A DNA stretch of 64,000 nucleotides from Microbacterium croceum (GTDB lineage: Bacteria > Actinomycetota > Actinomycetes > Actinomycetales > Microbacteriaceae). The translations under genes were made by a program, and so were the position numbers. A model generated the notes under the pieces. The model had not been told where the DNA came from. It saw only the letters and a list, made by a program, of their open reading frames with translations, and made no database searches. Shown piece after piece: positions 1 to 64,000 of the stretch. Position 1 is the first letter of the stretch. Each line of letters opens with the position of its first letter. The stretch is taken from contig NZ_JAHWXN010000001.1 in assembly GCF_023091245.1 (NCBI RefSeq), positions 1,178,001 through 1,242,000 of the forward strand. Reading direction: 5' to 3'.

Positions 1-397
1 GCACATACACGATCCCCGGCCGCCGCGACAGGCGCGCCGCCAGGGTCCAGAACGGCGTCGTGAGAGTGTTGGCGAACACGATGTCGGCGTTCACCTCGCG
101 GATGAGCCGACGCATGCGGGGGAGAGCTGAGAAAGTCGTCCTCAGCAGGTCGATCATCCCGCGCGGGGAGAGCATGCTCTTGCGGATGATGGGCGCCGCG
201 AGCACCCGCACCTCGGCTCCGGTCTCGCGGAGAAACGGGATGAGCGGACCGTCGACCGAGCAGGTCACCACCACACGATCGCCCGCGGCGCGGAACGCTC
301 GCACGGCCTCCAGGACCATGCGGTCCGAGCCGTAGAGGTCCGCGGAGGGGTTCGCGACGAGGATGGTCCGCCCGCTGGGCGCGACGGCGTCTGTCAT
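1..397 (-). CDS. Glycosyltransferase family 4, N-terminal part (cut by window edge)
   Basis: The gene runs leftward off the window, leaving about 132 residues from the start. The readable N-terminus begins MTDAVAPSGRTILVANPSAD and continues with DLYGSDRMVLEAVRAF, the usual first beta-strand and glycine-rich loop of the GT-B fold in GT4 enzymes; a later strand reads NADIVFANTLTTPFWTLAAR. GT4 enzymes move a sugar from an activated donor to a lipid-linked or oligosaccharide acceptor at the cytoplasmic face. The ATG overlaps the stop of the gene transcribed before it in an ATGA, so it belongs to the same exopolysaccharide operon. Donor and acceptor cannot be told because the C-terminal donor domain lies outside the window. 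Confidence 0.85.
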   Translation of the reverse strand, partial: MTDAVAPSGRTILVANPSADLYGSDRMVLEAVRAFRAAGDRVVVTCSVDGPLIPFLRETGAEVRVLAAPIIRKSMLSPRGMIDLLRTTFSALPRMRRLIREVNADIVFANTLTTPFWTLAARLSRRPGIVYV

Positions 398-1305
398 CGT
401 GCCGGGGTGCTCGCGCTCGGCCAGTACTCGTCGACCAGGCTCACCGTCGAGGCGATGTTGGCACGGCTGGACGCGCCGAACACGATCGACTCGAGGTTCG
501 GGAGTCCGCACACCCACTCGATCGCTTCGCGCGGAGGCACCGCACCGCTGGCGAACACCGACATGGCGACCGCACGGAACGGGCGCTTGTCGATCGCGTC
601 GAGATAGGCATCGACGCCGCCCGACATCCGGAAGCCGATCTTGTTGATGTTCGAGCAGACGATCGGGTTCTCCACGCCGACGGCGTCGAGGTCGTCGAGC
701 AGGCGGGGCAGGTTCATCGTGATGAAGCCCGGCTCCGCGTTGTACCGCTTGCGGACGTGGTCGGCGAAGATGCGGAAGGCATCGCGGAATCCGAGTCCGG
801 ACAGCAGATCGACCACGACGTTCTGCATCCAGATCACGGGCGTGGACAGTCCCGCGAACATCTTCAGCTCGGCATCGATGAGCAGGGTGGAGATGCCCTC
901 GATGTCCTTGCGTGCCAGCGACGACGTGCCGCGGGCGATGCTGTCGAGCAGGCCGTCTTCCGGCAGGAACTTGCGGATGGCACCCAGGAAGCCGTCTTCG
1001 GTCACGGCGTTGGCGTACTTGTGCGCGTACGGCATGCCGGGGAAGAACTTCATCTCCGGATAGCGGTCCGGATTCGCGCGGACGCGGTCGGCGACCTCTC
1101 CGATGCGCTCATGCGTGGTGCACATGAACGTGTGCACGCCTTCGTCGTAGGCGGCGTCGAGGACATTCATGATGGCATCCAGGTTCTGGAAGCGCATCTG
1201 CTGCGCGCGGGCCTTCTCCTCGGACATGTGGTTGACGCCGAAGAACTGGTTGTCTCCGAACAGCAGGCGGTCCATCTTCGGTGCGACGGTCTCGGTCATC
1301 GTCAT
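394..1305 (-). CDS. Uncharacterised TIM-barrel-like protein of a polysaccharide cluster
   Basis: About 303 residues, function not recognised. It starts MTMTETVAPKMDRLLFGDNQ and has FFGVNHMSEEKA near residue 30, alternating strand/helix spacing, FITMNLPRLLDDLDAVGV and PIVCSNINKIGFRMSGG in the middle, and a C-terminal SIVFGASSRANI. That periodicity, with short strand-end motifs, suggests a (beta/alpha)8 barrel like aldo-keto reductases or aldolases, but I see no decisive catalytic signature. Position 1305 forms an ATGA with the upstream oxidoreductase stop; the second ATG at 1299 is better spaced from GGAGGGA, so either may be used. Its location between a Gfo/Idh/MocA oxidoreductase and a glycosyltransferase implies a role in making or modifying a sugar precursor. 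Confidence 0.75.
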   Translation of the reverse strand: MTMTETVAPKMDRLLFGDNQFFGVNHMSEEKARAQQMRFQNLDAIMNVLDAAYDEGVHTFMCTTHERIGEVADRVRANPDRYPEMKFFPGMPYAHKYANAVTEDGFLGAIRKFLPEDGLLDSIARGTSSLARKDIEGISTLLIDAELKMFAGLSTPVIWMQNVVVDLLSGLGFRDAFRIFADHVRKRYNAEPGFITMNLPRLLDDLDAVGVENPIVCSNINKIGFRMSGGVDAYLDAIDKRPFRAVAMSVFASGAVPPREAIEWVCGLPNLESIVFGASSRANIASTVSLVDEYWPSASTPAR

Positions 1306-2411
1306 TTCCCTCCGCGCAGCGCGCGCCATGCTTCTTTGACTCGACCGGGGCGTTCCGCGGTCGCGGTGCCGGCGGCGGCGCTCTGCAGGCGAGCGTCGTC
1401 GCGCACGGCATCCTGGCTGATCATCGCGATGACCTCGTCGGTCACCGCGGCGGATGCGAAGTCGTTCTCGCTGCGGCTCTCGCGGCCCTGTGCGCGTTGC
1501 ACGAAGGCGTCCAGCTGAGCGCTGTACTCCTCGCCACGCAGATAGAACCAGGGAGCTTCGGTCAGTTCCGTCGTGTACCGCACGTTCCAGCCGGCGGTGT
1601 AGCCCTCGGGGATCGGCGCGGTGTCGCGCAGGTAGACCTGGATCTCCTGACGGTCCGCGTAGATGCGGCCGTGCTCGCCCCACAGGGTGATCTTCGTCGT
1701 CATCTTGCGCTGCGACTCGTCCGACCAGTTCGCGATGATCTGCGCCGTGCCGTTCGGGTAGTGCAACGTGCTCGCCACGGCGTCGTCGATCTGCGCCGAG
1801 AAGATGCTGGTGAGCTGGCTTCCGCTGACGGACTCCGGCTCGCCCAGGTACCAGGTGAGCAGGTTGAGCGGGTGCGCCGCGTAGTCGTAGAGGCAGCCGC
1901 CACCGGTCGCACGCTGGCTGCGCCACGTCGTGCCCGATGCCTTGAGCACCACGGGGCCGTACGCCTCGGCGAGGGCGGTGTTCACCTGTCCGAGTGCGCC
2001 GGCGTCGAGCAGCTTCTTGACCTCGAGGAACGCGCCGACGAAGCGGTTGTGGTAGCCGACCTGGGTCACGACGCCCCGCTCGGCGGCAAGGGCCGTGAGC
2101 TCCACGCTCTCGGCCGGGTCGATCACGAGCGGCTTCTCGCAGAAGACGTGGATGCCGCGGCTGAGCGCCTCGCGGATCATGCCCGCGTGCAGGTGGGTGG
2201 GGGTCGCGATGATCACGGCACCCGGCTTCGCCGTGTCGAGCATCTTGACGAAGTCCTTGTAGGTGGTGACTCCCGTGTACTTGGCCAGGATGTCGAGGAG
2301 ATATCCGGTGGCATCACAGACGCCGACGAGATTCACGTCCGGGTGGGCCTTGATCATGGACAGATGGGAGAGCCCCATCTTGCCGAGCCCGACGACGGCG
2401 ACGTCGATCAC
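1302..2411 (-). CDS. Gfo/Idh/MocA-family NAD(P)-dependent oxidoreductase
   Basis: 369 residues, the normal size for this family. The N-terminal Rossmann fold opens with VIDVAVVGLGKMGLSH (GxGxxG), and the family's catalytic-lysine motif is present as CEKPLVID near residue 95-102. The C-terminal half carries GGGCLYDYAAHPLNLLTWYL, the conserved substrate-side histidine helix. These enzymes oxidise or reduce sugar hydroxyls, often on nucleotide-sugars. The start is a GTG that overlaps the stop of the preceding glycosyltransferase (GTGA), so translation is probably coupled. In this operon it most likely makes a modified sugar for the exopolysaccharide; the exact substrate is not visible. Confidence 0.9.
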   Translation of the reverse strand: MIDVAVVGLGKMGLSHLSMIKAHPDVNLVGVCDATGYLLDILAKYTGVTTYKDFVKMLDTAKPGAVIIATPTHLHAGMIREALSRGIHVFCEKPLVIDPAESVELTALAAERGVVTQVGYHNRFVGAFLEVKKLLDAGALGQVNTALAEAYGPVVLKASGTTWRSQRATGGGCLYDYAAHPLNLLTWYLGEPESVSGSQLTSIFSAQIDDAVASTLHYPNGTAQIIANWSDESQRKMTTKITLWGEHGRIYADRQEIQVYLRDTAPIPEGYTAGWNVRYTTELTEAPWFYLRGEEYSAQLDAFVQRAQGRESRSENDFASAAVTDEVIAMISQDAVRDDARLQSAAAGTATAERPGRVKEAWRALRGGK

Positions 2412-3574
2412 TTCGCTACCTCTATTCCTGTGTCGTTGTGCAGTGTCGCGCTCTTCGGCTTGCGACGATCTCTCGCGGTGAGCAGGGCGGCCTCGTACTC
2501 GCTGCCGATCTTGTCCCACGTGAACTCCTCGCGGAAGCGCTGCCGGCTGGCGGCACCCATGCGTTCCCGGCGCTGTGCGTCGCCGATGATGCTGTCGAGC
2601 AGCGGAGTGAGGTCGTCGGCATCCGAGAAGTAGGCGTTCTCGGGGCCGGCGACCCAGGTGTTGTACTGGTTGTCGTGGGCGATCACGGCGTTCCCCGCGG
2701 CCATGGCCTCGACGAGGGAGGGGTTCGTGCCTCCCACCGTGTGTCCGTGCAGATACGCCGTCGCGTGGAAACGCAGCGACTGCATGCGCTCCGGCTCGAA
2801 GATCGCTCCGGGGAACAGCACCTCGTCCGAGGCGGCGTCCATCACCTCGGCGTGGTACGGGTCGCTGCGGTCGTACGGTCCGACGACCACCAGCGGCATG
2901 CCGCGGCGGTGGCGCGACCAGGCGGTCACGATCTCGAGCACGGAGTTCTCCGGAATCGGCCGGCAGACCATGATCGCGTACTGCCCCGGAGTCAGGTCGA
3001 GCTCGGTGACCGGCGCCGTCGAGGCCTCGGTCACCTCGTGTGCGCCGTACGTGATGGTCGTCACGCGTCGACGACCGAAGTGGCGACGCAGATAGGTGGC
3101 GATCACGGGGTGGTCGGCGATCAGTACGTTGCCGATCCAGCCGGCTATGCGCTCGTTCGCGAGCAGGATGCCCTGTTTGAGCACGCCCCAACGCTTGCGG
3201 GTCCACTCCATGCCGTCCATGTTGATGACGTTCGGGATCCCGCGCAGCCGCGGCATCACATCGAAGATCGCGGTGTTGTAGCCGAACGTCAGCCAGACGT
3301 CGCCGTCTTCATGTGCCTTCGTGGCGTGACGGATGGACTTCAGGTCGAACGACGACGTACCGCGCCATCCCTCGAGGGGCTCGCGGATGAGCACGCGCTC
3401 GAGACCGTTCCACCGGTCGACCGTCGTCGGGCCTTCGCCGGGGACCTGACAGTAGACGATGACGTTCCACCCACGGTCGTGGAGGTAGAGCCCCACGTTC
3501 TCCGCGGCGGTCTCGAAGCCTCCGTACGCGGCGGGCACCCCATGTGTCCCGAGTATTCGGACAGTCGACGGCAC
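2408..3574 (-). CDS. DUF1972/GT4-type glycosyltransferase (rhamnosyltransferase-like)
   Basis: 388 residues from a GTG preceded by GAGGGG about 9 nt upstream. The N-terminus VRILGTHGVPAAYGGFETAA is the hallmark of DUF1972 glycosyltransferases, which are often annotated as rhamnosyltransferases. The C-terminal donor half has HGHTVGGTNPSLVEAMAAGN, the EX7E-like nucleotide-sugar site of GT4 enzymes. Longer in-frame starts exist up to about 3658, but homologues begin close to the strand RILGTHG. It follows the sugar transferase gene by about 100 bp and overlaps the oxidoreductase downstream, so it probably adds an early sugar to the lipid-linked exopolysaccharide unit. Acceptor and donor identity are inference only. 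Confidence 0.88.
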   Translation of the reverse strand: MPSTVRILGTHGVPAAYGGFETAAENVGLYLHDRGWNVIVYCQVPGEGPTTVDRWNGLERVLIREPLEGWRGTSSFDLKSIRHATKAHEDGDVWLTFGYNTAIFDVMPRLRGIPNVINMDGMEWTRKRWGVLKQGILLANERIAGWIGNVLIADHPVIATYLRRHFGRRRVTTITYGAHEVTEASTAPVTELDLTPGQYAIMVCRPIPENSVLEIVTAWSRHRRGMPLVVVGPYDRSDPYHAEVMDAASDEVLFPGAIFEPERMQSLRFHATAYLHGHTVGGTNPSLVEAMAAGNAVIAHDNQYNTWVAGPENAYFSDADDLTPLLDSIIGDAQRRERMGAASRQRFREEFTWDKIGSEYEAALLTARDRRKPKSATLHNDTGIEVAK

Positions 3575-3677
3575 GATGATTTTCCCCTCATTGCGGGTGC
3601 CCCTCAGCACCCTTCTCACTGTGTTACCTCTCGACGTCACCGCCTCTTCCGGCGACATCGAGCAACCGCGTCTGGGT

Positions 3678-5210
3678 CTAGTATGCCCCGCTCGGTTGCA
3701 CCATGACCTTGGCGGTGCGCCACATGATCTGCAGGTCGTTCACGACGGACCAGTTCTCGACATAGCGAAGGTCGAGGCGCACGCTCTCATCCCAAGAGAG
3801 ATCGCTGCGACCGGAGACCTGCCACAGGCCGGTGATGCCCGGCTTGATGTACAGGCGGCGGAACACGGTCCCGTCGTATGCCGTGACCTCGCTGGGCAGC
3901 GGAGGGCGCGGTCCCACCACGCTCATGTCGCCGATCAGAACGTTCCAGAACTGCGGCAGTTCGTCGAGCGAGAGCTTGCGCAGGATCCGGCCCACGCGGG
4001 TGACGCGAGGATCGTCCTTCATCTTGAACAGCAGGCCAGCGCCTTCGTTCTGCTCCTTCAGCGCTGCGAGCTGCTGCTCCGCGTCGGTCTTCATCGAGCG
4101 GAACTTCACCATCTTGAAGCGTCGCCCATCGCGGCCGACGCGCTCCTGGAAGAAGAAGACAGGGCCCGGGGAGTCGATCTTGACCAGCAGCGCGAGCACC
4201 GGGGTGATCAGACCGATCGGGATCAGAGCGAGCGTCGCGACGGCGATGTCGAGCGCGCGCTTGAGGATGTGCTGGCCGCCCTCGTAGCGAGGGATCTGCA
4301 CCTGGATCAGGGGGAGCCCCTCGACCGGCGCGAAAGAGATCCGAGGACCGGCGACATCGGTGAGCCGGCTCGACAGCACCAGCTCGGCAGCAGTGCCCTC
4401 GAGCTGCCAGCTGAGCCGCTTGACGAACTCGGGGTCGCCCTCCGGGCGGCTGGCGACGATGATCGTGTCGGCGCCGAGCTCGGCGGCGACCGTCGACACG
4501 GTGTTGACGTTGCCCAGGACAGGGAACAGCGCATCGCCGATCTCGATGTCGCGGGCGTTGCCGTCGAGCAGCGTCGCACCGACCACCTGGTAGCCGGAGG
4601 CCCCGATCGGGTGGAGCGTGCGCACGACGTACTCGACGTCGTCCTTGTTGCCGACGACGAGCGTGCGCGACGCGAAGCGTCCGTGGCTCCGCTGGATCTG
4701 GAGCCAGTGGCGCCAGATCCAGCGGGTCACGAGCAGAGTCAACACACCGAGCGGCAGCCCCAGCAGCAGCGTCAGTTGCATCGACTCCCAGCTCAGGAGC
4801 ACCGCGACGATGGCGATGATCCCGAAGGCGAGACCGCTGGCGTGCACGACGCCCCGGTACTCGGTGGCACTCGCACGGAAGAGCGCGGCGTCCCGCGTGT
4901 GGAGTGCGCTGAGCATGAGGTACCAGAGCGCGGCGAGGGGCACGCCGGCTCGCAGGACCTCAGGCACGGCGACGCCGTGGAGCAGCTGGACGGTCGCGGT
5001 CAGTCCGACGGCGAACAGGATGACAGCCGCATCCGTGACTCGCAGTCTGATCCGGTAGCGACGCTCCCACTGACGGCGTCGTTCCAACGTGGCGGAAGCG
5101 CGCGGCGTGACCACGGTGCGCGTCACCGACTTGGTGGCTCTCGGTGCGGCGACCGGCACGTAGCCGGATCCCGTGCGAGTGATGCTCAGGGCATCCTCGA
5201 CGGAGGTCAT
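3678..5210 (-). CDS. Exopolysaccharide polyprenyl-phosphate sugar phosphotransferase
   Basis: 510 residues from the ATG at 5210. The N-terminal third carries several hydrophobic spans (for example ILFAVGLTATVQLL and LLLGLPLGVLTLLV) followed by a CoA-binding-like soluble domain (TLVVGNKDDVEYVVRTL). Another membrane helix near residue 315-335 leads into the catalytic bacterial sugar transferase domain, with FFQERVGRDGRRFKMVKFRSM split over its motif, SLDELPQFWNVL, VVGPRPPLP and KPGITGLWQVSGRS. Such enzymes start polysaccharide synthesis by moving a sugar-1-phosphate onto undecaprenyl phosphate in the membrane. It is the first gene of the leftward cluster and has three short repeats in its upstream region. 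An in-frame extension to 5345 looks non-coding. Confidence 0.93.
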   Translation of the reverse strand: MTSVEDALSITRTGSGYVPVAAPRATKSVTRTVVTPRASATLERRRQWERRYRIRLRVTDAAVILFAVGLTATVQLLHGVAVPEVLRAGVPLAALWYLMLSALHTRDAALFRASATEYRGVVHASGLAFGIIAIVAVLLSWESMQLTLLLGLPLGVLTLLVTRWIWRHWLQIQRSHGRFASRTLVVGNKDDVEYVVRTLHPIGASGYQVVGATLLDGNARDIEIGDALFPVLGNVNTVSTVAAELGADTIIVASRPEGDPEFVKRLSWQLEGTAAELVLSSRLTDVAGPRISFAPVEGLPLIQVQIPRYEGGQHILKRALDIAVATLALIPIGLITPVLALLVKIDSPGPVFFFQERVGRDGRRFKMVKFRSMKTDAEQQLAALKEQNEGAGLLFKMKDDPRVTRVGRILRKLSLDELPQFWNVLIGDMSVVGPRPPLPSEVTAYDGTVFRRLYIKPGITGLWQVSGRSDLSWDESVRLDLRYVENWSVVNDLQIMWRTAKVMVQPSGAY

Positions 5211-5244
5211 GCCCCGGCCCCGAAAGCCGTTGATGTACGCAGAA

Positions 5245-5282
5245 TTCCCCAGTGCGACATGGTTTCCCCAGTGTTTCCCCAG
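5245..5282 (-). promoter_or_regulatory. Three direct copies of CTGGGGAA upstream of the sugar transferase gene
   Basis: Read on the minus strand the octamer CTGGGGAA occurs at 5275-5282, 5264-5271 and 5245-5252, 35-65 bp before the sugar transferase start. Copies are spaced 11 and 19 bp apart, about one and two helical turns, so a protein binding them would sit on one face. I do not recognise the binding factor. Confidence 0.4.
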
Positions 5283-5526
5283 ACCGCGAGCAAAACGCTT
5301 GCGGCATTCGTCCGCATTCCCGACCCCTCGGGTTCCCGCTGCCATCTCCGTGATCCCACACCACGGTTTTGCGATCGCCGTCCCACACGGCGGTGCTTGC
5401 AGCGGGCACTGCAGACTCTCGAAAGCATAGCGGAACGTTCGGGCGGAGGGAAGATAATTCGTGCGTGTGGATCAATCAGGGGTCGACAGGGGCGTCGCGG
5501 CCGAACGCGGGTCTATCCTGACCCCC

Positions 5527-6714
5527 GTGATCGACAACACCGCACCCGCACGTTTCCAGCTCCGTCGCATGCTGCCTCGTGATCCGGGTCAGCCGCACCG
5601 GGCGGCCAGCATGCTCGAGCTTTTCTTCGACCTCGTGTTCGTCGTGGCGGTGAGCATCGCTTCCGCCCAGCTGCATCATGCGCTCAGTCATGGGGACTTC
5701 GTGCACGGCATCGCCTCGTACGCGATGGTCTTCTTCGCGATCTGGTGGGCCTGGATGAACTTCACGTGGTTTGCCACGTCGTTCGATACCGATGACTGGT
5801 TGTACCGCGTGACGACGATCGTCCAGATGGGCGGTGTGCTGGTCATGGCCGCCGGCATTCCCGACGCGTTCGAGCACGGCAACTTCACGATCCCGGTCCT
5901 GGGATACATCGTGATGAGGGTCGCCATGATCGCGCAGTGGCTGCGGGCTTCGCGCTCCGCCGGCGAGCTGCGGGCGGCCACCCGCCGCTACGCCTTCGGG
6001 ATCGGCGGTGTGCAAGTGCTGTGGATCCTGTTCCTGCTGATCCCCGGAGGGCCGTCGCAGATCGTCGCCTTCGTCGCGTTCGCCCTGATCGAGATCAGCG
6101 TCCCGGTCTTCGCGGAGCACCGGAAGCAGACGCCGTGGCATCCCCACCACATCACCGAACGCTACGGCCTGTTCACCCTGATCGTCCTCGGCGAGAGCCT
6201 GCTCGCCTCGGCGAACGCGATCATCGATGCCCTGAAGGAAGTCGAATCCCTCGGGCCGCTCATCGCGATCTCCGTGCTCACCCTCGTCGTCACCGCCTCG
6301 CTGTGGTGGGTCTACTTCTGGCCGCCGCATCACCGTGCGATCACGTCGTTCGGCCGCACGCTGCGGTACGGCTACATGCACTACTTCGTTTTCGCGGCTG
6401 CGGCGGCTTTCTCGGCGGGCATCGAGGTCGAGATCGACGTGCTGACCGGAAAGAGCGAGCTGTCGAGTGCGGCCGCCTCCTTCACGGTGACGATCCCGAT
6501 CGCGCTCTTCCTGCTCGGCGTCTGGTGGATCGCGATCCGCGAGAACGCCGACCGTCTGGTGAACGCGGTCGTCCCGATCGGGGCGCTCGTCGTGTTGCTC
6601 GATCCGGTCCTTCCCATCCCCGTCGCCCTCACCGCCGTCATCCTCATCGGGATCGTGGTGGTGCTCGTCATCCGACCGCCCGTCGCGAGGGAGAACGACC
6701 GCCTGGGTTCATAG
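5527..6714 (+). CDS. Low temperature requirement A (LtrA) family membrane protein
   Basis: 395 residues. LtrA proteins are multi-pass membrane proteins of unknown biochemical role, first linked to growth at low temperature in Listeria. The diagnostic N-terminal block ASMLELFFDLVFVVAV is present, followed by about ten hydrophobic spans and HHITERYGLFTLIVLGES in the centre, another conserved LtrA segment. The chosen GTG lies 7 nt after the -10-like TATCCT (5514-5519), which fits a leaderless transcript. A GTG at 5461, in frame and preceded by GGAGG, would add 22 poorly conserved-looking residues and cannot be excluded. It stands alone, divergent from the exopolysaccharide operon. Confidence 0.88.
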   Translation: MIDNTAPARFQLRRMLPRDPGQPHRAASMLELFFDLVFVVAVSIASAQLHHALSHGDFVHGIASYAMVFFAIWWAWMNFTWFATSFDTDDWLYRVTTIVQMGGVLVMAAGIPDAFEHGNFTIPVLGYIVMRVAMIAQWLRASRSAGELRAATRRYAFGIGGVQVLWILFLLIPGGPSQIVAFVAFALIEISVPVFAEHRKQTPWHPHHITERYGLFTLIVLGESLLASANAIIDALKEVESLGPLIAISVLTLVVTASLWWVYFWPPHHRAITSFGRTLRYGYMHYFVFAAAAAFSAGIEVEIDVLTGKSELSSAAASFTVTIPIALFLLGVWWIAIRENADRLVNAVVPIGALVVLLDPVLPIPVALTAVILIGIVVVLVIRPPVARENDRLGS

Positions 6715-6798
6715 AAGAGACATAGGCTTCCCAAAGGCTCTTGATCGGCCGTGTGGCGACCATGGGGACACCCGATGGTTCACGAAAGGAGCCACATC

Positions 6799-7764
6799 AT
6801 GAGCCGCATCCCCGAACCGGTCCAGACTCCCGACGGACCGGCGTATGAAGGTCGCCTCCTCGACAGGGCTGAGGAAGAAGTCGTCGACCAGGGCGCCGCG
6901 TTCGACCTGCGCACCCTGGTCAGCAGACGGGGGATGCTGAGCCTTGCCGGCATCGGGCTCGGCGCGGTCGTCCTGGCGGCCTGCGCACCGGCGTCGTCGA
7001 GCGGCTCGGGCTCGACGGCGACCCCCAGCGCGACGACCCCTGCGACCTCGCCGACCGCGACCGTCGACGGGGAGATCCCCGACGAGACGGCCGGCCCGTA
7101 CCCCGGGGACGGCTCCAACGGTCCCGATGTGCTCGAGGACTCCGGCATCGTGCGGGCCGACATCCGCTCGTCGATCGACGGAGCCGCCACCGCGGACGGA
7201 GTGCCTCTCACCTTCGAACTCCAGATCCTGGATCTGGCAGGAGGGGGCGTGCCCTTCGAGGGAGTCGCTGTCTATGCCTGGCACTGCACGGCCCAAGGGG
7301 AGTACTCGATGTACTCCGAAGGACTCGAGAACGTCACCTATCTCCGTGGGGTGCAGGTGGCCGATGCGGACGGCAAGGTCGCATTCACATCGATCTTCCC
7401 CGGGTGCTACTCCGGCCGCTGGCCGCATATCCATTTCGAGGTGTATCCCGACCTGGCGTCCATCACCGAGGCGTCGAACGCCATCGCCACCTCGCAACTC
7501 GCGCTCCCGGAATCCGCGTGCAGCGAGGTCTACGCGCAGTCCGGCTACGACGGCTCGTCGCGCAACCTCGCCACCATCACGCTCGCGAGCGACAACGTGT
7601 TCGGAGACGACTCCGCCGCGCTGCAGCTGGCAACCGTGACGGGCGACGTCGCGAGCGGGTATGCGGCCACCCTCGTCGTCGGAATCGACACCGCCACGAC
7701 GCCGACCGCGGGCGCAGCTCCCGGCGGCAGTGCAGGAGGCGGCGGGGAGCCGCCCGCAGGCTGA
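6799..7764 (+). CDS. Intradiol dioxygenase-like Tat lipoprotein
   Basis: 321 residues, start supported by GAAAGGAG nine bases upstream. About 45 residues precede an RRGMLSLAGIGLG twin-arginine signal that ends in a lipobox LAAC, so the protein should be exported folded and anchored outside the membrane. After a Ser/Thr-rich linker the domain has EIPDETAGPYPGD, FEGVAVYAWHCTAQGEYSMY, and FPGCYSGRWPHIHFEVY, matching the Tyr and His-x-His iron ligands of protocatechuate/catechol intradiol dioxygenases. Extracellular members of this group are widespread in Actinobacteria; their substrates are mostly unknown. No aromatic-degradation genes are near, so a catabolic role cannot be inferred from context. 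Confidence 0.82.
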   Translation: MSRIPEPVQTPDGPAYEGRLLDRAEEEVVDQGAAFDLRTLVSRRGMLSLAGIGLGAVVLAACAPASSSGSGSTATPSATTPATSPTATVDGEIPDETAGPYPGDGSNGPDVLEDSGIVRADIRSSIDGAATADGVPLTFELQILDLAGGGVPFEGVAVYAWHCTAQGEYSMYSEGLENVTYLRGVQVADADGKVAFTSIFPGCYSGRWPHIHFEVYPDLASITEASNAIATSQLALPESACSEVYAQSGYDGSSRNLATITLASDNVFGDDSAALQLATVTGDVASGYAATLVVGIDTATTPTAGAAPGGSAGGGGEPPAG

Positions 7765-7810
7765 GCGCCGCGGGGTCGGGCCTCTCCCGCGACGTCGAGT
7801 GCGCGATCTG

Positions 7811-7962
7811 TTAGACTGTCTGATGCAACGTGAGTGATTCGCCCCTCTCGGCCGTCACGTCGCCACTGATCAGGGCCATTACGGACCGCTCACGTCGATG
7901 CGCGCGGGATCCGCCCTCGATCTCACATCAGCGAGGCGCCGACGTGCGCCCGCCCCACAGCA
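7811..7962 (+). promoter_or_regulatory. Possible structured 5' leader of the small downstream gene
   Basis: A -10-like TAGACT at 7813-7818 would give a 5' UTR of about 135 nt before the small gene at 7963. Within it ACGTGAG (from 7829) is complementary to CTCACGT about 55 nt downstream, allowing a long-range stem. I do not recognise a known riboswitch. Confidence 0.25.
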
Positions 7963-8262
7963 ATGAGCATGACCATGAGTATCACGACCTTCCCTCCTAC
8001 CGACCCGTTGACCTGGAAGCAGGCCGACACCGACGTGCACGTCGCGACGCGCAACGGCGAGTTCGCCGGCTTCGTCGAGTTCGACGGCTCCGCCCACCTC
8101 GTCCGTGACGAGCGCGGCACCGATCTCGGCGCGTTCGAGACCCTCGATGACGCCCAGGGCGCGCTCGAGAACAGCTCCGCGTCCCGCGCCGCTTGGGGCC
8201 GCCGGGCGCCCTTGACGCTCCCGCGCGCCTTCCGCCGGGGACTCCGCCGCGCCCGCGCCTGA
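7963..8262 (+). CDS. Small conserved-looking hypothetical protein
   Basis: 99 residues, or 95 if the third in-frame ATG (7975) is used; no Shine-Dalgarno sequence decides between the three Met codons. The centre, DVHVATRNGEFAGFVEF and DERGTDLGAFETLDDAQGAL, looks like a compact beta-rich domain, and the C-terminus is very basic (RAFRRGLRRARA), suggesting nucleic acid or membrane contact. Codon use is like the core genome. I recognise no characterised family. It is preceded by an unusually long leader for this window. Confidence 0.65.
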   Translation: MSMTMSITTFPPTDPLTWKQADTDVHVATRNGEFAGFVEFDGSAHLVRDERGTDLGAFETLDDAQGALENSSASRAAWGRRAPLTLPRAFRRGLRRARA

Positions 8263-8292
8263 CTCCTGCCCCCGCCCGATCCGGCGGATCGG

Positions 8293-8760
8293 TCAGTTCC
8301 CGGTCTCGTCGGGCCAGGCCGCCGGGATCCCGCCCTCCGAGGTCGCAGGAACGACGCCCTGCAGGGGGGTGATGGTCTCCCACCCGGATGACGCGTCGCG
8401 CAGGAAGAGTACGACGGCATCGCCTCCCTGTTCCTCTGACATGGTGTCGTGCGTATCCCCGCAGCTGCGGGGAAGCGATGTGACGACGATCTCCGCGTCG
8501 CCGCTACCTGCGAGCCAGGAGTCCACTTCCACGTTCCAGGTCGTCGCGGGGATGTCCATGTAGCTCGTAGAGCCGGCCTGATCGATGATGCGGCCGAGCG
8601 CGACCGCATCCGCTTCCGCGGCGGCATCTGCCGGTGTCTCGAACCAGACCCAGTCGATGCATGCTTCCGAGGTGACGAGTGGAGAACCCGCGCAGCTCGC
8701 GGTCGGAGCGAGGGCGAGGAGCACAGCTGCGGCTGCAATCGCCCGGGCGTGTCGAGGCAT
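8293..8760 (-). CDS. Secreted hypothetical protein, probable lipoprotein
   Basis: 155 residues. The N-terminus MPRHARAIAAAAVLLALAPT followed by ASC-AGS is a signal peptide with a weak lipobox. The mature part contains four further cysteines' worth of spacing (EACIDWVW, PRSCGDTHD) and hydrophobic strands such as DAVVLFLRDASSGW, consistent with a small extracytoplasmic domain. No catalytic signature is visible. It is convergent with the small gene at 7963-8262 and divergent from the desaturase. Confidence 0.7.
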   Translation of the reverse strand: MPRHARAIAAAAVLLALAPTASCAGSPLVTSEACIDWVWFETPADAAAEADAVALGRIIDQAGSTSYMDIPATTWNVEVDSWLAGSGDAEIVVTSLPRSCGDTHDTMSEEQGGDAVVLFLRDASSGWETITPLQGVVPATSEGGIPAAWPDETGN

Positions 8761-8844
8761 GATCCGATCATGGCACAGCGCCGCGAGAACTCCGCGGTCG
8801 TATTCCGTTCGACGTATGTGGCCGGGGCTACTCTGAGTTAAGCG

Positions 8845-10017
8845 TTGGGCGTCCGCCTTGGGCTTTCACAGCCGCAGGGCTCCGATCGACGGGAGAACAT
8901 CATCTCCACTTCACAGGTCGAAAAGACCGCAGCAACGCTGGGACCGGTACGTCAGACGTACGCCGGCAACGCAGACTTCCCCCCGATGGCTCAGGCCTAC
9001 AAGCAGGTCTCCCAGGTCGTCCGAGAGATGGGACTGCTCCAGCGCGCGAGCGGGTTCTACATCTGGGTCTCCATCGCCATCACGGTGGCGCTCGCCGGCT
9101 GCATCGCCGGATTCATCCTGCTCGGCGACAGCTGGTTCCAGCTGCTCATCGCCGCAGCCCTCGGCATCGTCTTCACGCAGATCGCCTTCCTGACGCACGA
9201 AGCGGCCCACCGTCAGATCCTCAGCTCAGGACCAGCCAACTTCCGCCTGGCGCGCATCCTCGCCGCCAGCATCGGCATGAGCTACGCCTGGTGGGACTCC
9301 AAGCACACCAAGCACCACGGCAACCCGAACCAGGTGGGCAAGGACCCCGACATCGAGGTCGACACGATCTCGTTCCTCGAGGAGGACGCGGCGAAGTCCC
9401 GCGGCCTCATCCGGCTGATCACTCGCAAGCAGGGATGGCTGTTCTTCCCGCTCCTCACGCTCGAGGGCCTGAACCTGCACTATCTCGGCCTCAAGCACCT
9501 GACGACCAAGAAGAACGTCAAGGGACGCTGGATCGAGCTGAGCATCATCGCCGCCCGCTTCATCATCATCCTCGTGCCGGTCTTCATGATCCTCCCGCTG
9601 GGAATGGCGTTCGCGTTCATGGGCGTGCAGCTGGCCGTCTTCGGCGTCTACATGGGCGCCTCCTTCGCGCCGAACCACAAGGGCATGCCGATCATCGATC
9701 CGAACGCCCGTCTGGACTTCTTCTCGAAGCAGGTCCGCACCTCGCGCAACGTGAGCGGCGGATGGTGGGTCACCTCCTTCATGGGCGGACTGAACTACCA
9801 GGTCGAGCACCACCTGTTCCCGAACATGCCGCGTCCGAACCTGTCGAAGGCACGTGAAGTCGTGCGCGATTACTGCATCGCGAACGACGTGCCGTACACC
9901 GAGACCAACCTCATCCGGTCGTACGCCATCGTGATCCAGTACCTCAACCGGGTCGGGCTCTCCGCCGGAGCGGACCCGTTCGACTGCCCTGCCGTCTCGC
10001 AGTTCGGCCGCGCGTAG
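8845..10017 (+). CDS. Membrane fatty acid desaturase
   Basis: Integral di-iron acyl desaturase. All three histidine boxes are visible: HEAAHR, HTKHHGN and QVEHHLFP, separated by paired membrane spans (for example LAGCIAGFILLG and ARFIIILVPVFMILPLGMAF). Members introduce a double bond into membrane acyl chains, often in response to cold. The first canonical start in frame is TTG at 8845 (390 aa), 10 nt after the -10-like TACTCT. However, GGGAG at 8891-8895 lies 6 nt before an ATC codon at 8902, which would give a 371-aa protein beginning STSQVEKTAA; the residues before it do not look protein-like. The next ATG (8983) would remove conserved-looking residues. Confidence 0.9.
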   Translation: MGVRLGLSQPQGSDRRENIISTSQVEKTAATLGPVRQTYAGNADFPPMAQAYKQVSQVVREMGLLQRASGFYIWVSIAITVALAGCIAGFILLGDSWFQLLIAAALGIVFTQIAFLTHEAAHRQILSSGPANFRLARILAASIGMSYAWWDSKHTKHHGNPNQVGKDPDIEVDTISFLEEDAAKSRGLIRLITRKQGWLFFPLLTLEGLNLHYLGLKHLTTKKNVKGRWIELSIIAARFIIILVPVFMILPLGMAFAFMGVQLAVFGVYMGASFAPNHKGMPIIDPNARLDFFSKQVRTSRNVSGGWWVTSFMGGLNYQVEHHLFPNMPRPNLSKAREVVRDYCIANDVPYTETNLIRSYAIVIQYLNRVGLSAGADPFDCPAVSQFGRA

Positions 10018-10032
10018 TCGCCACGCTTTCTC

Positions 10033-10074
10033 CGAGTCGCCCCGTTCCTCTTCCCAGAGGAGCTGGGCGACTCG
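10033..10074 (+). terminator. Hairpin terminator after the desaturase
   Basis: A perfect 10-bp stem (CGAGTCGCCC / GGGCGACTCG) encloses a second 6-bp stem (TCCTCT / AGAGGA), starting 16 bp after the desaturase stop. There is no long T run, as is common in high-GC genomes. Confidence 0.6.
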
Positions 10075-10122
10075 TGGTTAAGGGAGGTGTCGATGAAGAC
10101 GGCGGACCGGGAGAGAACGCAG

Positions 10123-10157
10123 AGGGGGCTGGCACGGATGATCCGTGCCAGCCCCCT
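10123..10157 (-). terminator. Terminator hairpin downstream of the DivIVA-like gene
   Basis: Two perfect 17-bp arms separated by a single base, 16 bp beyond the stop of the minus-strand DivIVA-like gene. The symmetry would act on both strands between the convergent genes. Confidence 0.6.
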
Positions 10158-10172
10158 TGAGGCGCCGGTGGT

Positions 10173-11543
10173 TCAGCGCTTGCTGCTCTTCTCGGTCTCG
10201 ACCACGTCGATCGTGATCTTCTCGAGCGGGCCGTCGTCGACGATCTCGTCGTCCAGCACCTCGTCGCCGAGGAACTCCTCGGCCGGGGCGTCGTCGTCGT
10301 CGGCCGGCTCTGCAGCGACGGCCGGGGTCGTCGCCGCAGACTGCTCGTCCGAGAACACACCATCGGGGCGGATCAGCTCGCGCACCTCGGCCATGAAGCT
10401 CGTGAGCTGCTGCTGCTGCCACCGGAGCTGACGGGTGCGGTCCTCGGCGTCGCGCAGCACCGCGGAGGTGTGGTTGGTGACGGAGTCCACGATCTTCTGC
10501 GACTTCACGCGGGCGCGGTCCAGGGTCTCGCGGGCGCGCACCTGGGCGTCGGCCTCGATGGACTGCGCCTGCGAGCGCATCAGACGCTCGTAGTCCTCGG
10601 CCTTGGCCGAGATGCGCTGAGCGTGCTCGAGAGATGCGGCGACCTGCTCGTTCGCGTCGTTCGTGATGCGCTCGGCATGTGCGACGGCCTGGTTGTGCAG
10701 CACCAGGAACTCCTGCTGGGCGTCGTCCTGGCGACGGGTGAGCGTCTCCTCGAACTCCAGGACGCGGGCGTTCATCTCGCGGACCTCGCGCTCGGCATCG
10801 GCGCGCAGCTGCGTGGTCTCGCGGGTGACGAGCGACCGGAGCGCGGCGGCACCCTTCTCTGCCTCCGTGCGGATGGCGGTCGCCTCCTGGGACGCCTGGT
10901 TCACCTTCTCGGCGGCATGGCTCGCCTCGCGCTCCAGCCGCGCCTCGTGCGCCGTGTACTCGGTGTCCATCTTCAGTCGCACCTGGTCGGCGTCGCGCTG
11001 CGCCTGCGAGGTGATCCGCTCGGCGTCGGCCTCCGCCTCGGCGCGCTGAGCGGCCACCTCTTCGCGCGCGGCGGCCATGAGGCGGTCGGCCTGCACGGCC
11101 GCGTTCTGGATCAGCACGTTCGCCTGTTCCTCGGCCACCCGCAGGATCGCCTCGAACTGCTGACGCGACGGTGCTTCCTGACCCTCGGCCTTCGGGGCGT
11201 CGACGAGCTCGGACGTCAGGGTGGCGATCTGCTGCTCAGCCTCGCTGGCCTGTGCCTTCGCGGCGATGAGCTCACTCTCGATCGCTTCACGCGATGCGCG
11301 CTCCTCCGCACGGATGGATTCGAGGGCCGCCGTGTGACGCTCATCGGCATCTGCAAGATCGGCCGTCACTTGCTGAAGCTTGGTGCGCAGTGTCGCGAGG
11401 GCCGCGTCGACCTCGGTCTTGTCATATCCGCGGAAGCCCACGGTGAAAGTGGACGGGTCCTGCGTGTTCGTCTCGATCAGCTGGTCGAAGAAGTTGGGCG
11501 ATCGCTGGCCGCTGTGATCGGCGTTTCCGGAGGATTCGCTCAT
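10173..11543 (-). CDS. DivIVA-domain coiled-coil protein
   Basis: 456 residues from an ATG with AGGA upstream. After a short leader the sequence FTVGFRGYDKTEVDAALATL matches the N-terminal membrane-curvature-sensing DivIVA domain. Nearly everything to residue 400 is Ala/Glu/Gln/Arg-rich heptad sequence, predicted to be one long coiled coil, and the tail is acidic (AEPADDDDAPAEEF, DDEIVDDGPLEK). DivIVA relatives organise polar growth and septation in Actinobacteria; this one lacks the division-cluster neighbours of the canonical Wag31, so it is probably a second, scaffold-type member. A role in polar growth or chromosome/cytoskeletal organisation is inference. Confidence 0.85.
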   Translation of the reverse strand: MSESSGNADHSGQRSPNFFDQLIETNTQDPSTFTVGFRGYDKTEVDAALATLRTKLQQVTADLADADERHTAALESIRAEERASREAIESELIAAKAQASEAEQQIATLTSELVDAPKAEGQEAPSRQQFEAILRVAEEQANVLIQNAAVQADRLMAAAREEVAAQRAEAEADAERITSQAQRDADQVRLKMDTEYTAHEARLEREASHAAEKVNQASQEATAIRTEAEKGAAALRSLVTRETTQLRADAEREVREMNARVLEFEETLTRRQDDAQQEFLVLHNQAVAHAERITNDANEQVAASLEHAQRISAKAEDYERLMRSQAQSIEADAQVRARETLDRARVKSQKIVDSVTNHTSAVLRDAEDRTRQLRWQQQQLTSFMAEVRELIRPDGVFSDEQSAATTPAVAAEPADDDDAPAEEFLGDEVLDDEIVDDGPLEKITIDVVETEKSSKR

Positions 11544-11811
11544 GGCGGTTCCTGCCTTTCTGGCGGGGCCACGTCGTGAGCAGAGAGGAGCCGCTCCGCG
11601 GAGCGGAACGACGGGGAACACGCGGGCCGAAGGATGTCGTGAAGGGACTGGTGCCACGACAGCGACCTGCCGGAAGCCGGGCCGAGCGGTGGCGCGCTAA
11701 CAGCATAGTTGCGTCTGCTGAGAGTTACGCCCCCCGGGTTTCGGTGGGCTGCGGAACGCGGTCGGTGCGCGGGGCGAAGACCGGGGTGAGTGCGGTGTGG
11801 AGCTGTCCGTC

Positions 11812-12117
11812 TCAGGGAGCGTGGATCAGGTGATCGAGCACCAGTTCGCCGGTGGCGTTGAGCACGCGCATCATCTCGGCGATCAGCTTCGCGTCGATCG
11901 GCGGCTGATCGGCGTCATCGAATCCGAACTGCAGAGGGATCGCCGGGTGGATCCACACGGTGGCTCGCAGATCCGGACCCTTGCCCACCGGCCGCCACGT
12001 CATCATGAAGCTCTCCTGGCGGCGCAGCTTGGTGGAGATGACGATCTTGAGGTGCGCGAGCGTCGCATCCTCGATGTGGATCGGGTCCGAGGTGCCGTCA
12101 TACCTGAGTCTTCCCAT
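11812..12117 (-). CDS. Small DUF7882-like protein
   Basis: 101 residues starting MGRLRYDGTSDPIHIEDATL. The pattern of a short beta hairpin followed by LAHLKIVISTKLRRQESFMM is typical of a small protein found throughout Microbacteriaceae, sometimes wrongly named ATP-dependent DNA ligase; its function is unknown. The ATG is 7 nt after TACGGT (12125-12130 on this strand), consistent with leaderless transcription. It is divergent from the gene at 12217 and shares a short intergenic promoter region with it. Confidence 0.8.
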   Translation of the reverse strand: MGRLRYDGTSDPIHIEDATLAHLKIVISTKLRRQESFMMTWRPVGKGPDLRATVWIHPAIPLQFGFDDADQPPIDAKLIAEMMRVLNATGELVLDHLIHAP

Positions 12118-12216
12118 AACCAGAACCGTACGCCCATCCACAGGTGTCCCCTGCATCGGAATCGCTCGCGACGCAATCCCCTTCTGCAATGGAGCGCAGA
12201 AGCCTAGCGTCACGAC

Positions 12217-12525
12217 ATGGACGACATGGACGAGAAGGATGAGACGAAGGAGACGCCGACGATGGTTCGTACCCAGGTCGCAGTCAACGAGGTCGGATTC
12301 TTCCTGGCGCAAGGCCAGGACGTCGCGGACCTGAAGCGCCGCATCGAGTCCGCCGTCCAAGCGGGGGGTCGCCTCGTGGATTTCCTCGTGGTCGGCAACC
12401 GTTCTGTCAGCGTTCTGATCTCCGCTTCGAGTCACGTCGTCATCTCGGTGGAGACGGTGGAGTTCGATACACGGGACTTCGGGGACGACTCCGTGCAATT
12501 CAGCGGTGCGTTCGACATGCTGTGA
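12217..12525 (+). CDS. Small hypothetical protein
   Basis: 102 residues if it starts at the ATG 6 nt after TAGCGT (12205-12210, leaderless), or 87 residues from the ATG at 12262, which has GGAG nine bases upstream. The core TQVAVNEVGFFLAQGQDVAD and LKRRIESAVQAGGRLVDFLV plus SVSVLISASSHVVISVETV suggest a single alpha/beta domain. No family with known activity is recognised; divergent pairing with the DUF7882-like gene may be conserved in the group. Confidence 0.75.
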   Translation: MDDMDEKDETKETPTMVRTQVAVNEVGFFLAQGQDVADLKRRIESAVQAGGRLVDFLVVGNRSVSVLISASSHVVISVETVEFDTRDFGDDSVQFSGAFDML

Positions 12526-12655
12526 CGAGGGTGGCGCAGGACTTCGCGGTAGCGTCCTGTCCGCACGGGATCGCGGTGCCGCTGCGGGTGCGCTGGTACG
12601 GTGACCACGGTGGACATCGCGTCCCTGGGGCCGGCCGAGCGGGAGAGAACTCGAC

Positions 12656-13978
12656 ATGAAGCGAACGTCACGGCTGCGTCTCGTGCGCGTCGCGATGGTC
12701 ACCGTCGTCGCCCTGCTGGGGGCCGTGCTGGTGCCGTCGCTGGGATCGGCGCCTTCCGCGTCAGCGGCGACGGACGGTCGGATGGTCTATCCCGCGTCGG
12801 GGAACATCCAGTCCAAGGTGGGCGACGGGTGTCGCTCCAACTACCGTGCGCACGACGGCATCGACATCTCGGGCCAGGGCGGAACGCCGATCCTGGCCGC
12901 ATACGACGGCATCGTCAGGACTCGCGCGTTCGGCAGCGGCTACGGAAACTACGTCGACATCGAGCACCCGGGCGGCTACGTCACCCGATACGCGCACATG
13001 GCAGCGCCGGGAACGGTCGCGCCCGGTGCACGCGTCGTACGCGGTCAGCAGATCGGCGTCGTCGGAAAGACCGGTGCCACGACCGCCCTTCACCTGCACT
13101 TCGAGGTGTGGCGCAACGGTGCGGTCTACACGCGGATCAACGACGGCTTCACGTGCCTGTCCAACGTCGCGCGGGGGACGGCGATCCCCTTGACCTTCCC
13201 CGGTCTGGGCGCGCTTCCGTATGCGGCGGTCCTCTCCGCGGACTACACCGGCAATCGCAAGGCGGATCTCCTCGGTATCGCCGCCGACAGCGACCTGCAC
13301 CACTTCGGAGGAACCGGCACGGGCAGGTTCGGATCGGCATCGATCATCACCTCGGCCTGGGGAACGCGTAAACACCTCACCCATACGGATTTCAACGGCG
13401 ATGGCGTGGGTGACATCCTGGTGGCGCGCAACGACGGAGTCCTCGAGTTCTACGCCGGTCGCGCGGGCGGCGGATTCGGAGGACTCAGCACCGCCGGCAC
13501 CGGGTGGTACACGATGCTGCTGGTGACGTCGGGAGCCGACTACACGGGCGACGGACGGCAGGATGTGCTCGGGGTGTCTCCTGCCGGGATGCTCTCGATC
13601 TATCGGGGAAACGGAGCGGGAGGTTTCACCGCGCCGACCGTGACCGTCGGCGGCGGATGGCAGGAATTCCGTCACCTTGTCGGCGGCGACTTCGACGATG
13701 ACGGCATCGGCGATCTCATGGCCGTCGACAGCGCCGGCACGCTCTTCTTCTATCCGGGCGTGGTCAACAAGTTCGGTGCGCGGCGGTCGCTCGGCGGTGG
13801 CTGGGGTGCGTTCACCGCCTTGACGGGAGGCGTGGACTACAACGGGGACGGCTTCGTGGACCTCATCGCGCGCACTGCGGCGGGTGAGCTGTATCTGTAT
13901 CCGGGAACGGGGTCGGGGACGCTCGGTGCTCGTACCCTGATCGGAACCGGCTGGAGCGGTTACCTCGAGCTGGAATGA
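12656..13978 (+). CDS. Secreted M23 metallopeptidase with FG-GAP/VCBS repeats
   Basis: 440 residues. A signal peptide (MKRTSRLRLVRVAMVTVVAL through SASA) leads to an M23/LytM domain at about 45-170 with the zinc ligands in RAHDGIDIS (HxxxD) and LHLHFE (HxH), so it should cleave peptidoglycan cross-bridges outside the cell. From about 195 to the end there are five repeats around DxNGDGxxDLL (DYTGNRKADLLGI, DFNGDGVGDILV, DYTGDGRQDVLG, DFDDDGIGDLMA, DYNGDGFVDLIA), calcium-loop sequences that fold into a beta-propeller. The propeller may bind the cell surface or a ligand. The combination of an M23 domain with an integrin-like propeller is unusual. Confidence 0.9.
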   Translation: MKRTSRLRLVRVAMVTVVALLGAVLVPSLGSAPSASAATDGRMVYPASGNIQSKVGDGCRSNYRAHDGIDISGQGGTPILAAYDGIVRTRAFGSGYGNYVDIEHPGGYVTRYAHMAAPGTVAPGARVVRGQQIGVVGKTGATTALHLHFEVWRNGAVYTRINDGFTCLSNVARGTAIPLTFPGLGALPYAAVLSADYTGNRKADLLGIAADSDLHHFGGTGTGRFGSASIITSAWGTRKHLTHTDFNGDGVGDILVARNDGVLEFYAGRAGGGFGGLSTAGTGWYTMLLVTSGADYTGDGRQDVLGVSPAGMLSIYRGNGAGGFTAPTVTVGGGWQEFRHLVGGDFDDDGIGDLMAVDSAGTLFFYPGVVNKFGARRSLGGGWGAFTALTGGVDYNGDGFVDLIARTAAGELYLYPGTGSGTLGARTLIGTGWSGYLELE

Positions 13979-13990
13979 CGCCGTCGCCGC

Positions 13991-14911
13991 TCAGCCGAGG
14001 AGCGCCATCACCAGCACGAGTACCGGCAGGCATCCGAGTGTCGTGAGGAACACCGTGTCACGCGATATCGCCTCGCCCACCCCGTATCGCTGCGAGTAGT
14101 TGAAGACGTTCTGCGCGGTCGGGAGGGCGGCGAGCACGGTGACGATCAGCACCTCGTGCGCCGCCAGGCCGAACACGAAGGTCGCCGCGGCCCAGGCCAG
14201 TGCCGGCATCACGAGAAGCTTGAGCCCGCTGGCGAGGAGCACGTCGCGCCGGTGCCCCCGCGCTCCGAGAACGCGCTGGCCGTGCAAGGACATGCCGTAG
14301 CTGATCAGCAGGACCGGCACGGCGGCATCCGCGATCAACTGCGCGGGTTCCATCACGATCGGGGGAACTGCGAGGCCGGTGATGGAGACGATCGTTCCCA
14401 GCAGTGAGCCGATGATGAGCGGGTTCGTCGCTGTGCGCAACAGCGTACGTCGGAGCGAGACACGTGCGCTGGAGACGGCGTCGAGGATCGCGAGCGAGAT
14501 CGGGGTGAAGATCAGCAGCTGCATCAGGATGACAGGCGCCGGGTATGCGGCACTGCCGAGCAGGTAGAGCGACAGCGGAAGGCCGATGTTGTTGGAGTTG
14601 ACCTGTCCGGCCGACAGGGCGCCGATCACCGTCTCTGCCATCGGGCGATGCCAGGCGAAACGGGCGACGAGCGCATAGATCGCGATCACGGCGACGGCGG
14701 CGATCGCGGAGACCGGCAGCAGGGCGGAGAACAGCAACTTCGCGTCGGCGTGCGCGAGCACGGAGAACAACAGGAACGGCGACAGCACGAAGAAGATCAA
14801 GCGGCCCAGCACGTGCGGCGCGTGCGGGCCCAGGAGGTCGATGCGCGCGATGAGATAACCCACCGCGATCGCCACGGCCACCACGGCGAATCCGGTGAGC
14901 GAGTCGATCAT
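13991..14911 (-). CDS. AEC (auxin efflux carrier) family transporter
   Basis: 306 residues with about ten hydrophobic helices, starting MIDSLTGFAVVAVAIAVGYL. The family's crossover region is visible as LSAGQVNSNNIGLPLSLYLL in the first half and AALPTAQNVFNYSQRYGVG in the second, the repeated N/P-containing broken helices of AEC carriers, which export or exchange carboxylates and related compounds. The ATG lies 6 nt after TACGCT (14918-14923 on this strand), indicating a leaderless transcript. Substrate cannot be inferred. Confidence 0.85.
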   Translation of the reverse strand: MIDSLTGFAVVAVAIAVGYLIARIDLLGPHAPHVLGRLIFFVLSPFLLFSVLAHADAKLLFSALLPVSAIAAVAVIAIYALVARFAWHRPMAETVIGALSAGQVNSNNIGLPLSLYLLGSAAYPAPVILMQLLIFTPISLAILDAVSSARVSLRRTLLRTATNPLIIGSLLGTIVSITGLAVPPIVMEPAQLIADAAVPVLLISYGMSLHGQRVLGARGHRRDVLLASGLKLLVMPALAWAAATFVFGLAAHEVLIVTVLAALPTAQNVFNYSQRYGVGEAISRDTVFLTTLGCLPVLVLVMALLG

Positions 14912-15012
14912 CTCTCGAGCGTATCGAGGCGCGGGAACCCTTCACGCAGATGACGGCTCATGACCGCATGGCGGTACCGGGGTCTCCGGCGATGCATCCC
15001 TACGATGAGAGC

Positions 15013-15507
15013 ATGACCCGAGCTCGGACGGCCCGTTCCCTCGCTATCGCGATCGCCCTGCTCGGAGGGGTGGCGCTCGCGGGGTGTGCGCCTGAAGGTG
15101 CGACGTCTGCGCCGACGCCTTCGGCAGGCCAGAGCTCGGACACCCCCGCACCGACGGCGACTCCGACTGTCGCGGAATCCGCGGAGCCGACGCGGAAACC
15201 GCAGACGCCGGTGGCGCTCACCCAGGGCGAGCTGCTGCAGATCTGCATCGATGCGACCACTCCGCAGTTCGACCCGGACGTGCGCTTCGATGACACCAGA
15301 GCTCGCATCGAGGAGCGCACAGTGAGCCCCGAATGGCTCGTGCTCATCCCCGTGCAGACCAACGGCTACGACGGGCAGGCCGCGTGCACGATCGGCGGTT
15401 CGGCGGCCGACCCGGACATCGGGATGGCATCGGCATCGATCCAGGTGCTGTCGGAGGAGCAGATCCAGAAGATCATCCGCGGCGAAGATGACGGCACCGA
15501 CGGCTGA
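15013..15507 (+). CDS. Hypothetical lipoprotein
   Basis: 164 residues. Signal peptide MTRARTARSLAIAIALLGGV ends in the lipobox LAGC, followed by a Pro/Thr/Ser-rich linker to about residue 75 and a small domain with two cysteines (LLQICIDATT and GQAACTIGG) that could form a disulfide. The ATG is exactly 6 nt after TACGAT (15001-15006), so leaderless translation is likely. It is the last chromosomal gene before the island at tRNA-Phe; function unknown. Confidence 0.8.
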   Translation: MTRARTARSLAIAIALLGGVALAGCAPEGATSAPTPSAGQSSDTPAPTATPTVAESAEPTRKPQTPVALTQGELLQICIDATTPQFDPDVRFDDTRARIEERTVSPEWLVLIPVQTNGYDGQAACTIGGSAADPDIGMASASIQVLSEEQIQKIIRGEDDGTDG

Positions 15508-15564
15508 CACACCGTCGGGGAATGACCCGCTCTTCGCGGGAAAACGCCCTTTCACCAGGGCAAG

Positions 15565-15673
15565 GCAAAACCCCCGCCATGTAGAAGCTAGGCGAGGGTT
15601 TCTGGGACCGTTGTAACGACGGTCCTTGTGGCTCCGACGGGCGTCGATCCCGTGACCTCACGATTTTCAGTCG
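15565..15673 (-). repeat. Attachment-site repeat, left copy (partial tRNA-Phe plus terminator)
   Basis: Identical to 19596-19704. It holds the last 45 nt of tRNA-Phe (15629-15673) and the tRNA's terminator hairpin, but not the tRNA 5' half, so it is the displaced chromosomal 3' end. Imperfect similarity to the right flank continues about 25 bp further left. Confidence 0.9.
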
Positions 15674-15807
15674 GATGCAGCGGGGTAACGAGTCTCATGT
15701 AGTGCTCGTTTGGCGCGTCAGTACGCGGGATGCGTCGTGGTTGGACGCAGGTGGTTTTGGGTGGATTCAGTGAAGCAACAGACACGGGACCGGCACGCAC
15801 AGTGTGC

Positions 15808-18024
15808 TCACACTCTGGCCCCCTCCTCTCCCCTGAGCGTGCCTTCCTCTATCGCACGCTCCAGGATGACCGGAATGCCGCCGTTCGAGTCATTCGTGAA
15901 AATACGGACCTCACGCTCTGCGCGCGTGACGGCAAGATACAGCAAAGAAAGCAGCCTCCGACGTTCGGGGGATGCTGCGTTCTCGGGTATCGCCGGAAGC
16001 CCGACGACAAGGACGGTTTCGAACTGCAGTCCAGCCAAGTTCTCGGCCGAACCGATCACGATGCCTTTGCTGCGGTAGCCGAAACCGTCGACGTCCTCGC
16101 GTGATGTGATCGCTCGAACATGAAACTTCTCATTGGCGCTGAGGGCTGAAGCAAGCTTGCGATACGGTGCGCTCAGGCGGTCATCGACGATTGCAATCGC
16201 CATACGGCCACGACCGTAGACGTCGTGGACGGCCCTGATGATGTCATACTCTTCCGCCTCTTCAGTGCTTGCGTTCCGAACAATCGGTACCTCACCGTCC
16301 TTCTGGGACGATTCGATCGTCGCAAAATCGACGAGCCACTCGTCGCCGAACGCGTAGGTCGGGAATCCGTGGTGGATGTGCTTTACGAGATCGAGGACCT
16401 GGGGTGTGAATCGGTGGACGGTTGTAAGTTCCAGATCGGTCGAGTCTGCAAGTGAATCGTCGTCCCTACCATATTCCCCAGACCTGACGTCGTCGGCCGC
16501 AGCGCCGATATATTTCGCTGCTGGCGACTGCCGTGGATCGAGCGCCATGAAGATGCGGGGATAATTGTGTGCATCCGACGGCAGGTAATGCAGCACCTGC
16601 CGTTCGAGTGGGCTGAAGAGATGAAACTCATCAACGAAGACAAGGTCGTAACCGACAGATTTGCGTCTGCGATTCCAAGAATGGCTGGTGAGATGGCCGA
16701 GAAAGTCAGCCATCACCTGGTCAGTGGTTACGAGCGAGCGATCCTCCAAGCTCTGCATGTATGCGGTGTACAGAGCGAAGATGATCCGGAAATCCTGCCG
16801 TCCATCAATCGGCATCATCCAGGCGGAGCGCGGCGTCTGTGCATATCGTGCTTCGGCGCCGTGTGACGGAAATATCCCGGCGGCGCCAATAACCGATCCG
16901 AACTCGGTCAGCAGATCCCAAGCAAAGGCAAGCCGCTCGCCATCATCGGACGACTCAAGCCCGTTGAGAATGGTTTTCGAGGCGCCGGAGCGGTAGGTCA
17001 CCCAATCTGTGGCGAGGAAATCTTCGATCACCCCACGGATTTCGTCGAGTTGCGCCTGCTTGCCTGAATCGCTGTCCTCTCCCACTACAGAGTAGTGGGA
17101 GGGGCCATCAGCGGTGATGGGAAGGATCTCTTCCGCAAGTGCGAGCAGAGGAACGATGTCGAGCTCAGGCAGCGGGCCGAGCCCTAGCATGTCAATGTTT
17201 CCAGAGATCTGGTTTGCAAGTGCCCAGCTGTGTGTTGTGATCAGAACGCGAATTTCTTCGCCGCGTGCTCGTGCCTGCACGATCTCCCACGCGGCTTTAA
17301 GAGTGAGGGCGAGCGTCTTCCCGGATCCAGCAGGGCCACGGAGTCTGATTGATCGAGTGGTTGAGGCGTCGATAAACGACCGCTGGTCTGGACTCGTTGC
17401 CCTGAGCCAGCCCGCGAGCGATACATCCTGTTGTTCGCCCGTCTGAACACGGGGAAGGAACACCTCAGCGTCGACCTCGCCACGCCGCTTCGACAGGTGG
17501 TCCTGGAGGTCGGAGATCGCCTGTTCCCAGTCCTGGATCACAGACTTAGGGAAGCGTGGGATCTCTTGCTGCAGTTGTTCGAGTCTTATGGGCGGGGTTG
17601 AATCATCACTTCGCCAGAACACGGTGAGACCGGGTCCCTGGTTGATTCGTTCCGTAATCCATCGGTGCCCACCACCACCGTGACCGGGAACGGCGAAGAA
17701 AGAAATAAGGTTGTCATGCTTGTACTGATGCCACGCCTTGGGGAGCGATACCTGCGACATCGTGGTTCGTTCGGCGTAAGAGGCCATTCGGCTGATAACT
17801 TCGCGCCGATGCTTGATCAATGCGTCCGGAACGAGGTTGTCCTGCGTGTGGGACTCTCGCCAGATCATCACTAACGGTGTGTCGCGGTCGTCATCGGTGG
17901 TCAAGAGAACGTCCGACTCGTCGTAGTGTGCAACAAAAATGCGCGGTGTGGCGTCAAGCGCTGCCTCGTCGATGGCCGATGCGACAAGACGGAGCGCTCG
18001 CGGTGACGTGATTAGCGGTTTCAA
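15808..18024 (-). CDS. SF1 UvrD/Rep-like helicase of the island
   Basis: 738 residues from a TTG that overlaps the stop of the upstream gene (TTGA), with GAGGA about 9 nt before it. Residues 1-205 match nothing I know. The helicase core follows: Q-motif-like SPDQRSFID (211-219), Walker A GPAGSGKT (230-237), motif II VFVDEFH (463-469) in place of the usual DExQ, motif III LDPRQS (495-500), motif V GLQFETVLVVGLP (665-677) and motif VI YLAVTRAE (696-703). All ATPase/helicase motifs are intact, so it should be an active DNA or RNA translocase. The low GC and translational coupling to an unknown partner suggest a transferred two-component module, plausibly antiviral; this is inference. Confidence 0.88.
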   Translation of the reverse strand: MKPLITSPRALRLVASAIDEAALDATPRIFVAHYDESDVLLTTDDDRDTPLVMIWRESHTQDNLVPDALIKHRREVISRMASYAERTTMSQVSLPKAWHQYKHDNLISFFAVPGHGGGGHRWITERINQGPGLTVFWRSDDSTPPIRLEQLQQEIPRFPKSVIQDWEQAISDLQDHLSKRRGEVDAEVFLPRVQTGEQQDVSLAGWLRATSPDQRSFIDASTTRSIRLRGPAGSGKTLALTLKAAWEIVQARARGEEIRVLITTHSWALANQISGNIDMLGLGPLPELDIVPLLALAEEILPITADGPSHYSVVGEDSDSGKQAQLDEIRGVIEDFLATDWVTYRSGASKTILNGLESSDDGERLAFAWDLLTEFGSVIGAAGIFPSHGAEARYAQTPRSAWMMPIDGRQDFRIIFALYTAYMQSLEDRSLVTTDQVMADFLGHLTSHSWNRRRKSVGYDLVFVDEFHLFSPLERQVLHYLPSDAHNYPRIFMALDPRQSPAAKYIGAAADDVRSGEYGRDDDSLADSTDLELTTVHRFTPQVLDLVKHIHHGFPTYAFGDEWLVDFATIESSQKDGEVPIVRNASTEEAEEYDIIRAVHDVYGRGRMAIAIVDDRLSAPYRKLASALSANEKFHVRAITSREDVDGFGYRSKGIVIGSAENLAGLQFETVLVVGLPAIPENAASPERRRLLSLLYLAVTRAEREVRIFTNDSNGGIPVILERAIEEGTLRGEEGARV

Positions 18025-18845
18025 TGGAGTTGTTCCTCTAGTCGTTCGGCATAGGCATTTCGTGTTTCCTCATACTCGTCGGGTAACCCAATAGGCATGA
18101 AAACCATGGCGAATCGCTGGACAACCGCATGGGAAAAGCGTTCAGAAAGCGCGCCGATTCGCCGGTACCCGCCGGCAGCGCGAGACGGCACAAGCGTGAT
18201 GGATTGCTCCCAGACCTGTTCTATGTGCCGTAAGTACGCGAAATAGCCTTCTTCATAGCCGGGAGCGATCGCGTTTAGGAACAGAGAGTCGCCACGGGGC
18301 TGCGTGAAGCGCTGCTTGATCGCCTTCTTCGCCTCTTTGAGCAGGCTGTCGGGCTTACGCCCCGTCTGGATCAGATTCTGCGATCGAACCAGATCCGTTG
18401 TCGCGTTCTGGACAGTTGTCCACCGCCGAGTGGCGATGCGGATTCCTTCGCATGCATCTTGCAGCAACTGTGTTGTGGGGGGTGGCACTTCGTAGGCAAG
18501 CGACACCTCGGTCGGGTCGTCGACTTCATTGCACCAAGCGACAAGCCGTTCATTGCTTGGAGGGCGTAGCCCAGCCTCGCTCAATGCCGCTTTGAACGCT
18601 TCAACGTGGGTCTTCTGCAATATCCCGTGTTGTTCAGGGAAGTAGATCTCGAGCAGGTACTCGTTCGGGCTCAGAAGCGGGATGCAAGTTATCCGACCTG
18701 AATGCTTGTTATAGGCGAGGTCACAGTCGGCGGTGACGACCAGGAGATGGCGGTTCCAGGGGGTGCCCTCTCCCGTAGCCAACTCCAGCACGTCGCCCTG
18801 CTGGAGCTCCTCTTCTGCGGTACGGGAGTTGACTTCGTTGATCAA
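18021..18845 (-). CDS. Unrecognised DCDL-motif protein paired with the island helicase
   Basis: 274 residues from a TTG with GAGG just upstream. The N-terminal region has QGDVLELA then, after a strand, LLVVTADCDLAYNK with D40-C41-D42-L43. A GDV strand followed by a DCDL strand recurs in uncharacterised proteins I associate with mobile and defence-type loci, but I cannot name the family. The middle is helical (ATRRWTTVQNATTDLVRSQN, LLKEAKKAIKQRF) and the C-terminus is charged. No membrane segment or clear nuclease motif is seen. The 4-bp overlap with the helicase gene implies one mRNA and coupled expression. A sensor, regulator or effector role for the helicase is possible but unproven. Confidence 0.8.
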   Translation of the reverse strand: MINEVNSRTAEEELQQGDVLELATGEGTPWNRHLLVVTADCDLAYNKHSGRITCIPLLSPNEYLLEIYFPEQHGILQKTHVEAFKAALSEAGLRPPSNERLVAWCNEVDDPTEVSLAYEVPPPTTQLLQDACEGIRIATRRWTTVQNATTDLVRSQNLIQTGRKPDSLLKEAKKAIKQRFTQPRGDSLFLNAIAPGYEEGYFAYLRHIEQVWEQSITLVPSRAAGGYRRIGALSERFSHAVVQRFAMVFMPIGLPDEYEETRNAYAERLEEQLH

Positions 18846-19077
18846 TGCGCCTCGCTGGGTCGAAGGGGTTGGTGGCGAGTGTAGTCGATATGGGACGCCG
18901 CCCTTGAATGAGTAAAGAGAGTTCTCACAAGGTTGAAGCAGGGGCTCTTAACAAACCGCCATCGAGCGAGGCGCGGTCCCGATCGCAGTCGCGTCCCAGC
19001 GGCAGCGGCGCACCGGCTGTGGCCTCATGCCTCAGGTCGTCACCCTGCTAAATCGCGGCTTGACTCTTTCGAGAATC

Positions 19078-19103
19078 CGAAACAAGTGAACGAGCTTGTT
19101 TCG
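19078..19103. promoter_or_regulatory. Operator-like inverted repeat
   Basis: Perfect 9-bp arms CGAAACAAG and CTTGTTTCG with an 8-bp spacer, about 45 bp before the -35 box of the small island gene. The size fits a dimeric repressor site. Confidence 0.45.
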
Positions 19104-19148
19104 AACTATGACCTGGAGTTTTTTCCAGAACGGTCAGTGTCCCCCGGC

Positions 19149-19176
19149 TTGACAGGCTTCGCTGATCGGTTAGAGA
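19149..19176 (+). promoter_or_regulatory. Promoter of the ICE-type small gene
   Basis: TTGACA at 19149-19154 and TAGAGA at 19171-19176, spacer 16 bp. The transcript would have a leader of about 80 nt carrying an imperfect hairpin at 19219-19251 just before the AGGAGG ribosome site. Confidence 0.6.
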
Positions 19177-19265
19177 AGGCTGGTGGGTCCCGGTCGTGTC
19201 AGGGTGCCGAAGCACTGTGGAGTTGTTCCCGCAATCGCGGAACACAACTCCAACAGGAGGTTGCA

Positions 19266-19544
19266 ATGGCTATCCAGACATCCATCCCGGTCAACTTCGA
19301 GGTGTACTTCCCGCGCGGAGCCTTCATGGTCGGTGAGGTCGAGCCGGTCGCGAAGTGGTCCGACGACGGCCAGCGCCAGGGGCAGGACCTCGACAAGCGC
19401 ACAGGGCACCCCCTGTGGCAAGTGCGGATCATCGACGCGGACCCGGACGCCAAGAAGGGTCAGGGAGAGGTGACAGTCAAGATCGCGAGCATCGCCGAGC
19501 CGCCAGCACCGCAAAAGCCGGAGCTCCACTCGCTCAACGACTGA
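19266..19544 (+). CDS. ICE-type small protein (plasmid replication/integration/excision activator-like)
   Basis: 92 residues, with an excellent AGGAGG five bases before the ATG. The start MAIQTSIPVNFEVYFPRGAF and the block MVGEVEPVAKWSDDGQ, then GHPLWQVRIIDADPDA, are characteristic of a small protein at the head of actinomycete integrative conjugative elements that is annotated as a replication, integration and excision activator. Its biochemical role is poorly known. In complete elements it precedes FtsK-like transfer, replication, excisionase and integrase genes; none of these follow here, since the attachment repeat begins 51 bp after the stop. It is therefore the best evidence that the island descends from such an element. 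Confidence 0.75.
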   Translation: MAIQTSIPVNFEVYFPRGAFMVGEVEPVAKWSDDGQRQGQDLDKRTGHPLWQVRIIDADPDAKKGQGEVTVKIASIAEPPAPQKPELHSLND

Positions 19545-19595
19545 GTCGGAACAGTCCAGGGGAGCGGCTCGGAAAACGCCCCTCGCCAGGGCAAA

Positions 19596-19704
19596 GCAAA
19601 ACCCCCGCCATGTAGAAGCTAGGCGAGGGTTTCTGGGACCGTTGTAACGACGGTCCTTGTGGCTCCGACGGGCGTCGATCCCGTGACCTCACGATTTTCA
19701 GTCG
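19596..19704 (-). repeat. Attachment-site repeat, right copy
   Basis: Identical to 15565-15673. Here the repeat completes the functional tRNA-Phe gene, so its 3' half was presumably supplied by the incoming element. Confidence 0.9.
19598..19633 (-). terminator. Rho-independent terminator of tRNA-Phe
   Basis: Read on the minus strand: AAACCCTCGCC, a 12-nt loop, GGCGGGGGTTTTG, giving a GC-rich stem with a T run. A duplicate lies in the left attachment repeat at 15567-15602. A second hairpin (GGACCGT / ACGGTCC) sits between it and the tRNA. Confidence 0.75.
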
Positions 19705-19732
19705 TGCGCTCTACCAACTGAGCTACAGAGCC
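19660..19732 (-). tRNA. tRNA-Phe (GAA)
   Basis: 73 nt with acceptor GGCTCTG / CGGAGCC, D arm AGCTCAGTTGGTAGAGC, anticodon loop CTGAAAATC (GAA) and T arm GGGATCGACGCCC. CCA is not encoded. The 3' part is shared with the left attachment repeat. Confidence 0.97.
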
Positions 19733-19801
19733 GCGCGACCGGCGAACCTGTCGCGTCCTAGACGAAGGGCCCTCTCCGAAGAAAGAGCCCGTCGCACGGA
19801 G

Positions 19802-19875
19802 CGACCCTGACGGGACTTGAACCCGCGACCTCCGCCGTGACAGGGCGGCACGCTAACCAACTGCGCTACAGGGCC
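19802..19875 (-). tRNA. tRNA-Asp (GTC)
   Basis: 74 nt; acceptor GGCCCTG pairs with CAGGGTC, anticodon loop CTGTCAC (GTC), T loop GGTTCAAGTCC. First of the cluster's middle position, 69 bp from tRNA-Phe. Confidence 0.97.
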
Positions 19876-19903
19876 ATACTTGTTTTCAATTGTATCGGAC
19901 GAG

Positions 19904-19976
19904 TGACCCCAACGGGATTCGAACCCGTGCTACCGCCGTGAAAGGGCGGCGTCCTAGGCCGCTAAACGATGGGGCC
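19904..19976 (-). tRNA. tRNA-Glu (TTC)
   Basis: 73 nt; acceptor GGCCCCA pairs with TGGGGTC, anticodon loop CTTTCAC (TTC), T arm GGGTTCGAATCCC. It is the 5'-most gene of the Glu-Asp-Phe cluster and probably co-transcribed with the other two. Confidence 0.97.
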
Positions 19977-20185
19977 GAGTCAGTCCCGGGGGACTTCCTT
20001 GCCGACGCTCAAGCATAAGGGATGTCTGAGGCAAATCGCGAATCGAGGGCGCGGCGGCTTCCTCCCGGGCGTGTTCAGGGGGACGATGGAGGCGTCACCC
20101 GTGCGCACGAACTCACGATCTCACCTGTTGCGGATGTGAAAGTTGTTGTTAGTGTGACATGTGTGAAACCGGCGGAAGGGGCCGT

Positions 20186-21547
20186 GTGAACGATCTGACC
20201 ACGGCGGATGCGGCAGCTGCAGCATCCGCGGAATGCGGGTGTGCGCCGAGCCCGGCTGAGAGCCGCGCGCTCCGCAAGAGCGGCATCACGCGCCGCGGTG
20301 CCCTCGGACTCGGCGCTCTGAGCGTCGTCGCGCTGAGCGCATTCGGTGTCACCTCCGGTGTCTCCGCCGCCTACGCCGCGTCCTATCCGAGCTGGGACGA
20401 CGTGCAGAAGGCCAAGAAGAACCAGGCGGCGAAGGCGGCAGAGGTCAGTCGCATCGAAGGCCTCATCCAGTCCCTCACGCAGAAGGTCGCCGAGACGCAG
20501 GCGGCCGCGAAGGTCGCTTCCGACGACTTCTTCAAAGCTCAGCAGGAGTACTTCGCCGCGATCGCCAAGGCAGAGGAGCTCCAGGCGAAAGCCGACGAGC
20601 AGTCCGGCATCGCCGACGAATCCGCCCGTAAGGCAGGTCAGGTCGCGGCGCAGCTGTACCGCAACGGTGGCGACGACACCTCTCTCGAGCTGTTCTTCGC
20701 CGGTTCCGCCAGCAACGCCGACGAACTTCTGTCGCGCCTGGGCACGATGGACAAGCTCCTCGAATTCAACCAGTCCGTCTACGACGATGCAGTCGCGGCA
20801 CGCAACTCCGCGCAGTCTCTGAGCGATCAGGCCGTCGTCGCACGAACCGAGCGCGACCGCCTGCAGCAGATCGCCGAGCAGAAGATGGTCGCGGCGCAGC
20901 AGGCGGCCGACGCGGCACAGGCCGCGCTCGACGAGCAGTCCGCGAACCTCGCCACGATGCAGGCGCAGCTCGCCGCGCTCAAGGACACGACCGCCAAGAC
21001 GGTCGCCCAGTACCAGAAGGGCGTGGAAGAGGCCGAGAAGGAGCGCAAGCGTCGCGAGGCTGCCGAGGCGGCAGCAGCTGCGGCCGCTGCCGGTGGCAAC
21101 AGTGGCGGCGGCGGTGGCGGCGGTTCGCCTGCTTCCAGCGGTTGGGTGCGTCCGCACGGCGGCTACCGCAGCTCGGGCTACGGACCCCGCTCACAGCAGT
21201 GCAACGCGAACGGATGCTCCTCGAGCTGGCACTACGGCGTCGACCTGGCGAACGGCTGCGGTGCGGCCATCTACGCCGCGCACTCCGGCACCGTCGACGC
21301 GGCCTTCTACAACGGCGGCTACGGCAACTACGTGCGCATCCAGCACGGAGGCGGCATCGCCACCGGGTACGCGCACATCCGCCAGTTCGCCGTCCGCAGC
21401 GGCCAGTGGGTCAGGGCGGGACAGGTCATCGCCTACGCCGGGAACACCGGAGGCTCGTTCGGGTGCCACCTCCACTTCGAGGTGTACATCAACGGGGCCT
21501 ACACGAACCCGATCAACTTCATGGCGGGCAAGGGCATCTCGGTCTGA
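20186..21547 (+). CDS. Secreted coiled-coil M23 peptidase (EnvC/NlpD-like)
   Basis: 453 residues from a GTG with GGAAGG six bases upstream; an ATG at 20159 lacks a ribosome site. About 35 residues precede ITRRGALGLGALSVVALSAF, a twin-arginine-type signal ending YAAS. Residues about 70-310 form a long coiled coil (VSRIEGLIQSLTQKVAETQA and similar), then a Gly-rich linker, then the M23 domain with zinc ligands in SSWHYGVDLAN and GCHLHFEV. This is the architecture of peptidoglycan hydrolases or hydrolase activators used in cell separation and growth. Both metal-binding motifs are intact, so it is probably an active endopeptidase. Confidence 0.92.
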   Translation: MNDLTTADAAAAASAECGCAPSPAESRALRKSGITRRGALGLGALSVVALSAFGVTSGVSAAYAASYPSWDDVQKAKKNQAAKAAEVSRIEGLIQSLTQKVAETQAAAKVASDDFFKAQQEYFAAIAKAEELQAKADEQSGIADESARKAGQVAAQLYRNGGDDTSLELFFAGSASNADELLSRLGTMDKLLEFNQSVYDDAVAARNSAQSLSDQAVVARTERDRLQQIAEQKMVAAQQAADAAQAALDEQSANLATMQAQLAALKDTTAKTVAQYQKGVEEAEKERKRREAAEAAAAAAAAGGNSGGGGGGGSPASSGWVRPHGGYRSSGYGPRSQQCNANGCSSSWHYGVDLANGCGAAIYAAHSGTVDAAFYNGGYGNYVRIQHGGGIATGYAHIRQFAVRSGQWVRAGQVIAYAGNTGGSFGCHLHFEVYINGAYTNPINFMAGKGISV

Positions 21548-21566
21548 CTCCGGCCCATCACGACGA

Positions 21567-21599
21567 AGACCCCCGGCCGCAGAGCGGTACCGGGGGTCT
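21567..21599. terminator. Bidirectional terminator between M23 peptidase and ppa
   Basis: Perfect 10-bp stem AGACCCCCGG / CCGGGGGTCT with a 13-nt loop, between convergent genes. Confidence 0.7.
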
Positions 21600-21644
21600 C
21601 CTCGTTCACAGTGCCGGGCGGCGGCAGAGACCGTCGCGGCGGGG

Positions 21645-22136
21645 TCAGTGCCCCTGCTCGCTGAAGCGGACGATGGCCTCGTCGAGGATGCGCTGCGCCT
21701 CGGCAGCGTTTCCCCACTCATCGACCTTGACCCACTTGTTGGGCTCGAGGTCCTTGTAGTGCTCGAAGAAGTGCGAGATCTCCTTCTTCGTGTACTCGGC
21801 GATGTCCTCGATGTCCTGGATGTGCGCCCAGCGCGGGTCCTTCGACAGCACGGCGACGAGCTTGTCGTCTCCGCCGGCCTCGTCGCTCATCTTCAGAACC
21901 GCGACGGGCCGGACCTCGACGACGACACCGGGGTAGATGGCGTGGTCGAGCAGCACGAGCACGTCGAGCGGGTCGCCGTCCTCGCCGAGCGTGTTGTCGA
22001 AGTAGCCGTAGTCGGCCGGGTAGCCGAAGGTCGTGTAGAGCACGCGGTCGAGGTGCACTCGTCCGGTCTCGTGGTCGACCTCGTACTTCACGCGGCTGCC
22101 GCGCGGAATCTCGATGACGGCGTCGTGTGCGCCCAT
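21645..22136 (-). CDS. ppa: Inorganic pyrophosphatase
   Basis: 163 residues, the usual length of family I soluble pyrophosphatases. The start IEIPRGSRVKYEVDHETGRV, the Asp cluster GEDGDPLDVLVL, KMSDEAGGDDKLVAV and the C-terminal FFEHYKDLEPNKWVKV are all diagnostic, and the metal-binding aspartates are intact. It hydrolyses PPi to phosphate in the cytoplasm, pulling biosynthetic reactions forward. GAGGAG precedes the ATG by 7 nt. Neighbouring tilS and hpt on the other strand reproduce a common actinobacterial arrangement. Confidence 0.97.
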   Translation of the reverse strand: MGAHDAVIEIPRGSRVKYEVDHETGRVHLDRVLYTTFGYPADYGYFDNTLGEDGDPLDVLVLLDHAIYPGVVVEVRPVAVLKMSDEAGGDDKLVAVLSKDPRWAHIQDIEDIAEYTKKEISHFFEHYKDLEPNKWVKVDEWGNAAEAQRILDEAIVRFSEQGH

Positions 22137-22248
22137 GCGTGTGCTCCTCAGGAAAGTTCGGTTGGATGCCGCGGACTAGCCTAGTCGCGGCTGCTGCACG
22201 CCCGCGGGTGCCGACCGATCAGGTCGCGGGTGGGGCGGTCGACCGTGG

Positions 22249-22284
22249 CGGACAGAACCTGATGCGTGTCCTACCGTGGAGGGG
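22249..22284 (+). promoter_or_regulatory. Leaderless promoter of tilS
   Basis: CGGACA (22249-22254), 17-bp spacer, TACCGT (22272-22277), then 6 nt to GTG at 22284, so transcription should start at the initiation codon. Confidence 0.55.
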
Positions 22285-23282
22285 TGCCGTCGCTCTCACC
22301 TGTCATCGCCGAGATCCGCCTCGCCGTGCGCACCGCGCTCGCGGAGCTGCCCGAAGGATCCACTGTCATCGTCGGCCTCTCCGGAGGGGCGGATTCGCTC
22401 GCGCTGACCGCCGCCACCGTCTTCGAGGGCCGGAGCCGCCGCATCCAGGTGCTGAGTCTGACCGTCGACCACGGACTGCAGGAGGGATCGTCGCTCATCG
22501 CGAGCACCGCCGCGGTCGCGGCGGAGGGCGTGGGTGTGGATGACGCGCTGCAGACCCGCGTCGAGGTCGACCGCTCATCCGGCGCGGGTATCGAGGCGGC
22601 CGCGCGCGACGCCCGCTACGCCGCGCTCGCCGGTGTCGCGCGGGCAGAAGGAGCAGCGGCCGTCCTGCTCGGGCACACCCTCGACGATCAGGCCGAGACC
22701 GTGCTGCTCGGTCTCGCCCGCGGTTCCGGTGCGACCAGCCTGCAGGGCATGGCGCCGATGCGAGAGGACGAGGACGGCCTCCGCTGGATCCGCCCGTTGC
22801 TCGGCGTGCGCCGGGAGACGACGCGGGCATTCTGCACGGCATCCGCTCTCGATTTCTGGGACGACCCCCACAATCTCGATGAGCGCTTCGCGCGTGTGCG
22901 CGCCCGTGAGACGGTGCTGCCCGTGCTGGAGGCGGAGCTCGGACCCGGCATCGCCGAGGCGCTCGCCCGCACGGCCGAGCAGCTGCGGGAAGATGCCGCG
23001 GCGTTCGACGAGATGATCCACGAGACGATCGAGGACATCGTGGAGCACGCCGAGGCCGGCATCTCCGTCAGCGTGGCCGCGCTCGCCGCGAACCCGGCGG
23101 CGCTGCGGAACCGCATCATCCGCCTCGTGGTCGACAGCGAGTTCGGGGTGAGCCTCACCCGCGCGCAGACCCTGGAGGTGGCGCGCCTGGTGACGGACTG
23201 GTCGGGGCAGGGGCCGATCGACCTGCCCGGATGCTCCGCCGCTCGCCGCGGCGGACAGGTCGTGTTCGCGGCGCGCGACTGA
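22284..23282 (+). CDS. tilS: tRNA(Ile)-lysidine synthase
   Basis: 332 residues. The PP-loop ATP-binding motif SGGADS is at residues 33-38 after VIVGLSGGADSLALT, and the N-type ATPase domain continues with VLSLTVDHGLQ and LLGHTLDDQAETVLLGLARG, as in TilS. It adds lysine to cytidine-34 of the CAU-anticodon isoleucine tRNA so that it reads AUA. The C-terminal region is short, as in many actinobacterial TilS proteins. The GTG at 22284 is chosen because the -10 box lies 6 nt before it; a GTG at 22266 would add six residues. It forms a probable unit with the downstream hpt gene, although hpt has its own promoter. Confidence 0.95.
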   Translation: MPSLSPVIAEIRLAVRTALAELPEGSTVIVGLSGGADSLALTAATVFEGRSRRIQVLSLTVDHGLQEGSSLIASTAAVAAEGVGVDDALQTRVEVDRSSGAGIEAAARDARYAALAGVARAEGAAAVLLGHTLDDQAETVLLGLARGSGATSLQGMAPMREDEDGLRWIRPLLGVRRETTRAFCTASALDFWDDPHNLDERFARVRARETVLPVLEAELGPGIAEALARTAEQLREDAAAFDEMIHETIEDIVEHAEAGISVSVAALAANPAALRNRIIRLVVDSEFGVSLTRAQTLEVARLVTDWSGQGPIDLPGCSAARRGGQVVFAARD

Positions 23283-23312
23283 CTCCCTCGCTCGCACCTT
23301 TGCGGCCGAAGA

Positions 23313-23355
23313 CGACTTCTGCGACCCCTCGGATGGGAGGAAGCCGCAGAAGTCG
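23313..23355. repeat. Intergenic inverted repeat
   Basis: Perfect 11-bp arms CGACTTCTGCG and CGCAGAAGTCG with a 21-bp centre, between convergent tilS and the DUF937 gene. It can serve as terminator, but the long centre is also typical of dispersed palindromic elements. Confidence 0.6.
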
Positions 23356-23393
23356 AGAATGGCCGCCGTCGTGGCGACCCAGGATGAGGGTGG

Positions 23394-23987
23394 CTACTTC
23401 TTGCCGCCGAGGAGGCCGCCGAGCAGACCGCCCAGGTCGATGCCACCGCCGGAGCCGCTGTTGCCGCCGCCACCGAGCAGCCCGCCGAGCACGTCGCCGA
23501 TGCCGCCGCCGGAACCGTTGTTGCCGCCACCCAGGAGGCCGCCGATGAGATCGCCGATCCCGCCCGAGCTCTCGGAGCCGGCATCCGCCTTCTCCGCCTT
23601 GCCCTTATTGGCGTTCGCGATCAGACCCATGACGATGGGGGCGAGGATCGGGAGCAGCTTGCCGAAGTCGATGCCGGCGGTGGCCTTCGACTCGGTGAGC
23701 TGCTGGGTGACCTGCTTCTCGTCCGCTCCGAGGATGTGGCTGACGATCTTGCCCCCGTCGGCCTCGTCGATCTCGTCGACCGTGGAGACGCTCTTGGCGC
23801 CTTCATGCTTCTTCAGTGCCGCCTGGATCGCGGATGATCCCTCGTCGGTCTCGGCGTTCTTGGCCAGACCGCCCAGCAGTACGGCACCGCCCTGCTCGAC
23901 CGCGGCCTTGGCGACGTCGGGGGAGACGCCGAGCTTCGCGGCGATGTCGTCGATCGGCACCTGCTTCAAGATGTCGTCAAGGGCCAT
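23394..23987 (-). CDS. DUF937-domain protein with Gly-rich tail
   Basis: 197 residues, ATG preceded by GGAAGGA. Residues 1-130 fit DUF937: ILKQVPIDDIAAKLGVSPDV, AVLLGGLAKNAETDEG, SHILGADEKQVTQQLTE and KLLPILAPIVMGLIA. The C-terminal 65 residues are GGLLGGG-type repeats with Asn/Ser, low complexity and probably disordered. No enzymatic activity is known for this family. Divergent from hpt. Confidence 0.88.
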   Translation of the reverse strand: MALDDILKQVPIDDIAAKLGVSPDVAKAAVEQGGAVLLGGLAKNAETDEGSSAIQAALKKHEGAKSVSTVDEIDEADGGKIVSHILGADEKQVTQQLTESKATAGIDFGKLLPILAPIVMGLIANANKGKAEKADAGSESSGGIGDLIGGLLGGGNNGSGGGIGDVLGGLLGGGGNSGSGGGIDLGGLLGGLLGGKK

Positions 23988-24113
23988 GGTGAATCCTTCC
24001 GTCTGTGGGCGTGAGCCCGTCTCACCGCTCACAGTAGTGCGGATGCCCCCGGGCGGGGGGAGCAGATATGGGGGATGACCGGCACCGCGGACGGAGCATC
24101 CGACCCCGTCGCC

Positions 24114-24126
24114 TAAAATCGATCCA
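24114..24126 (+). promoter_or_regulatory. -10 box of leaderless hpt
   Basis: TAAAAT at 24114-24119 is followed by 6 nt and the ATG at 24126; no ribosome-binding site is present. Confidence 0.6.
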
Positions 24127-24677
24127 TGCGCGCCTCGGAGATCCAGGATGACCTTGCACAGATCCTCGTCACAGAGGAGGAGATCCTCGCCAAGCTCGAC
24201 GAGCTGGCGACGCAGGTCGCTGAGGACTACGCCGGGAAGGACCTGATCCTGGTCGGCGTCCTCAAGGGCGCGGTCATGGTGATGGCCGACTTCGCCCGGG
24301 CGTTGCCTTTCCACGCGCCGATGGACTGGATGGCCGTCTCGAGCTACGGCGCCAGCACGAAGTCGAGCGGCGTGGTGCAGATCCGCAAGGACCTCGACAC
24401 CGACCTCAACGGCAAGCATGTGCTGATTGTGGAGGACATCATCGACTCCGGCCTGACCCTCAGCTGGCTGCTGGAGAACTTCGAGTCCCGCGGGGCCGAG
24501 TCGATCGAGGTGCTCGCGCTGCTTCGCAAGCCCGAGGCGGCAAAGGTCGTCATCGACTGCCGCTACGTCGGCTTCGACATCCCCACGGACTTCGTCGTCG
24601 GCTACGGGCTCGATTACGACGAGCGCTACCGCAACCTGCGCGACGTCGCGGTGCTCGCTCCGCACGTCTACAGCTGA
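24126..24677 (+). CDS. hpt: Hypoxanthine phosphoribosyltransferase
   Basis: 183 residues. The PRPP-binding signature VLIVEDIIDSGLTLSWLL is intact, preceded by LILVGVLKGAVMVMADFARA and the flexible-loop region MAVSSYGASTKSSG. The C-terminal VGFDIPTDFVVGYGLDY is the purine-base hood. It salvages hypoxanthine and guanine to IMP and GMP using PRPP in the cytosol. The tilS-hpt-ftsH order is conserved across many Gram-positive bacteria, supporting the call. Translation is probably leaderless. Confidence 0.97.
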   Translation: MRASEIQDDLAQILVTEEEILAKLDELATQVAEDYAGKDLILVGVLKGAVMVMADFARALPFHAPMDWMAVSSYGASTKSSGVVQIRKDLDTDLNGKHVLIVEDIIDSGLTLSWLLENFESRGAESIEVLALLRKPEAAKVVIDCRYVGFDIPTDFVVGYGLDYDERYRNLRDVAVLAPHVYS

Positions 24678-24822
24678 CGCGCCCGGCGCGTCCATGCGCC
24701 CCCCTTCCCGGGCGCCCTTCGTCTCATCGCTCGGGCTCCTCGCTCAGGAACCGGGGGTGAGGGGTACGCCGTGGGCGAATCACAGCTAGCGGCAAAGGAC
24801 GGCGCGATACGCTGATCCGATC

Positions 24823-26823
24823 ATGGATGTGAAGAAGATCACCAGGAACCCCCTGATCTACGTGGCGCTGATCGGTCTGCTGCTGTTCGGCGGCTTCCTG
24901 CTGATCTCGAACCTCGGTGCGCCCAAGCAGATCACCACGCAAGAGGGGCTGAAACTGCTCGCCGGCACCACGGTCACCGAGGTGCTCAACACCGATGGCG
25001 ACCAGCGCGTCGACATGACGCTCTCGAAGGCCTTCGAGGGCGCGGAGAACGTGCAGTTCTACTATGTCGACGCCCGGGCCGACGAGGTCGTCGCGGCGAT
25101 CAACGACGCCGATCTCAAGGACGGCTTCAACGACGCGGTGCCGCGCTCCACCTGGTTCGACGGCTTCATCTCCCTTCTCCTCCCGCTCGTGCTGCTGGGC
25201 CTGCTGTTCTGGTGGCTGTTGTCGTCGATGCAGGGCGGCGGCGGCAAGGTCATGCAGTTCGGCAAGTCGAAGGCGAAGCTCGTCAACAAGGAGTCGCCGA
25301 CCGTCACCTTCGCCGACGTGGCCGGTGCCGACGAGGCGATCGAGGAGCTCCACGAGATCAAGGAGTTCCTGCAGGACCCCGCGAAGTTCCAGGCGATCGG
25401 TGCTCGCATCCCGAAGGGCGTGCTGCTGTACGGCCCTCCGGGAACCGGCAAGACCCTCCTCGCCCGCGCGGTCGCCGGTGAGGCAGGCGCCCCCTTCTAC
25501 TCGATCTCCGGATCCGACTTCGTCGAGATGTTCGTGGGTGTCGGAGCCTCCCGTGTGCGTGACCTGTTCAACGTCGCCAAGGAGAATGCGCCGGCGATCA
25601 TCTTCATCGACGAGATCGATGCTGTCGGTCGCCACCGTGGCGCTGGTATGGGCGGCGGAAACGATGAGCGCGAGCAGACCCTGAATCAGATGCTCGTCGA
25701 GATGGACGGCTTCGACCCCAACGCGAACGTCATCGTGATCGCGGCGACGAACCGTCCCGACATCCTCGACCCTGCGCTGCTGCGTCCCGGTCGTTTCGAC
25801 CGTCAGATCGGCGTCGATGCCCCCGATCTCAAGGGTCGCCAGAAGATCCTCGAGGTACACAGCAAGGGCAAGCCGCTCGCGAAGAGCGTCGACCTCGAGG
25901 TCGTCGCCCGCAAGACCCCGGGATTCACCGGTGCCGATCTGGCGAACGTGCTGAACGAAGCCGCGCTGCTCACCGCGCGCTCGAATGCACAGCTGGTCGA
26001 CAACCGCGCACTCGACGAGGCCATCGATCGTGTGATCGCCGGCCCGCAGCGACGCACGCGTGTGATGAAGGACAAGGAGAAGCTCATCACGGCCTACCAC
26101 GAGGGCGGACACGCTCTGGCGGCGGCGGCGATGAACTACACCGACCCGGTGACCAAGATCACGATCCTGCCGCGTGGCAAGGCTCTCGGCTACACCATGG
26201 TGCTCCCGCTGGACGACAAGTATTCGGTCACCCGCAACGAGCTGCAGGATCAGCTGACCTACGCCATGGGCGGTCGCGTCGCGGAGGAGATCATCTTCCA
26301 CGACCCCACCACCGGCGCGTCGAACGACATCGAGAAGGCGACGTCGATCGCCCGCAAGATGGTCATCGAGTACGGCATGACCACGCAGGTCGGTCCGGTC
26401 AAGCTCGGCACCGAGGGCGGAGACATGTTCGTGGCCCGCGACATGGGGCGTGGCCGCGAGTACTCCGAGAAGGTCGCCGAGCGCGTCGATGCCGAGGTGC
26501 GCGCGCTCATCGAGCAGGCGCACAACGAGGCGTACACGGTGATCAGTGAGAACCGCGACATCCTCGACCGTCTCGCCCTGGCGCTGCTGGAGGAGGAGAC
26601 CCTCGATCACAATCAGATCGCGGAGATCTTCACCGAGATCAAGAAGCTCCCCGAGCGTCCGTTGTGGCTGTCGAGCGAGGATCGCCCGGTCTCGGAGCGT
26701 CCTCCGATCGAGGTGCCGAAGAAGGATGTCTCCCTCGCCGCCTCCGTCGAGGCGCCGGCCGCTGCCGCGCGCACGCAGACGGGATCGGCGGGCGCCGGTC
26801 AGGCGCGACCAGCGACGGCCTGA
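24823..26823 (+). CDS. ftsH: ATP-dependent zinc metalloprotease FtsH
   Basis: 666 residues. Two membrane helices (about 10-30 and 112-135) flank an extracytoplasmic domain; the AAA+ module follows with Walker A GPPGTGKT (204-211), Walker B FIDEIDA (261-267) and RPGRFDRQI containing the arginine fingers. The zinc site is HEGGH (426-430), a slight variant of HEAGH that keeps both histidines and the glutamate. A disordered Ala/Pro-rich tail ends the protein. FtsH degrades misfolded and regulatory membrane proteins. It precedes folE by 2 bp and probably drives the folate operon. Confidence 0.98.
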
Positions 26824-26825
26824 GC

Positions 26826-27455
26826 GTGGCCGTCGACAGAGGTCGCGTCGAACGGTTCACCCGCGAACTGCTCGAGGCGATCGGGGAGGATCCCGACCGG
26901 CCTGGATTGAAGCAAACGCCCGCGCGCATGGCCGAGCTGTACTCGGAGTTCTTCTCCGGGGTCGGTGAGGATGCCGCGGAGCCGCTGGCGCGCACCATCA
27001 GCGTCACGCGTGGCCCCGCCCCCGACACCCTTCCTTCCGGCGCCGTGCTGCTGCGCGACATCCGGTTCCGCTCGGTGTGCGAACACCATCTGCTTCCCTT
27101 CGCCGGCCGTGCGCACCTCGCCTACCTCCCCGGCGAACAGGTCGTCGGGCTGGGAGCGCTCGTGCGCGTCGTGGAGATCCTCGCCTCACGACCGCAGGTG
27201 CAGGAGCGACTCGGTGAGCAGATCGCCGACACCATCGCCGAGCACCTCGACACCCGCGGCGTGCTGGTCGTGCTCGACGCCAGCCACGGCTGCGTCACGA
27301 TGCGCGGCGGACGCCAGCCCGAAGCCTCCACCCTCACGATCGCCGCGCGAGGGGAGTACACCGACCCGATCGCGCGTGCCGAGCTCATCGCGCTGATCGG
27401 CCCTTCGACGAGCTCAGGGACCCAGGGCTCAGGGGCCCAGGGCTCAGGGGCCTAG
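26826..27455 (+). CDS. folE: GTP cyclohydrolase I
   Basis: 209 residues from a GTG 2 bp after the ftsH stop. The catalytic domain shows RPGLKQTPARMAELYSEFF, zinc-binding SVCEHHLLPF and the second ligand region SHGCVTMRGGRQ, with the allosteric-type core typical of FolE1. It converts GTP to 7,8-dihydroneopterin triphosphate, the first step of folate synthesis. The last 18 residues (from PSTSSGTQGSG onward) are not part of the family: they are translated from a repeat-like sequence with a tandem 15-bp unit. Confidence 0.96.
   Translation: MAVDRGRVERFTRELLEAIGEDPDRPGLKQTPARMAELYSEFFSGVGEDAAEPLARTISVTRGPAPDTLPSGAVLLRDIRFRSVCEHHLLPFAGRAHLAYLPGEQVVGLGALVRVVEILASRPQVQERLGEQIADTIAEHLDTRGVLVVLDASHGCVTMRGGRQPEASTLTIAARGEYTDPIARAELIALIGPSTSSGTQGSGAQGSGA
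27400..27452. repeat. Repeat-derived tail of folE, including a 15-bp tandem
   Basis: CCCTTCGACGAGCTCAGGGA starts at 27401, resembling a palindromic sequence I know as dispersed through Microbacteriaceae genomes. It is followed by two identical copies of CAGGGCTCAGGGGCC (27423-27437, 27438-27452), all inside the folE reading frame. Confidence 0.55.
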
Positions 27456-27457
27456 GC

Positions 27458-28279
27458 ATGACCGGCATCTGGGGCATCGTCAATGTCACCCCTGACTCGT
27501 TCAGCGATGGCGGCCGCTTTCTGGACGTCGACCGCGCGGTCGCGCAGGGGCTGCAGCTTCGTGCCGACGGCGCGACTGTGCTCGACATCGGCGGTGAGTC
27601 GACTCGTCCGGGCGCCGAGCGTGTCAGCGCGGCCGTCGAGCAGCAGCGCGTGCTCCCCGTGATCGAGCAGCTGGTCGCAGCGGGGGCCCCGGTCAGCGTC
27701 GACACGATCAACGCGTCCACAGCCGCGGCCGCTGTGCGAGCCGGGGCACGGATCGTGAACGACGTCTCGGGCGGCCTCGCCGATCCGGACATGCGTGCCG
27801 CCGTCGCCGAGTCCGGCGCCGACTTCGCGATCGGGCACTGGCGCGGTTTCTCCGATGACATGTACGCGCACGCGGAGTACCGCCGCGCCGCGCGAGAGGT
27901 CGCGGGGGAGCTGCAGGAGCGCGTCGGCGAAGCCGCCGCATCCGGAATCGCCCCTTCTCGACTGATCGTCGATCCGGGCATCGGCTTCGCAAAGGCCGGA
28001 GACCAGAACTGGGACGTGCTACGGGGGCTCGACGAGATCGTCGGGCTCGGGCTGCGCGTGCTGGTCGGCACCTCGCGCAAGCGCTTCCTCGCCGAGACGC
28101 TGCGTCAGTCGGCCGGATCGGCGGCGGTCCATGCCGAGGTGTCGGAGCAGCGGCGCGATCTCGCCACGGCGGTCACCAGCGCCCTCGCGGCCCGCGCCGG
28201 CGTATGGGCGGTGCGCGTGCACGACGTCGCCGCCACCCGCGACGCCCTGGCGATCACGCACGCCTGGGACGGTCGCTGA
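27458..28279 (+). CDS. folP: Dihydropteroate synthase
   Basis: 273 residues, 2 bp after folE. The two signatures are clear: GIVNVTPDSFSDGGRF at the N-terminus and LDIGGESTRPGAERVS around residue 45, plus VSVDTINAS, INDVSGG-like VNDVSGGLADP, and the C-terminal LVGTSRKRFLAE phosphate-binding loop. It condenses 6-hydroxymethyl-dihydropterin pyrophosphate with p-aminobenzoate; it is the sulfonamide target. Part of a folE-folP-folB-folK operon. Confidence 0.97.
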   Translation: MTGIWGIVNVTPDSFSDGGRFLDVDRAVAQGLQLRADGATVLDIGGESTRPGAERVSAAVEQQRVLPVIEQLVAAGAPVSVDTINASTAAAAVRAGARIVNDVSGGLADPDMRAAVAESGADFAIGHWRGFSDDMYAHAEYRRAAREVAGELQERVGEAAASGIAPSRLIVDPGIGFAKAGDQNWDVLRGLDEIVGLGLRVLVGTSRKRFLAETLRQSAGSAAVHAEVSEQRRDLATAVTSALAARAGVWAVRVHDVAATRDALAITHAWDGR

Positions 28280-28316
28280 GGCGTCCTCTCGGCGCGGCCG
28301 GTGGGTCGCGTGTCCA

Positions 28317-28405
28317 CAACTCAGGACGATTCGGGCGGGAACGGCGGGTGGCGCGCGTGCTCCTGCGGAGAAGGCCCAGCACGATCTGCGGCTCTTCCTG
28401 AGTTG
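28317..28405. repeat. Palindromic element between folP and folB
   Basis: Perfect 10-bp arms CAACTCAGGA and TCCTGAGTTG around a 69-bp GC-rich centre, in a 168-bp gap within an otherwise tightly packed operon. The size and arms suggest a small non-coding repeat element. Confidence 0.5.
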
Positions 28406-28435
28406 CGAGCAGGCGCGGCGGTCGGGGGTCCGCCG

Positions 28436-28448
28436 TACGCTAGGGGCA
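28436..28448 (+). promoter_or_regulatory. -10 box of leaderless folB
   Basis: TACGCT at 28436-28441, then 6 nt to the folB ATG at 28448, immediately downstream of the palindromic element. It gives the second half of the folate operon its own start. Confidence 0.5.
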
Positions 28449-28843
28449 TGGATTCCCTCGACCAGATCGCATTGACCGGCCTCACCGTGTTCGGCCGACA
28501 CGGCGTGTACGACCACGAGCGCGAGAACGGGCAGGAGTTCACGGTCGACCTGCAGTTGTCGTTGTCGCTGGAGCAGGCCGCGGCGACCGATGACGTGCGC
28601 GACACCGTGCACTACGGAGAGCTGGCCGAGAAGGTGGCCGCTGTCGTCGCGGGGGAACCGGTGGACCTTATCGAGACGCTCGCCTCGCGGATCGCCGATG
28701 TCGCGCTGGAGGACCAGCGGGTACAGTTCGTGACCGTCACCGTGCACAAGCCGCACGCCCCGATCCCGCTCACGTTCACCGATGTCGCGGTCTCCGTGCA
28801 CCGAGGGCGCAGGCCCGCCGCGCTGGAGGACATCACCGCATGA
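28448..28843 (+). CDS. folB: Dihydroneopterin aldolase
   Basis: 131 residues, standard length. It begins MDSLDQIALTGLTVFGRHGV and has GQEFTVDLQLSLSLEQAA, YGELAEKVAAVVAGEPVDLI and LIETLASRIAD, the substrate-pocket glutamate and helix of FolB, with a C-terminal VTVHKPHAPIPLTFTDVAVS strand. It converts dihydroneopterin to 6-hydroxymethyl-dihydropterin and glycolaldehyde. Its stop overlaps the folK start (ATGA), so the two are co-translated. Confidence 0.97.
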   Translation: MDSLDQIALTGLTVFGRHGVYDHERENGQEFTVDLQLSLSLEQAAATDDVRDTVHYGELAEKVAAVVAGEPVDLIETLASRIADVALEDQRVQFVTVTVHKPHAPIPLTFTDVAVSVHRGRRPAALEDITA

Positions 28844-29379
28844 GCCGCAACCTGACGATCCCGCCGAACATCCCGCCGTCCCGCGGGGGCCGCGCCGAGA
28901 CGGTCGCCGTCGTCGCCCTCGGTGCCAACCTCGGCGATCGGCAGGCGACCATCCGTGCAGCGGCGGAGCGCATCGCCCGCCTTCCCCTGGTCACGGACGT
29001 ACGCCTCTCAAGGCTCTTCGAGACCGTCGCCGTGCGCCCCGACGGTCCCGATCCGGATGCCCCCGGCTATGTGAACGCGGTCGCGCTGGTCACCACGCGT
29101 CTGGCACCCGAGATCCTTCTCGGGATGCTGCATGCCATCGAGGACGAGAACGGCCGGGAGCGCCATCAGCGGTGGGGCGACCGCACGCTCGACCTCGACC
29201 TCATCACGTACGGCGACGTGGTCTCGGACGATCCTCGTGTGCAGCTTCCGCACCCTCGGGCGGCAGAGCGGCTCTTCGTGCTGGAACCCTGGTTGGATCT
29301 CGACCCCGACGCCGAACTGCAGGGGCACGGCCGGGTGGCCGACCTCGCCGAAGAGCTGCGGGCGCGAGGCGACGGATGA
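28840..29379 (+). CDS. folK: HPPK pyrophosphokinase
   Basis: 179 residues. Signatures are VALGANLGDRQATIRAAAER near residue 25-45, PGYVNAVALVTT, and the HPPK motif RWGDRTLDLDLITYGDV followed by LPHPRAAERLFVLEPW. It pyrophosphorylates 6-hydroxymethyl-dihydropterin with ATP, feeding FolP. Overlaps folB upstream and the DUF3180 gene downstream by 4 bp each. Confidence 0.97.
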   Translation: MSRNLTIPPNIPPSRGGRAETVAVVALGANLGDRQATIRAAAERIARLPLVTDVRLSRLFETVAVRPDGPDPDAPGYVNAVALVTTRLAPEILLGMLHAIEDENGRERHQRWGDRTLDLDLITYGDVVSDDPRVQLPHPRAAERLFVLEPWLDLDPDAELQGHGRVADLAEELRARGDG

Positions 29380-29858
29380 AGCGGACCTCGGCGGGCCTGC
29401 TCGTGGTGCTCGCGCTGTTCGCGGCCGGTGGCGGGTATCTGCTCGATCAGCTGCTCACCGCGGGCGGACGCGCGACCTTCACTCCTTCCCTGCTGCTCCC
29501 GGTGCTCCTGCTGCTGATCGCGGCCGCGGCGCTCGGTGTTGCATGGCCGGTGCGGCGCAGCGTGCGCTCCGGTGTCCGCATCGATCCCTTCCGGGCGCTG
29601 CGGGCGGCGACGCTTGCGCGCGCATCCAGCCTGGTCGGAGCCCTCATGGCGGGCTTCGGCGGGGGACTCCTGGCGTTCCTGCTGTCCCGCCCCATCGATC
29701 CCCCGGTAGGGTCGACAGTGGCGATGCTGGCCCTGATCGGGAGCGCGATCGTGCTCGTGATCGCCGCGCTCATCGCCGAACAGTTCTGCACCCTGCCGAA
29801 GGATCCTGATGACTCAGAACCCAGAGACCTCGCCCCTGAACCCGGCAGAGGGCACTGA
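29376..29858 (+). CDS. DUF3180 membrane protein
   Basis: 160 residues with four hydrophobic helices (GLLVVLALFAAGGGYLLDQL, LLLPVLLLLIAAAALGVAWP, a third near residue 90 and MLALIGSAIVLVIAALIAEQ). A DUF3180 protein directly after folK is a standing feature of actinobacterial genomes. Function unknown. It overlaps folK by ATGA, and its 3' end overlaps the following PH-domain gene by 50 bp in another frame, so expression is tightly coupled. Confidence 0.9.
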   Translation: MKRTSAGLLVVLALFAAGGGYLLDQLLTAGGRATFTPSLLLPVLLLLIAAAALGVAWPVRRSVRSGVRIDPFRALRAATLARASSLVGALMAGFGGGLLAFLLSRPIDPPVGSTVAMLALIGSAIVLVIAALIAEQFCTLPKDPDDSEPRDLAPEPGRGH

Positions 29859-30390
29859 CCTCGCCGCGCTCGACCAGGGCACCTACACGCAGCTGCGGAC
29901 GGCTCGCAATGAGGCCCGCCTGGAGCTCGACGGCACCTGGCACCAGATCTCGCCACGCTACGTCGTGTCGCAGATCGTGCAGAACGCGATCTTCCTGGTC
30001 TTCGTCGTGATCGCCGCGGTCGTGCTCAACGTCGTCCTCTCCCAGGACTGGGTCTGGATCCCCGCCGGCGTCGTGATCCTGATCACCCTCATCACGCTGA
30101 TCATCCTTCCGCGGCAGGCGAGGGCGATCGGATACATGCTCCGCTCCGACGACATCGTCTTCCGCAAGGGCATCCTGTGGCAGCGGATGATCGCCGTGCC
30201 CTACGGTCGCATGCAGCTGGTCGACATCACGCAGGGGCCGCTCGACCGTGCATTCGGGATCACGCAGCTCAAGATGGTGACCGCGGCCGCCACGACCGGC
30301 GTGCAGATCCCCGGCCTCACCCAACGTGCGTCCGAGGCGCTGCGCGACACCCTGATCGAAGTCGCCGAGACCCGCCGGACCGGCCTGTGA
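29809..30390 (+). CDS. Bacterial PH-domain membrane protein (YdbS-like)
   Basis: 193 residues. Two membrane helices (ILVFVVIAAVVLNVVLSQ-like span and WIPAGVVILITLITLIIL) precede a bPH2 domain: YMLRSDDIVFRKGILWQRMI, VPYGRMQLVDITQGPLDRAF and GITQLKMVTA. Paired with the next gene it resembles Bacillus YdbS/YdbT, membrane proteins linked to envelope stress or secreted-peptide resistance. The role here is not established. Confidence 0.88.
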   Translation: MTQNPETSPLNPAEGTDLAALDQGTYTQLRTARNEARLELDGTWHQISPRYVVSQIVQNAIFLVFVVIAAVVLNVVLSQDWVWIPAGVVILITLITLIILPRQARAIGYMLRSDDIVFRKGILWQRMIAVPYGRMQLVDITQGPLDRAFGITQLKMVTAAATTGVQIPGLTQRASEALRDTLIEVAETRRTGL

Positions 30391-32348
30391 GCGAGCAGTT
30401 CCCGGCACCGCCGACGCCCTCCACCGTGCAGGGCGCGCCGGCCGCAGAGCCCCTGACGCTCGCCGACGGCGAGTGGCACCGGATGCATCCGCTCACGCCG
30501 CTCTTCAAGGGCGGGCTGGTGCTGATCGTCGTCGCGGGCATCGTGATCGCGAACATGCGCGACCGGGTCATCGCGTGGGTGGTCGACATCTTCGAGCCTG
30601 ACGCGCACTACGGGGACTACACCGGAGGCGACCCTGTCGACTGGGTCCTCGAGAACAATCTGATCCTGATCGCGCTGCTCAGCGTGCTGGGGCTGCTGGT
30701 CGTGCTGATCCTGGTGTTCTGGTTCATCTGGCGCTTCCACCAGTTCCGCATCACCGGCGATCACGTCGAGGTGCGCAAGGGGCTCGTCTTCCGCTCGCAC
30801 CGCCGTGCCCCGCTCGACCGAGTGCAGGGCGTGAACCTCACCCGCCCGTTCCCTGCCCGCATCATCGGCCTCGCCAAGCTCGAGGTCGTCGGAGCAGGCA
30901 ACGACGCGAACGTCGAGCTCGAGTACCTGGCCACCGGACGTGCGGAATCGGTCCGCGCCGACATCCTCCGCCTCGCGTCCGGCGCTCGCGCTGCACGACA
31001 GACTGCGACGAATGCGGCCTCCGGCGGTCCGACCGCCCCGGCGACCGCTCGCGCCCAGCTCGTCGGATCGATGAACGACGGTGTCACCGGCATGATCACC
31101 GGCGTCGATCTGGCCGACGTCGCTCCGGAGAGCGTCGTCAAGATCCCCACCGGTCGCCTGGTCGGCTCGCAGCTGATCTCGGGTGTGCTCTGGGTGGTGT
31201 TCTTCGGACTCATCTTCGCGGTCGCGATCGGCGGCATCTCGATCGGTGCGCTGCTCGACGGAGAGGCCGTGAGCGGATTCATCGGACTGGGCCTCGTGCT
31301 CGGCATGGGCATCCCGTTCATGATCGCCGTCGTGGGTATCACCTGGGCACAGATCTCCAAGTCGCTGCGGTACTCGATCGCGCCGACCCCCGACGGGGTG
31401 CGCATCACCTACGGCCTGCTCACCACGGTCACCGAGACGCTTCCGCCCGGCCGCATCTTCGCGGTCGAGGTCTCGCAGTCGCTGCTGTGGCGGCCGTTCG
31501 GCTGGTGGACGATCAAGATCAACAGGATGAGCGGCAAGAGCGCCTCGGCGCAGCAGTCGGGCAGCGCCCAGCAGTTCAACGTGGTGCTCCCGGTCGGCAA
31601 GCGTCCGGATGTCGAGCGTGTGCTGGGGCTGATCCTCCCCGATGTTCCCGCGAGCGACATCCCCCTCATCTGGGAGCACGGCGTGCTCGGACCGGTCGAG
31701 GGAGATCCGTACCGCACCATCCCGAAGCGTGCGTGGTGGCGCCGTCCGGTGTCGTGGAAGCGCCACGGCTTCGCGGTCACGGAGTTCGGCCTGCTGCTGC
31801 GCCGCGGCGTCGTGTGGCGCAAGCTCGCGGTGTTCCCGCTCGCGCGTCTGCAGGGCGTATCGCTGTCACAGGGGCCGATCGATCGCGCGCAGCGCGTGTC
31901 GGGTGCCCAGGTGCACACGGCGCCCGGGCCGATCACGGGAATGCTCTCCGGGCTCGAGCGCGATGATGCGCTCTCGCTGCTGGATGACGTGAGCCGTCTG
32001 GCCGCGGCCGCGGCGGCGCGGGACACCACCCACCGCTGGAGTGCGGCGGCGAACGCGGCTCCGGTCGCGCCTCCCGCGGCTCCTGCGCCCCCGATCCCGG
32101 GAGCCCCGATGCCGCCGACGCCGCCCGCAGCACCGTTCGGGGGAGCTCCGGCTCCGTCGGCGCCTCCGGCTCCGCCCGTGCTGCCTCCTGCTCCGCCGGT
32201 CGGGCCTCCTGCTCCGCCCGCTGCGCAGCCTGCCCCGCCGGCCGGGCCTCCTGCTCCGCCGGTGCCGCCCGCACCCCCCGCTCCGCCGGTGCCGCCCGCA
32301 CCACCCGCTCCGCCGGTGCCGCCGGTCGTGCCTCCGACGACGGACTGA
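30387..32348 (+). CDS. Bacterial PH-domain membrane protein (YdbT-like) with Pro-rich tail
   Basis: 653 residues from a GTG overlapping the previous stop (GTGA). Three bPH2 domains can be seen by their repeats: ITGDHVEVRKGLVFRSHRRA with LDRVQGVNLTRPFPARIIGL, then YSIAPTPDGVRITYGLLTTV, then FAVTEFGLLLRRGVVWRKLA with RLQGVSLSQGPIDRAQ, separated by membrane helix pairs. The final 110 residues are nearly all Ala and Pro (APPAPPVPPAPPAPP type), presumably disordered and perhaps reaching into the wall. Function unknown; partner of the preceding gene. Confidence 0.88.
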   Translation: MSEQFPAPPTPSTVQGAPAAEPLTLADGEWHRMHPLTPLFKGGLVLIVVAGIVIANMRDRVIAWVVDIFEPDAHYGDYTGGDPVDWVLENNLILIALLSVLGLLVVLILVFWFIWRFHQFRITGDHVEVRKGLVFRSHRRAPLDRVQGVNLTRPFPARIIGLAKLEVVGAGNDANVELEYLATGRAESVRADILRLASGARAARQTATNAASGGPTAPATARAQLVGSMNDGVTGMITGVDLADVAPESVVKIPTGRLVGSQLISGVLWVVFFGLIFAVAIGGISIGALLDGEAVSGFIGLGLVLGMGIPFMIAVVGITWAQISKSLRYSIAPTPDGVRITYGLLTTVTETLPPGRIFAVEVSQSLLWRPFGWWTIKINRMSGKSASAQQSGSAQQFNVVLPVGKRPDVERVLGLILPDVPASDIPLIWEHGVLGPVEGDPYRTIPKRAWWRRPVSWKRHGFAVTEFGLLLRRGVVWRKLAVFPLARLQGVSLSQGPIDRAQRVSGAQVHTAPGPITGMLSGLERDDALSLLDDVSRLAAAAAARDTTHRWSAAANAAPVAPPAAPAPPIPGAPMPPTPPAAPFGGAPAPSAPPAPPVLPPAPPVGPPAPPAAQPAPPAGPPAPPVPPAPPAPPVPPAPPAPPVPPVVPPTTD

Positions 32349-32352
32349 TCGC

Positions 32353-33045
32353 ATGGTGCGAGACGGACGCCTCGGCGTCGGCATCATCGGTGCAGGTCGT
32401 GTGGGCCCGGTGATCGGCGCGGCGCTCGGCGGCGCGGGCCACGCCGTCGTCGGCATCACGAGCGGCTCGGATGACGAGCGTGCCTCGGCCGTGCTGCCGG
32501 ATGTGCCGGTGCTGGACGCGCTCGAGGTCGTCCGTCGTGCCGAACTCGTCATCCTCGCCGTGCCGCACGACCAGCTGCCGTCGCTCGTCGCCGGCATCGC
32601 CGAGGTCGGAGGATGGCAGATCGGCCAGCTGGTGCTGCATACCGATCCGGCGTATGGCATCGAGGTGCTGCGCCCTGCCGCCGAGCGCGGCGCGATCCCG
32701 TTGGCCGTCCACCCGGCGATCACTTTCACGGGCACGTCGATCGACCTCCGGCAGCTCCCTGCGAGCTTCGCGGCCGTGACCGCGCCCGCTGCCGTGCTGC
32801 CGATCGCCCAGGCTCTCGCCGTGGAGATGGGATGCGAGCCGGTCGTCATCGCCGAAGGTGACCGGGCCGTCTATGCCGACGCCATCCAGACCGCGGCGGA
32901 CTTCTCCCGCTCGATCATCGGACAGTCCACCGCCCGGCTGCGGGAGATCGGCGTGGAGAACCCCGGCGGCTACCTCTCGGCCCTGGTGCAGTCGACGGTC
33001 GAGCGGGCGCTGCGCGAAGCATCCGATCCGCCGCCGGTGCTCTGA
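32353..33045 (+). CDS. Rossmann-like DUF2520 protein
   Basis: 230 residues. N-terminal Rossmann motif LGVGIIGAGRVGPVIGAALG, LVILAVPHDQLPSLVAGIAE, then LHTDPAYGIEVLRP, HPAITFTGTSIDL and the C-terminal DUF2520 helix bundle (DAIQTAADFSRSIIGQSTAR). These proteins look like NADP-dependent oxidoreductases but have no assigned reaction. In many Actinobacteria this gene sits just before panC in a folate/pantothenate cluster; here panC is absent and an envelope protein gene follows on the opposite strand. Confidence 0.88.
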   Translation: MVRDGRLGVGIIGAGRVGPVIGAALGGAGHAVVGITSGSDDERASAVLPDVPVLDALEVVRRAELVILAVPHDQLPSLVAGIAEVGGWQIGQLVLHTDPAYGIEVLRPAAERGAIPLAVHPAITFTGTSIDLRQLPASFAAVTAPAAVLPIAQALAVEMGCEPVVIAEGDRAVYADAIQTAADFSRSIIGQSTARLREIGVENPGGYLSALVQSTVERALREASDPPPVL

Positions 33046-33075
33046 TCCGCGGTCGCGGACCAGGGCGCTGTCGCG

Positions 33076-34926
33076 TCAGCGACCGCCGGAGAAACCTCCG
33101 CCACCTCCGCCGCCGGAGAAGCCGCCGCCGAAGGATCCTCCGGCGCTCGACGAACTGCTCGTCGACGGCGCCGTATAGCTCGCGGCCTGGTGAGACGACA
33201 TCGCGAACGCGGCGAGCTGCATACGCAGGAAGGGGGAGGTCGGGTCGCCGATCCAGCCGGGGCCGCGCTGCTCCACGGAGTAGGCGTGCTCCAGCACGCG
33301 ACCCCACTCGTCTTCCATCCCGAACAGCATCGCGTAGGGGAGCAGCCGTTCGTAGACCAGGATGACGTTTGCGGAGCCGTCCTGGCGTCGTTCTGCCCCG
33401 CTGTACGACTGCAGCATGCGCAGCCGGTCCTCCTCGGCGACGCGGATGAACTCCTCGACGCCCCTCAGATACTCGAGCTGCCTGGCCCCCTCGACCGTCA
33501 ACACGGTGTGCTTCGAGAACGTGTAGAAGCTCGAGATCAGCACGAGCACCACTCCGAAGCTGATCGCGACCATCGCGGGGATCGCGGAGATGCGTCCGCC
33601 GATCACGCCGGACAGGCCGATCGCGAGGCCGACCGCCCCGACGGCGATCGCGCACCACTGCAGGATCATCGCGCTGCGGCTGCGCGCAGTGGTGGTGTAC
33701 CCGCGGGTCTCCGCAGCCGCCTTGCCACTCTGCTGCAACGCCGCCATGCGCTCGGCGAAGGTCTCGCTCGACGAGGGGATCGCAGCGACGCCGTCGCCGT
33801 CCGCTCCGACGAACAGCGCATCGAGTGCTTCGACGTCGAGCTGGTCAGGGATCCGTGTGCCGGAGAGCCGGCGCAGACGCGGCTGCTCGAGTTCCGATCC
33901 CTCTTCGATGCGCAGGGTTCCTCGCACCGCGAGGTGCACGATCTCGGCGGGGATCGGATCCTTCGCACCCGGGACGATCGCGGCTGCGAGCAGCGGGGGC
34001 ATCGAATCGGGCACGTCGTACTGTGCGACGATGATGCCGTCGGCCGTGCGGCGGCGTCGCGCGGTGGCGGAGACCGCGATCCAGCCGCCGGCGGAGAGCC
34101 CCACCGAGCCCACCGCAGCGATCGCGGGACCGATGTCGGTGATCGCGTTCGGCTGCCGTGCGGGTGCCTGTGCGACCGTTGCCGGATCGAAGCCGATCGC
34201 GACGGTCACCCCGTCTCCGGCCGCGCGCTCGCCGGATTCGACGTGGAACACCGCGGTGTCGCCGTCGACCTCCGGTCCCTGGATCGGGCACTCGGTAGAG
34301 GAGCCGGAGAACCCGGAATAGCAGCGGGCCGATCCGGTGAGGTGGCCGCTCATGGTGGCGTCTACCACGATGTCGGCGCTGAAAGATTCGATCGCCTGCG
34401 TGCTGTCGAGGGGGAGGAGGTCCCAGTAGAACTCGTCGACGCCGTTGTCGGCCGCCAGGATCACATCGCGCATCGAGTATTCGATCACGTAGGTGTTCAG
34501 GCCCCGCACATAGTCGTCCGTGCCGGTGAGGATGTAGAGCACCCCGTCGTCGGTCTCGGTCTCGAACGGCACATCGGCGCCGGTCTCGTCGGTGACGGAC
34601 AGCACCGTGGTGTCGGTCCAGGCGCCTTCGTAGCTGGTGGCGAGGCCACGCACGATCCCTCGGTTCTGGTCGAAGTCGGGAAAACGAGCGACCAAGGTCT
34701 CGGTGACGTGCATCCGTGAACGGCCGTCGTCGTCCCGTCCGATCTCGTAACGCGCATCCCACGAGGCGTAGGAGAAGGCATCGACGTCGTCATCGGCGAC
34801 AGGCGCGGCGGCGAGGGCTGGGGCGGTCTCCGGCGTGGAGGCCGCTGCCGCTGACGGCATCAGCGCAAGGCCGGAGACGGCGAGAGCGAGCGCGGCGAAC
34901 GTGCGGGCGATCCGTGTGACGACCAT
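33076..34926 (-). CDS. DUF2207 membrane protein
   Basis: 616 residues with a signal peptide (MVVTRIARTFAALALAVSGL ... AAA). The extracytoplasmic part has the DUF2207 pattern: YEIGRDDDGRSRMHVTETLV, FDQNRGIVRGLAT and EYSMRDVI. Helices occur near residues 275, 420-440 and 445-465, and the long cytoplasmic region ends in a Gly/Ser tail (GGSFGGGFSGGGGGGGFSGG) typical of these proteins. The ATG is 6 nt after TAGCCT (34933-34938 on this strand), so the mRNA is probably leaderless. Biochemical role unknown. Confidence 0.9.
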   Translation of the reverse strand: MVVTRIARTFAALALAVSGLALMPSAAAASTPETAPALAAAPVADDDVDAFSYASWDARYEIGRDDDGRSRMHVTETLVARFPDFDQNRGIVRGLATSYEGAWTDTTVLSVTDETGADVPFETETDDGVLYILTGTDDYVRGLNTYVIEYSMRDVILAADNGVDEFYWDLLPLDSTQAIESFSADIVVDATMSGHLTGSARCYSGFSGSSTECPIQGPEVDGDTAVFHVESGERAAGDGVTVAIGFDPATVAQAPARQPNAITDIGPAIAAVGSVGLSAGGWIAVSATARRRRTADGIIVAQYDVPDSMPPLLAAAIVPGAKDPIPAEIVHLAVRGTLRIEEGSELEQPRLRRLSGTRIPDQLDVEALDALFVGADGDGVAAIPSSSETFAERMAALQQSGKAAAETRGYTTTARSRSAMILQWCAIAVGAVGLAIGLSGVIGGRISAIPAMVAISFGVVLVLISSFYTFSKHTVLTVEGARQLEYLRGVEEFIRVAEEDRLRMLQSYSGAERRQDGSANVILVYERLLPYAMLFGMEDEWGRVLEHAYSVEQRGPGWIGDPTSPFLRMQLAAFAMSSHQAASYTAPSTSSSSSAGGSFGGGFSGGGGGGGFSGGR

Positions 34927-35008
34927 ACTTCGAGGCTACCCAGGCGACGCCCACGGGGCTGCACCCGACCTCGGTAAACTGGACACGACTTTTCAAGGAG
35001 CCCCGCAC

Positions 35009-36545
<1,537 letters not shown>

Positions 36546-36553
<8 letters not shown>

Positions 36554-37682
36554 TCGGCCCCTCGGGAGCAGTCGCGGTGCGCCGGAACGTCCATTCCGGC
36601 AGCAGCGTGGCTTCGATCATCGTGCGCAACAGCGCGGCCAGCCCGTAGTCCGGGTCGATCTCGTGCACGAGGTCGAGGTAGTGACCCGCGTGGCTGGAGC
36701 GGCCCAGGGCCCAGGACAGCCATGCGGCAGCCGTGAGCGGCCCAGGACGAGACGCACGAGGCGCGGCGGCGGCGGCATGCCGGACCACTCCGAGCGCGAG
36801 TCGGAGACGATCGGCGTCGGGCGCCGGCCCCATGCCCAGGAACACTGCCCCCAGGTCGTCCGAGATCATGTGACCGTCGCGTGCGAACGACAGCTGCGCC
36901 TGGAGCGTGCGGATCCCCCCGTCCATTCCCGTGGCCCACTGTGCGAGCGCGACGTCGCGGAAGACCGGGCGGTCCAGGCACCAGAGCAGCGCGGCCGTGG
37001 TCGAGGGCGACGCATCTTCCGGCTTCTCGAGCATCGACTCGAAGAATGCGGGGATGTCGGCCAGCGCGACGATCCCTGCGAGCGCTGCCGGACTCTCGCG
37101 GCCGGTCAGCGGGCCGATCGCGTCGTGATCGAGCAACTCGCCGATCTCGTTCAGGGCGCGGGCGACCCGCTCCTTTCTGGCGAGGTCGGCCACCGGCAGT
37201 GCTGTTCCGGCCAGCTGATCCCCCGCGACATCTCCGAGCCCTGGTACCTCCGGCACCGGTCCGAGCTCGTCGAGATCGCCCAGGCGCGGTTCGTCGGCCA
37301 GGTAGCTCGACCATCCCCGCGGTGTCACGCACAGGGCGTCGACGATGCGCAGCCCCGCGTCTTCCGCGCGCCAGAGGAGCTCGTCCACAGCGACCGCGAC
37401 AGGCAGCACGAGTCCGTCGACCGTCTGCTCCGGACCGTCGTCGGAATAGACGACGACGGCGACGGCATCCGTTCCGGTCACACGGGAGATGAGGCCGACC
37501 GCTGCGTCGGCGTATGCCTCGAGATCGGTGTCGGCCGTCGGCAGGTCGAGACGCATAGCGCCGTGCGTGCGAGAGCCCTGGAACGGAAGGAGCACGACGC
37601 TGCGGCGCGGGGTGAAGCCGGCGAGGGCCGGGACGATGCCGAGGAAATCGGCGGAATCTGAAGCACGGAGAACTGTGGTCAT
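36546..37682 (-). CDS. DUF4192 protein
   Basis: 378 residues. The N-terminus RASDSADFLGIVPALAGFTP followed by RRSVVLLPFQGSRTHGAMRL is the start of DUF4192, and AAALLWCLDRPVFRDVALAQ with AAWLSWALGRSSHAGHYLDL appears in the C-terminal half, another conserved block of the family in Actinobacteria. No biochemical function is known; the C-terminal helical part resembles TPR-like packing. Convergent with lysS. Confidence 0.9.
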
Positions 37683-37794
37683 GCACCGAGTGTCGGGGCG
37701 GTGGCAGGGCGGGCGGGGCGGAATCGAGTGATGTGGATGGAATCGGTCGAACGCTGCGGGTGGGGACGAAGAGTCGGGTAGGGCGATCGCCGCG

Positions 37795-37807
37795 TACCAT
37801 GGGGGTA
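37795..37807 (+). promoter_or_regulatory. -10 box of the small leaderless gene
   Basis: TACCAT at 37795-37800, then GGGGGT and ATG at 37807. Confidence 0.5.
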
Positions 37808-37980
37808 TGGAGAACTTCTGGCTCGCAGTGGCATGGTCGCTCTTGCCGACCATCGGCGTCAGCATCGTCTTCTTCATGGTCGTCCGTGGCATCCTCCGCT
37901 TCGACCGCACCGAGCGCAAAGTGCACGCGCAGATCGAGGCGGAAGAGCGCGCTGCGCGCGGCCTCCCTCCCCGCTCCTGA
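37807..37980 (+). CDS. 57-residue single-span membrane protein
   Basis: Too short for usual cut-offs but convincing: ATG 6 nt after TACCAT and a clean reading frame. It reads MENFWLAVAWSLLPTIGVSI, then a hydrophobic stretch VFFMVVRGILRFDR and a charged helix TERKVHAQIEAEERAARG. One membrane span with a cytoplasmic amphipathic tail is predicted. It lies 91 bp before the cardiolipin synthase gene on the same strand; a link to it is possible but not shown. Confidence 0.75.
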   Translation: MENFWLAVAWSLLPTIGVSIVFFMVVRGILRFDRTERKVHAQIEAEERAARGLPPRS

Positions 37981-38071
37981 GCGCCGTCGCACGCATCGGC
38001 TACTGTGTAGCCAGCGCACGGGAGCCCGTGCCGGCCTGGCGCGATCGTCGACGCAGGGGTGAGGGGACACG

Positions 38072-39532
38072 ATGACCGCGGAGACCTGGGGATGGTGGTT
38101 CGCCGCATTCCTGCTGCTGCTCGACCTCGTCATCCGAGTGACGGCGATCATCGTGATCCCGCGAAATCGTCGTCCCACCGCCGCGATGGCCTGGCTGCTG
38201 GCCGTGTTCTTCATCCCGTTCGTCGGCGTGTTCCTCTTCCTCCTGATCGGAAACCCCCGCCTGCCTCGTGCGAGGCGTCGCAAACAGGACCAGATCAACG
38301 AGTACATCGCTGAGACCAGCGAGCACCTCCACTTCGGCACGCTGCGTCCGAATGCGCCGGCGTGGTTCGGGCCGGTGGTCCAGATGAACCAGAAGCTCGG
38401 GGCGCTCCCGCTCTCCGGCGACAATGGCGCGCACCTCATCTCGGACTACCAGGAGTCGCTCGACGAGATGGCAGAGGCCATCCGCACGGCGCAGGCGTAC
38501 GTGCACGTCGAGTTCTACATCCTGCAATCCGATGAGGCGACCGACAACTTCTTCCGGGCCCTCGAGGAGGTCTGCGCGCGCGGTGTCGAGGTGCGCGTGC
38601 TCCTGGATCACTGGGCGAACCGCTGGAAGCCTCGCTACCGCGAGACCATCCGTCGTCTCGACGCGATGGGTGCCGACTGGCACCTGATGCTGCCGGTGCA
38701 GCCGCTGAAGGGGCGCATGCAGCGTCCCGACCTGCGCAACCACCGCAAGCTTCTGGTGGTCGACGGCGTCGTGGCGTTCCTGGGCTCGCAGAACGTGACG
38801 GATTCGACCTACAACCTCCCCAAGAACATCAAGAGGGGCCTGCACTGGGTCGATCTGATGGTCCGCCTCGACGGCCCCGTGGTGCTGAGCGTGAACGCGA
38901 TCTTCGTCGCGGACTGGTACAGCGAGACCGACACGGTGCTGGAGGGCATCGACATCACACATGCTGAGATCGGCTCCGGCGACCTCGACTGCCAGGTCGT
39001 GCCATCGGGGCCGGGGTTCGAGGTCGAGAACAACCTGCGTCTGTTCCTCGGGCTGCTGTACGCGGCGAAGCAGCGCATCATGATCGTGAGCCCCTACTTC
39101 GTGCCCGACGAGGCCCTGCTGCTGGCAGTCACGGCTGCGGTCGATCGTGGCGTCAACGTCGAGCTCTTCGTGTCGGAAGAGGGCGATCAGGCGATAGTCT
39201 ACCACGCCCAGCGGAGCTACTACGAGGTGCTGCTCAAAGCGGGCGTGCGCATCTGGATGTATCGCAAGCCGTACATCCTGCACACCAAGAGCCTGACGAT
39301 CGACGACGAGGTCGCCGTGATCGGGTCCAGCAACATGGACATGCGCTCGTTCGGTCTGAACCTCGAGGTCTCGATGCTCGTCCGCGGTGAGGAGTTCGTC
39401 ACGGAGATGCGCGAGGTCGAAGACAAGTACCGCTCGCTGAGCCGCGAGCTGACGCTGGAGGAGTGGATGCAGCAGCCGTTGCGCTCCACCGTGCTCGACA
39501 ACCTCGCCCGGCTCACCTCCGCGCTGCAGTAG
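38072..39532 (+). CDS. cls: Cardiolipin synthase
   Basis: 486 residues, GAGGGG before the ATG. Two N-terminal membrane helices (WWFAAFLLLLDLVIRVTAII, AMAWLLAVFFIPFVGVFLFL) are followed by two phospholipase D domains, each with an HKD motif: NHRKLLVVDG (about residue 225) and HTKSLTIDD (about 405). The linking ISDYQESLDEMAEAIRTAQA and the C-terminal LSRELTLEEWMQQPL are standard for bacterial Cls, which forms cardiolipin from two phosphatidylglycerols in the membrane. Both active sites are complete. Confidence 0.95.
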   Translation: MTAETWGWWFAAFLLLLDLVIRVTAIIVIPRNRRPTAAMAWLLAVFFIPFVGVFLFLLIGNPRLPRARRRKQDQINEYIAETSEHLHFGTLRPNAPAWFGPVVQMNQKLGALPLSGDNGAHLISDYQESLDEMAEAIRTAQAYVHVEFYILQSDEATDNFFRALEEVCARGVEVRVLLDHWANRWKPRYRETIRRLDAMGADWHLMLPVQPLKGRMQRPDLRNHRKLLVVDGVVAFLGSQNVTDSTYNLPKNIKRGLHWVDLMVRLDGPVVLSVNAIFVADWYSETDTVLEGIDITHAEIGSGDLDCQVVPSGPGFEVENNLRLFLGLLYAAKQRIMIVSPYFVPDEALLLAVTAAVDRGVNVELFVSEEGDQAIVYHAQRSYYEVLLKAGVRIWMYRKPYILHTKSLTIDDEVAVIGSSNMDMRSFGLNLEVSMLVRGEEFVTEMREVEDKYRSLSRELTLEEWMQQPLRSTVLDNLARLTSALQ

Positions 39533-39602
39533 ACAAGCACTTCAGGAGACAAGCACTTCAGGCGCTCGTCCCACGGTGTGACGCAGCATCCCCGGATACG
39601 AC

Positions 39603-39643
39603 GATGCCGCGGGAACCAGCGCTGGGCTGGCTCCCGCGGCATC
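39603..39643. terminator. Terminator between cls and the sugar ABC operon
   Basis: Perfect 12-bp stem GATGCCGCGGGA / TCCCGCGGCATC with a 17-nt centre, between convergent genes. Just before it, GACAAGCACTTCAGG is directly repeated at about 39531-39560. Confidence 0.7.
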
Positions 39644-39660
39644 GCGGTGGGCGGATCAGA

Positions 39661-40992
39661 TCACTCGGCGACGGGGATCGCCTGTGCCTTCAGCGTCGAG
39701 ATCGTCGACTCCTGTGCGGACTTCAGCGACTCCAGCAGCGTCCCCTGTCCCGTGACGGCCTTCTGGAAGCCGTCCGACACGTCGGCGTACGTCTGCGTCA
39801 TGGTCGGGCCCCACACGAAGTCGGGGTTGACCTGCGCCGCCGCCTCGGCGAACACGTCGTAGATGGGCTGGCCGCCGTAGAACTCGACGCCCTCCTTGAG
39901 CGACGCGAGGTTGAGCCCGTCGGTGGTCGCCGGGTAGATGTTGGCCGACTTGTTCAGTGCGGTCAGCGCCTCATCCGAGGTGTTCAGCCACAGCGCGAAC
40001 TTCGTCGCCTCGTAGAGGTGCTCGCTGCCCTTGAAGACCGCGACCGATGAGCCGCCCCAGTTGCCCGAGCTCGTGCCGCCCGCCTCCCACTGCGGGGATG
40101 CCGCGACGGACCACTTGCCTGCGGTGTCGGGAGCGCCGCTCGCGATCGAGTTCGCACCCCACACGGCGGAGTTCCACGACCACACCTCGCCCGAGTTGTA
40201 GGCGTTGTTCCACTCCTCGGTCCAGGCCGGGTAGGTCGAGACGAGGTCCTCGTCGAGGAGTTCCTGCCAGTAGTCGGCGACCTGGGTGGTCGCGTCGTCT
40301 GTCAGGTCGACGGTCCACTTCTCGCCGTCGTTCGCGAACCATCCGCCGTTGTTCTGCCACACGAATCCGGCGAACTGGTTGATGTCGGCGGTGGAGAAGT
40401 CGGTGAAGTAGCCACCGGCTGCGCGGATCTTCACTGCGGCGGCCTTGTACTCCTCCCACGTCGTGGGCACGTCGATGCCGTTCGCCTCGAACAGGTCGGA
40501 GCGGTAGAACAGCGCCATGGGGCCGGAGTCCTGCGGGATGCCGTACACGCCGTCCTCGCTGCCGAGCGTGACCTGGCCCCACGTCCACGGGATGAACTCG
40601 TCCTCAGCCGCCACGACGTCTTCGCACGCGGAGAGGTCGGCGAGGCCGTCCTGCACGCGGAAGCTCGACAGTGCGTCGTACTCGATCTGGCCGAGGTCGG
40701 GAGCGTTGCCGGCCTTGAGCTGGCTGAAGAAGCTCTGGTAGGTGCCGGAGTTGCCGTTCGGTCCGGTCTGGACCTTCACCTGGATGTCGGGGTTCTCCTC
40801 GTTCCACATCGCGGCGACATCCTCGATGCCGGGGATCCACGACGTGAACTCGAGCGTGACCTTGCCGTCTGCGGGGGTGCAGGTGGCAGCATCCGCGCTA
40901 CCGTCCGTGCCACTGCCTGCCGTGCATCCCGCCAGCGCGATGGCGCTGAGCAGTGCGACGCCGGTGGCGACTGCCCTCTTGGTGTGCTGCAT
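39661..40992 (-). CDS. Sugar ABC transporter lipoprotein binding protein
   Basis: 443 residues. Signal peptide MQHTKRAVATGVALLSAIAL with lipobox LAGC. The mature protein is a family 1 extracellular solute-binding protein: VTLEFTSWIPGIEDVAAMWN, FFSQLKAGNAPDLGQIEYDA, YGIPQDSGPMALFYRSDLFE and NWGGSSVAVFKGSEHLYEAT. It is the last gene of the GH42 operon and probably captures galactosides or oligosaccharides for the two permeases. No ATPase gene is present; a shared MsiK-type ATPase elsewhere is the usual solution in Actinobacteria. Confidence 0.93.
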   Translation of the reverse strand: MQHTKRAVATGVALLSAIALAGCTAGSGTDGSADAATCTPADGKVTLEFTSWIPGIEDVAAMWNEENPDIQVKVQTGPNGNSGTYQSFFSQLKAGNAPDLGQIEYDALSSFRVQDGLADLSACEDVVAAEDEFIPWTWGQVTLGSEDGVYGIPQDSGPMALFYRSDLFEANGIDVPTTWEEYKAAAVKIRAAGGYFTDFSTADINQFAGFVWQNNGGWFANDGEKWTVDLTDDATTQVADYWQELLDEDLVSTYPAWTEEWNNAYNSGEVWSWNSAVWGANSIASGAPDTAGKWSVAASPQWEAGGTSSGNWGGSSVAVFKGSEHLYEATKFALWLNTSDEALTALNKSANIYPATTDGLNLASLKEGVEFYGGQPIYDVFAEAAAQVNPDFVWGPTMTQTYADVSDGFQKAVTGQGTLLESLKSAQESTISTLKAQAIPVAE

Positions 40993-41056
40993 GATCTTCC
41001 TCTTTCGGTGGGTGTTTCGGGTGTACAGGGAGGCCGCCGGGGTCCGGCGGCGTGAG

Positions 41057-41953
41057 TCATTTCACAGAGCCGTTGCCGAGGCCGCTCTGCCAGAACCGCT
41101 GGAGCATCAGGAACGCGATGATCAGCGGGATGATCGACAGGAACGACCCGACGAGCACATAGGTGCGCAGTTCAGGGATCTGGTTGAGCTGCGTGTTCCA
41201 CGCGAACAGTCCGTAGGTGATGGGGAACAGCTCCTGGCTGCGCAGCATGATCAGCGGCAGGAAGAAGTTGTTCCAGATGGTGACGAACTGGAAAAGGAAG
41301 ACCGTGATCAGCGCGGGGGTCATCAGTCGGACGGAGATCGTGAAGAACGTGCGCACCTCGCCGGCGCCGTCCAGACGGCCGGCTTCGATGAGCTCGTCCG
41401 GCACCGACGCCGAGGCGAAGATGCGCGTCAGGTACACGCCGAACGGACTCACGATGCTCGGCAGCAGCACCGCCCAGAACGTGTTCGTGAGGTTGACCTG
41501 GCTGAACAGCAGGAACAGCGGCAGCGCGAGTGCCGTGGCCGGAACGAGCACGCCGCCCAGCACGACGTTGAAGAACAGCTCGCGTCCGGGGAACGTGTAC
41601 TTCGCCAGCGCATAGCCGCACATGCCGGCGAACACCGTCGCGAGCAGGGCGCCGAGGCCGGCGTAGCCGATGCTGTTGAGGATCCAGCGCAGATAGATGC
41701 CGCCGTCGTAGGTGAAGAGGTCGCCGATGTTCTCGAACAGGTTCCAGTCCGCGAACCAGAGCGGAGCCGTGGTGAGCAGATCGCCGCGGTCCTTGGTGGA
41801 TGCGATGAAGAGCCACCAGATCGGCGTGAGGAAGTAGAGCGTGAACACGCCCATGATCAACATCGCGGCGCCGCGGGAGATGAGGCTCTCGCGAGGCCCG
41901 CGTGGGCTCAGATCGTCGGCGGTCGCGCCGCGCTTCAGAGTCAGCATGCTCAT
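41057..41953 (-). CDS. Sugar ABC transporter permease (MalG-like)
   Basis: 298 residues with six hydrophobic helices. The EAA loop that contacts the ATPase is visible as DELIEAGRLDGAGEVRTFFT. It starts with an ATG that overlaps the stop of the MalF-like permease gene (ATGA), and the binding-protein gene follows after about 64 bp. It moves the sugar bound by the lipoprotein across the membrane together with the partner permease. Confidence 0.94.
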   Translation of the reverse strand: MSMLTLKRGATADDLSPRGPRESLISRGAAMLIMGVFTLYFLTPIWWLFIASTKDRGDLLTTAPLWFADWNLFENIGDLFTYDGGIYLRWILNSIGYAGLGALLATVFAGMCGYALAKYTFPGRELFFNVVLGGVLVPATALALPLFLLFSQVNLTNTFWAVLLPSIVSPFGVYLTRIFASASVPDELIEAGRLDGAGEVRTFFTISVRLMTPALITVFLFQFVTIWNNFFLPLIMLRSQELFPITYGLFAWNTQLNQIPELRTYVLVGSFLSIIPLIIAFLMLQRFWQSGLGNGSVK

Positions 41954-42876
41954 TGCTCAGCCTTCCGCTGGGAGATCTTCAGGAATGTGAACGACAGGAT
42001 GAACGTCGCCAGTGCCAGCACCACCGAGAAGGCGGCCGCGAGGTTCGTGTTCGGGATCGAGTTGGTGGCGTAGATGGTCATGTTCGGCGTGAACGTGCTC
42101 GACACGGCAGCGCTGAACGACCGGAACACCTGGGGTTCGGCGAGGAGCTGGAAGGTGCCGATGATCGAGAACACCGTGGTGAGGACGAGGGCAGGGGCGA
42201 CCATCGGGATCTTGATGGACCAGGCGATGCGGATCTGCCCGGCGCCGTCGAGCCGCGCCGCCTCGTAGACCTCGGCGGGGATCGCCAGAAGGGCGGAGTA
42301 GATGATCAGCATGTTGTAGCCGACGAAGACCCAGGTCACGACGTTCGCGATCGACCACAGCACCATCTCGGGGGAGAGGAAGTCGATCGAGCGCGTGACG
42401 TCGGTGAACGGCGACAGGTTGGGGGAGTAGAGGAAACCCCACATGATCGCGGCGATCACACCGGGCACCGCGTACGGTGCGAAGAACGCGAGGCGGAAGA
42501 ACTTCTTGCCCTTCAGCACGGGGGAATCCAGCAGCAGCGCGAACAGAAGTGCCAGGCCGAGCATCACGGGCACCTGGACGATGCCGAACAGCAGCACCCG
42601 ACCCACGGACTCCCAGAACGGAGCGTTCGCGAAGACATTGGCGTACTGCGTGAACCCGCCGAACACCTGCTGCGGCTGACCGTACGTGCCCTCGCGCTCG
42701 ACGACGAGCAGCGACTGGTAGATCGCGTAGCCGATCGGGATGAGGTAGAAGAGCAGGAACAGCACGCCGAACGGGCCGGCGAAGAACGTGATCGCGCCCT
42801 TGTGCGGGGTGAATCGACGACCTGGTTGCTTTCGCCCCCTCCCCGACTCGGTGACGAGCAGCTGTGTGGCGGTCAT
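41950..42876 (-). CDS. Sugar ABC transporter permease (MalF-like)
   Basis: 308 residues, six to seven helices, starting MTATQLLVTESGRGRKQPGR. The EAA loop reads AEVYEAARLDGAGQIRIAW. The first periplasmic-side region (GGFTQYANVFANAPFWESVG) is the expected MalF-type segment. The ATG overlaps the stop of the beta-galactosidase gene (ATGA), so hydrolase and transporter are translated as a unit. Confidence 0.94.
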   Translation of the reverse strand: MTATQLLVTESGRGRKQPGRRFTPHKGAITFFAGPFGVLFLLFYLIPIGYAIYQSLLVVEREGTYGQPQQVFGGFTQYANVFANAPFWESVGRVLLFGIVQVPVMLGLALLFALLLDSPVLKGKKFFRLAFFAPYAVPGVIAAIMWGFLYSPNLSPFTDVTRSIDFLSPEMVLWSIANVVTWVFVGYNMLIIYSALLAIPAEVYEAARLDGAGQIRIAWSIKIPMVAPALVLTTVFSIIGTFQLLAEPQVFRSFSAAVSSTFTPNMTIYATNSIPNTNLAAAFSVVLALATFILSFTFLKISQRKAEQ

Positions 42877-44888
42877 GCGATCGACTCCTCTCGAATGATG
42901 CGCACGGCTCCGGCCGGCACGACGACGTGCCCGTCCACCGCTGTCTCGGTGACGAGGTCGAGGCCGGTGGCGTCGACGGTCACCTCCGCGGCACCGTGGT
43001 TGACGATGAACAGATAGGACTGGTCCGCGCCGCGGCGCCGCACGAGCTCGAGTGCGCCGAGTTCGCCGATGACGGATGCCGGTGGCGTGAGGCCGACGTC
43101 GGCGACGATGCGCGCCATCAGGTCGCGGTAGGCGTCGGCGTTCGGGAGCGTGGCGAGGTACCACGCGGTCCCCCCACCCCAGCTGTTGCGCGTGATCGCG
43201 GGGGAGCCGTCGGCGGCGCCTCCGGTGAACGAGGCCACCACCTCGGCGGTGGTGGCGCGTCCCCGCTCCGACCACAGGCGTGCGTCCGAGCCGTCGCTCA
43301 GGCGCACGACCGTGCCCGCCGCGACCGGGGCGAACTCCTCGATGCGCACGCCCAGCGCGTCGCGGAACGGGCCGGTGTAGCCACCGGTGAAGATGCGATC
43401 CTGCTCGTCGACCGTGCCGCTGTAGAACGTGACCAGGGCGGTTCCGCCCGCGGCGATCCAGTCGGTGATGACTGTCGCGTCCTCCGTGCGCACGAGGTGC
43501 AGACCGGGCACGACCACCAGCCGATAGCCGTCGAGGTCGCTGCCGGGGCGCACGATGTCGACGGTGATGCCGAGGTCGTGCAGCGCCGTGTAGGCGGCGT
43601 GCATCTGATCCAGGTACCCGATCGAATGGCTAGGGCGGGCGTCGGCATCGGTCGCCCACCAGGCCTCCCAGGAGAAGACGATCGCCGCGTGCGCCTCGAC
43701 GCGCGAGCCGGTCACCTCCGACAGGCGTCCCAGCGTGGCGCCGAGCTCCGACACCTCACGCCAGACGGCGGTGTCGGTGCCGGCGTGCGGGAGCATCGCG
43801 GAGTGGAACTTCTCGCTGCCCTGCACCGACGCGCGCCACTGGAAGAAGCAGATGCCGTCCGCGCCGCGGGCCACGTGGGTGAGGGAGTTGCGCAGCAGCT
43901 CGCCATCGCCCTTGGGCAGGTTGAGCGGCTGCCAGTTCACGGCACCGGTGGAGTGCTCCATCAGCAGCCACGGTGCGCCCTGAGCGAGCCCGCGCGTCAG
44001 ATCGGCGTTGAAGGCGAGCTCGGAGGTGGGGTCGGCGAGGCGGTGGTCGAGGTAGTGGTCGTTCGCCACGATGTCCATGTCATCGGCCCACGACCAGTAG
44101 TCGAGGTTCTCGATGTGGGTGGTGACCATGAAGTTGGTCGTGATCGGTCGCGGGCTGAGCGGGCGGATGACCTCGGCCTCTGCCCGGTAGTAGTCGATCA
44201 GCTGGTCCGAGCTGAAGCGGTGGAAGTCCAGCGTCTGACCGGGGTTGCGCAGCGACAGGGTGGCGCGCGGGGGCAGGATCTCGGACCACTCGCGGTACGT
44301 CTGGCTCCAGAACGAGGTGCCCCACGCCGCGTTGAGGGCGCCGATGTCCTGATACCGCTCGCGAAGCCACAGGCGGAAGGCCGCGGCGCTCTCGTCGCAG
44401 TAGCAGAGGGCGTTGTGGCACCCGAGCTCGTTCGACACGTGCCACAGCTCCACGGCGGGGTGATCGCCGTAGCGCCGGGCCACCTGCTCGACCAGCGAGA
44501 GTGCGGCGGTGCGGAAGATCGCCGAGCTGGGGCAGAACGCCTGGCGTCCGCCGGGGTAGCGCCGCGTGCCGTCCTCGACCATGGGCAGGATCTCGGGGTG
44601 CGCGGTGGTGAGCCACGCCGGGGGAGAGGCGGTGCCGGTTCCCAGGTTGACCCGGATGCCGCCGGCGTGCAGTCGCGCGATGATGTCGTCGAGGCGGGAG
44701 AAGTCGTACTCGCCGGCGCGGGGCTCGATGTGCGCCCATCCGAAGATGTTGATCGCGACCAGGTCGACGCCGATCTCCCGCATCAGGGCGATGTCCTCGT
44801 CCCACACCTCGGGAGTCCACTGCTCCGGGTTGTAGTCGCAGCCGAAGGCGATGCCGTCGTGGGTGAAGGGCCGTGCGGGGGTGGTCAT
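42873..44888 (-). CDS. Beta-galactosidase, GH42
   Basis: 671 residues, GAGGAG before the ATG. The N-terminal TIM barrel begins FGCDYNPEQWTPEVWDEDIA; the acid/base glutamate is E154 in WHVSNELGC and the nucleophile is E311 in LLMEHSTGAVNWQP. Zinc-type cysteines follow in CHNALCYCDES. The trimerisation domain (ARPSHSIGYLDQMHAAYTAL) and C-terminal beta domain are complete. No signal peptide, so it hydrolyses imported beta-galactosides in the cytoplasm. It is the first gene of the operon with the ABC transporter. Confidence 0.95.
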   Translation of the reverse strand: MTTPARPFTHDGIAFGCDYNPEQWTPEVWDEDIALMREIGVDLVAINIFGWAHIEPRAGEYDFSRLDDIIARLHAGGIRVNLGTGTASPPAWLTTAHPEILPMVEDGTRRYPGGRQAFCPSSAIFRTAALSLVEQVARRYGDHPAVELWHVSNELGCHNALCYCDESAAAFRLWLRERYQDIGALNAAWGTSFWSQTYREWSEILPPRATLSLRNPGQTLDFHRFSSDQLIDYYRAEAEVIRPLSPRPITTNFMVTTHIENLDYWSWADDMDIVANDHYLDHRLADPTSELAFNADLTRGLAQGAPWLLMEHSTGAVNWQPLNLPKGDGELLRNSLTHVARGADGICFFQWRASVQGSEKFHSAMLPHAGTDTAVWREVSELGATLGRLSEVTGSRVEAHAAIVFSWEAWWATDADARPSHSIGYLDQMHAAYTALHDLGITVDIVRPGSDLDGYRLVVVPGLHLVRTEDATVITDWIAAGGTALVTFYSGTVDEQDRIFTGGYTGPFRDALGVRIEEFAPVAAGTVVRLSDGSDARLWSERGRATTAEVVASFTGGAADGSPAITRNSWGGGTAWYLATLPNADAYRDLMARIVADVGLTPPASVIGELGALELVRRRGADQSYLFIVNHGAAEVTVDATGLDLVTETAVDGHVVVPAGAVRIIREESIA

Positions 44889-44901
44889 GCGCTCCTCAGA
44901 T

Positions 44902-44917
44902 CTGTGAACGTGCACAG
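44902..44917. promoter_or_regulatory. LacI-type operator O2 in the GH42 leader
   Basis: CTGTGAACGTGCACAG, an imperfect 16-bp palindrome (14 of 16 symmetric) lying in the transcribed leader just before the GH42 start. It differs from the promoter-proximal copy at one position. Confidence 0.7.
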
Positions 44918-44947
44918 CGTGGAGCGCGAATTCTCGGCGCTGAGACT

Positions 44948-44991
44948 CTGTGAACGTGTACAGACTAAACATCCCCACTCCGCGGTGTCAA
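44948..44991 (-). promoter_or_regulatory. Promoter and operator O1 of the GH42 operon
   Basis: On the minus strand TTGACA (44986-44991), 18-bp spacer, TAGTCT (44962-44967). The palindrome CTGTGAACGTGTACAG (44948-44963 on the plus strand) overlaps the -10 box and the start site, so repressor binding should block transcription. The second copy 46 bp away allows cooperative or looped binding. Confidence 0.75.
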
Positions 44992-45005
44992 CAACAACCT
45001 CCAGG

Positions 45006-45025
45006 TGTGCGCGTGCACATACGAT
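45006..45025 (+). promoter_or_regulatory. Operator O3 and -10 box of the LacI gene
   Basis: TGTGCGCGTGCACA (45006-45019), sharing half-sites with O1 and O2, abuts TACGAT (45020-45025), the -10 box of the regulator gene. Autoregulation is likely. Confidence 0.55.
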
Positions 45026-45033
45026 GAGTGCTG

Positions 45034-46050
45034 ATGAGCAACGAGCGCAGGCACCGGGCGACGGTCAAGGACGTGGCGACCGAGGCGGGAGTGTCCCGAG
45101 GCACGGTCAGCCGCGTCCTCAACGGCCAGCCGTACGTGTCGAACGAGGCCCGTGCGGCGATCGAGGCCGCGATCGCGAAGGTCGGATTCGTGCCGAACCG
45201 CGCGGCCCGGAGTCTGGTGATGCAGCGCACGCAGGCGATCGGCCTGATCGTGCACGAGCCGCACTCGCTCTTCATCGAAGACCCCAACATCGGGGCGATC
45301 CTGCTGGGCGCCAATGCGGCGCTGTCCGAGGCGGACTACCAGCTCTCCTTCCTCATCGCCGATTCGGCTCGTGACATCGAGCGGCTCGCCCGCTACCTCA
45401 CCGGCGGCCTGATCGACGGCGTCATCGTCGTGTCCGCCCGCGAAGGGGATCCGATCACCAAGGCCATCGCGCAGCTCGACCTGCCCGCGACGTTCGTCGG
45501 TCATCCGCACGACATCGGCGACGCGGCCTACGTCGCGATCGACAACCGAGGAGCGGCACGCGAGATCACCCGGCGGCTCGCGGCGACCGGACGGCAGCGC
45601 ATCGGGATGATCGCCGCCGCGCTGGATCGCGACTCGGGTGCCGATCGCCTGGCCGGATTCGTCGACGCCAGGGGCAACGACTTCGATCCTCGCCTCGTGC
45701 AGCGCGTTCCGCTGTACTCCTATGCCGACGGGCAGGCCGGCATGCGCGCGCTGCTGGAGACGTGTCCCGACATCGACGGTGTCTTCGCCGCGAGCGACGC
45801 GGTCGCGGCGGGGGCCATGGACGTGCTGCAGGCCGCGGGGAAGCGCATCCCTGCGGACGTGGGGATCGTCGGGTTCGACGACAGCTCGTGGGCGCTGCGC
45901 TGCGACCCTCCTCTCTCCACCATGCGGCAGTCGGCGAATGAGCTCGGCCGGGCCGCCGCCGAATCCGTGCTCGCGCAGCTGCGCAGAGAGGCCCCCTCGA
46001 CGGAGAGTCGGATCCTGGAGTGCGCCGTGGTGTGGCGAGAGTCCGCCTGA
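45034..46050 (+). CDS. LacI-family transcriptional regulator of the GH42 operon
   Basis: 338 residues from the ATG at 45034 (a GTG at 45028 adds two residues). The N-terminal HTH is TVKDVATEAGVSRGTVSRVL with the hinge helix VMQRTQAIGLIVHEP nearby; the periplasmic-binding-like effector domain follows with FVGHPHDIGDAAYVAIDNRG and GIVGFDDSSWALRCDPPLST. Divergent from the GH42 gene with three matching palindromes between them, it most likely represses the operon until a galactoside or its product binds. Confidence 0.94.
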   Translation: MSNERRHRATVKDVATEAGVSRGTVSRVLNGQPYVSNEARAAIEAAIAKVGFVPNRAARSLVMQRTQAIGLIVHEPHSLFIEDPNIGAILLGANAALSEADYQLSFLIADSARDIERLARYLTGGLIDGVIVVSAREGDPITKAIAQLDLPATFVGHPHDIGDAAYVAIDNRGAAREITRRLAATGRQRIGMIAAALDRDSGADRLAGFVDARGNDFDPRLVQRVPLYSYADGQAGMRALLETCPDIDGVFAASDAVAAGAMDVLQAAGKRIPADVGIVGFDDSSWALRCDPPLSTMRQSANELGRAAAESVLAQLRREAPSTESRILECAVVWRESA

Positions 46051-46088
46051 GAGGTGCGCCGAGGAGACCCCGCCAGTACCCTGGTGGC

Positions 46089-46820
46089 ATGACCTCCCCG
46101 CTGCGTGTCCTCACATCCGTCGCCGGTGTCTTCGCAGCGGCGCTGCTCGTCGCCGGATGCACGGCCGGCCCAGGAGCCCAGTCGCCGACGAGCTCTCCGG
46201 CGCCGAGCGCTGACAGCAACGACGATGCGAACGACATCGAGGGCACGCTGCTCGACGACGGACGCATGTTCGCCGTCGTCACGTGGGGCTCGTCGACGTG
46301 CGTGCCGCAGGTCGACGAGGTCACCGGATCCGGTCAGAACGTGACCGTGACACTGGTCGAGCCCAGGGGCGACGACGGCGCAGAGAAGGCATGCACCGCC
46401 GACATGGCGCCGCGCGCGAGCGTGGGGGCGCTGCCCGAGGGTGTCGACCCGACATCCGACGTCACCCTGAAGGTCACCTACGGCGACCTGGTCGAGGACG
46501 TGGACCTGGACGGCAACGCTGCCTTCGCCGGCACGCCGGGATCATCGACCGAGTACCTGCCTTCGGCCGGGTGGGTCGACGACAGCAACCTCGTGCTGCT
46601 GACCTGGGGATCGTCGTCGTGCCCTCCGGTGATCGAGTCGGTGGAGGGTTCCGGCAGCTCTGGAACGGTGACCTTCGTGACCGATGACACCAAGGCGTGC
46701 ACCATGGACATGGCCCCGCGCGCCACGATCGTCAGCTTCGGCGACGACCAGATCGACGACGACGGCTTCACGCTCACGCTCGTCGGCGGCGGACTCGAGG
46801 GCGACGTCACGGTCAGCTGA
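46089..46820 (+). CDS. Lipoprotein with an internal tandem duplication
   Basis: 243 residues; ATG 6 nt after TACCCT (46077-46082), leaderless. Signal peptide MTSPLRVLTSVAGVFAAALL with lipobox VAGC. The mature part holds two similar domains of about 85 residues: MFAVVTWGSSTCVPQVDEVT with KACTADMAPRASV, and LVLLTWGSSSCPPVIESVEG with KACTMDMAPRATI. Each has a pair of cysteines that could form a disulfide. Function unknown; it follows the regulator by 38 bp but is not obviously part of the sugar system. Confidence 0.85.
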   Translation: MTSPLRVLTSVAGVFAAALLVAGCTAGPGAQSPTSSPAPSADSNDDANDIEGTLLDDGRMFAVVTWGSSTCVPQVDEVTGSGQNVTVTLVEPRGDDGAEKACTADMAPRASVGALPEGVDPTSDVTLKVTYGDLVEDVDLDGNAAFAGTPGSSTEYLPSAGWVDDSNLVLLTWGSSSCPPVIESVEGSGSSGTVTFVTDDTKACTMDMAPRATIVSFGDDQIDDDGFTLTLVGGGLEGDVTVS

Positions 46821-46839
46821 CCCGCGTCGCGCGGGTCAG
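46817..46839. terminator. Shared terminator formed by two overlapping gene ends
   Basis: CTGACCCGCG, a 3-nt loop, CGCGGGTCAG: a perfect 10-bp hairpin that contains the stop codons of both convergent genes and so ends both transcripts. Confidence 0.7.
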
Positions 46840-47834
46840 GACGAGATGATCCGGTGCCCGGCCGGCAGCGCCAGCAGGAGCGCGCCGGGGTCGACGCGGC
46901 AGGTGATGCGCCCGGCTTCGCCGAACTCATCGCCGTCGAGTTCGATGGGGATCGGTGTCGATGCGGCGGCCTCGGCGGCGAGTCCGCGGAAGTAGTGCAC
47001 CGAGGCGTCCTTCCCGCGGCGCTCCAGCACGCGGCGTCCGGCCCGAAACCGCCGCAGTACCGAGTTGTCCCACCAGATCTTGCGCCACACCCCGAGCCAG
47101 CCGAGCATCCCGGTCGGCTGGATCACGGCGACGTCGAGCGTGCCATCGGTGATCGACCCGTCCGGGATCAGCGCGATGCCCGCGGGCAACGTGCCGCAGT
47201 TCGCGAACAGGATGCTGTGCACCTTGGTGCTGTGCAGACGTCCTTCGTCGATCTGGTAGACGGCGCGGAACGGCTTCGCTCCGGCGAGTGAGCGCGCGGC
47301 CCCGTCGACGTAGGCGATCCATCCGACCGACTTCTTCAGATCAGACCGGGTGTTCGCGATCATGTCGGCATCCAAGCCGATGCCCGCGAGCACAACGAAG
47401 GCATGTTCGGTGTCGCTGCCGTCCTCGCGTGTGATCCGGGCCCAGCCGATGTCGATCGGGAGTCGGTGGTCGCCCAGCGCCGCACGGATCATCTCGGCGG
47501 GATCGGTGAGGGGCAGGCCGAGGTTGCGGGCGAGGAGGTTGCCCGTGCCGCTGGGCAGGATCGCCAGCGGGACCCCGGTGTTCGCGATGGCCTCGGACAC
47601 CGCGCGCACCGTGCCGTCGCCACCGGCGACGAGGACGACGTCCACCCCGCGGGCGAGTGCTTCGGCGGTGGCGGCCTGCCCGGCATCCTCGATCGTGGTC
47701 GTGTAGAACGCGGGATGCTCCCACCCGGCCTCGCGGCTCAGGTCCCGCACGGCCGCGCGCAGGTGCTTCTCGTCGACCTTGATGGGGTTGTAGACGAGCG
47801 CCGCCTGGCGTCGAGCGGAAGCGCGCTTCGTCAT
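46836..47834 (-). CDS. Diacylglycerol/lipid kinase family protein
   Basis: 332 residues. The catalytic signature VLVAGGDGTVRAVSEAI (GGDGT) is at about residue 70, then LAILPSGTGNLLARNLGLPL and the second-domain LDADMIANTRSDLKKSVGWI. Such enzymes phosphorylate diacylglycerol or other lipids with ATP; in Actinobacteria some act in phosphatidylinositol-mannoside or lipoteichoic-acid lipid recycling. The ATG is 6 nt after TAGAGT (47841-47846 on this strand), leaderless. Substrate uncertain. Confidence 0.92.
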   Translation of the reverse strand: MTKRASARRQAALVYNPIKVDEKHLRAAVRDLSREAGWEHPAFYTTTIEDAGQAATAEALARGVDVVLVAGGDGTVRAVSEAIANTGVPLAILPSGTGNLLARNLGLPLTDPAEMIRAALGDHRLPIDIGWARITREDGSDTEHAFVVLAGIGLDADMIANTRSDLKKSVGWIAYVDGAARSLAGAKPFRAVYQIDEGRLHSTKVHSILFANCGTLPAGIALIPDGSITDGTLDVAVIQPTGMLGWLGVWRKIWWDNSVLRRFRAGRRVLERRGKDASVHYFRGLAAEAAASTPIPIELDGDEFGEAGRITCRVDPGALLLALPAGHRIISS

Positions 47835-47904
47835 GGCGCTACTCTAAACCCGCACCCGACCCCACCCCTTCACGGTCGGGCGGGCGCGGCAGGAGGAGAG
47901 GCAG

Positions 47905-48444
47905 ATGGGCGAGCGGACACCGCACGTGGACGGGAATCAGGGGCGCACACTCCTCTCGACGATGCTCGCCGACGAGCCGCAGCGGCTTCGGCGCCGCAGC
48001 ATCTCGCTCGGGGTGCCGGTGGACGATGCCGACGATGCGGCGCAGACCGCGCTGCTGCGGGCATGGCGTTCGATCGAGCACCTCGAGGTGCCAGAACCGG
48101 GACGACTCTGCTCGTGGCTCGACGCGATCGCGCGCAACGTCGCCATCGACCTCGCGCGACACCGCGCGCGGCATCCGGAGGCCGTGCTCGATGACGCGAC
48201 GCCCGACCCCGGGAGTGTGGCCGGAGTCGTCGAGATCAGAGTGCTGCTCGACGGCGCCCTGTCGGCTCTGCGCGCTCTGCCGGAATCGCTGCGCGCGCCG
48301 CTGCTGCTGACGGTGGTCGATGGACTGTCGACCACCGAGGTGGCGGATCGTCTGGGCATCGAGCCGGCAGCCGCGCGGCAGCGGATCTCCCGTGCGCGAA
48401 AGGCGATGTCGGCCTGCCGGAAGTCGGGGATGGAGGCGGACTGA
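47905..48444 (+). CDS. ECF-type RNA polymerase sigma factor
   Basis: 179 residues with AGGAGGAGAGG before the ATG. Region 2 is recognisable (VDDADDAAQTALLRAWRSIE, RLCSWLDAIARNVAIDLARH) and region 4 reads LRALPESLRAPLLLTVVDGL then STTEVADRLGIEPAAARQRI, the HTH that reads the -35 element. No anti-sigma gene is adjacent and the flanking genes are unrelated, so its regulon and trigger cannot be inferred. Confidence 0.92.
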   Translation: MGERTPHVDGNQGRTLLSTMLADEPQRLRRRSISLGVPVDDADDAAQTALLRAWRSIEHLEVPEPGRLCSWLDAIARNVAIDLARHRARHPEAVLDDATPDPGSVAGVVEIRVLLDGALSALRALPESLRAPLLLTVVDGLSTTEVADRLGIEPAAARQRISRARKAMSACRKSGMEAD

Positions 48445-48478
48445 GGGAGACCGGCCGGCCGGACGGCCTCCCCGCAGG

Positions 48479-48859
48479 TCACGCGGTGCCGAAGGGGTTG
48501 TCGATCACGTAGCGCCATCCGTGCGTCTCATCGTGCACAGCGACGTCGGCGGTCGTGCCGGCGAGCGCGATCGGCGAGCCGTCGGGAGCGGTGCCGTCGA
48601 TCGTCCAATCGGCGACGGCGAGGCCCACGCCGTCATGCTCGAACACGTGGCGGACGTTCATCACGATCGGCAGGTTCAGGCCGAGGAACTGCTCGAGCGC
48701 GCCGCGCACGGCATCCTCACCCGTGACGGGCTGACCCGGAGCGGGGACGAAGACGACGGCGGGGGCGTTCAGCGCCATCAGCCCCTCGAGGTCGCGGGCG
48801 TTGAACCGGTCGGCGAAAGCCAGGTTCAGCTGGTCCAGGGAGGTGACGGGAGTGCTCAT
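48479..48859 (-). CDS. SnoaL-like/NTF2-fold protein
   Basis: 126 residues, AAAGGA nine bases before the ATG. Starting with LDQLNLAFADRFNARDLEGL and LNAPAVVFVPAPGQPVTGED, then AVRGALEQFLGL and a C-terminal WRYVIDNPFG, it has the helix-strand pattern of the SnoaL/DUF4440 NTF2-like fold. These are small hydrolase-, isomerase- or binding-type proteins; no catalytic residues can be assigned. Divergent from serS. Confidence 0.85.
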   Translation of the reverse strand: MSTPVTSLDQLNLAFADRFNARDLEGLMALNAPAVVFVPAPGQPVTGEDAVRGALEQFLGLNLPIVMNVRHVFEHDGVGLAVADWTIDGTAPDGSPIALAGTTADVAVHDETHGWRYVIDNPFGTA

Positions 48860-48985
48860 GGGCGTCCTTTCATGCGGGTCGGCGGGATGACGACCACTGT
48901 GGAGAAAGACGTCGCCGCGTCGAAGGTGTGACATCCGGGGTCGACGAGGCGCTCTGCGCCGGGAATCGGCCTCAGACGGGCACCG

Positions 48986-48998
48986 TAGAATCGATGGA
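48986..48998 (+). promoter_or_regulatory. -10 box of leaderless serS
   Basis: TAGAAT at 48986-48991, then 6 nt to the serS ATG at 48998. Confidence 0.6.
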
Positions 48999-50314
48999 TG
49001 ATCGACCTCGCACTCCTCCGCGAACACCCGGAGATCGTCCGCCGTTCACAGGCAGCCCGTGGCAACGACCAGGGCACCGTCGACGTCGCACTCGAGGCCG
49101 ATCGATCGCGCCGCGCGGCGCTCGCCGCGTTCGAGGAGCTGCGCGCCGAGCAGAACGCCTTCGGCAAGCAGGTCGCCAAGGCCCCCAAAGAGGAGAAGGC
49201 CGCGCTCGTCGCGCAGGTCAAGGACCTCGCCGAGCGCGTCAAGCTCGCCCAGCAGGCGGCCGGAGCGGCAGCGGATGAGGCGGCTGCAGCGCTCGCCCGC
49301 ATCGAGAACGTCGTCATCGATGGTGTTCCTGCGGGGGGCGAGGCGGACTTCGTCGAGCTGCGCCGCGTCGGCGACGTGCCGTCGTTCGACTTCGAGCCTC
49401 GCGACCACCTCGAGCTGGGGGAGATCCTCGGCGCGATCGACATGGAGCGCGGAGCCAAGGTCTCCGGCGCCCGGTTCTACTTCCTCCGCGGCATCGGTGC
49501 GCGTCTCGAGATCGCCCTCATGAACCTCGCGCTCGACAAGGCTCTGCAGAACGGCTTCGTCCCGCTGATCACTCCCACGCTCGTGCGCCCGGAGATCATG
49601 CAGGGGACCGGCTTCCTCGGCGAGCACGCCGATGAGGTCTACCACCTCGACAAGGACGACGACCTCTACCTGGTCGGTACCAGCGAGGTCGCGCTCGCCG
49701 GCTACCACAAGGACGAGATCGTCGACCTGTCCGATGGCGCCCTGCGTTACGCCGGATGGTCGACCTGCTACCGCCGCGAGGCCGGCTCGCACGGCAAGGA
49801 CACCCGCGGCATCATCCGCGTGCATCAGTTCAACAAACTGGAGATGTTCGTCTACATCGACCCCGCCGATGCCGAGGCCGAGCACCTGCGGCTGGTCGCA
49901 CTCCAGGAGGAGATGCTCACCTCGCTCGGGCTCGCCTACCGCGTGATCGACGTCGCTGCCGGCGACCTGGGCTCGAGCGCCGCACGCAAGTACGACATCG
50001 AGGCGTGGGTCCCGACCCAGGGCGCGTTCCGCGAGCTCACCTCGACCTCGAACTGCACCACCTATCAGGCGCGTCGGCTCGATGTGCGACACCGGCCGGC
50101 CGCCGATGCTTCGGCGACCCCGGGGCGCGAGGCGAAGACCCAGCATGTCGCGACGCTGAACGGCACGCTGGCCACCACACGCTGGATCGTCGCTCTGCTC
50201 GAGACGCATCAGCAGGCGGATGGTTCGGTGCGGGTTCCCGAAGTGCTGCGGCCATACCTCGGCGGGCTCGAAGTGATCGAGCCGACGCATCGATCGGCAC
50301 AGGGGTCCGAATGA
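48998..50314 (+). CDS. serS: Seryl-tRNA synthetase
   Basis: 438 residues. The N-terminal coiled-coil arm that grips the tRNA spans about 30-110 ([20 protein letters not shown]). The class II domain has [15 protein letters not shown], motif 2 around [18 protein letters not shown] and motif 3 [20 protein letters not shown]. It charges serine onto tRNA-Ser (and tRNA-Sec where present). Translation is probably leaderless. Its stop overlaps the HAD phosphatase start (ATGA), a common serS arrangement in Actinobacteria. Confidence 0.97.
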
Positions 50315-51132
50315 CCGCTCCGTGGCTGGTCGGGCTCGACGTCGACGGCACGATCCTGCTGCAGGACGAGACGATGAGCCCCGGCGTACCGGAGGCCGTC
50401 GCCCGCGTGCGCGATGCCGGGCACGAGGTGACGATCGCCACGGGTCGCAGCTGGATGGCGACTCGGCGCTACGTCGAGGAGCTCGGACTGACGGCGGAGT
50501 ACGTCGTGTGCTCCAACGGTGCGGTCACGATGCGGCGCGTGGGTGCCGAGTGGGAGCGATGGAACGTCGAGACCTTCGACCCGGCTCCTGTGCTCGCGCT
50601 GCTGCGCGACCGTCTTCCCGAAGCCCGCTACATGGTGGAGCTCGCCTCGGGGCAGCGGCTGTACACCGAGCAGCTCGACGACTGGACGCTCGACGGTGGA
50701 CGCCGGGTGAGTTTCGACGAGCTCGCCGCGGAGCCCGTCTCCCGCGTCGTCGTGGTCTCGCCGGGACACGACGAGGAGGACTTTCACCGTCTGGTGGCCG
50801 ACGCGGGCCTCAACGAGGTCTCCTACGCGATCGGCTGGACCGCCTGGCTCGACATCGCCCCGCAGGGCGTCGACAAGGGGACGGCGCTGGAGCAGGTGCG
50901 CGTCGCGCTCGGCCTCCCCGAGGAACGCGTGCTGGTCGCCGGGGACGGACGCAACGACATCGGCATGTTCGGCTGGGCCCGGGCGCTCGGCGGACGCGCG
51001 GTGGCGATGGGGCAGGCGCCCGATGTGGTCAAGGACGCCGCCTCCGAGGTCACCGGCGATGTGGCCGACGGAGGGCTGGCGATGGCGCTGGGCACGCTTC
51101 CAGCACCCGCTCAGGTGCGCGCGGGACAATAG
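50311..51132 (+). CDS. HAD-superfamily hydrolase (Cof-type)
   Basis: 273 residues. Motif I is [15 protein letters not shown] with the nucleophile and general acid aspartates, motif II lies in [15 protein letters not shown], and motifs III/IV are the lysine of [10 protein letters not shown] and [19 protein letters not shown]2-type cap sits in the middle. These phosphatases act on sugar phosphates, flavin precursors or other small phosphoesters; specificity cannot be predicted. Translationally coupled to serS. Confidence 0.92.
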
Positions 51133-51140
51133 AACTCGGC

Positions 51141-51146
51141 TAGACT
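51141..51146 (+). promoter_or_regulatory. -10 box of tRNA-Ser(UGA)
   Basis: TAGACT 30 bp upstream of the mature tRNA. No clear -35 box. Confidence 0.4.
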
Positions 51147-51175
51147 CACGCCTTGTCGACAGATGCGTCTGTCGA

Positions 51176-51260
51176 GGAGGGTTGTCCGAGCGGCCGATGG
51201 AGCTGGTCTTGAAAACCAGTGGGCAGAGATGTCTCGTGGGTTCGAATCCCACACCCTCCG
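51176..51260 (+). tRNA. tRNA-Ser (TGA)
   Basis: 85 nt class II tRNA with a long variable arm; acceptor GGAGGGT / ACCCTCC, anticodon loop CTTGAAA (TGA), T arm GTGGGTTCGAATCCCAC. Discriminator G, CCA not encoded. Confidence 0.97.
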
Positions 51261-51310
51261 CATTACGAGCACGGTGACCCCGCACCGCACGCCGATCCGA
51301 AAGGCCCCGA

Positions 51311-52549
51311 GTGAGCGAATCCACCCGCCGCCGTCGCACCATCGCACGGCACGGCCAGCTCCGCAGCCCCGGACCGGTCAGCCAGCTGCTCAAGTTCATC
51401 GCGATCGGCCTCGCCGTGGTGCTCGTCAGCGGCGTGGGTGTAGCCGCATACATCGCCTACGACTTCTCGAGCACCGTCGCGGCCAACGCCGTCGACCTCG
51501 ACGGGCAGGAAGCCGTTCCGCCGAACATCGGCGAGTACGAGGGCGGCTTCAACATGGTCCTCGCCGGCGTCGACACCTGCGAGGAGAAGTACGCCTCGCT
51601 CTTCGGTGAGCGGTGCAGCGGCAGCGACTCCGAGGGGTCGCTCAACGACGTGAACCTCCTGGTGCACGTCTCGGAGGAGCCGCGCCGGATCACCGTCGTC
51701 AGCTTCCCCCGAGACCTCATGATCCCGATCCCGGAGTGCACCGACGACGAGGGCAACGTCCACTCGGCCATGAGCAAGCAGCCGCTCAACGTGGCGTACA
51801 GCGATGGCGGTCTCAACTGCGTCGTGCAGACCATCTCCCAGCTCAGCGGCCAGGAGGTGCAGTTCGCGGCATCCGTCACGTTCGGCGGCGTGATCGAGAT
51901 CACCAACGCGATCGGCGGCGTCGACGTGTGCCTGGCGAACCCGATCAGGGACCGTTACACGGGTCTCGACATGTCGGCAGGTACCCACACGGTGGAAGGG
52001 CTGCAGGCGCTGCAGTTCCTGCGCACGCGTCATGGTGTCGGCGACGGCAGCGACCTCGGGCGCATCGGCAACCAGCAGCAGTACATGTCGAGCCTGGCGC
52101 GCAAGCTCATCAGCGGCGAAGTGCTCGGCAACGTGCCCGTCATGCTGAAGCTGGCCAACACCGCGCTGAGCAACCTCGAGGCGAGCACCTCGCTCGCCAA
52201 CAACCCGATGACGATCGTGCAGATCGCCCTCGCGGTCAAGGAGGTGCCGTTCGAGGACATCGTCTTCGTGCAGTACCCGACCGGTGCGGACTACGCCGAC
52301 CCGAACAAGGTCGTGCCGAACACCGAAGCGGCCACGGCGCTCTGGGACGCGATCGAGGCCAACGCCCAGCTGCAGATCACGCACGAGAACACCAGCAACG
52401 ACGGCGTGGTCGTCGAGGAACCCGCGGCCCCGACCGAAGAGGTGACGCCGGATCCCACGGCCACCCCGGAGAACGTCGTCGCGCTGCCGAACACGATCAA
52501 GGGCAACTCGGCCGCCCAGCAGACCTGCTCGAACGGCAACGTCCGCTAG
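51311..52549 (+). CDS. LytR-CpsA-Psr (LCP) family cell-envelope protein
   Basis: 412 residues from GTG. One N-terminal membrane helix (LKFIAIGLAVVLVSGVGVAA) is followed by an extracytoplasmic LCP domain: NMVLAGVDTCEEK, SDSEGSLNDVNLLVHV, TVVSFPRDLMIPIPE with the catalytic arginine, LNVAYSDGG and LQALQFLRTRHGVGDGSD. The C-terminal 50 residues are Pro/Thr/Glu-rich. LCP enzymes attach teichoic-acid-like or other polymers from lipid carriers to peptidoglycan. It could serve the exopolysaccharide cluster, but there is no direct link in the sequence. Confidence 0.93.
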   Translation: MSESTRRRRTIARHGQLRSPGPVSQLLKFIAIGLAVVLVSGVGVAAYIAYDFSSTVAANAVDLDGQEAVPPNIGEYEGGFNMVLAGVDTCEEKYASLFGERCSGSDSEGSLNDVNLLVHVSEEPRRITVVSFPRDLMIPIPECTDDEGNVHSAMSKQPLNVAYSDGGLNCVVQTISQLSGQEVQFAASVTFGGVIEITNAIGGVDVCLANPIRDRYTGLDMSAGTHTVEGLQALQFLRTRHGVGDGSDLGRIGNQQQYMSSLARKLISGEVLGNVPVMLKLANTALSNLEASTSLANNPMTIVQIALAVKEVPFEDIVFVQYPTGADYADPNKVVPNTEAATALWDAIEANAQLQITHENTSNDGVVVEEPAAPTEEVTPDPTATPENVVALPNTIKGNSAAQQTCSNGNVR

Positions 52550-52671
52550 ATCGGGAAGGGCGGGTGTTCGTGCCCGCATGTGCGGTCGGTCGTGCGCCAC
52601 GTGCGCCACGTGCGCACGGCATCACATGTGCCGCGGGCCAGCAGCGGTGCCAGCGCGGGGCGAGGCTGCTG

Positions 52672-54072
52672 TCAGGCCTGCGGCTCGAAGCGCTCCGGCT
52701 CATGCGTCGCGGCGACCAGCGCGCGCAGCTCCTCGAGCGACGAGGGTGCGGCGCCCAGGGCGCGGGCCTGTACGAGCACGTTGCCGAGTGCGGTGGCCTC
52801 CACCGGCCCCGCGAACACCGGCAGTCCAGTGCGGTCCGCCGTGGCCTGGCAGAGCAGGCGGTTCAGCGAGCCGCCCCCGACGAGGTGGATGCGGTCGAGC
52901 TCGCGACCGGACAGATCAGCCGCGGTCTGCACGGCCTGCGCGAACGCGGTCGCGATCGACTCCACGATCGAGCGGGCGAACGCCGGCCTCGAGGCGGGGG
53001 CATCCGCGCCGAGCAGTGCAGCGATGCGCGCGGGCATGTCGCCGGGGGTGCTGAGGCTGGGGTCGTCGGCATCGAAGAGCGGCACGTCGCCGCTGACCTC
53101 GGAGGCGGCGGCGAGGAGCGCGGGGAGGTCGATGGCCGAGCCGTCCTCCGCTTCCCACGCGCGCACGGTCTCGCTGAGCAGCCAGAGCCCGGTGACGTTG
53201 TGAAGGAAGCGGTAGCGGCGGTCGACGCCGAGTTCGTGCGTGAAGTTGGCCTCGCGCGCGGCATCCGTCAGCACCGGCGCGGCGAGCTCGATGCCGACCA
53301 GCCCCCACGTGCCGCACGAGATGTACGCCGAGTGCGGCGTCGACAGGGGAGCGGCGACGACAGCGGATGCCGTGTCGTGCGAGCCGACCGCGATCACCGG
53401 CAGATCCTTGCCGATGCGTGCGGCGAGCTCGGGGCGCAGGCGGCCGATGGTCGCGCCGGGGTCGATCAACGTCGGCAGGATGCGCGGCGGAATGCCCAGG
53501 CGGTCTGCCAGCGCCGTGTCCCACTCGCTGTCCGCGACGCCGAGCAGGCCGGTGGTCGAGGCGTTCGTGCGCTCTGCGGCGGCGGTGCCGGTGAGCAGGA
53601 ACGCGATCAGATCGGGGATCAGCAGCGCGGTGTCGGCCTCGGCGAGGTGCGTCTCGACCCGGTACTGGTACAGCGTGTTGAACGGTAGGAACTGCAGTCC
53701 GTTGCACGCATACAGCTCGGGGAAAGACGCGATGGAGTGCACCTCCTCGACACCGCGGACGGTGCGCTCATCGCGGTACTGGAAGGGCTCTGCGAGGAGT
53801 TCGCCGTCTTTCACCAGGCCGTAGTCGACGGCCCATGAGTCGATGCCGATGCTCTCGATGCCCGGCTCCCGGCGCACCGCCTCGGCGAGCCCGTCGAGCA
53901 CGTGCTCGTACAGCGCGCCGAAGTCCCAGTGCAGGCCGTCCGCACGCTCGACAGGACCGTTCGGGAAGCGCGACACGAGCTCGAGGTCGAGCACGCCCTC
54001 GCCGATGCGCCCGATCATGACGCGTCCACTGGTCGCGCCGAGGTCGACCGCGGCGACACTGCGGGTGCTCAT
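52672..54072 (-). CDS. rhaB: Rhamnulokinase
   Basis: 466 residues. FGGY-kinase features: VAAVDLGATSGRVMIGRIGE (phosphate-binding loop), IGIDSWAVDYGLVKDGELLA, VGSHDTASAVVAAPL and HLVGGGSLNRLLCQATADRT near the C-terminus. It phosphorylates L-rhamnulose at C1 with ATP. Last gene of the rhamnose operon, separated from rhaD by a 139-bp repeat-rich gap. Confidence 0.95.
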   Translation of the reverse strand: MSTRSVAAVDLGATSGRVMIGRIGEGVLDLELVSRFPNGPVERADGLHWDFGALYEHVLDGLAEAVRREPGIESIGIDSWAVDYGLVKDGELLAEPFQYRDERTVRGVEEVHSIASFPELYACNGLQFLPFNTLYQYRVETHLAEADTALLIPDLIAFLLTGTAAAERTNASTTGLLGVADSEWDTALADRLGIPPRILPTLIDPGATIGRLRPELAARIGKDLPVIAVGSHDTASAVVAAPLSTPHSAYISCGTWGLVGIELAAPVLTDAAREANFTHELGVDRRYRFLHNVTGLWLLSETVRAWEAEDGSAIDLPALLAAASEVSGDVPLFDADDPSLSTPGDMPARIAALLGADAPASRPAFARSIVESIATAFAQAVQTAADLSGRELDRIHLVGGGSLNRLLCQATADRTGLPVFAGPVEATALGNVLVQARALGAAPSSLEELRALVAATHEPERFEPQA

Positions 54073-54090
54073 GCGAGTGCCGCGTCGTTC

Positions 54091-54170
54091 GTCGAGTGCA
54101 CGGCATCCGCGCGAGTGCACGGGTCCGCAGCGTCGGCAGGTCGTGCACTCGACGCCAGGCCGTGCACTCG
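54091..54170. repeat. Double palindromic element between rhaD and rhaB
   Basis: Two pairs of perfect arms: GTCGAGTGCACG (54091-54102) with CGTGCACTCGAC (54142-54153), and CGAGTGCACGG (54112-54122) with CCGTGCACTCG (54160-54170). Because all arms share GAGTGCACG they can also pair in a nested form, giving a large hairpin or cruciform. Confidence 0.7.
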
Positions 54171-54210
54171 GTGGTGGTGCCGGCGGTGGTGGTGCCGGCG
54201 GTGGTGGGGG
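54171..54210. repeat. 15-bp tandem repeat next to the rhaD stop
   Basis: GTGGTGGTGCCGGCG repeated about 2.7 times, ending just before the rhaD stop codon. Confidence 0.7.
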
Positions 54211-54211
54211 C

Positions 54212-56263
54212 TCATCGCAGGAAGGCCGCGGCGACGCCGGAGTCCACCGGGATGTGCAGACCCGTCGTGCGGCTGAGCTCGGGACCGGTCAGCACGTACA
54301 CGGCATCCGCGACGTTCTCGGGCACGACCTCGCGCCCCAGGATCGTGCGGTTGGCGTAGAACTGACCGAGGTCCTCTTCGGCGACACCGTAGGTCGCGGC
54401 GCGGTTCGCGCCCCAGCCCGAGGCGAAGATGCCGGAGCCGCGGACGACGCCGTCGGGGTTGATGCCGTTGACGCGGATGCCGAACTCGCCGAGCTCGACC
54501 GCGAGCAGACGCACCTGGTGCGCCTGGTCGGCCTTGGTCGCGGAGTAGGCGATGTTGTTCGGGCCGGCGAAGACCGAGTTCTTCGACGAGATGTAGATGA
54601 TGTCGCCGCCGAGCTTCTGGTCGATCAGCACGCGGGCGGCGGCCTTCGACACGAGGAACGAGCCCTTCGCCATGACATCGTGCTGCAGGTCCCAGTCCTT
54701 CTCAGTGGTCTCCAGCAGCGGCTTCGACAGCGACAGGCCGGCGTTGTTGACGACGAGGTCCACGCCGCCGAACGCCAGCACCGCGTCGTTCAATGCCGCC
54801 TGGATCGCGTCGGCGTCTGCCACGTTGGCCGCGACACCGATCGCGACGTCGGTGCTGCCGAGCTCCGCCGCTGCGGCCTGGGCCTTCTCGAGATCGAGAT
54901 CGGCGATGACGACGCAGGCTCCTTCGGCCGCGAGGCGGGTGGCGATCGCCTTGCCGATGCCACTGGCGGCGCCGGTCACGAACGCGATGCGTCCCTGGTG
55001 CGACTTCGGCTTCGGCATCCGCTGCAGCTTGGCCTCTTCCAGCGCCCAGTACTCGATGCGGAACTTCTCGGCGTCGGAGATGGGGGAGTAGGTGGAGAGC
55101 GACTCGGCGCCGCGCATCACATTGATCGCGTTGACATAGAACTCGCCGGCGACGCGCGCCGTCTGCTTGTTCGCGCCGTACGAGAACATGCCGATGCCCG
55201 GCACCAGCACGATGAGCGGGTCGGCACCGCGGATGGCGGGAGACTCGGCGGTCGCGTGCGCGTCGTAGTACGCCTGGTAGTCGGCGCGGTACTGGGCGTG
55301 CAGCTCGTGCAGGCGGGCGATCTGCTCCTCGGCGGTCGCGCTCGCGGGGAGGTCGAGGATCAGCGGCTTGACCTTGGTGCGCAGGAAGTGGTCAGGGCAG
55401 CTGGTGCCGAGGGCGGCGAGCTCGGGAGCGCGCTTCGAGGCGAGGAAGTCGAGCACGACGTCGGAGTCGGTGAAATGGCCGACCATCGGCTTGTCGGTCG
55501 AGGCGATGCCGCGGATAGTGCCGGCCAGGGCGGCGGCGCGCTCACGGCGCTCGGCTTCCGGAAGGGCCTCGAAGCCGGAGCGGACTCCGCCGAACGGAGC
55601 AGTCTTACCGTTGGCCTCGATGTACGCGGCCGCGGTGTCGATGATCCACAGCGAGTTCGCCTCCGCCTCATCCGAGGTGTCGCCCCACGCGGTGATGCCG
55701 TGGCCGCCCAGGATGCAGCCGATCGCCTGCGGGTTCGCAGCCTTGATCGCGGCGATGTCCAGTCCGAGCTGGAAGCCGGGGCGGCGCCACGGCACCCACA
55801 CGACACGCTGCCCACCAGCACCGTCGCCGAAGATCGTCGTGGTCAGTGCTTCGCCGTCTGCCGCGGTCGCGATCGCGATGCCGGAGTCCGGGTGCAGGTG
55901 GTCGACGTGCGCGGCATCCACGAGTCCGTGCATCGCGGTGTCGATCGACGGAGCAGCCCCGCCCTTGCCGTGCAGGCAGTAGTCGAACGCCGCGACCATC
56001 TCGTCTTCGCGGTCCAGGCCCGGGTACACGTCGACGAGGGCGCGCATGCGGTCCAGACGCAGCACCGCGAGGCCCTGTTCGGTGAGCGTGCCCAGGTCGC
56101 CGCCCGAACCCTTCACCCACAGCAGCTCGACCGGCTGCCCGGTCACCGGATCGGTGTCGGTGCCCTTCGCCGAGGTGTTGCCGCCGGCGTAGTTGGTGTT
56201 CTTCGGGTCGGCGCCCAGGCGGTTGCTGCGCGCGATCAGCGCGGCGGCGGTCGGGTTCGTCAT
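54212..56263 (-). CDS. rhaD: Bifunctional rhamnulose-1-phosphate aldolase/lactaldehyde dehydrogenase
   Basis: 683 residues joining two enzymes. The N-terminal class II aldolase-like part has LWVKGSGGDLGTLTEQGLAV, HGLVDAAHVDHLHPDSGIAI (metal-binding histidines) and GCILGGHGITAWGDTSDEAE. From about residue 430 a short-chain dehydrogenase follows: AFVTGAASGIGKAIATRLAA, VNNAGLSLSKPL, and the catalytic YSATKADQAH with an upstream serine in YISSKNS. It splits rhamnulose-1-phosphate into dihydroxyacetone phosphate and L-lactaldehyde and oxidises the latter. This fused form is known from several bacteria. Confidence 0.93.
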   Translation of the reverse strand: MTNPTAAALIARSNRLGADPKNTNYAGGNTSAKGTDTDPVTGQPVELLWVKGSGGDLGTLTEQGLAVLRLDRMRALVDVYPGLDREDEMVAAFDYCLHGKGGAAPSIDTAMHGLVDAAHVDHLHPDSGIAIATAADGEALTTTIFGDGAGGQRVVWVPWRRPGFQLGLDIAAIKAANPQAIGCILGGHGITAWGDTSDEAEANSLWIIDTAAAYIEANGKTAPFGGVRSGFEALPEAERRERAAALAGTIRGIASTDKPMVGHFTDSDVVLDFLASKRAPELAALGTSCPDHFLRTKVKPLILDLPASATAEEQIARLHELHAQYRADYQAYYDAHATAESPAIRGADPLIVLVPGIGMFSYGANKQTARVAGEFYVNAINVMRGAESLSTYSPISDAEKFRIEYWALEEAKLQRMPKPKSHQGRIAFVTGAASGIGKAIATRLAAEGACVVIADLDLEKAQAAAAELGSTDVAIGVAANVADADAIQAALNDAVLAFGGVDLVVNNAGLSLSKPLLETTEKDWDLQHDVMAKGSFLVSKAAARVLIDQKLGGDIIYISSKNSVFAGPNNIAYSATKADQAHQVRLLAVELGEFGIRVNGINPDGVVRGSGIFASGWGANRAATYGVAEEDLGQFYANRTILGREVVPENVADAVYVLTGPELSRTTGLHIPVDSGVAAAFLR

Positions 56264-56285
56264 CAGAGTCGTGTCCTTGGTTCGA

Positions 56286-57122
56286 TCAGGCAGAAGGGGA
56301 GAGGATGCGCGCCGCGAAGCGCTCGATGGAGGCGGCCGCCGCACGGTGCTCCGGCCGATTGAGGTGCCCGTGGGTGGTGTCCGGCTCGGTCGACACGTCG
56401 ACCTCGACGTCGGCGGCGCGCAGCGCTCGGGCGAAATCCTCACCGGAGACGCGCAGCTCGTCGACGCTGCCGTTGATCATGATCGTCGCAGGGAAGCCGA
56501 CGAGCTCGGCGGCGGACGCCGTTCCGGGAACCGCGTAGATGTCGGCGGAGTCCACCGGGCCACCGAGGTAGTTCTCGTACATGCCCCGCACGGCCTCGGG
56601 GGAGAAGAGATCTGCGGACGGGTCCGCGTCGAGCGCAGCCCGCAGCGCGGCGTCGGGGGTCGACTGCACGGCATGCAGCGTCGGGTAGGCGAGCACGGCG
56701 AGTGCCGGAACAGGGCCGTCACTGTGCACCAGCCGCAGAGCCGCGCCCGCCGCGAGGTTGCCGCCCGCGCTCGCGCCGCCGAGCGACCAGGGGCCGGGAG
56801 CGAGCCCGGAATCCACGGCCCATCGGAATGCGAACTCGACCTCCTCGGAAGCGATCGGATAGTGCACGCCGTCGCGCGGGCTGCTCCCGGCGTCCGCAGC
56901 CCAGGCAGCGGGCAACGGAGCGAGGGCGTAGTCCACCGACACCACGGTGATCCCGCGCTCGGCGAAACGTTGCGCGACCCAGTCGGCTTCGGGCATGTCG
57001 AGGTCTCCGCCGGCGAACCCACCACCGTGCACCCAGACCAGGCCGGGGCCCGCGGGCTCCGGCGCGGCGTAGACGCGTAGTGTGAGCGGGCCGTGAGGCC
57101 CCGCGACCACGATGTCGTTCAT
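56286..57122 (-). CDS. Alpha/beta-hydrolase esterase within the rhamnose operon
   Basis: 278 residues of the hormone-sensitive-lipase type: oxyanion motif VWVHGGGFAGGD, nucleophile motif LGGASAGGNLAAGA, and late acid/base residues near SVDELRVSGEDF and DTTHGHLNRPEH. The length and motifs fit a cytoplasmic carboxylesterase with no signal peptide. It lies 3 bp after rhaI and 22 bp before rhaD, so it is expressed with the pathway. A role in removing acyl groups from rhamnose-containing compounds is a reasonable guess; the substrate is unknown. Confidence 0.9.
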   Translation of the reverse strand: MNDIVVAGPHGPLTLRVYAAPEPAGPGLVWVHGGGFAGGDLDMPEADWVAQRFAERGITVVSVDYALAPLPAAWAADAGSSPRDGVHYPIASEEVEFAFRWAVDSGLAPGPWSLGGASAGGNLAAGAALRLVHSDGPVPALAVLAYPTLHAVQSTPDAALRAALDADPSADLFSPEAVRGMYENYLGGPVDSADIYAVPGTASAAELVGFPATIMINGSVDELRVSGEDFARALRAADVEVDVSTEPDTTHGHLNRPEHRAAAASIERFAARILSPSA

Positions 57123-57125
57123 GGT

Positions 57126-58292
57126 TCAGGCGCCCCAGCCGGCCTGCACGCCGCCCACGCGCTCGGCGGCGATCTGCTGCTGGTAACCGGATGCCGCGTA
57201 CGCCGCCATCGGGTCGCCCGCGAGCCCGCGCGACTCGCGCCACTCCGCGAGGGCAGGGCGCACGTCGGTGTAGAACGCGTCCATGAAGACAGCGTTCGCG
57301 GCGAGCACGTCGCCAGACTTCTGCGCCGCGGTGAGCGCGTCGCGGTCGACCAGCAGCGCACGCGCCGTCATCTCCTGCACGTTCAGCACGGAGCGGATCT
57401 GGCCGGGGATCTTGTCCTCGACGTTGTGGCACTGGTCGAGCATGAAGGCGACGTCGGGGTTGTTCAGGCCGCCGCCGCGCACGACCTCGAAGAGGATGCG
57501 GAACAGCTGGAACGGGTCCGCCGCGCCGACGATGAGGTCGTCGTCGGCGTAGAAGCGCGAGTTGAAGTCGAAGGAGCCGAGCTTGCCGAGACGCAGCAGC
57601 TGCATCACGATGAACTCGATGTTGGTGCCGGGCGCGTGGTGGCCGGTGTCGAGGCAGACCATGGCCTTGTGGCCGAGCGAGCTCACCTGCGCGTAGGAGG
57701 TGCCCCAGTCGGGAACATCGGTGTGGTAGAACGCCGGCTCGAAGAACTTGTACTCGAGCACCAGGCGCTGGTCGTCGCCGAGGCGGGCGTAGATCTGCTG
57801 CAGCGACTCCTGGAGGCGGTCCTGGCGGCCGCGCAGGTCGGCCTGCCCGGGGTAGTTCGAGCCCTCGGCCAGCCAGATCTTGAGGTCGCGGCTGCCTGTG
57901 GCGTCCATCACGTCGATGCAGGCGAGGTGGTGGTCGATCGCCTTCTGGCGGATGGCGGCGTCTTCGTGCGTCAGCGCGCCGAACTTGTAGTCGTCGTCCT
58001 GGAAGGTGTTGGAGTTCACGGTGCCGAGCTCGACACCCAGGTCCTCGGCGTGCCTGCGCAGGTCGGAGTAGGAGTCGACGACGTCCCACGGGATGTGCAG
58101 CGCGACGGACGGGGCGAGCGCCGTGTATTTGTTCACCTGGGCGGCGTCGGCGATCTTCTCCCACGGGTCGCGCGGCGTGCCCGGCGTGCCGAAAACCTTG
58201 AAGCGGGTGCCGGAGTTGCCGAACGCCCAGCTGGGGAGCTCGATCCCCTGCTGTTCGAGAGCGGAGAGGTGTTCGGGGGAGAGCGTGCTCAC
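57126..58292 (-). CDS. rhaI: L-rhamnose isomerase
   Basis: 388 residues from a GTG overlapping the rhaM stop (GTGA). TIM-barrel xylose-isomerase-like enzyme with VALHIPWDVVDSYSDLRRHA, LGTVNSNTFQDDDYKFGALT, metal-site residues in LEYKFFEPAFYHTDVPDWGT and LDTGHHAPGTNIE, and FNSRFYADDDLIVGAADPFQ. This matches the RhaI type of Pseudomonas/Actinobacteria rather than E. coli RhaA. It converts L-rhamnose to L-rhamnulose. Confidence 0.95.
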   Translation of the reverse strand: MSTLSPEHLSALEQQGIELPSWAFGNSGTRFKVFGTPGTPRDPWEKIADAAQVNKYTALAPSVALHIPWDVVDSYSDLRRHAEDLGVELGTVNSNTFQDDDYKFGALTHEDAAIRQKAIDHHLACIDVMDATGSRDLKIWLAEGSNYPGQADLRGRQDRLQESLQQIYARLGDDQRLVLEYKFFEPAFYHTDVPDWGTSYAQVSSLGHKAMVCLDTGHHAPGTNIEFIVMQLLRLGKLGSFDFNSRFYADDDLIVGAADPFQLFRILFEVVRGGGLNNPDVAFMLDQCHNVEDKIPGQIRSVLNVQEMTARALLVDRDALTAAQKSGDVLAANAVFMDAFYTDVRPALAEWRESRGLAGDPMAAYAASGYQQQIAAERVGGVQAGWGA

Positions 58293-58684
58293 GATGCGCT
58301 GCCTTCTGAGTCGGTGGGGGGTGCGGAGTTGTCGGATGGTGCGTGCGCGCCGGTGGCGGCGAGTTGGTCTTCGAGATGGAACACCTCGGAGAGCGGAGCG
58401 GCGGCCTGATCGGGGCGGCCGTCGAGCCCGGCGAAGAAGCGGCTCATCTCGGCTTCCCACCGCGCAGCGACGGGGGATGCTGCGAGATACGCCTGGGCGG
58501 CGGCGTCGTCATCGGTCTCGTAGTAGCCGATGAGCGTGCCGTGGTCGCCGAGGAAGAGCGAGTAGTTGCGGCGGCCGGCGGCGGCGATCTCCGCCAGCAT
58601 CTCCGGCCACACCGGCGAGTGCCGGGCGAGGTACTCGCCGAGGAGCTCGGGGCGCACCTGGAGTTGGAAGGCGACGCGGGTCAT
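58289..58684 (-). CDS. rhaM: L-rhamnose mutarotase
   Basis: 131 residues, first gene of the operon. VAFQLQVRPELLGEYLARHS, VWPEMLAEIAAAGRRNYSLF, GTLIGYYETDDDAAAQAYL and RWEAEMSRFF fit the RhaM dimeric ferredoxin-like fold with the conserved His and Tyr. It interconverts the anomers of L-rhamnose for the isomerase. The start is preceded by a Shine-Dalgarno-like GGAGATG. A C-terminal extension of about 20 residues is Ser/Thr/Pro-rich. Confidence 0.93.
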   Translation of the reverse strand: MTRVAFQLQVRPELLGEYLARHSPVWPEMLAEIAAAGRRNYSLFLGDHGTLIGYYETDDDAAAQAYLAASPVAARWEAEMSRFFAGLDGRPDQAAAPLSEVFHLEDQLAATGAHAPSDNSAPPTDSEGSAS

Positions 58685-58705
58685 GTCACATCTCCATCGA
58701 AGGAA

Positions 58706-58763
58706 TGAATCGTTTCAAAAGTCGTTCGTGATCGACGATAAGCGATACGTTGACGGCTGTCAA
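58706..58763 (-). promoter_or_regulatory. Promoter and LacI-type operator of the rhamnose operon
   Basis: On the minus strand TTGACA (58758-58763), 17-bp spacer, TATCGT (58735-58740): a near-consensus promoter. TGAATCGTTTCA (58706-58717), symmetric at 10 of 12 positions and close to the LacI/CcpA-type consensus, lies 11-22 nt after the expected start site. A second palindrome, TTGAC GGCT GTCAA (58750-58763), overlaps the -35 box. Confidence 0.75.
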
Positions 58764-58840
58764 GGTGGCGTGAGACGCTGGATGGGCGTGCCGAGATGAT
58801 CTGTTTCACCGCGCATCTCGAGAGGGCGGCAAGGAGTTCC

Positions 58841-59845
58841 ATGGCGGTCAACGTGCGCGAGGTCGCCGAAGATGCCGGAGTGTCCGTCGGCACCGTCTCG
58901 AACGTGCTGAACCGACCCGACAAGGTGTCCCCTGCCACGGTCGCCCGCGTGCAGGCATCGATCGCACGACTCGGGTTCGTGCGCAACGACGCGGCGCGGC
59001 AGCTGCGGGCAGGACGCAGCAGGACCATCGGTCTCGTCGTGCTCGACATCCGCAACCCGTTCTTCGCCGAGATCGCCCGGGGGGCGGAGGAGCGCGCCGA
59101 TGAACACGGCCTCTCCGTGCTGATCGCCAACAGCGACGAGCAGCCGCAGCGCGAGCTGAGGCACCTCGACCTCTTCGAGGAGCAGCGGGTCGCTGGTGTG
59201 CTCGTGACCCCGCTGAGCGAGGCATCCCCCCAACTGGCGCAGATCCGCGACCGGGGGACTCCGGTCGTCCTGGTCGACCGCGAGTCGCTCGACGGGGCGT
59301 TCGCCGCCGTATCCGTCGACGACACCGAGGGCGGCCGGCTCGCGACCGAGCATCTGCTCGCGCTCGGACGCCGCCGCATCGCCTTCGTCGGGGGACCGGC
59401 GTCTCTGCGCCAGGTGTCGGATCGCCAGGCGGGGGCGCAGGCCGCAGCGAGCGAGGGGGGTGCGGCGCTCGACTTCATCGCGACCACGGTGCTCAGCGTC
59501 GAGGAGGGGCGCCGGATCGGGCGGCACATCCTGGAGCGGGAGCCCGCGGACCGCCCCGACGCGATCTTCGCCGCCAACGATCTGCTCGCCCTCGGCATCC
59601 TGCAGAGCCTGGTGATGACGGGCGACGCCCGCGTGCCACAGGACATCGCGCTGATCGGGTACGACGACATCGACTTCGCCGCCGCCGCGGTCATCCCGTT
59701 GAGCTCGGTGCGCCAGCCGGCCGCCCTCATCGGATCGACCGCTGTCGACCTGCTGCTGCGGGGCCAGGGCGGGGATGCGCCGGTGCGTGAGCATGTGCTG
59801 TTCCGCCCCGAGCTCGTCGCGCGGGCCTCCACGCTCGGATCCTGA
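58841..59845 (+). CDS. LacI-family regulator of rhamnose genes
   Basis: 334 residues with AAGGAG four bases before the ATG (an upstream ATG at 58796 has no ribosome site). HTH: NVREVAEDAGVSVGTVSNVL with hinge RAGRSRTIGLVVLDI. Effector domain: VDRESLDGAFAAVSVDDTEG, FVGGPASLRQVSDRQAG and LIGYDDIDFAAAAVIPLSSV. Divergent from rhaM, it probably represses the operon through the palindromes in between, with rhamnose or a pathway intermediate as inducer. Confidence 0.93.
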   Translation: MAVNVREVAEDAGVSVGTVSNVLNRPDKVSPATVARVQASIARLGFVRNDAARQLRAGRSRTIGLVVLDIRNPFFAEIARGAEERADEHGLSVLIANSDEQPQRELRHLDLFEEQRVAGVLVTPLSEASPQLAQIRDRGTPVVLVDRESLDGAFAAVSVDDTEGGRLATEHLLALGRRRIAFVGGPASLRQVSDRQAGAQAAASEGGAALDFIATTVLSVEEGRRIGRHILEREPADRPDAIFAANDLLALGILQSLVMTGDARVPQDIALIGYDDIDFAAAAVIPLSSVRQPAALIGSTAVDLLLRGQGGDAPVREHVLFRPELVARASTLGS

Positions 59846-59872
59846 TCCGCGTCATGCCGGCGGCACCGCGCG

Positions 59873-61483
59873 TCAGGGACGTGCGCTCGCTCGGCGTCTG
59901 ACCGCGATCTCGGTCGGAATGCCGCGGGAGAACAGCAGCGACAGCAGGCTGATCAGGATGAGGCCGAAGAACGAGACCCGCAGCGACGACAGCTGCGAAT
60001 CGCGATAGATCTGCGCGAGGGTGCGCGCGTCTTCGTCGCTCAGGCCCGCATCTTCAGCGATCGCCGTGACCGTGCTCGCCGGCACGATCGTGACGCCCTG
60101 CTCGGTGGCCGCGCTGATCGTGGTTCTGGTCTCGGCCGGGAGGTCGCTGTGCGCAACGCCCGAGGCGAACGACGTCGACAGCGCCCCGATCAGGATCGAG
60201 CCGATGAGCGCCGTGCCGAGCGATGAGCCGAGGTTCTGGAACACTCCCTGGAGTCCGCCCACCTCGCTGGTCTGCGACTCGGAGACGCTCGACATGTTCA
60301 CGTTCCCCAACTGCGAGGCCAGGAGTCCGAGCGCGCTGCCGGCGAGGAACATCCCGAAAGCGAAGAGGCCGTTGCGCAGATCGCTCGTCGCAGAGCCCAG
60401 CAGCACGACCGCGCTCACCACGAGCAGCAACTGCCCCGTGCGGACGATCGCGCGCGGTGTCATCCGATGCGACAACCGCGTGCCGACGATCGAGAACAGC
60501 ACCAGCGACACCGACAGCGGGAAGATGCGGATCCCGGTCTCCAGGGCGTCGAGCCCGAGGGTCATCTGCAGGTAGACCGGCACCATGAAGAACAGCCCCG
60601 CGGTCACCGCATACTGCGCGCCGAGGACCGAGAGTCCGCTGCGGAGAGACGTGATCGAGAACATCCGCACGTCCACGAGGGGCGCGCGGTCCTGCTCCGC
60701 CAGGCGTCGCTGGCGCGTGATGAAGACCGCGACGAGCGCGCCACCGAGCGTCATGAACCAGGCGCTCAGCGAGATGCCCAGGGGTGCGAGGGGGACGCCG
60801 CCGATCTCGGGCGTCGCCAGCGGCGCGATCCAGCCCCAGATCTTGCTCTGGAGCATGCCGTACACGACGAACACCAGCCCGACCGAGGAGAGCGCGACGC
60901 TCAGGACGTCGATGCGCGCGCTCTGCCTGGTGCCGGCGTCGGTGATGATCCGCGCGCAGGCCACGACGGCGAGCATGATCACCACCTCCGCGACGAACAC
61001 GTAGCGCCAGTCGAAGTACGTCGTCACCGCCCCGCCGATCAGCGGACCGGCCGCGACCGCCGCCCCCGACACCGCACCGATGATCGCGAACGCGGTGACG
61101 CGGTCGGCGCCATGGTAGTTGTCGGCCACCAGGGCGGCGATCGCCGGGATCACGAGCACGGCGCCGAGTCCTTCGATCACCGACCATCCGAGGAACAGGA
61201 GCTGCACGTTCGGACTCAGTGCGGTGATCAGCGAACCGGCCGCGTAGATGCACGAGCCCACCACGAACGCCCGGCGGCGGCCCCACACGTCGCCGAGCTT
61301 GGCGCCGAGCAGCATGAACGCCGCCATGGTCAACGTGTAGAACGTGATCGCGGCCTGCATGGCGGAGACACTTGTGCCGAGATCGGTGACGACGGTCGAG
61401 ATGGACACGTTCATCACGGTGCCGTCGAGCACCATCACGAACTGCGCGCATCCCAGCACGCCGACCACGGCCCACTTCTTCAT
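59873..61483 (-). CDS. DHA2-family MFS drug/proton antiporter
   Basis: 536 residues with 14 hydrophobic helices. The first helix region WAVVGVLGCAQFVMVLDGTV with motif D1 and the loop GAKLGDVWGRRRAFVVGSCI (motif A) followed by VLVIPAIAALVADNYHGADR and motif C-like GPLIGGAVTTYFDWRYVFV are typical of EmrB/QacA exporters. It should pump drugs or metabolites out using the proton gradient. The ATG overlaps the stop of the K+ channel gene (ATGA). Confidence 0.93.
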   Translation of the reverse strand: MKKWAVVGVLGCAQFVMVLDGTVMNVSISTVVTDLGTSVSAMQAAITFYTLTMAAFMLLGAKLGDVWGRRRAFVVGSCIYAAGSLITALSPNVQLLFLGWSVIEGLGAVLVIPAIAALVADNYHGADRVTAFAIIGAVSGAAVAAGPLIGGAVTTYFDWRYVFVAEVVIMLAVVACARIITDAGTRQSARIDVLSVALSSVGLVFVVYGMLQSKIWGWIAPLATPEIGGVPLAPLGISLSAWFMTLGGALVAVFITRQRRLAEQDRAPLVDVRMFSITSLRSGLSVLGAQYAVTAGLFFMVPVYLQMTLGLDALETGIRIFPLSVSLVLFSIVGTRLSHRMTPRAIVRTGQLLLVVSAVVLLGSATSDLRNGLFAFGMFLAGSALGLLASQLGNVNMSSVSESQTSEVGGLQGVFQNLGSSLGTALIGSILIGALSTSFASGVAHSDLPAETRTTISAATEQGVTIVPASTVTAIAEDAGLSDEDARTLAQIYRDSQLSSLRVSFFGLILISLLSLLFSRGIPTEIAVRRRASARP

Positions 61484-62274
61484 GGCATCTCCTTCGGGCT
61501 GTGCAGCACATCGGGCGCCGTGGTCGGTCTGCCCGCACCACGCATGATGCGGGCGACGGCGGTGATGAGGAAGAACTGCCCGGTGATCGCCTCGGTGACT
61601 GCGACAGTCTGCGCGCCGGTGCTGACGGGCACGAGGTTGCCATAACCAGTGGTCGTCAGGGTGGTGAACGAGAAGAACACCTGGTTCGCGAGTGAATCCC
61701 CCTCGGCGCCGTCGAAGATCGGAGCGGGCGACAGGAGGGAGAGCAGGTTGAGCATGAACGCGAAGAACAGGCCGACCAGCACGTACGCTGTGATCGCTGC
61801 GAGCAGAGCCTCGACGTTGAGCCCGCGCCGGGTCGCCTGATGGCCGATGATCCGGGCGGGGGCGATGAGGAGGGCGAGCAGTGATGCGGCAGACAGCACA
61901 ACATCAAGTGCCTGTCCCTCGGCGCCGAGCAGCGTCGCCACGATCGTCGCGATCGCCGCGACCGACAGCACGGCCCAGGCGACGTGCTGCACGAACGGGC
62001 GCGCGTCGGTGACACGGAACACGACGGCGACCGTCGCGAGGATCACGAGGAAGGCGATCGGGTTCGGATCCGTCGTGCGCTGCCGTGCGCACAGCCCGTA
62101 GCACGCCACGAGGAGGATGAGGAGCACCGCGTAGCCGATCAACGCCGCCGTATCGGTGCCGAACCGGGGATCTGCTCGTCTCCGTGCTCGGTCGCGAAGG
62201 GCGTGTGCCATGCCCGGGCGGGGCACGTCGGTCTTGTCAAGGTCTCGCGCGTCGGAGTTCGCCTCGGCGGTCAC
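61480..62274 (-). CDS. Two-pore-helix potassium channel family protein
   Basis: 264 residues from GTG. Several N-terminal helices (ALIGYAVLLILLVACYGL and others) precede an ion-channel pore: helix, then FFSFTTLTTTGYGNLVPVST containing the selectivity filter TTGYGN, then a final helix (AITGQFFLITAVARIM). This is the Ion_trans_2-type pore used for K+ selectivity. No RCK/TrkA domain is present, so gating is unknown. Overlaps the MFS gene and follows the upstream membrane gene by 1 bp. Confidence 0.92.
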   Translation of the reverse strand: MTAEANSDARDLDKTDVPRPGMAHALRDRARRRADPRFGTDTAALIGYAVLLILLVACYGLCARQRTTDPNPIAFLVILATVAVVFRVTDARPFVQHVAWAVLSVAAIATIVATLLGAEGQALDVVLSAASLLALLIAPARIIGHQATRRGLNVEALLAAITAYVLVGLFFAFMLNLLSLLSPAPIFDGAEGDSLANQVFFSFTTLTTTGYGNLVPVSTGAQTVAVTEAITGQFFLITAVARIMRGAGRPTTAPDVLHSPKEMP

Positions 62275-62275
62275 G

Positions 62276-63652
62276 TCAGCTCTCCCGACCTGCGGCGGCG
62301 GCGCTCACCGGCACCTCGCCCGCTTCCTCGGCTGTGGCATCGACCTCCGCAGGCGGCTGCTCCGCGAGCTCGAACAACAGCACGCCCAGCGTGGCGAGCG
62401 CCAGCGTCCAGATCACGAGGCTCGGCGTCAGCGGCCGCACCAGCAGCACCACCGCTGCACCGATCACAGCGACCACGACACGCAGCAGAGTACGTTGCGC
62501 ATACAGCCACCGGCCGACGCGACCCGTCGTCACCCCGTGACGCTCCCACCCCGCGCGCAGCCGTGCGGTACCGGCGTTGGTCGCGGCGCGCAGCCGGGTG
62601 GGCACGGCGAAGGGGCCGCAGAACCAGACGACGACGGCGACCACGAGGGAGAGCACCAGTACGGCGATGGCCGTGTCGCGCATGGCTCCGGTGAAGGTCT
62701 CGAACATCACACCCCCGGCGTCGGGTGAGACCGGCCCCGAGCGCATCGCGGCGTCGAAGAAGAGGCGACCGATCGCGAATCCGGCGAGCAGGATCACCAT
62801 CGACCCGGCCAGTGCGAGGGCGGCCGTGATCCCGGCTGTCCAGCGGCGATGCGCGGCGATGACTCCGGCGGCGAGCAGCAGGAGCGAGATCCACGGCAGC
62901 CACACCCCCGCCGATACCGCGAGTCCGTAGGCGAGCTGCACCGTCGGGAGGGCATCGGAGGTCGCGACGACGATCGTGCGATCGACCGTCGGGATCGCCG
63001 CGGCGAAGCCCACGCCGCGGTCGACCAGTGCATCCTTCACGGCGTCGATGATCGGCGCGAGCTGGATGCCGATCGTGCCTTCGGCGCCCAGGTCGAGCGC
63101 CACGGTCGGGTCGTTCTGCAGCGCGCCGGTGAGCTGGGCATGGCTCACCCGGAGAGCGGAAGCCCACACGTTCGCGAACGCCTCCGATTCCACGAACCTC
63201 GCGACCACGCTCGCGACGAGGGACTGGAGGCCCTGAGCTGCCGGCCCCTTCAGCAGCTCCAGCGCGCGGGTCGCCCTGTCGCCGGTCCCGAGGTCGATGA
63301 TCCCGTCGATCACGTCGGACGTCAGGGTCGGGATGTCGACCTGCTCGTCGATCACCGCGATCACCTGGGTCGTGATGAGCGACTGGATGGCGGGGTCGTC
63401 GGCCAACGGCGCGTAACTCGCGACGAACCGTTCGGTGTCGGTCAGCTGCACGTTCGCCCAGGTGGCGACGACGGCGACCGGCGCGAGCAGAGCGCCGAGC
63501 GTGATCAGCGCCGTGGCCAGAAGTGTGCGTCCCCAGGTGCGTCGGGAGCGACGTTCGACAGGGGTGTCGGACGGCAGAGCGGCTCGCAGCGTCGCGTTCT
63601 CCGCCTCCAGTGCCTGCAGTCGCTGCTGCAGCTCCTCCGTCGTCGAGGCCAT
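62276..63652 (-). CDS. Multi-pass membrane protein of unknown function
   Basis: 458 residues. A short coiled-coil start (STTEELQQRLQALEAENATL) precedes a membrane helix (LLATALITLGALLAPVAVVA), a long extracytoplasmic domain (about 60-240, with FVASYAPLADDPAIQSLITT and DVIDGIIDLGTGDRA), and then about six further helices. The arrangement resembles a family of actinobacterial integral membrane proteins of unknown role. GGAG precedes the ATG. First gene of an operon with the K+ channel and MFS exporter. Confidence 0.85.
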   Translation of the reverse strand: MASTTEELQQRLQALEAENATLRAALPSDTPVERRSRRTWGRTLLATALITLGALLAPVAVVATWANVQLTDTERFVASYAPLADDPAIQSLITTQVIAVIDEQVDIPTLTSDVIDGIIDLGTGDRATRALELLKGPAAQGLQSLVASVVARFVESEAFANVWASALRVSHAQLTGALQNDPTVALDLGAEGTIGIQLAPIIDAVKDALVDRGVGFAAAIPTVDRTIVVATSDALPTVQLAYGLAVSAGVWLPWISLLLLAAGVIAAHRRWTAGITAALALAGSMVILLAGFAIGRLFFDAAMRSGPVSPDAGGVMFETFTGAMRDTAIAVLVLSLVVAVVVWFCGPFAVPTRLRAATNAGTARLRAGWERHGVTTGRVGRWLYAQRTLLRVVVAVIGAAVVLLVRPLTPSLVIWTLALATLGVLLFELAEQPPAEVDATAEEAGEVPVSAAAAGRES

Positions 63653-63728
63653 CAGGTGCTCCGATCCGTGAGTCGGCGGGATCAGGGTCAGTATGGCAGG
63701 GCGCGACGGCGATGAGAATGGCCCGTGG

Positions 63729-63758
63729 TTCGATCGTGCTGTTCGAACCCGTTATGAT
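63729..63758 (+). promoter_or_regulatory. Promoter of tRNA-Ser(GCU)
   Basis: TTCGAT (63729-63734), 18-bp spacer, TATGAT (63753-63758), 35 bp before the tRNA. Confidence 0.6.
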
Positions 63759-63793
63759 GGCTAGGTGCATCCGTGCTTTCGGGTCGGATGCCT

Positions 63794-63882
63794 GGAGACG
63801 TCGCATAGTCCGGCCGAGTGCACCACCCTGCTAAGGTGGAGTCCCCGCAAGGGGACCAGGGGTTCAAATCCCCTCGTCTCCG
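63794..63882 (+). tRNA. tRNA-Ser (GCT)
   Basis: 89 nt class II tRNA; acceptor GGAGACG / CGTCTCC, anticodon loop CTGCTAA (GCT), long variable arm GTCCCCGCAAGGGGAC, T arm GGGGTTCAAATCCCC. CCA not encoded. Confidence 0.97.
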
Positions 63883-64000
63883 CAGTAGATTCCCTGGTCA
63901 GAACCCGTTTTGCGGTTCTGTTCGACCGTTACTCCTTCCGATGGTTCGTGTTCTTTCGCGATTTCAGGGGAGTGTGAGGGGAGCGCAGCGTTCAGACGAC
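63883..64000. other. Sequence after tRNA-Ser(GCU), no gene seen
   Basis: Lower-GC stretch to the window edge. AGAACC / GGTTCT around 63901-63920 forms a short hairpin that may terminate the tRNA transcript. Nothing else is supported before the window ends. Confidence 0.5.

Follow-up and report, generated by a model that had tools for sequence, protein, structure and literature searches.

The window analysed here, a stretch of 64,000 nucleotides of the Microbacterium croceum genome, carries on its minus strand a pair of genes encoding a 738-aa SF1 helicase of the UvrD/Rep/HelD-like type (15808..18024, assigned by Pfam UvrD and by fold) and a 274-aa protein called the DCDL protein (18021..18845, characterised by fold prediction). 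An earlier note on this DNA had proposed both genes, and the two minus-strand ORFs with TTG starts were confirmed from the ORF list. The 4-bp overlap that it claimed was borne out as well: the TTGA at 18021..18024 (minus strand) is common to the start of the helicase gene and the stop of the 274-aa gene. The low GC content also holds, with 0.580 for the pair against 0.683 for the window minus island and repeats, and 6 of 610 equal-length windows within the 64 kb were as GC-poor as the pair. A sigma-70-type promoter scan returned 0 promoters, for 1.2 expected.

The low-GC insert was thus correctly recognised, but its nature had gone unnoticed: it is a 4.03-kb island at tRNA-Phe, with a 122-bp direct repeat (2 mismatches) at both ends. 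The left, attL-like copy (15552..15673) comprises the 3' part of tRNA-Phe and downstream sequence, and the right, attR-like copy (19583..19704) lies within and downstream of the intact tRNA-Phe(gaa) (19659..19732, minus strand), which is the integration target; the spacing of the two copies is 4,031 bp. The island body between the repeats (15674..19582, GC 0.587) is absent from the three relatives compared (genomes G394, G388 and G365). In these, the homologue of the left M23-type gene (63, 63 and 41% identical, respectively) and the right tRNA-Phe/Asp/Glu cluster are present, and only about 50 bp of 15674-19582, beside the right repeat in G365, were found at BLAST limits of 1e-8 for DNA and 1e-5 for proteins. 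Positions 15559-15673 of the left repeat are 99% identical to the tRNA-Phe site of another Microbacterium (G425) and 88-89% identical to those of G394, G388 and G365, a pattern which hints that the site was imported with the island. Island and tRNA cluster are flanked by proteins that by eye are secreted and of M23-peptidase type (12656-13978 and 20159-21547); along about 110 residues, the second shares 41% identity with the protein that corresponds to the first in the relatives.

The island also holds a 92-aa, Pra-like ORF (19266..19544, plus strand), related to the Streptomyces "plasmid replication, integration and excision activator" (32% identity) and to an unannotated stretch of Nonomuraea (46%), which is probably the remnant of an integrative plasmid. 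Among the island ORFs of the ORF list there is no integrase, and a plasmid DNA search returned no island-like DNA on plasmids. We infer that an integrative plasmid left this minimal island behind at the tRNA gene and that the island may since have become immobile. The pair itself might then be inert cargo, a decaying part of such a remnant without present function, as an island whose ORFs include no integrase and only the Pra-like ORF of plasmid type would allow; however, both genes are intact, the helicase motifs are kept and conservation over phyla is strong, which makes this reading very improbable.

The same tRNA-Phe end is occupied in another Microbacterium (G574), where 238 bp including the 122-bp repeat are 76% identical to 15533-15770 and a second copy of the repeat lies about 10 kb away. 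The insert of about 10 kb (L055:7575-17800) encodes a C5 DNA methyltransferase and a tyrosine recombinase; inspection by eye adds an AAA/OLD-like ATPase and ORFs resembling nucleases. The second repeat copy, with the methyltransferase and the recombinase in between, indicates that the site is probably used recurrently, and the tRNA-Phe end is probably a recurrent defence hotspot of Microbacterium.

The helicase belongs to the UvrD/Rep class of SF1, with Walker A, motif II, motif VI and the core fold all present. Its motifs lie where the earlier note had placed them: GPAGSGKT at residues 230-237 (17314..17337), VDEFH at residues 464-468 (16621..16635) and YLAVTRAE at residues 696-703 (15916..15939, with LAVTRAE from 697), all on the minus strand; DPRQS at 496 and VHRFTP at 536 complete the set. 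Pfam UvrD and the fold agree on SF1, the core being closest to UvrD/Rep/PcrA and HelD, in a structure model of middling quality (pTM 0.45). The note had further described some 200 N-terminal residues without a family, and this description stands: residues 1-192 (17449..18024, minus strand) gave no credible match to Pfam or to PDB sequences, with a fold search that barely covered the region, while R79 and R121 are invariant in 21 sequences.

For the 274-aa protein, the DCDL signature proved to be a family trait. The TADCDL motif (residues 38-43; 18717..18734, minus strand) is kept as TADCD in 46/46 aligned homologues and is reduced to A-x-C-D (A39, C41, D42) over 17 more diverse members, in which F249, I252 and G253, at the conserved end of the last helix of the barrel, are also invariant; R206 is likewise invariant and K47 nearly so. 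No family was matched when the 274-aa protein was compared with Pfam, PADLOC, NCBIfam and PHROGs at E up to 1, so that no housekeeping function is assigned to it. The protein of the window matched 0 Pfam families at E up to 5, PemK_toxin (PF02452) included, and the family profile found nothing credible among PDB sequences. A wider profile search gave 156 proteins at E up to 1e-5, and among the 120 listed 118 were already known and 2 were new, which provides no bridge to a named family. PIN nuclease, suggested by two UniRef names, was dropped because the precomputed Pfam column is empty and the fold search gives MazF/CcdB, and a VMAP-M2 match in 1 of the 46 members (E 0.0036) was judged to be due to chance.

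The absence of an assigned family therefore holds as first described, but a recognisable predicted fold had been overlooked. Structure prediction and Foldseek give a MazF/CcdB fold, with the MazF-type barrel present and a helical insert at residues ~60-181; the best Foldseek E-value to MazF is 0.019, with a TM of ~0.3 on the model and an rmsd of 3.5-11 A. Profile-profile comparison with MazF (hhalign, MazF profile built from 28 sequences with L092 and L099 excluded, helical insert cut out) is weak, reaching a probability of 31% at best. MazF has a catalytic Arg and a catalytic Thr, and CcdB poisons gyrase via C-terminal residues. In the weak profile alignment the Arg column corresponds to a variable R32 and the Thr column to L58, and both catalytic residues are apparently lost as far as sequence can tell. 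Two PemK/MazF-family genes are found elsewhere in the same genome (G000:C1:1062251 and 2561928).

In order to examine the pairing, a 274-aa profile built from 46 homologues was scanned over one genome per species, giving 23 loci (21 Actinomycetota, 1 Hymenobacter, 1 Acidithiobacillus), three of which are Lentzea, so that the loci are not all independent. The helicase gene directly follows the 274-aa gene on the same strand in 23/23 loci; the idea of a two-gene system, for which the earlier note had looked to regular adjacency, is thus supported. The expected conservation of the overlap holds for the larger part: taking the candidate start nearest the stop, 16/23 loci have a 4-bp NTGA overlap, and two more (L013, L020) allow either this reading or one in which the start follows a few bases further on, but in the remaining five the helicase start, counted from the final base of the stop, lies between 7 bases before and 8 bases after it. 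In Lentzea albidocapillata (L018:9920-10809) the 274-aa gene falls into two separate frames, and the helicase frame is open. Within Microbacterium, where 366 genomes including that of the window were searched, the 274-aa protein occurs in 3/366, and these 3 are also the ones in which the helicase is found at E up to 1e-30; across 296 genomes of the phylum, the 274-aa protein and the helicase (E up to 1e-60) each occur in 1, that of the window. Taken together, these counts describe a rare unit of patchy distribution that was complete wherever it occurred in these sets. The pair is present in three phyla, with strong conservation of both proteins across them.

A MazF/CcdB-fold toxin restrained by the helicase could retain the island or a plasmid in the manner of a toxin-antitoxin addiction module, a reading to which the predicted fold, the overlapping two-gene operon and the plasmid and island location all lend themselves. 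Nevertheless, no small antitoxin is seen, the catalytic Arg and Thr of MazF are apparently not kept, a 738-aa ATPase is unlike known antitoxins, and the pair is rare in the genus (the 3/366 genomes above); addiction is considered to be improbable.

Outside these genomes, the 274-aa protein was found in 2 of 72,556 plasmid records, both from Agrobacterium pusense, where it forms the pair with a 4-bp overlap. Both pairs adjoin multiubiquitin, ThiF and DUF6527 genes, in differing relative orientation. The Agrobacterium plasmids (L048:1-9739, L049:13130-20807) also carry a set of a DEAD helicase, a response regulator and a 1133-aa UvrD helicase, which looks like a further uncharacterised system. 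The protein occurs in 0 of 50,697 phage records, and viral contigs gave two loci with it. The contig of one also yielded the helicase, and the other (L110:7971-11008) bears the pair, with a 4-bp overlap, inside a P2-like structural gene block: capsid proteins in 353 phage records, including some of the P2 family, are matched by an upstream ORF, tail-completion proteins by a nearer one and baseplate J proteins by the downstream ORF. P2-like phages have been described as having a defence-system hotspot adjacent to the cos site (PMC9122126); the pair of this contig differs from that description in lying between tail-completion and baseplate J genes.

Relatives of the helicase were found in 91 plasmid records, 79 of which are named Escherichia. 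On the E. coli plasmid pMDR31 (L112:6731-9785), a 262-aa "hypothetical protein" and a UvrD-helicase are encoded with one base between the genes. The former can be placed in the DCDL family as a distant member (hhalign probability 94%), with TARCD for TADCD, and the latter matches the helicase over the core with a probability of 99.8%, its N-terminal region being unmatched. DNA similar to this pair is present in 113 of 5,426 complete E. coli genomes, at least 80% of the pair being covered in 109 of them, always on plasmids and never on a chromosome.

A helicase core nearest to UvrD/Rep/PcrA and HelD, carried by an island and by plasmids, would also suit a DNA repair, recombination or replication accessory that helps the mobile element to process its own DNA (for stability, conjugation or replication restart) rather than to confer immunity. 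Yet the carriers are diverse (tRNA island, plasmids, P2-like phage, chromosomal loci), and a common replication mode is unlikely for carriers of such different kinds; moreover, several of the neighbours that can be named are R-M, DISARM or GajA genes. Such an accessory role is regarded as unlikely, if somewhat less so than addiction.

The neighbouring genes were called by an ORF chooser rather than taken from annotation, except for L048 and L049, which were read from annotation; the neighbour sets leave out L056 (a copy of L017), L018 (which is close to L010) and two short loci, L012 and L014. Nine large neighbours, picked by size, were compared with PADLOC: a DISARM DrmA was found in L023, a type I restriction enzyme in L021 and a type IIG-like enzyme in L009 (E 6.5e-15), those of L007 and L017 had no matches beyond subtilase or IetS models, and none was obtained for four of the nine. 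A broader set consisted of up to 3 nearest genes of at least 150 aa per side at 21 loci, i.e. 117 proteins, and among the 25 listed of the 81 PADLOC families that it matched are DrmA, DrmB, DrmC, a type I methylase, a type I restriction enzyme, GajA and the reverse transcriptase model RT_UG22 (the last not mapped to a locus). Of these proteins 18/117 were also scanned one by one; ten such scans placed GajA (E 8.8e-192) in L009 and the type I methylase in L021, gave L016 a partial match to PDC-M37B/DolB and returned nothing for seven. The nearness to known defence genes that the earlier note had looked for is therefore real in part, with clear known systems mapped in 3/21 neighbourhoods (L009, L021, L023) and a partial one in L016, but 17/21 have none. 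The control comprised 114 proteins from 19 stretches at round coordinates (a 20th contig was too short), not matched by species; among the 25 listed of its 42 matched families are mad3 (in six proteins), PD-T4-6, mad6, SspA/DndA, a GlgB-like model, a kinase model and MkoA, matches judged to be mostly housekeeping relatives. Neighbourhoods and control differ in kind, even though 17/21 of the former are without a mapped known system.

An intact ATP-driven translocase, a partner with a toxin fold, varied carriers and the placement of several copies among defence genes point to a module directed against mobile genetic elements. We consider it probable that the pair is a compact mobile two-gene system defending its carrier against invading phage or plasmid DNA; fold, pairing and carriers weigh most in this assessment. 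While defence is likely, the mechanism is proposed with more reserve, and the details of a licensed effector are graded lower than defence as such. The strict pairing and the overlapping genes argue for a fixed-ratio complex, which the helicase and the 274-aa protein would form. The helicase, with its N-terminal region, might engage DNA or RNA of the invader (replication forks, ends or R-loops) and spend ATP on activating the MazF-fold subunit or bringing it into position, and this MazF/CcdB-fold subunit would then be the effector, licensed by the helicase. As the Arg and Thr of MazF are apparently lost, but A-x-C-D and R206 never vary and K47 hardly does, a new effector site is likelier than a classical MazF one. 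The effector could act as a nuclease at a new A-x-C-D site, or bind and poison an enzyme of the host or the phage as CcdB does.

It is conceivable, though for the present a tentative proposal, that the pair represents a new two-component immunity class in which an SF1 helicase licenses a MazF/CcdB-superfamily effector, either with a new A-x-C-D site replacing the RNase site or with a CcdB-like poison acting via the F249/I252/G253 end of the last helix of the barrel. If this is true, helicase-based defence would be linked to the MazF/CcdB toxin superfamily as a separate subunit, and the new class would be represented on islands of actinobacteria, in a P2-like phage and on plasmids of E. coli. 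PADLOC 2023 has no model that the 274-aa protein matches, so surveys of defence systems that rely on those models would overlook it; the version on E. coli plasmids makes the pair testable in laboratory strains with standard phages. In the literature covered, which takes in few subscription papers, hardly any preprints and no supplementary tables, no title or abstract opening describes the pair; it may have been published elsewhere.

Gabija and Hachiman are helicase-plus-effector pairs and common bacterial defences, and to our knowledge the way in which the helicase governs the effector in such pairs is largely open. The present pair adds to them an effector fold known mainly from toxin-antitoxin modules. 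It resembles Gabija in having two genes, one of them for a UvrD-like helicase, and the GajB profile gives weak and partial matches to the helicase of the window (E 3.1e-4, residues 662-712) and to the E. coli version (E 2.8e-14), a signal that a UvrD relative may show. In contrast to Gabija, the 274-aa partner matches nothing in PADLOC at E up to 1 and is predicted to fold differently, and the helicase has about 200 extra N-terminal residues before the core; there is no adjacent GajA in the island, nor any other ORF of GajA size apart from the helicase. The unlikeness to GajA and HamA asserted by the earlier note is thus upheld for the 274-aa protein and has to be corrected for the weak GajB-like signal of the helicase. 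With Hachiman the pair shares the two-gene helicase-plus-effector logic, but HamB is an SF2 helicase, whereas the helicase here is SF1, and HamA is a nuclease of another family; none of the 3 island proteins matched a Ham profile of PADLOC.

From MazF, PemK and CcdB the 274-aa protein differs by its helical insert of about 120 residues, by matching no Pfam family, by the invariant A-x-C-D and by its helicase partner, and from MazF also by the catalytic Arg and Thr, apparently not kept. Where type II toxin-antitoxin modules join a small toxin to a small cognate antitoxin, no such antitoxin is seen here, and the next gene encodes a helicase of ~740 aa in 23/23 loci. ARMADA type II is described (PMC12458937) as comprising the UvrD helicase ArmD, which has a RelE-like N-terminal domain, beside a YprA-like helicase, a PglX-like methylase and a BrxHII-like helicase. 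Compared with that description, the island is without YprA, PglX and BrxHII genes and holds only the pair and the 92-aa ORF, and the toxin-like fold is here a separate protein, of MazF and not RelE type.
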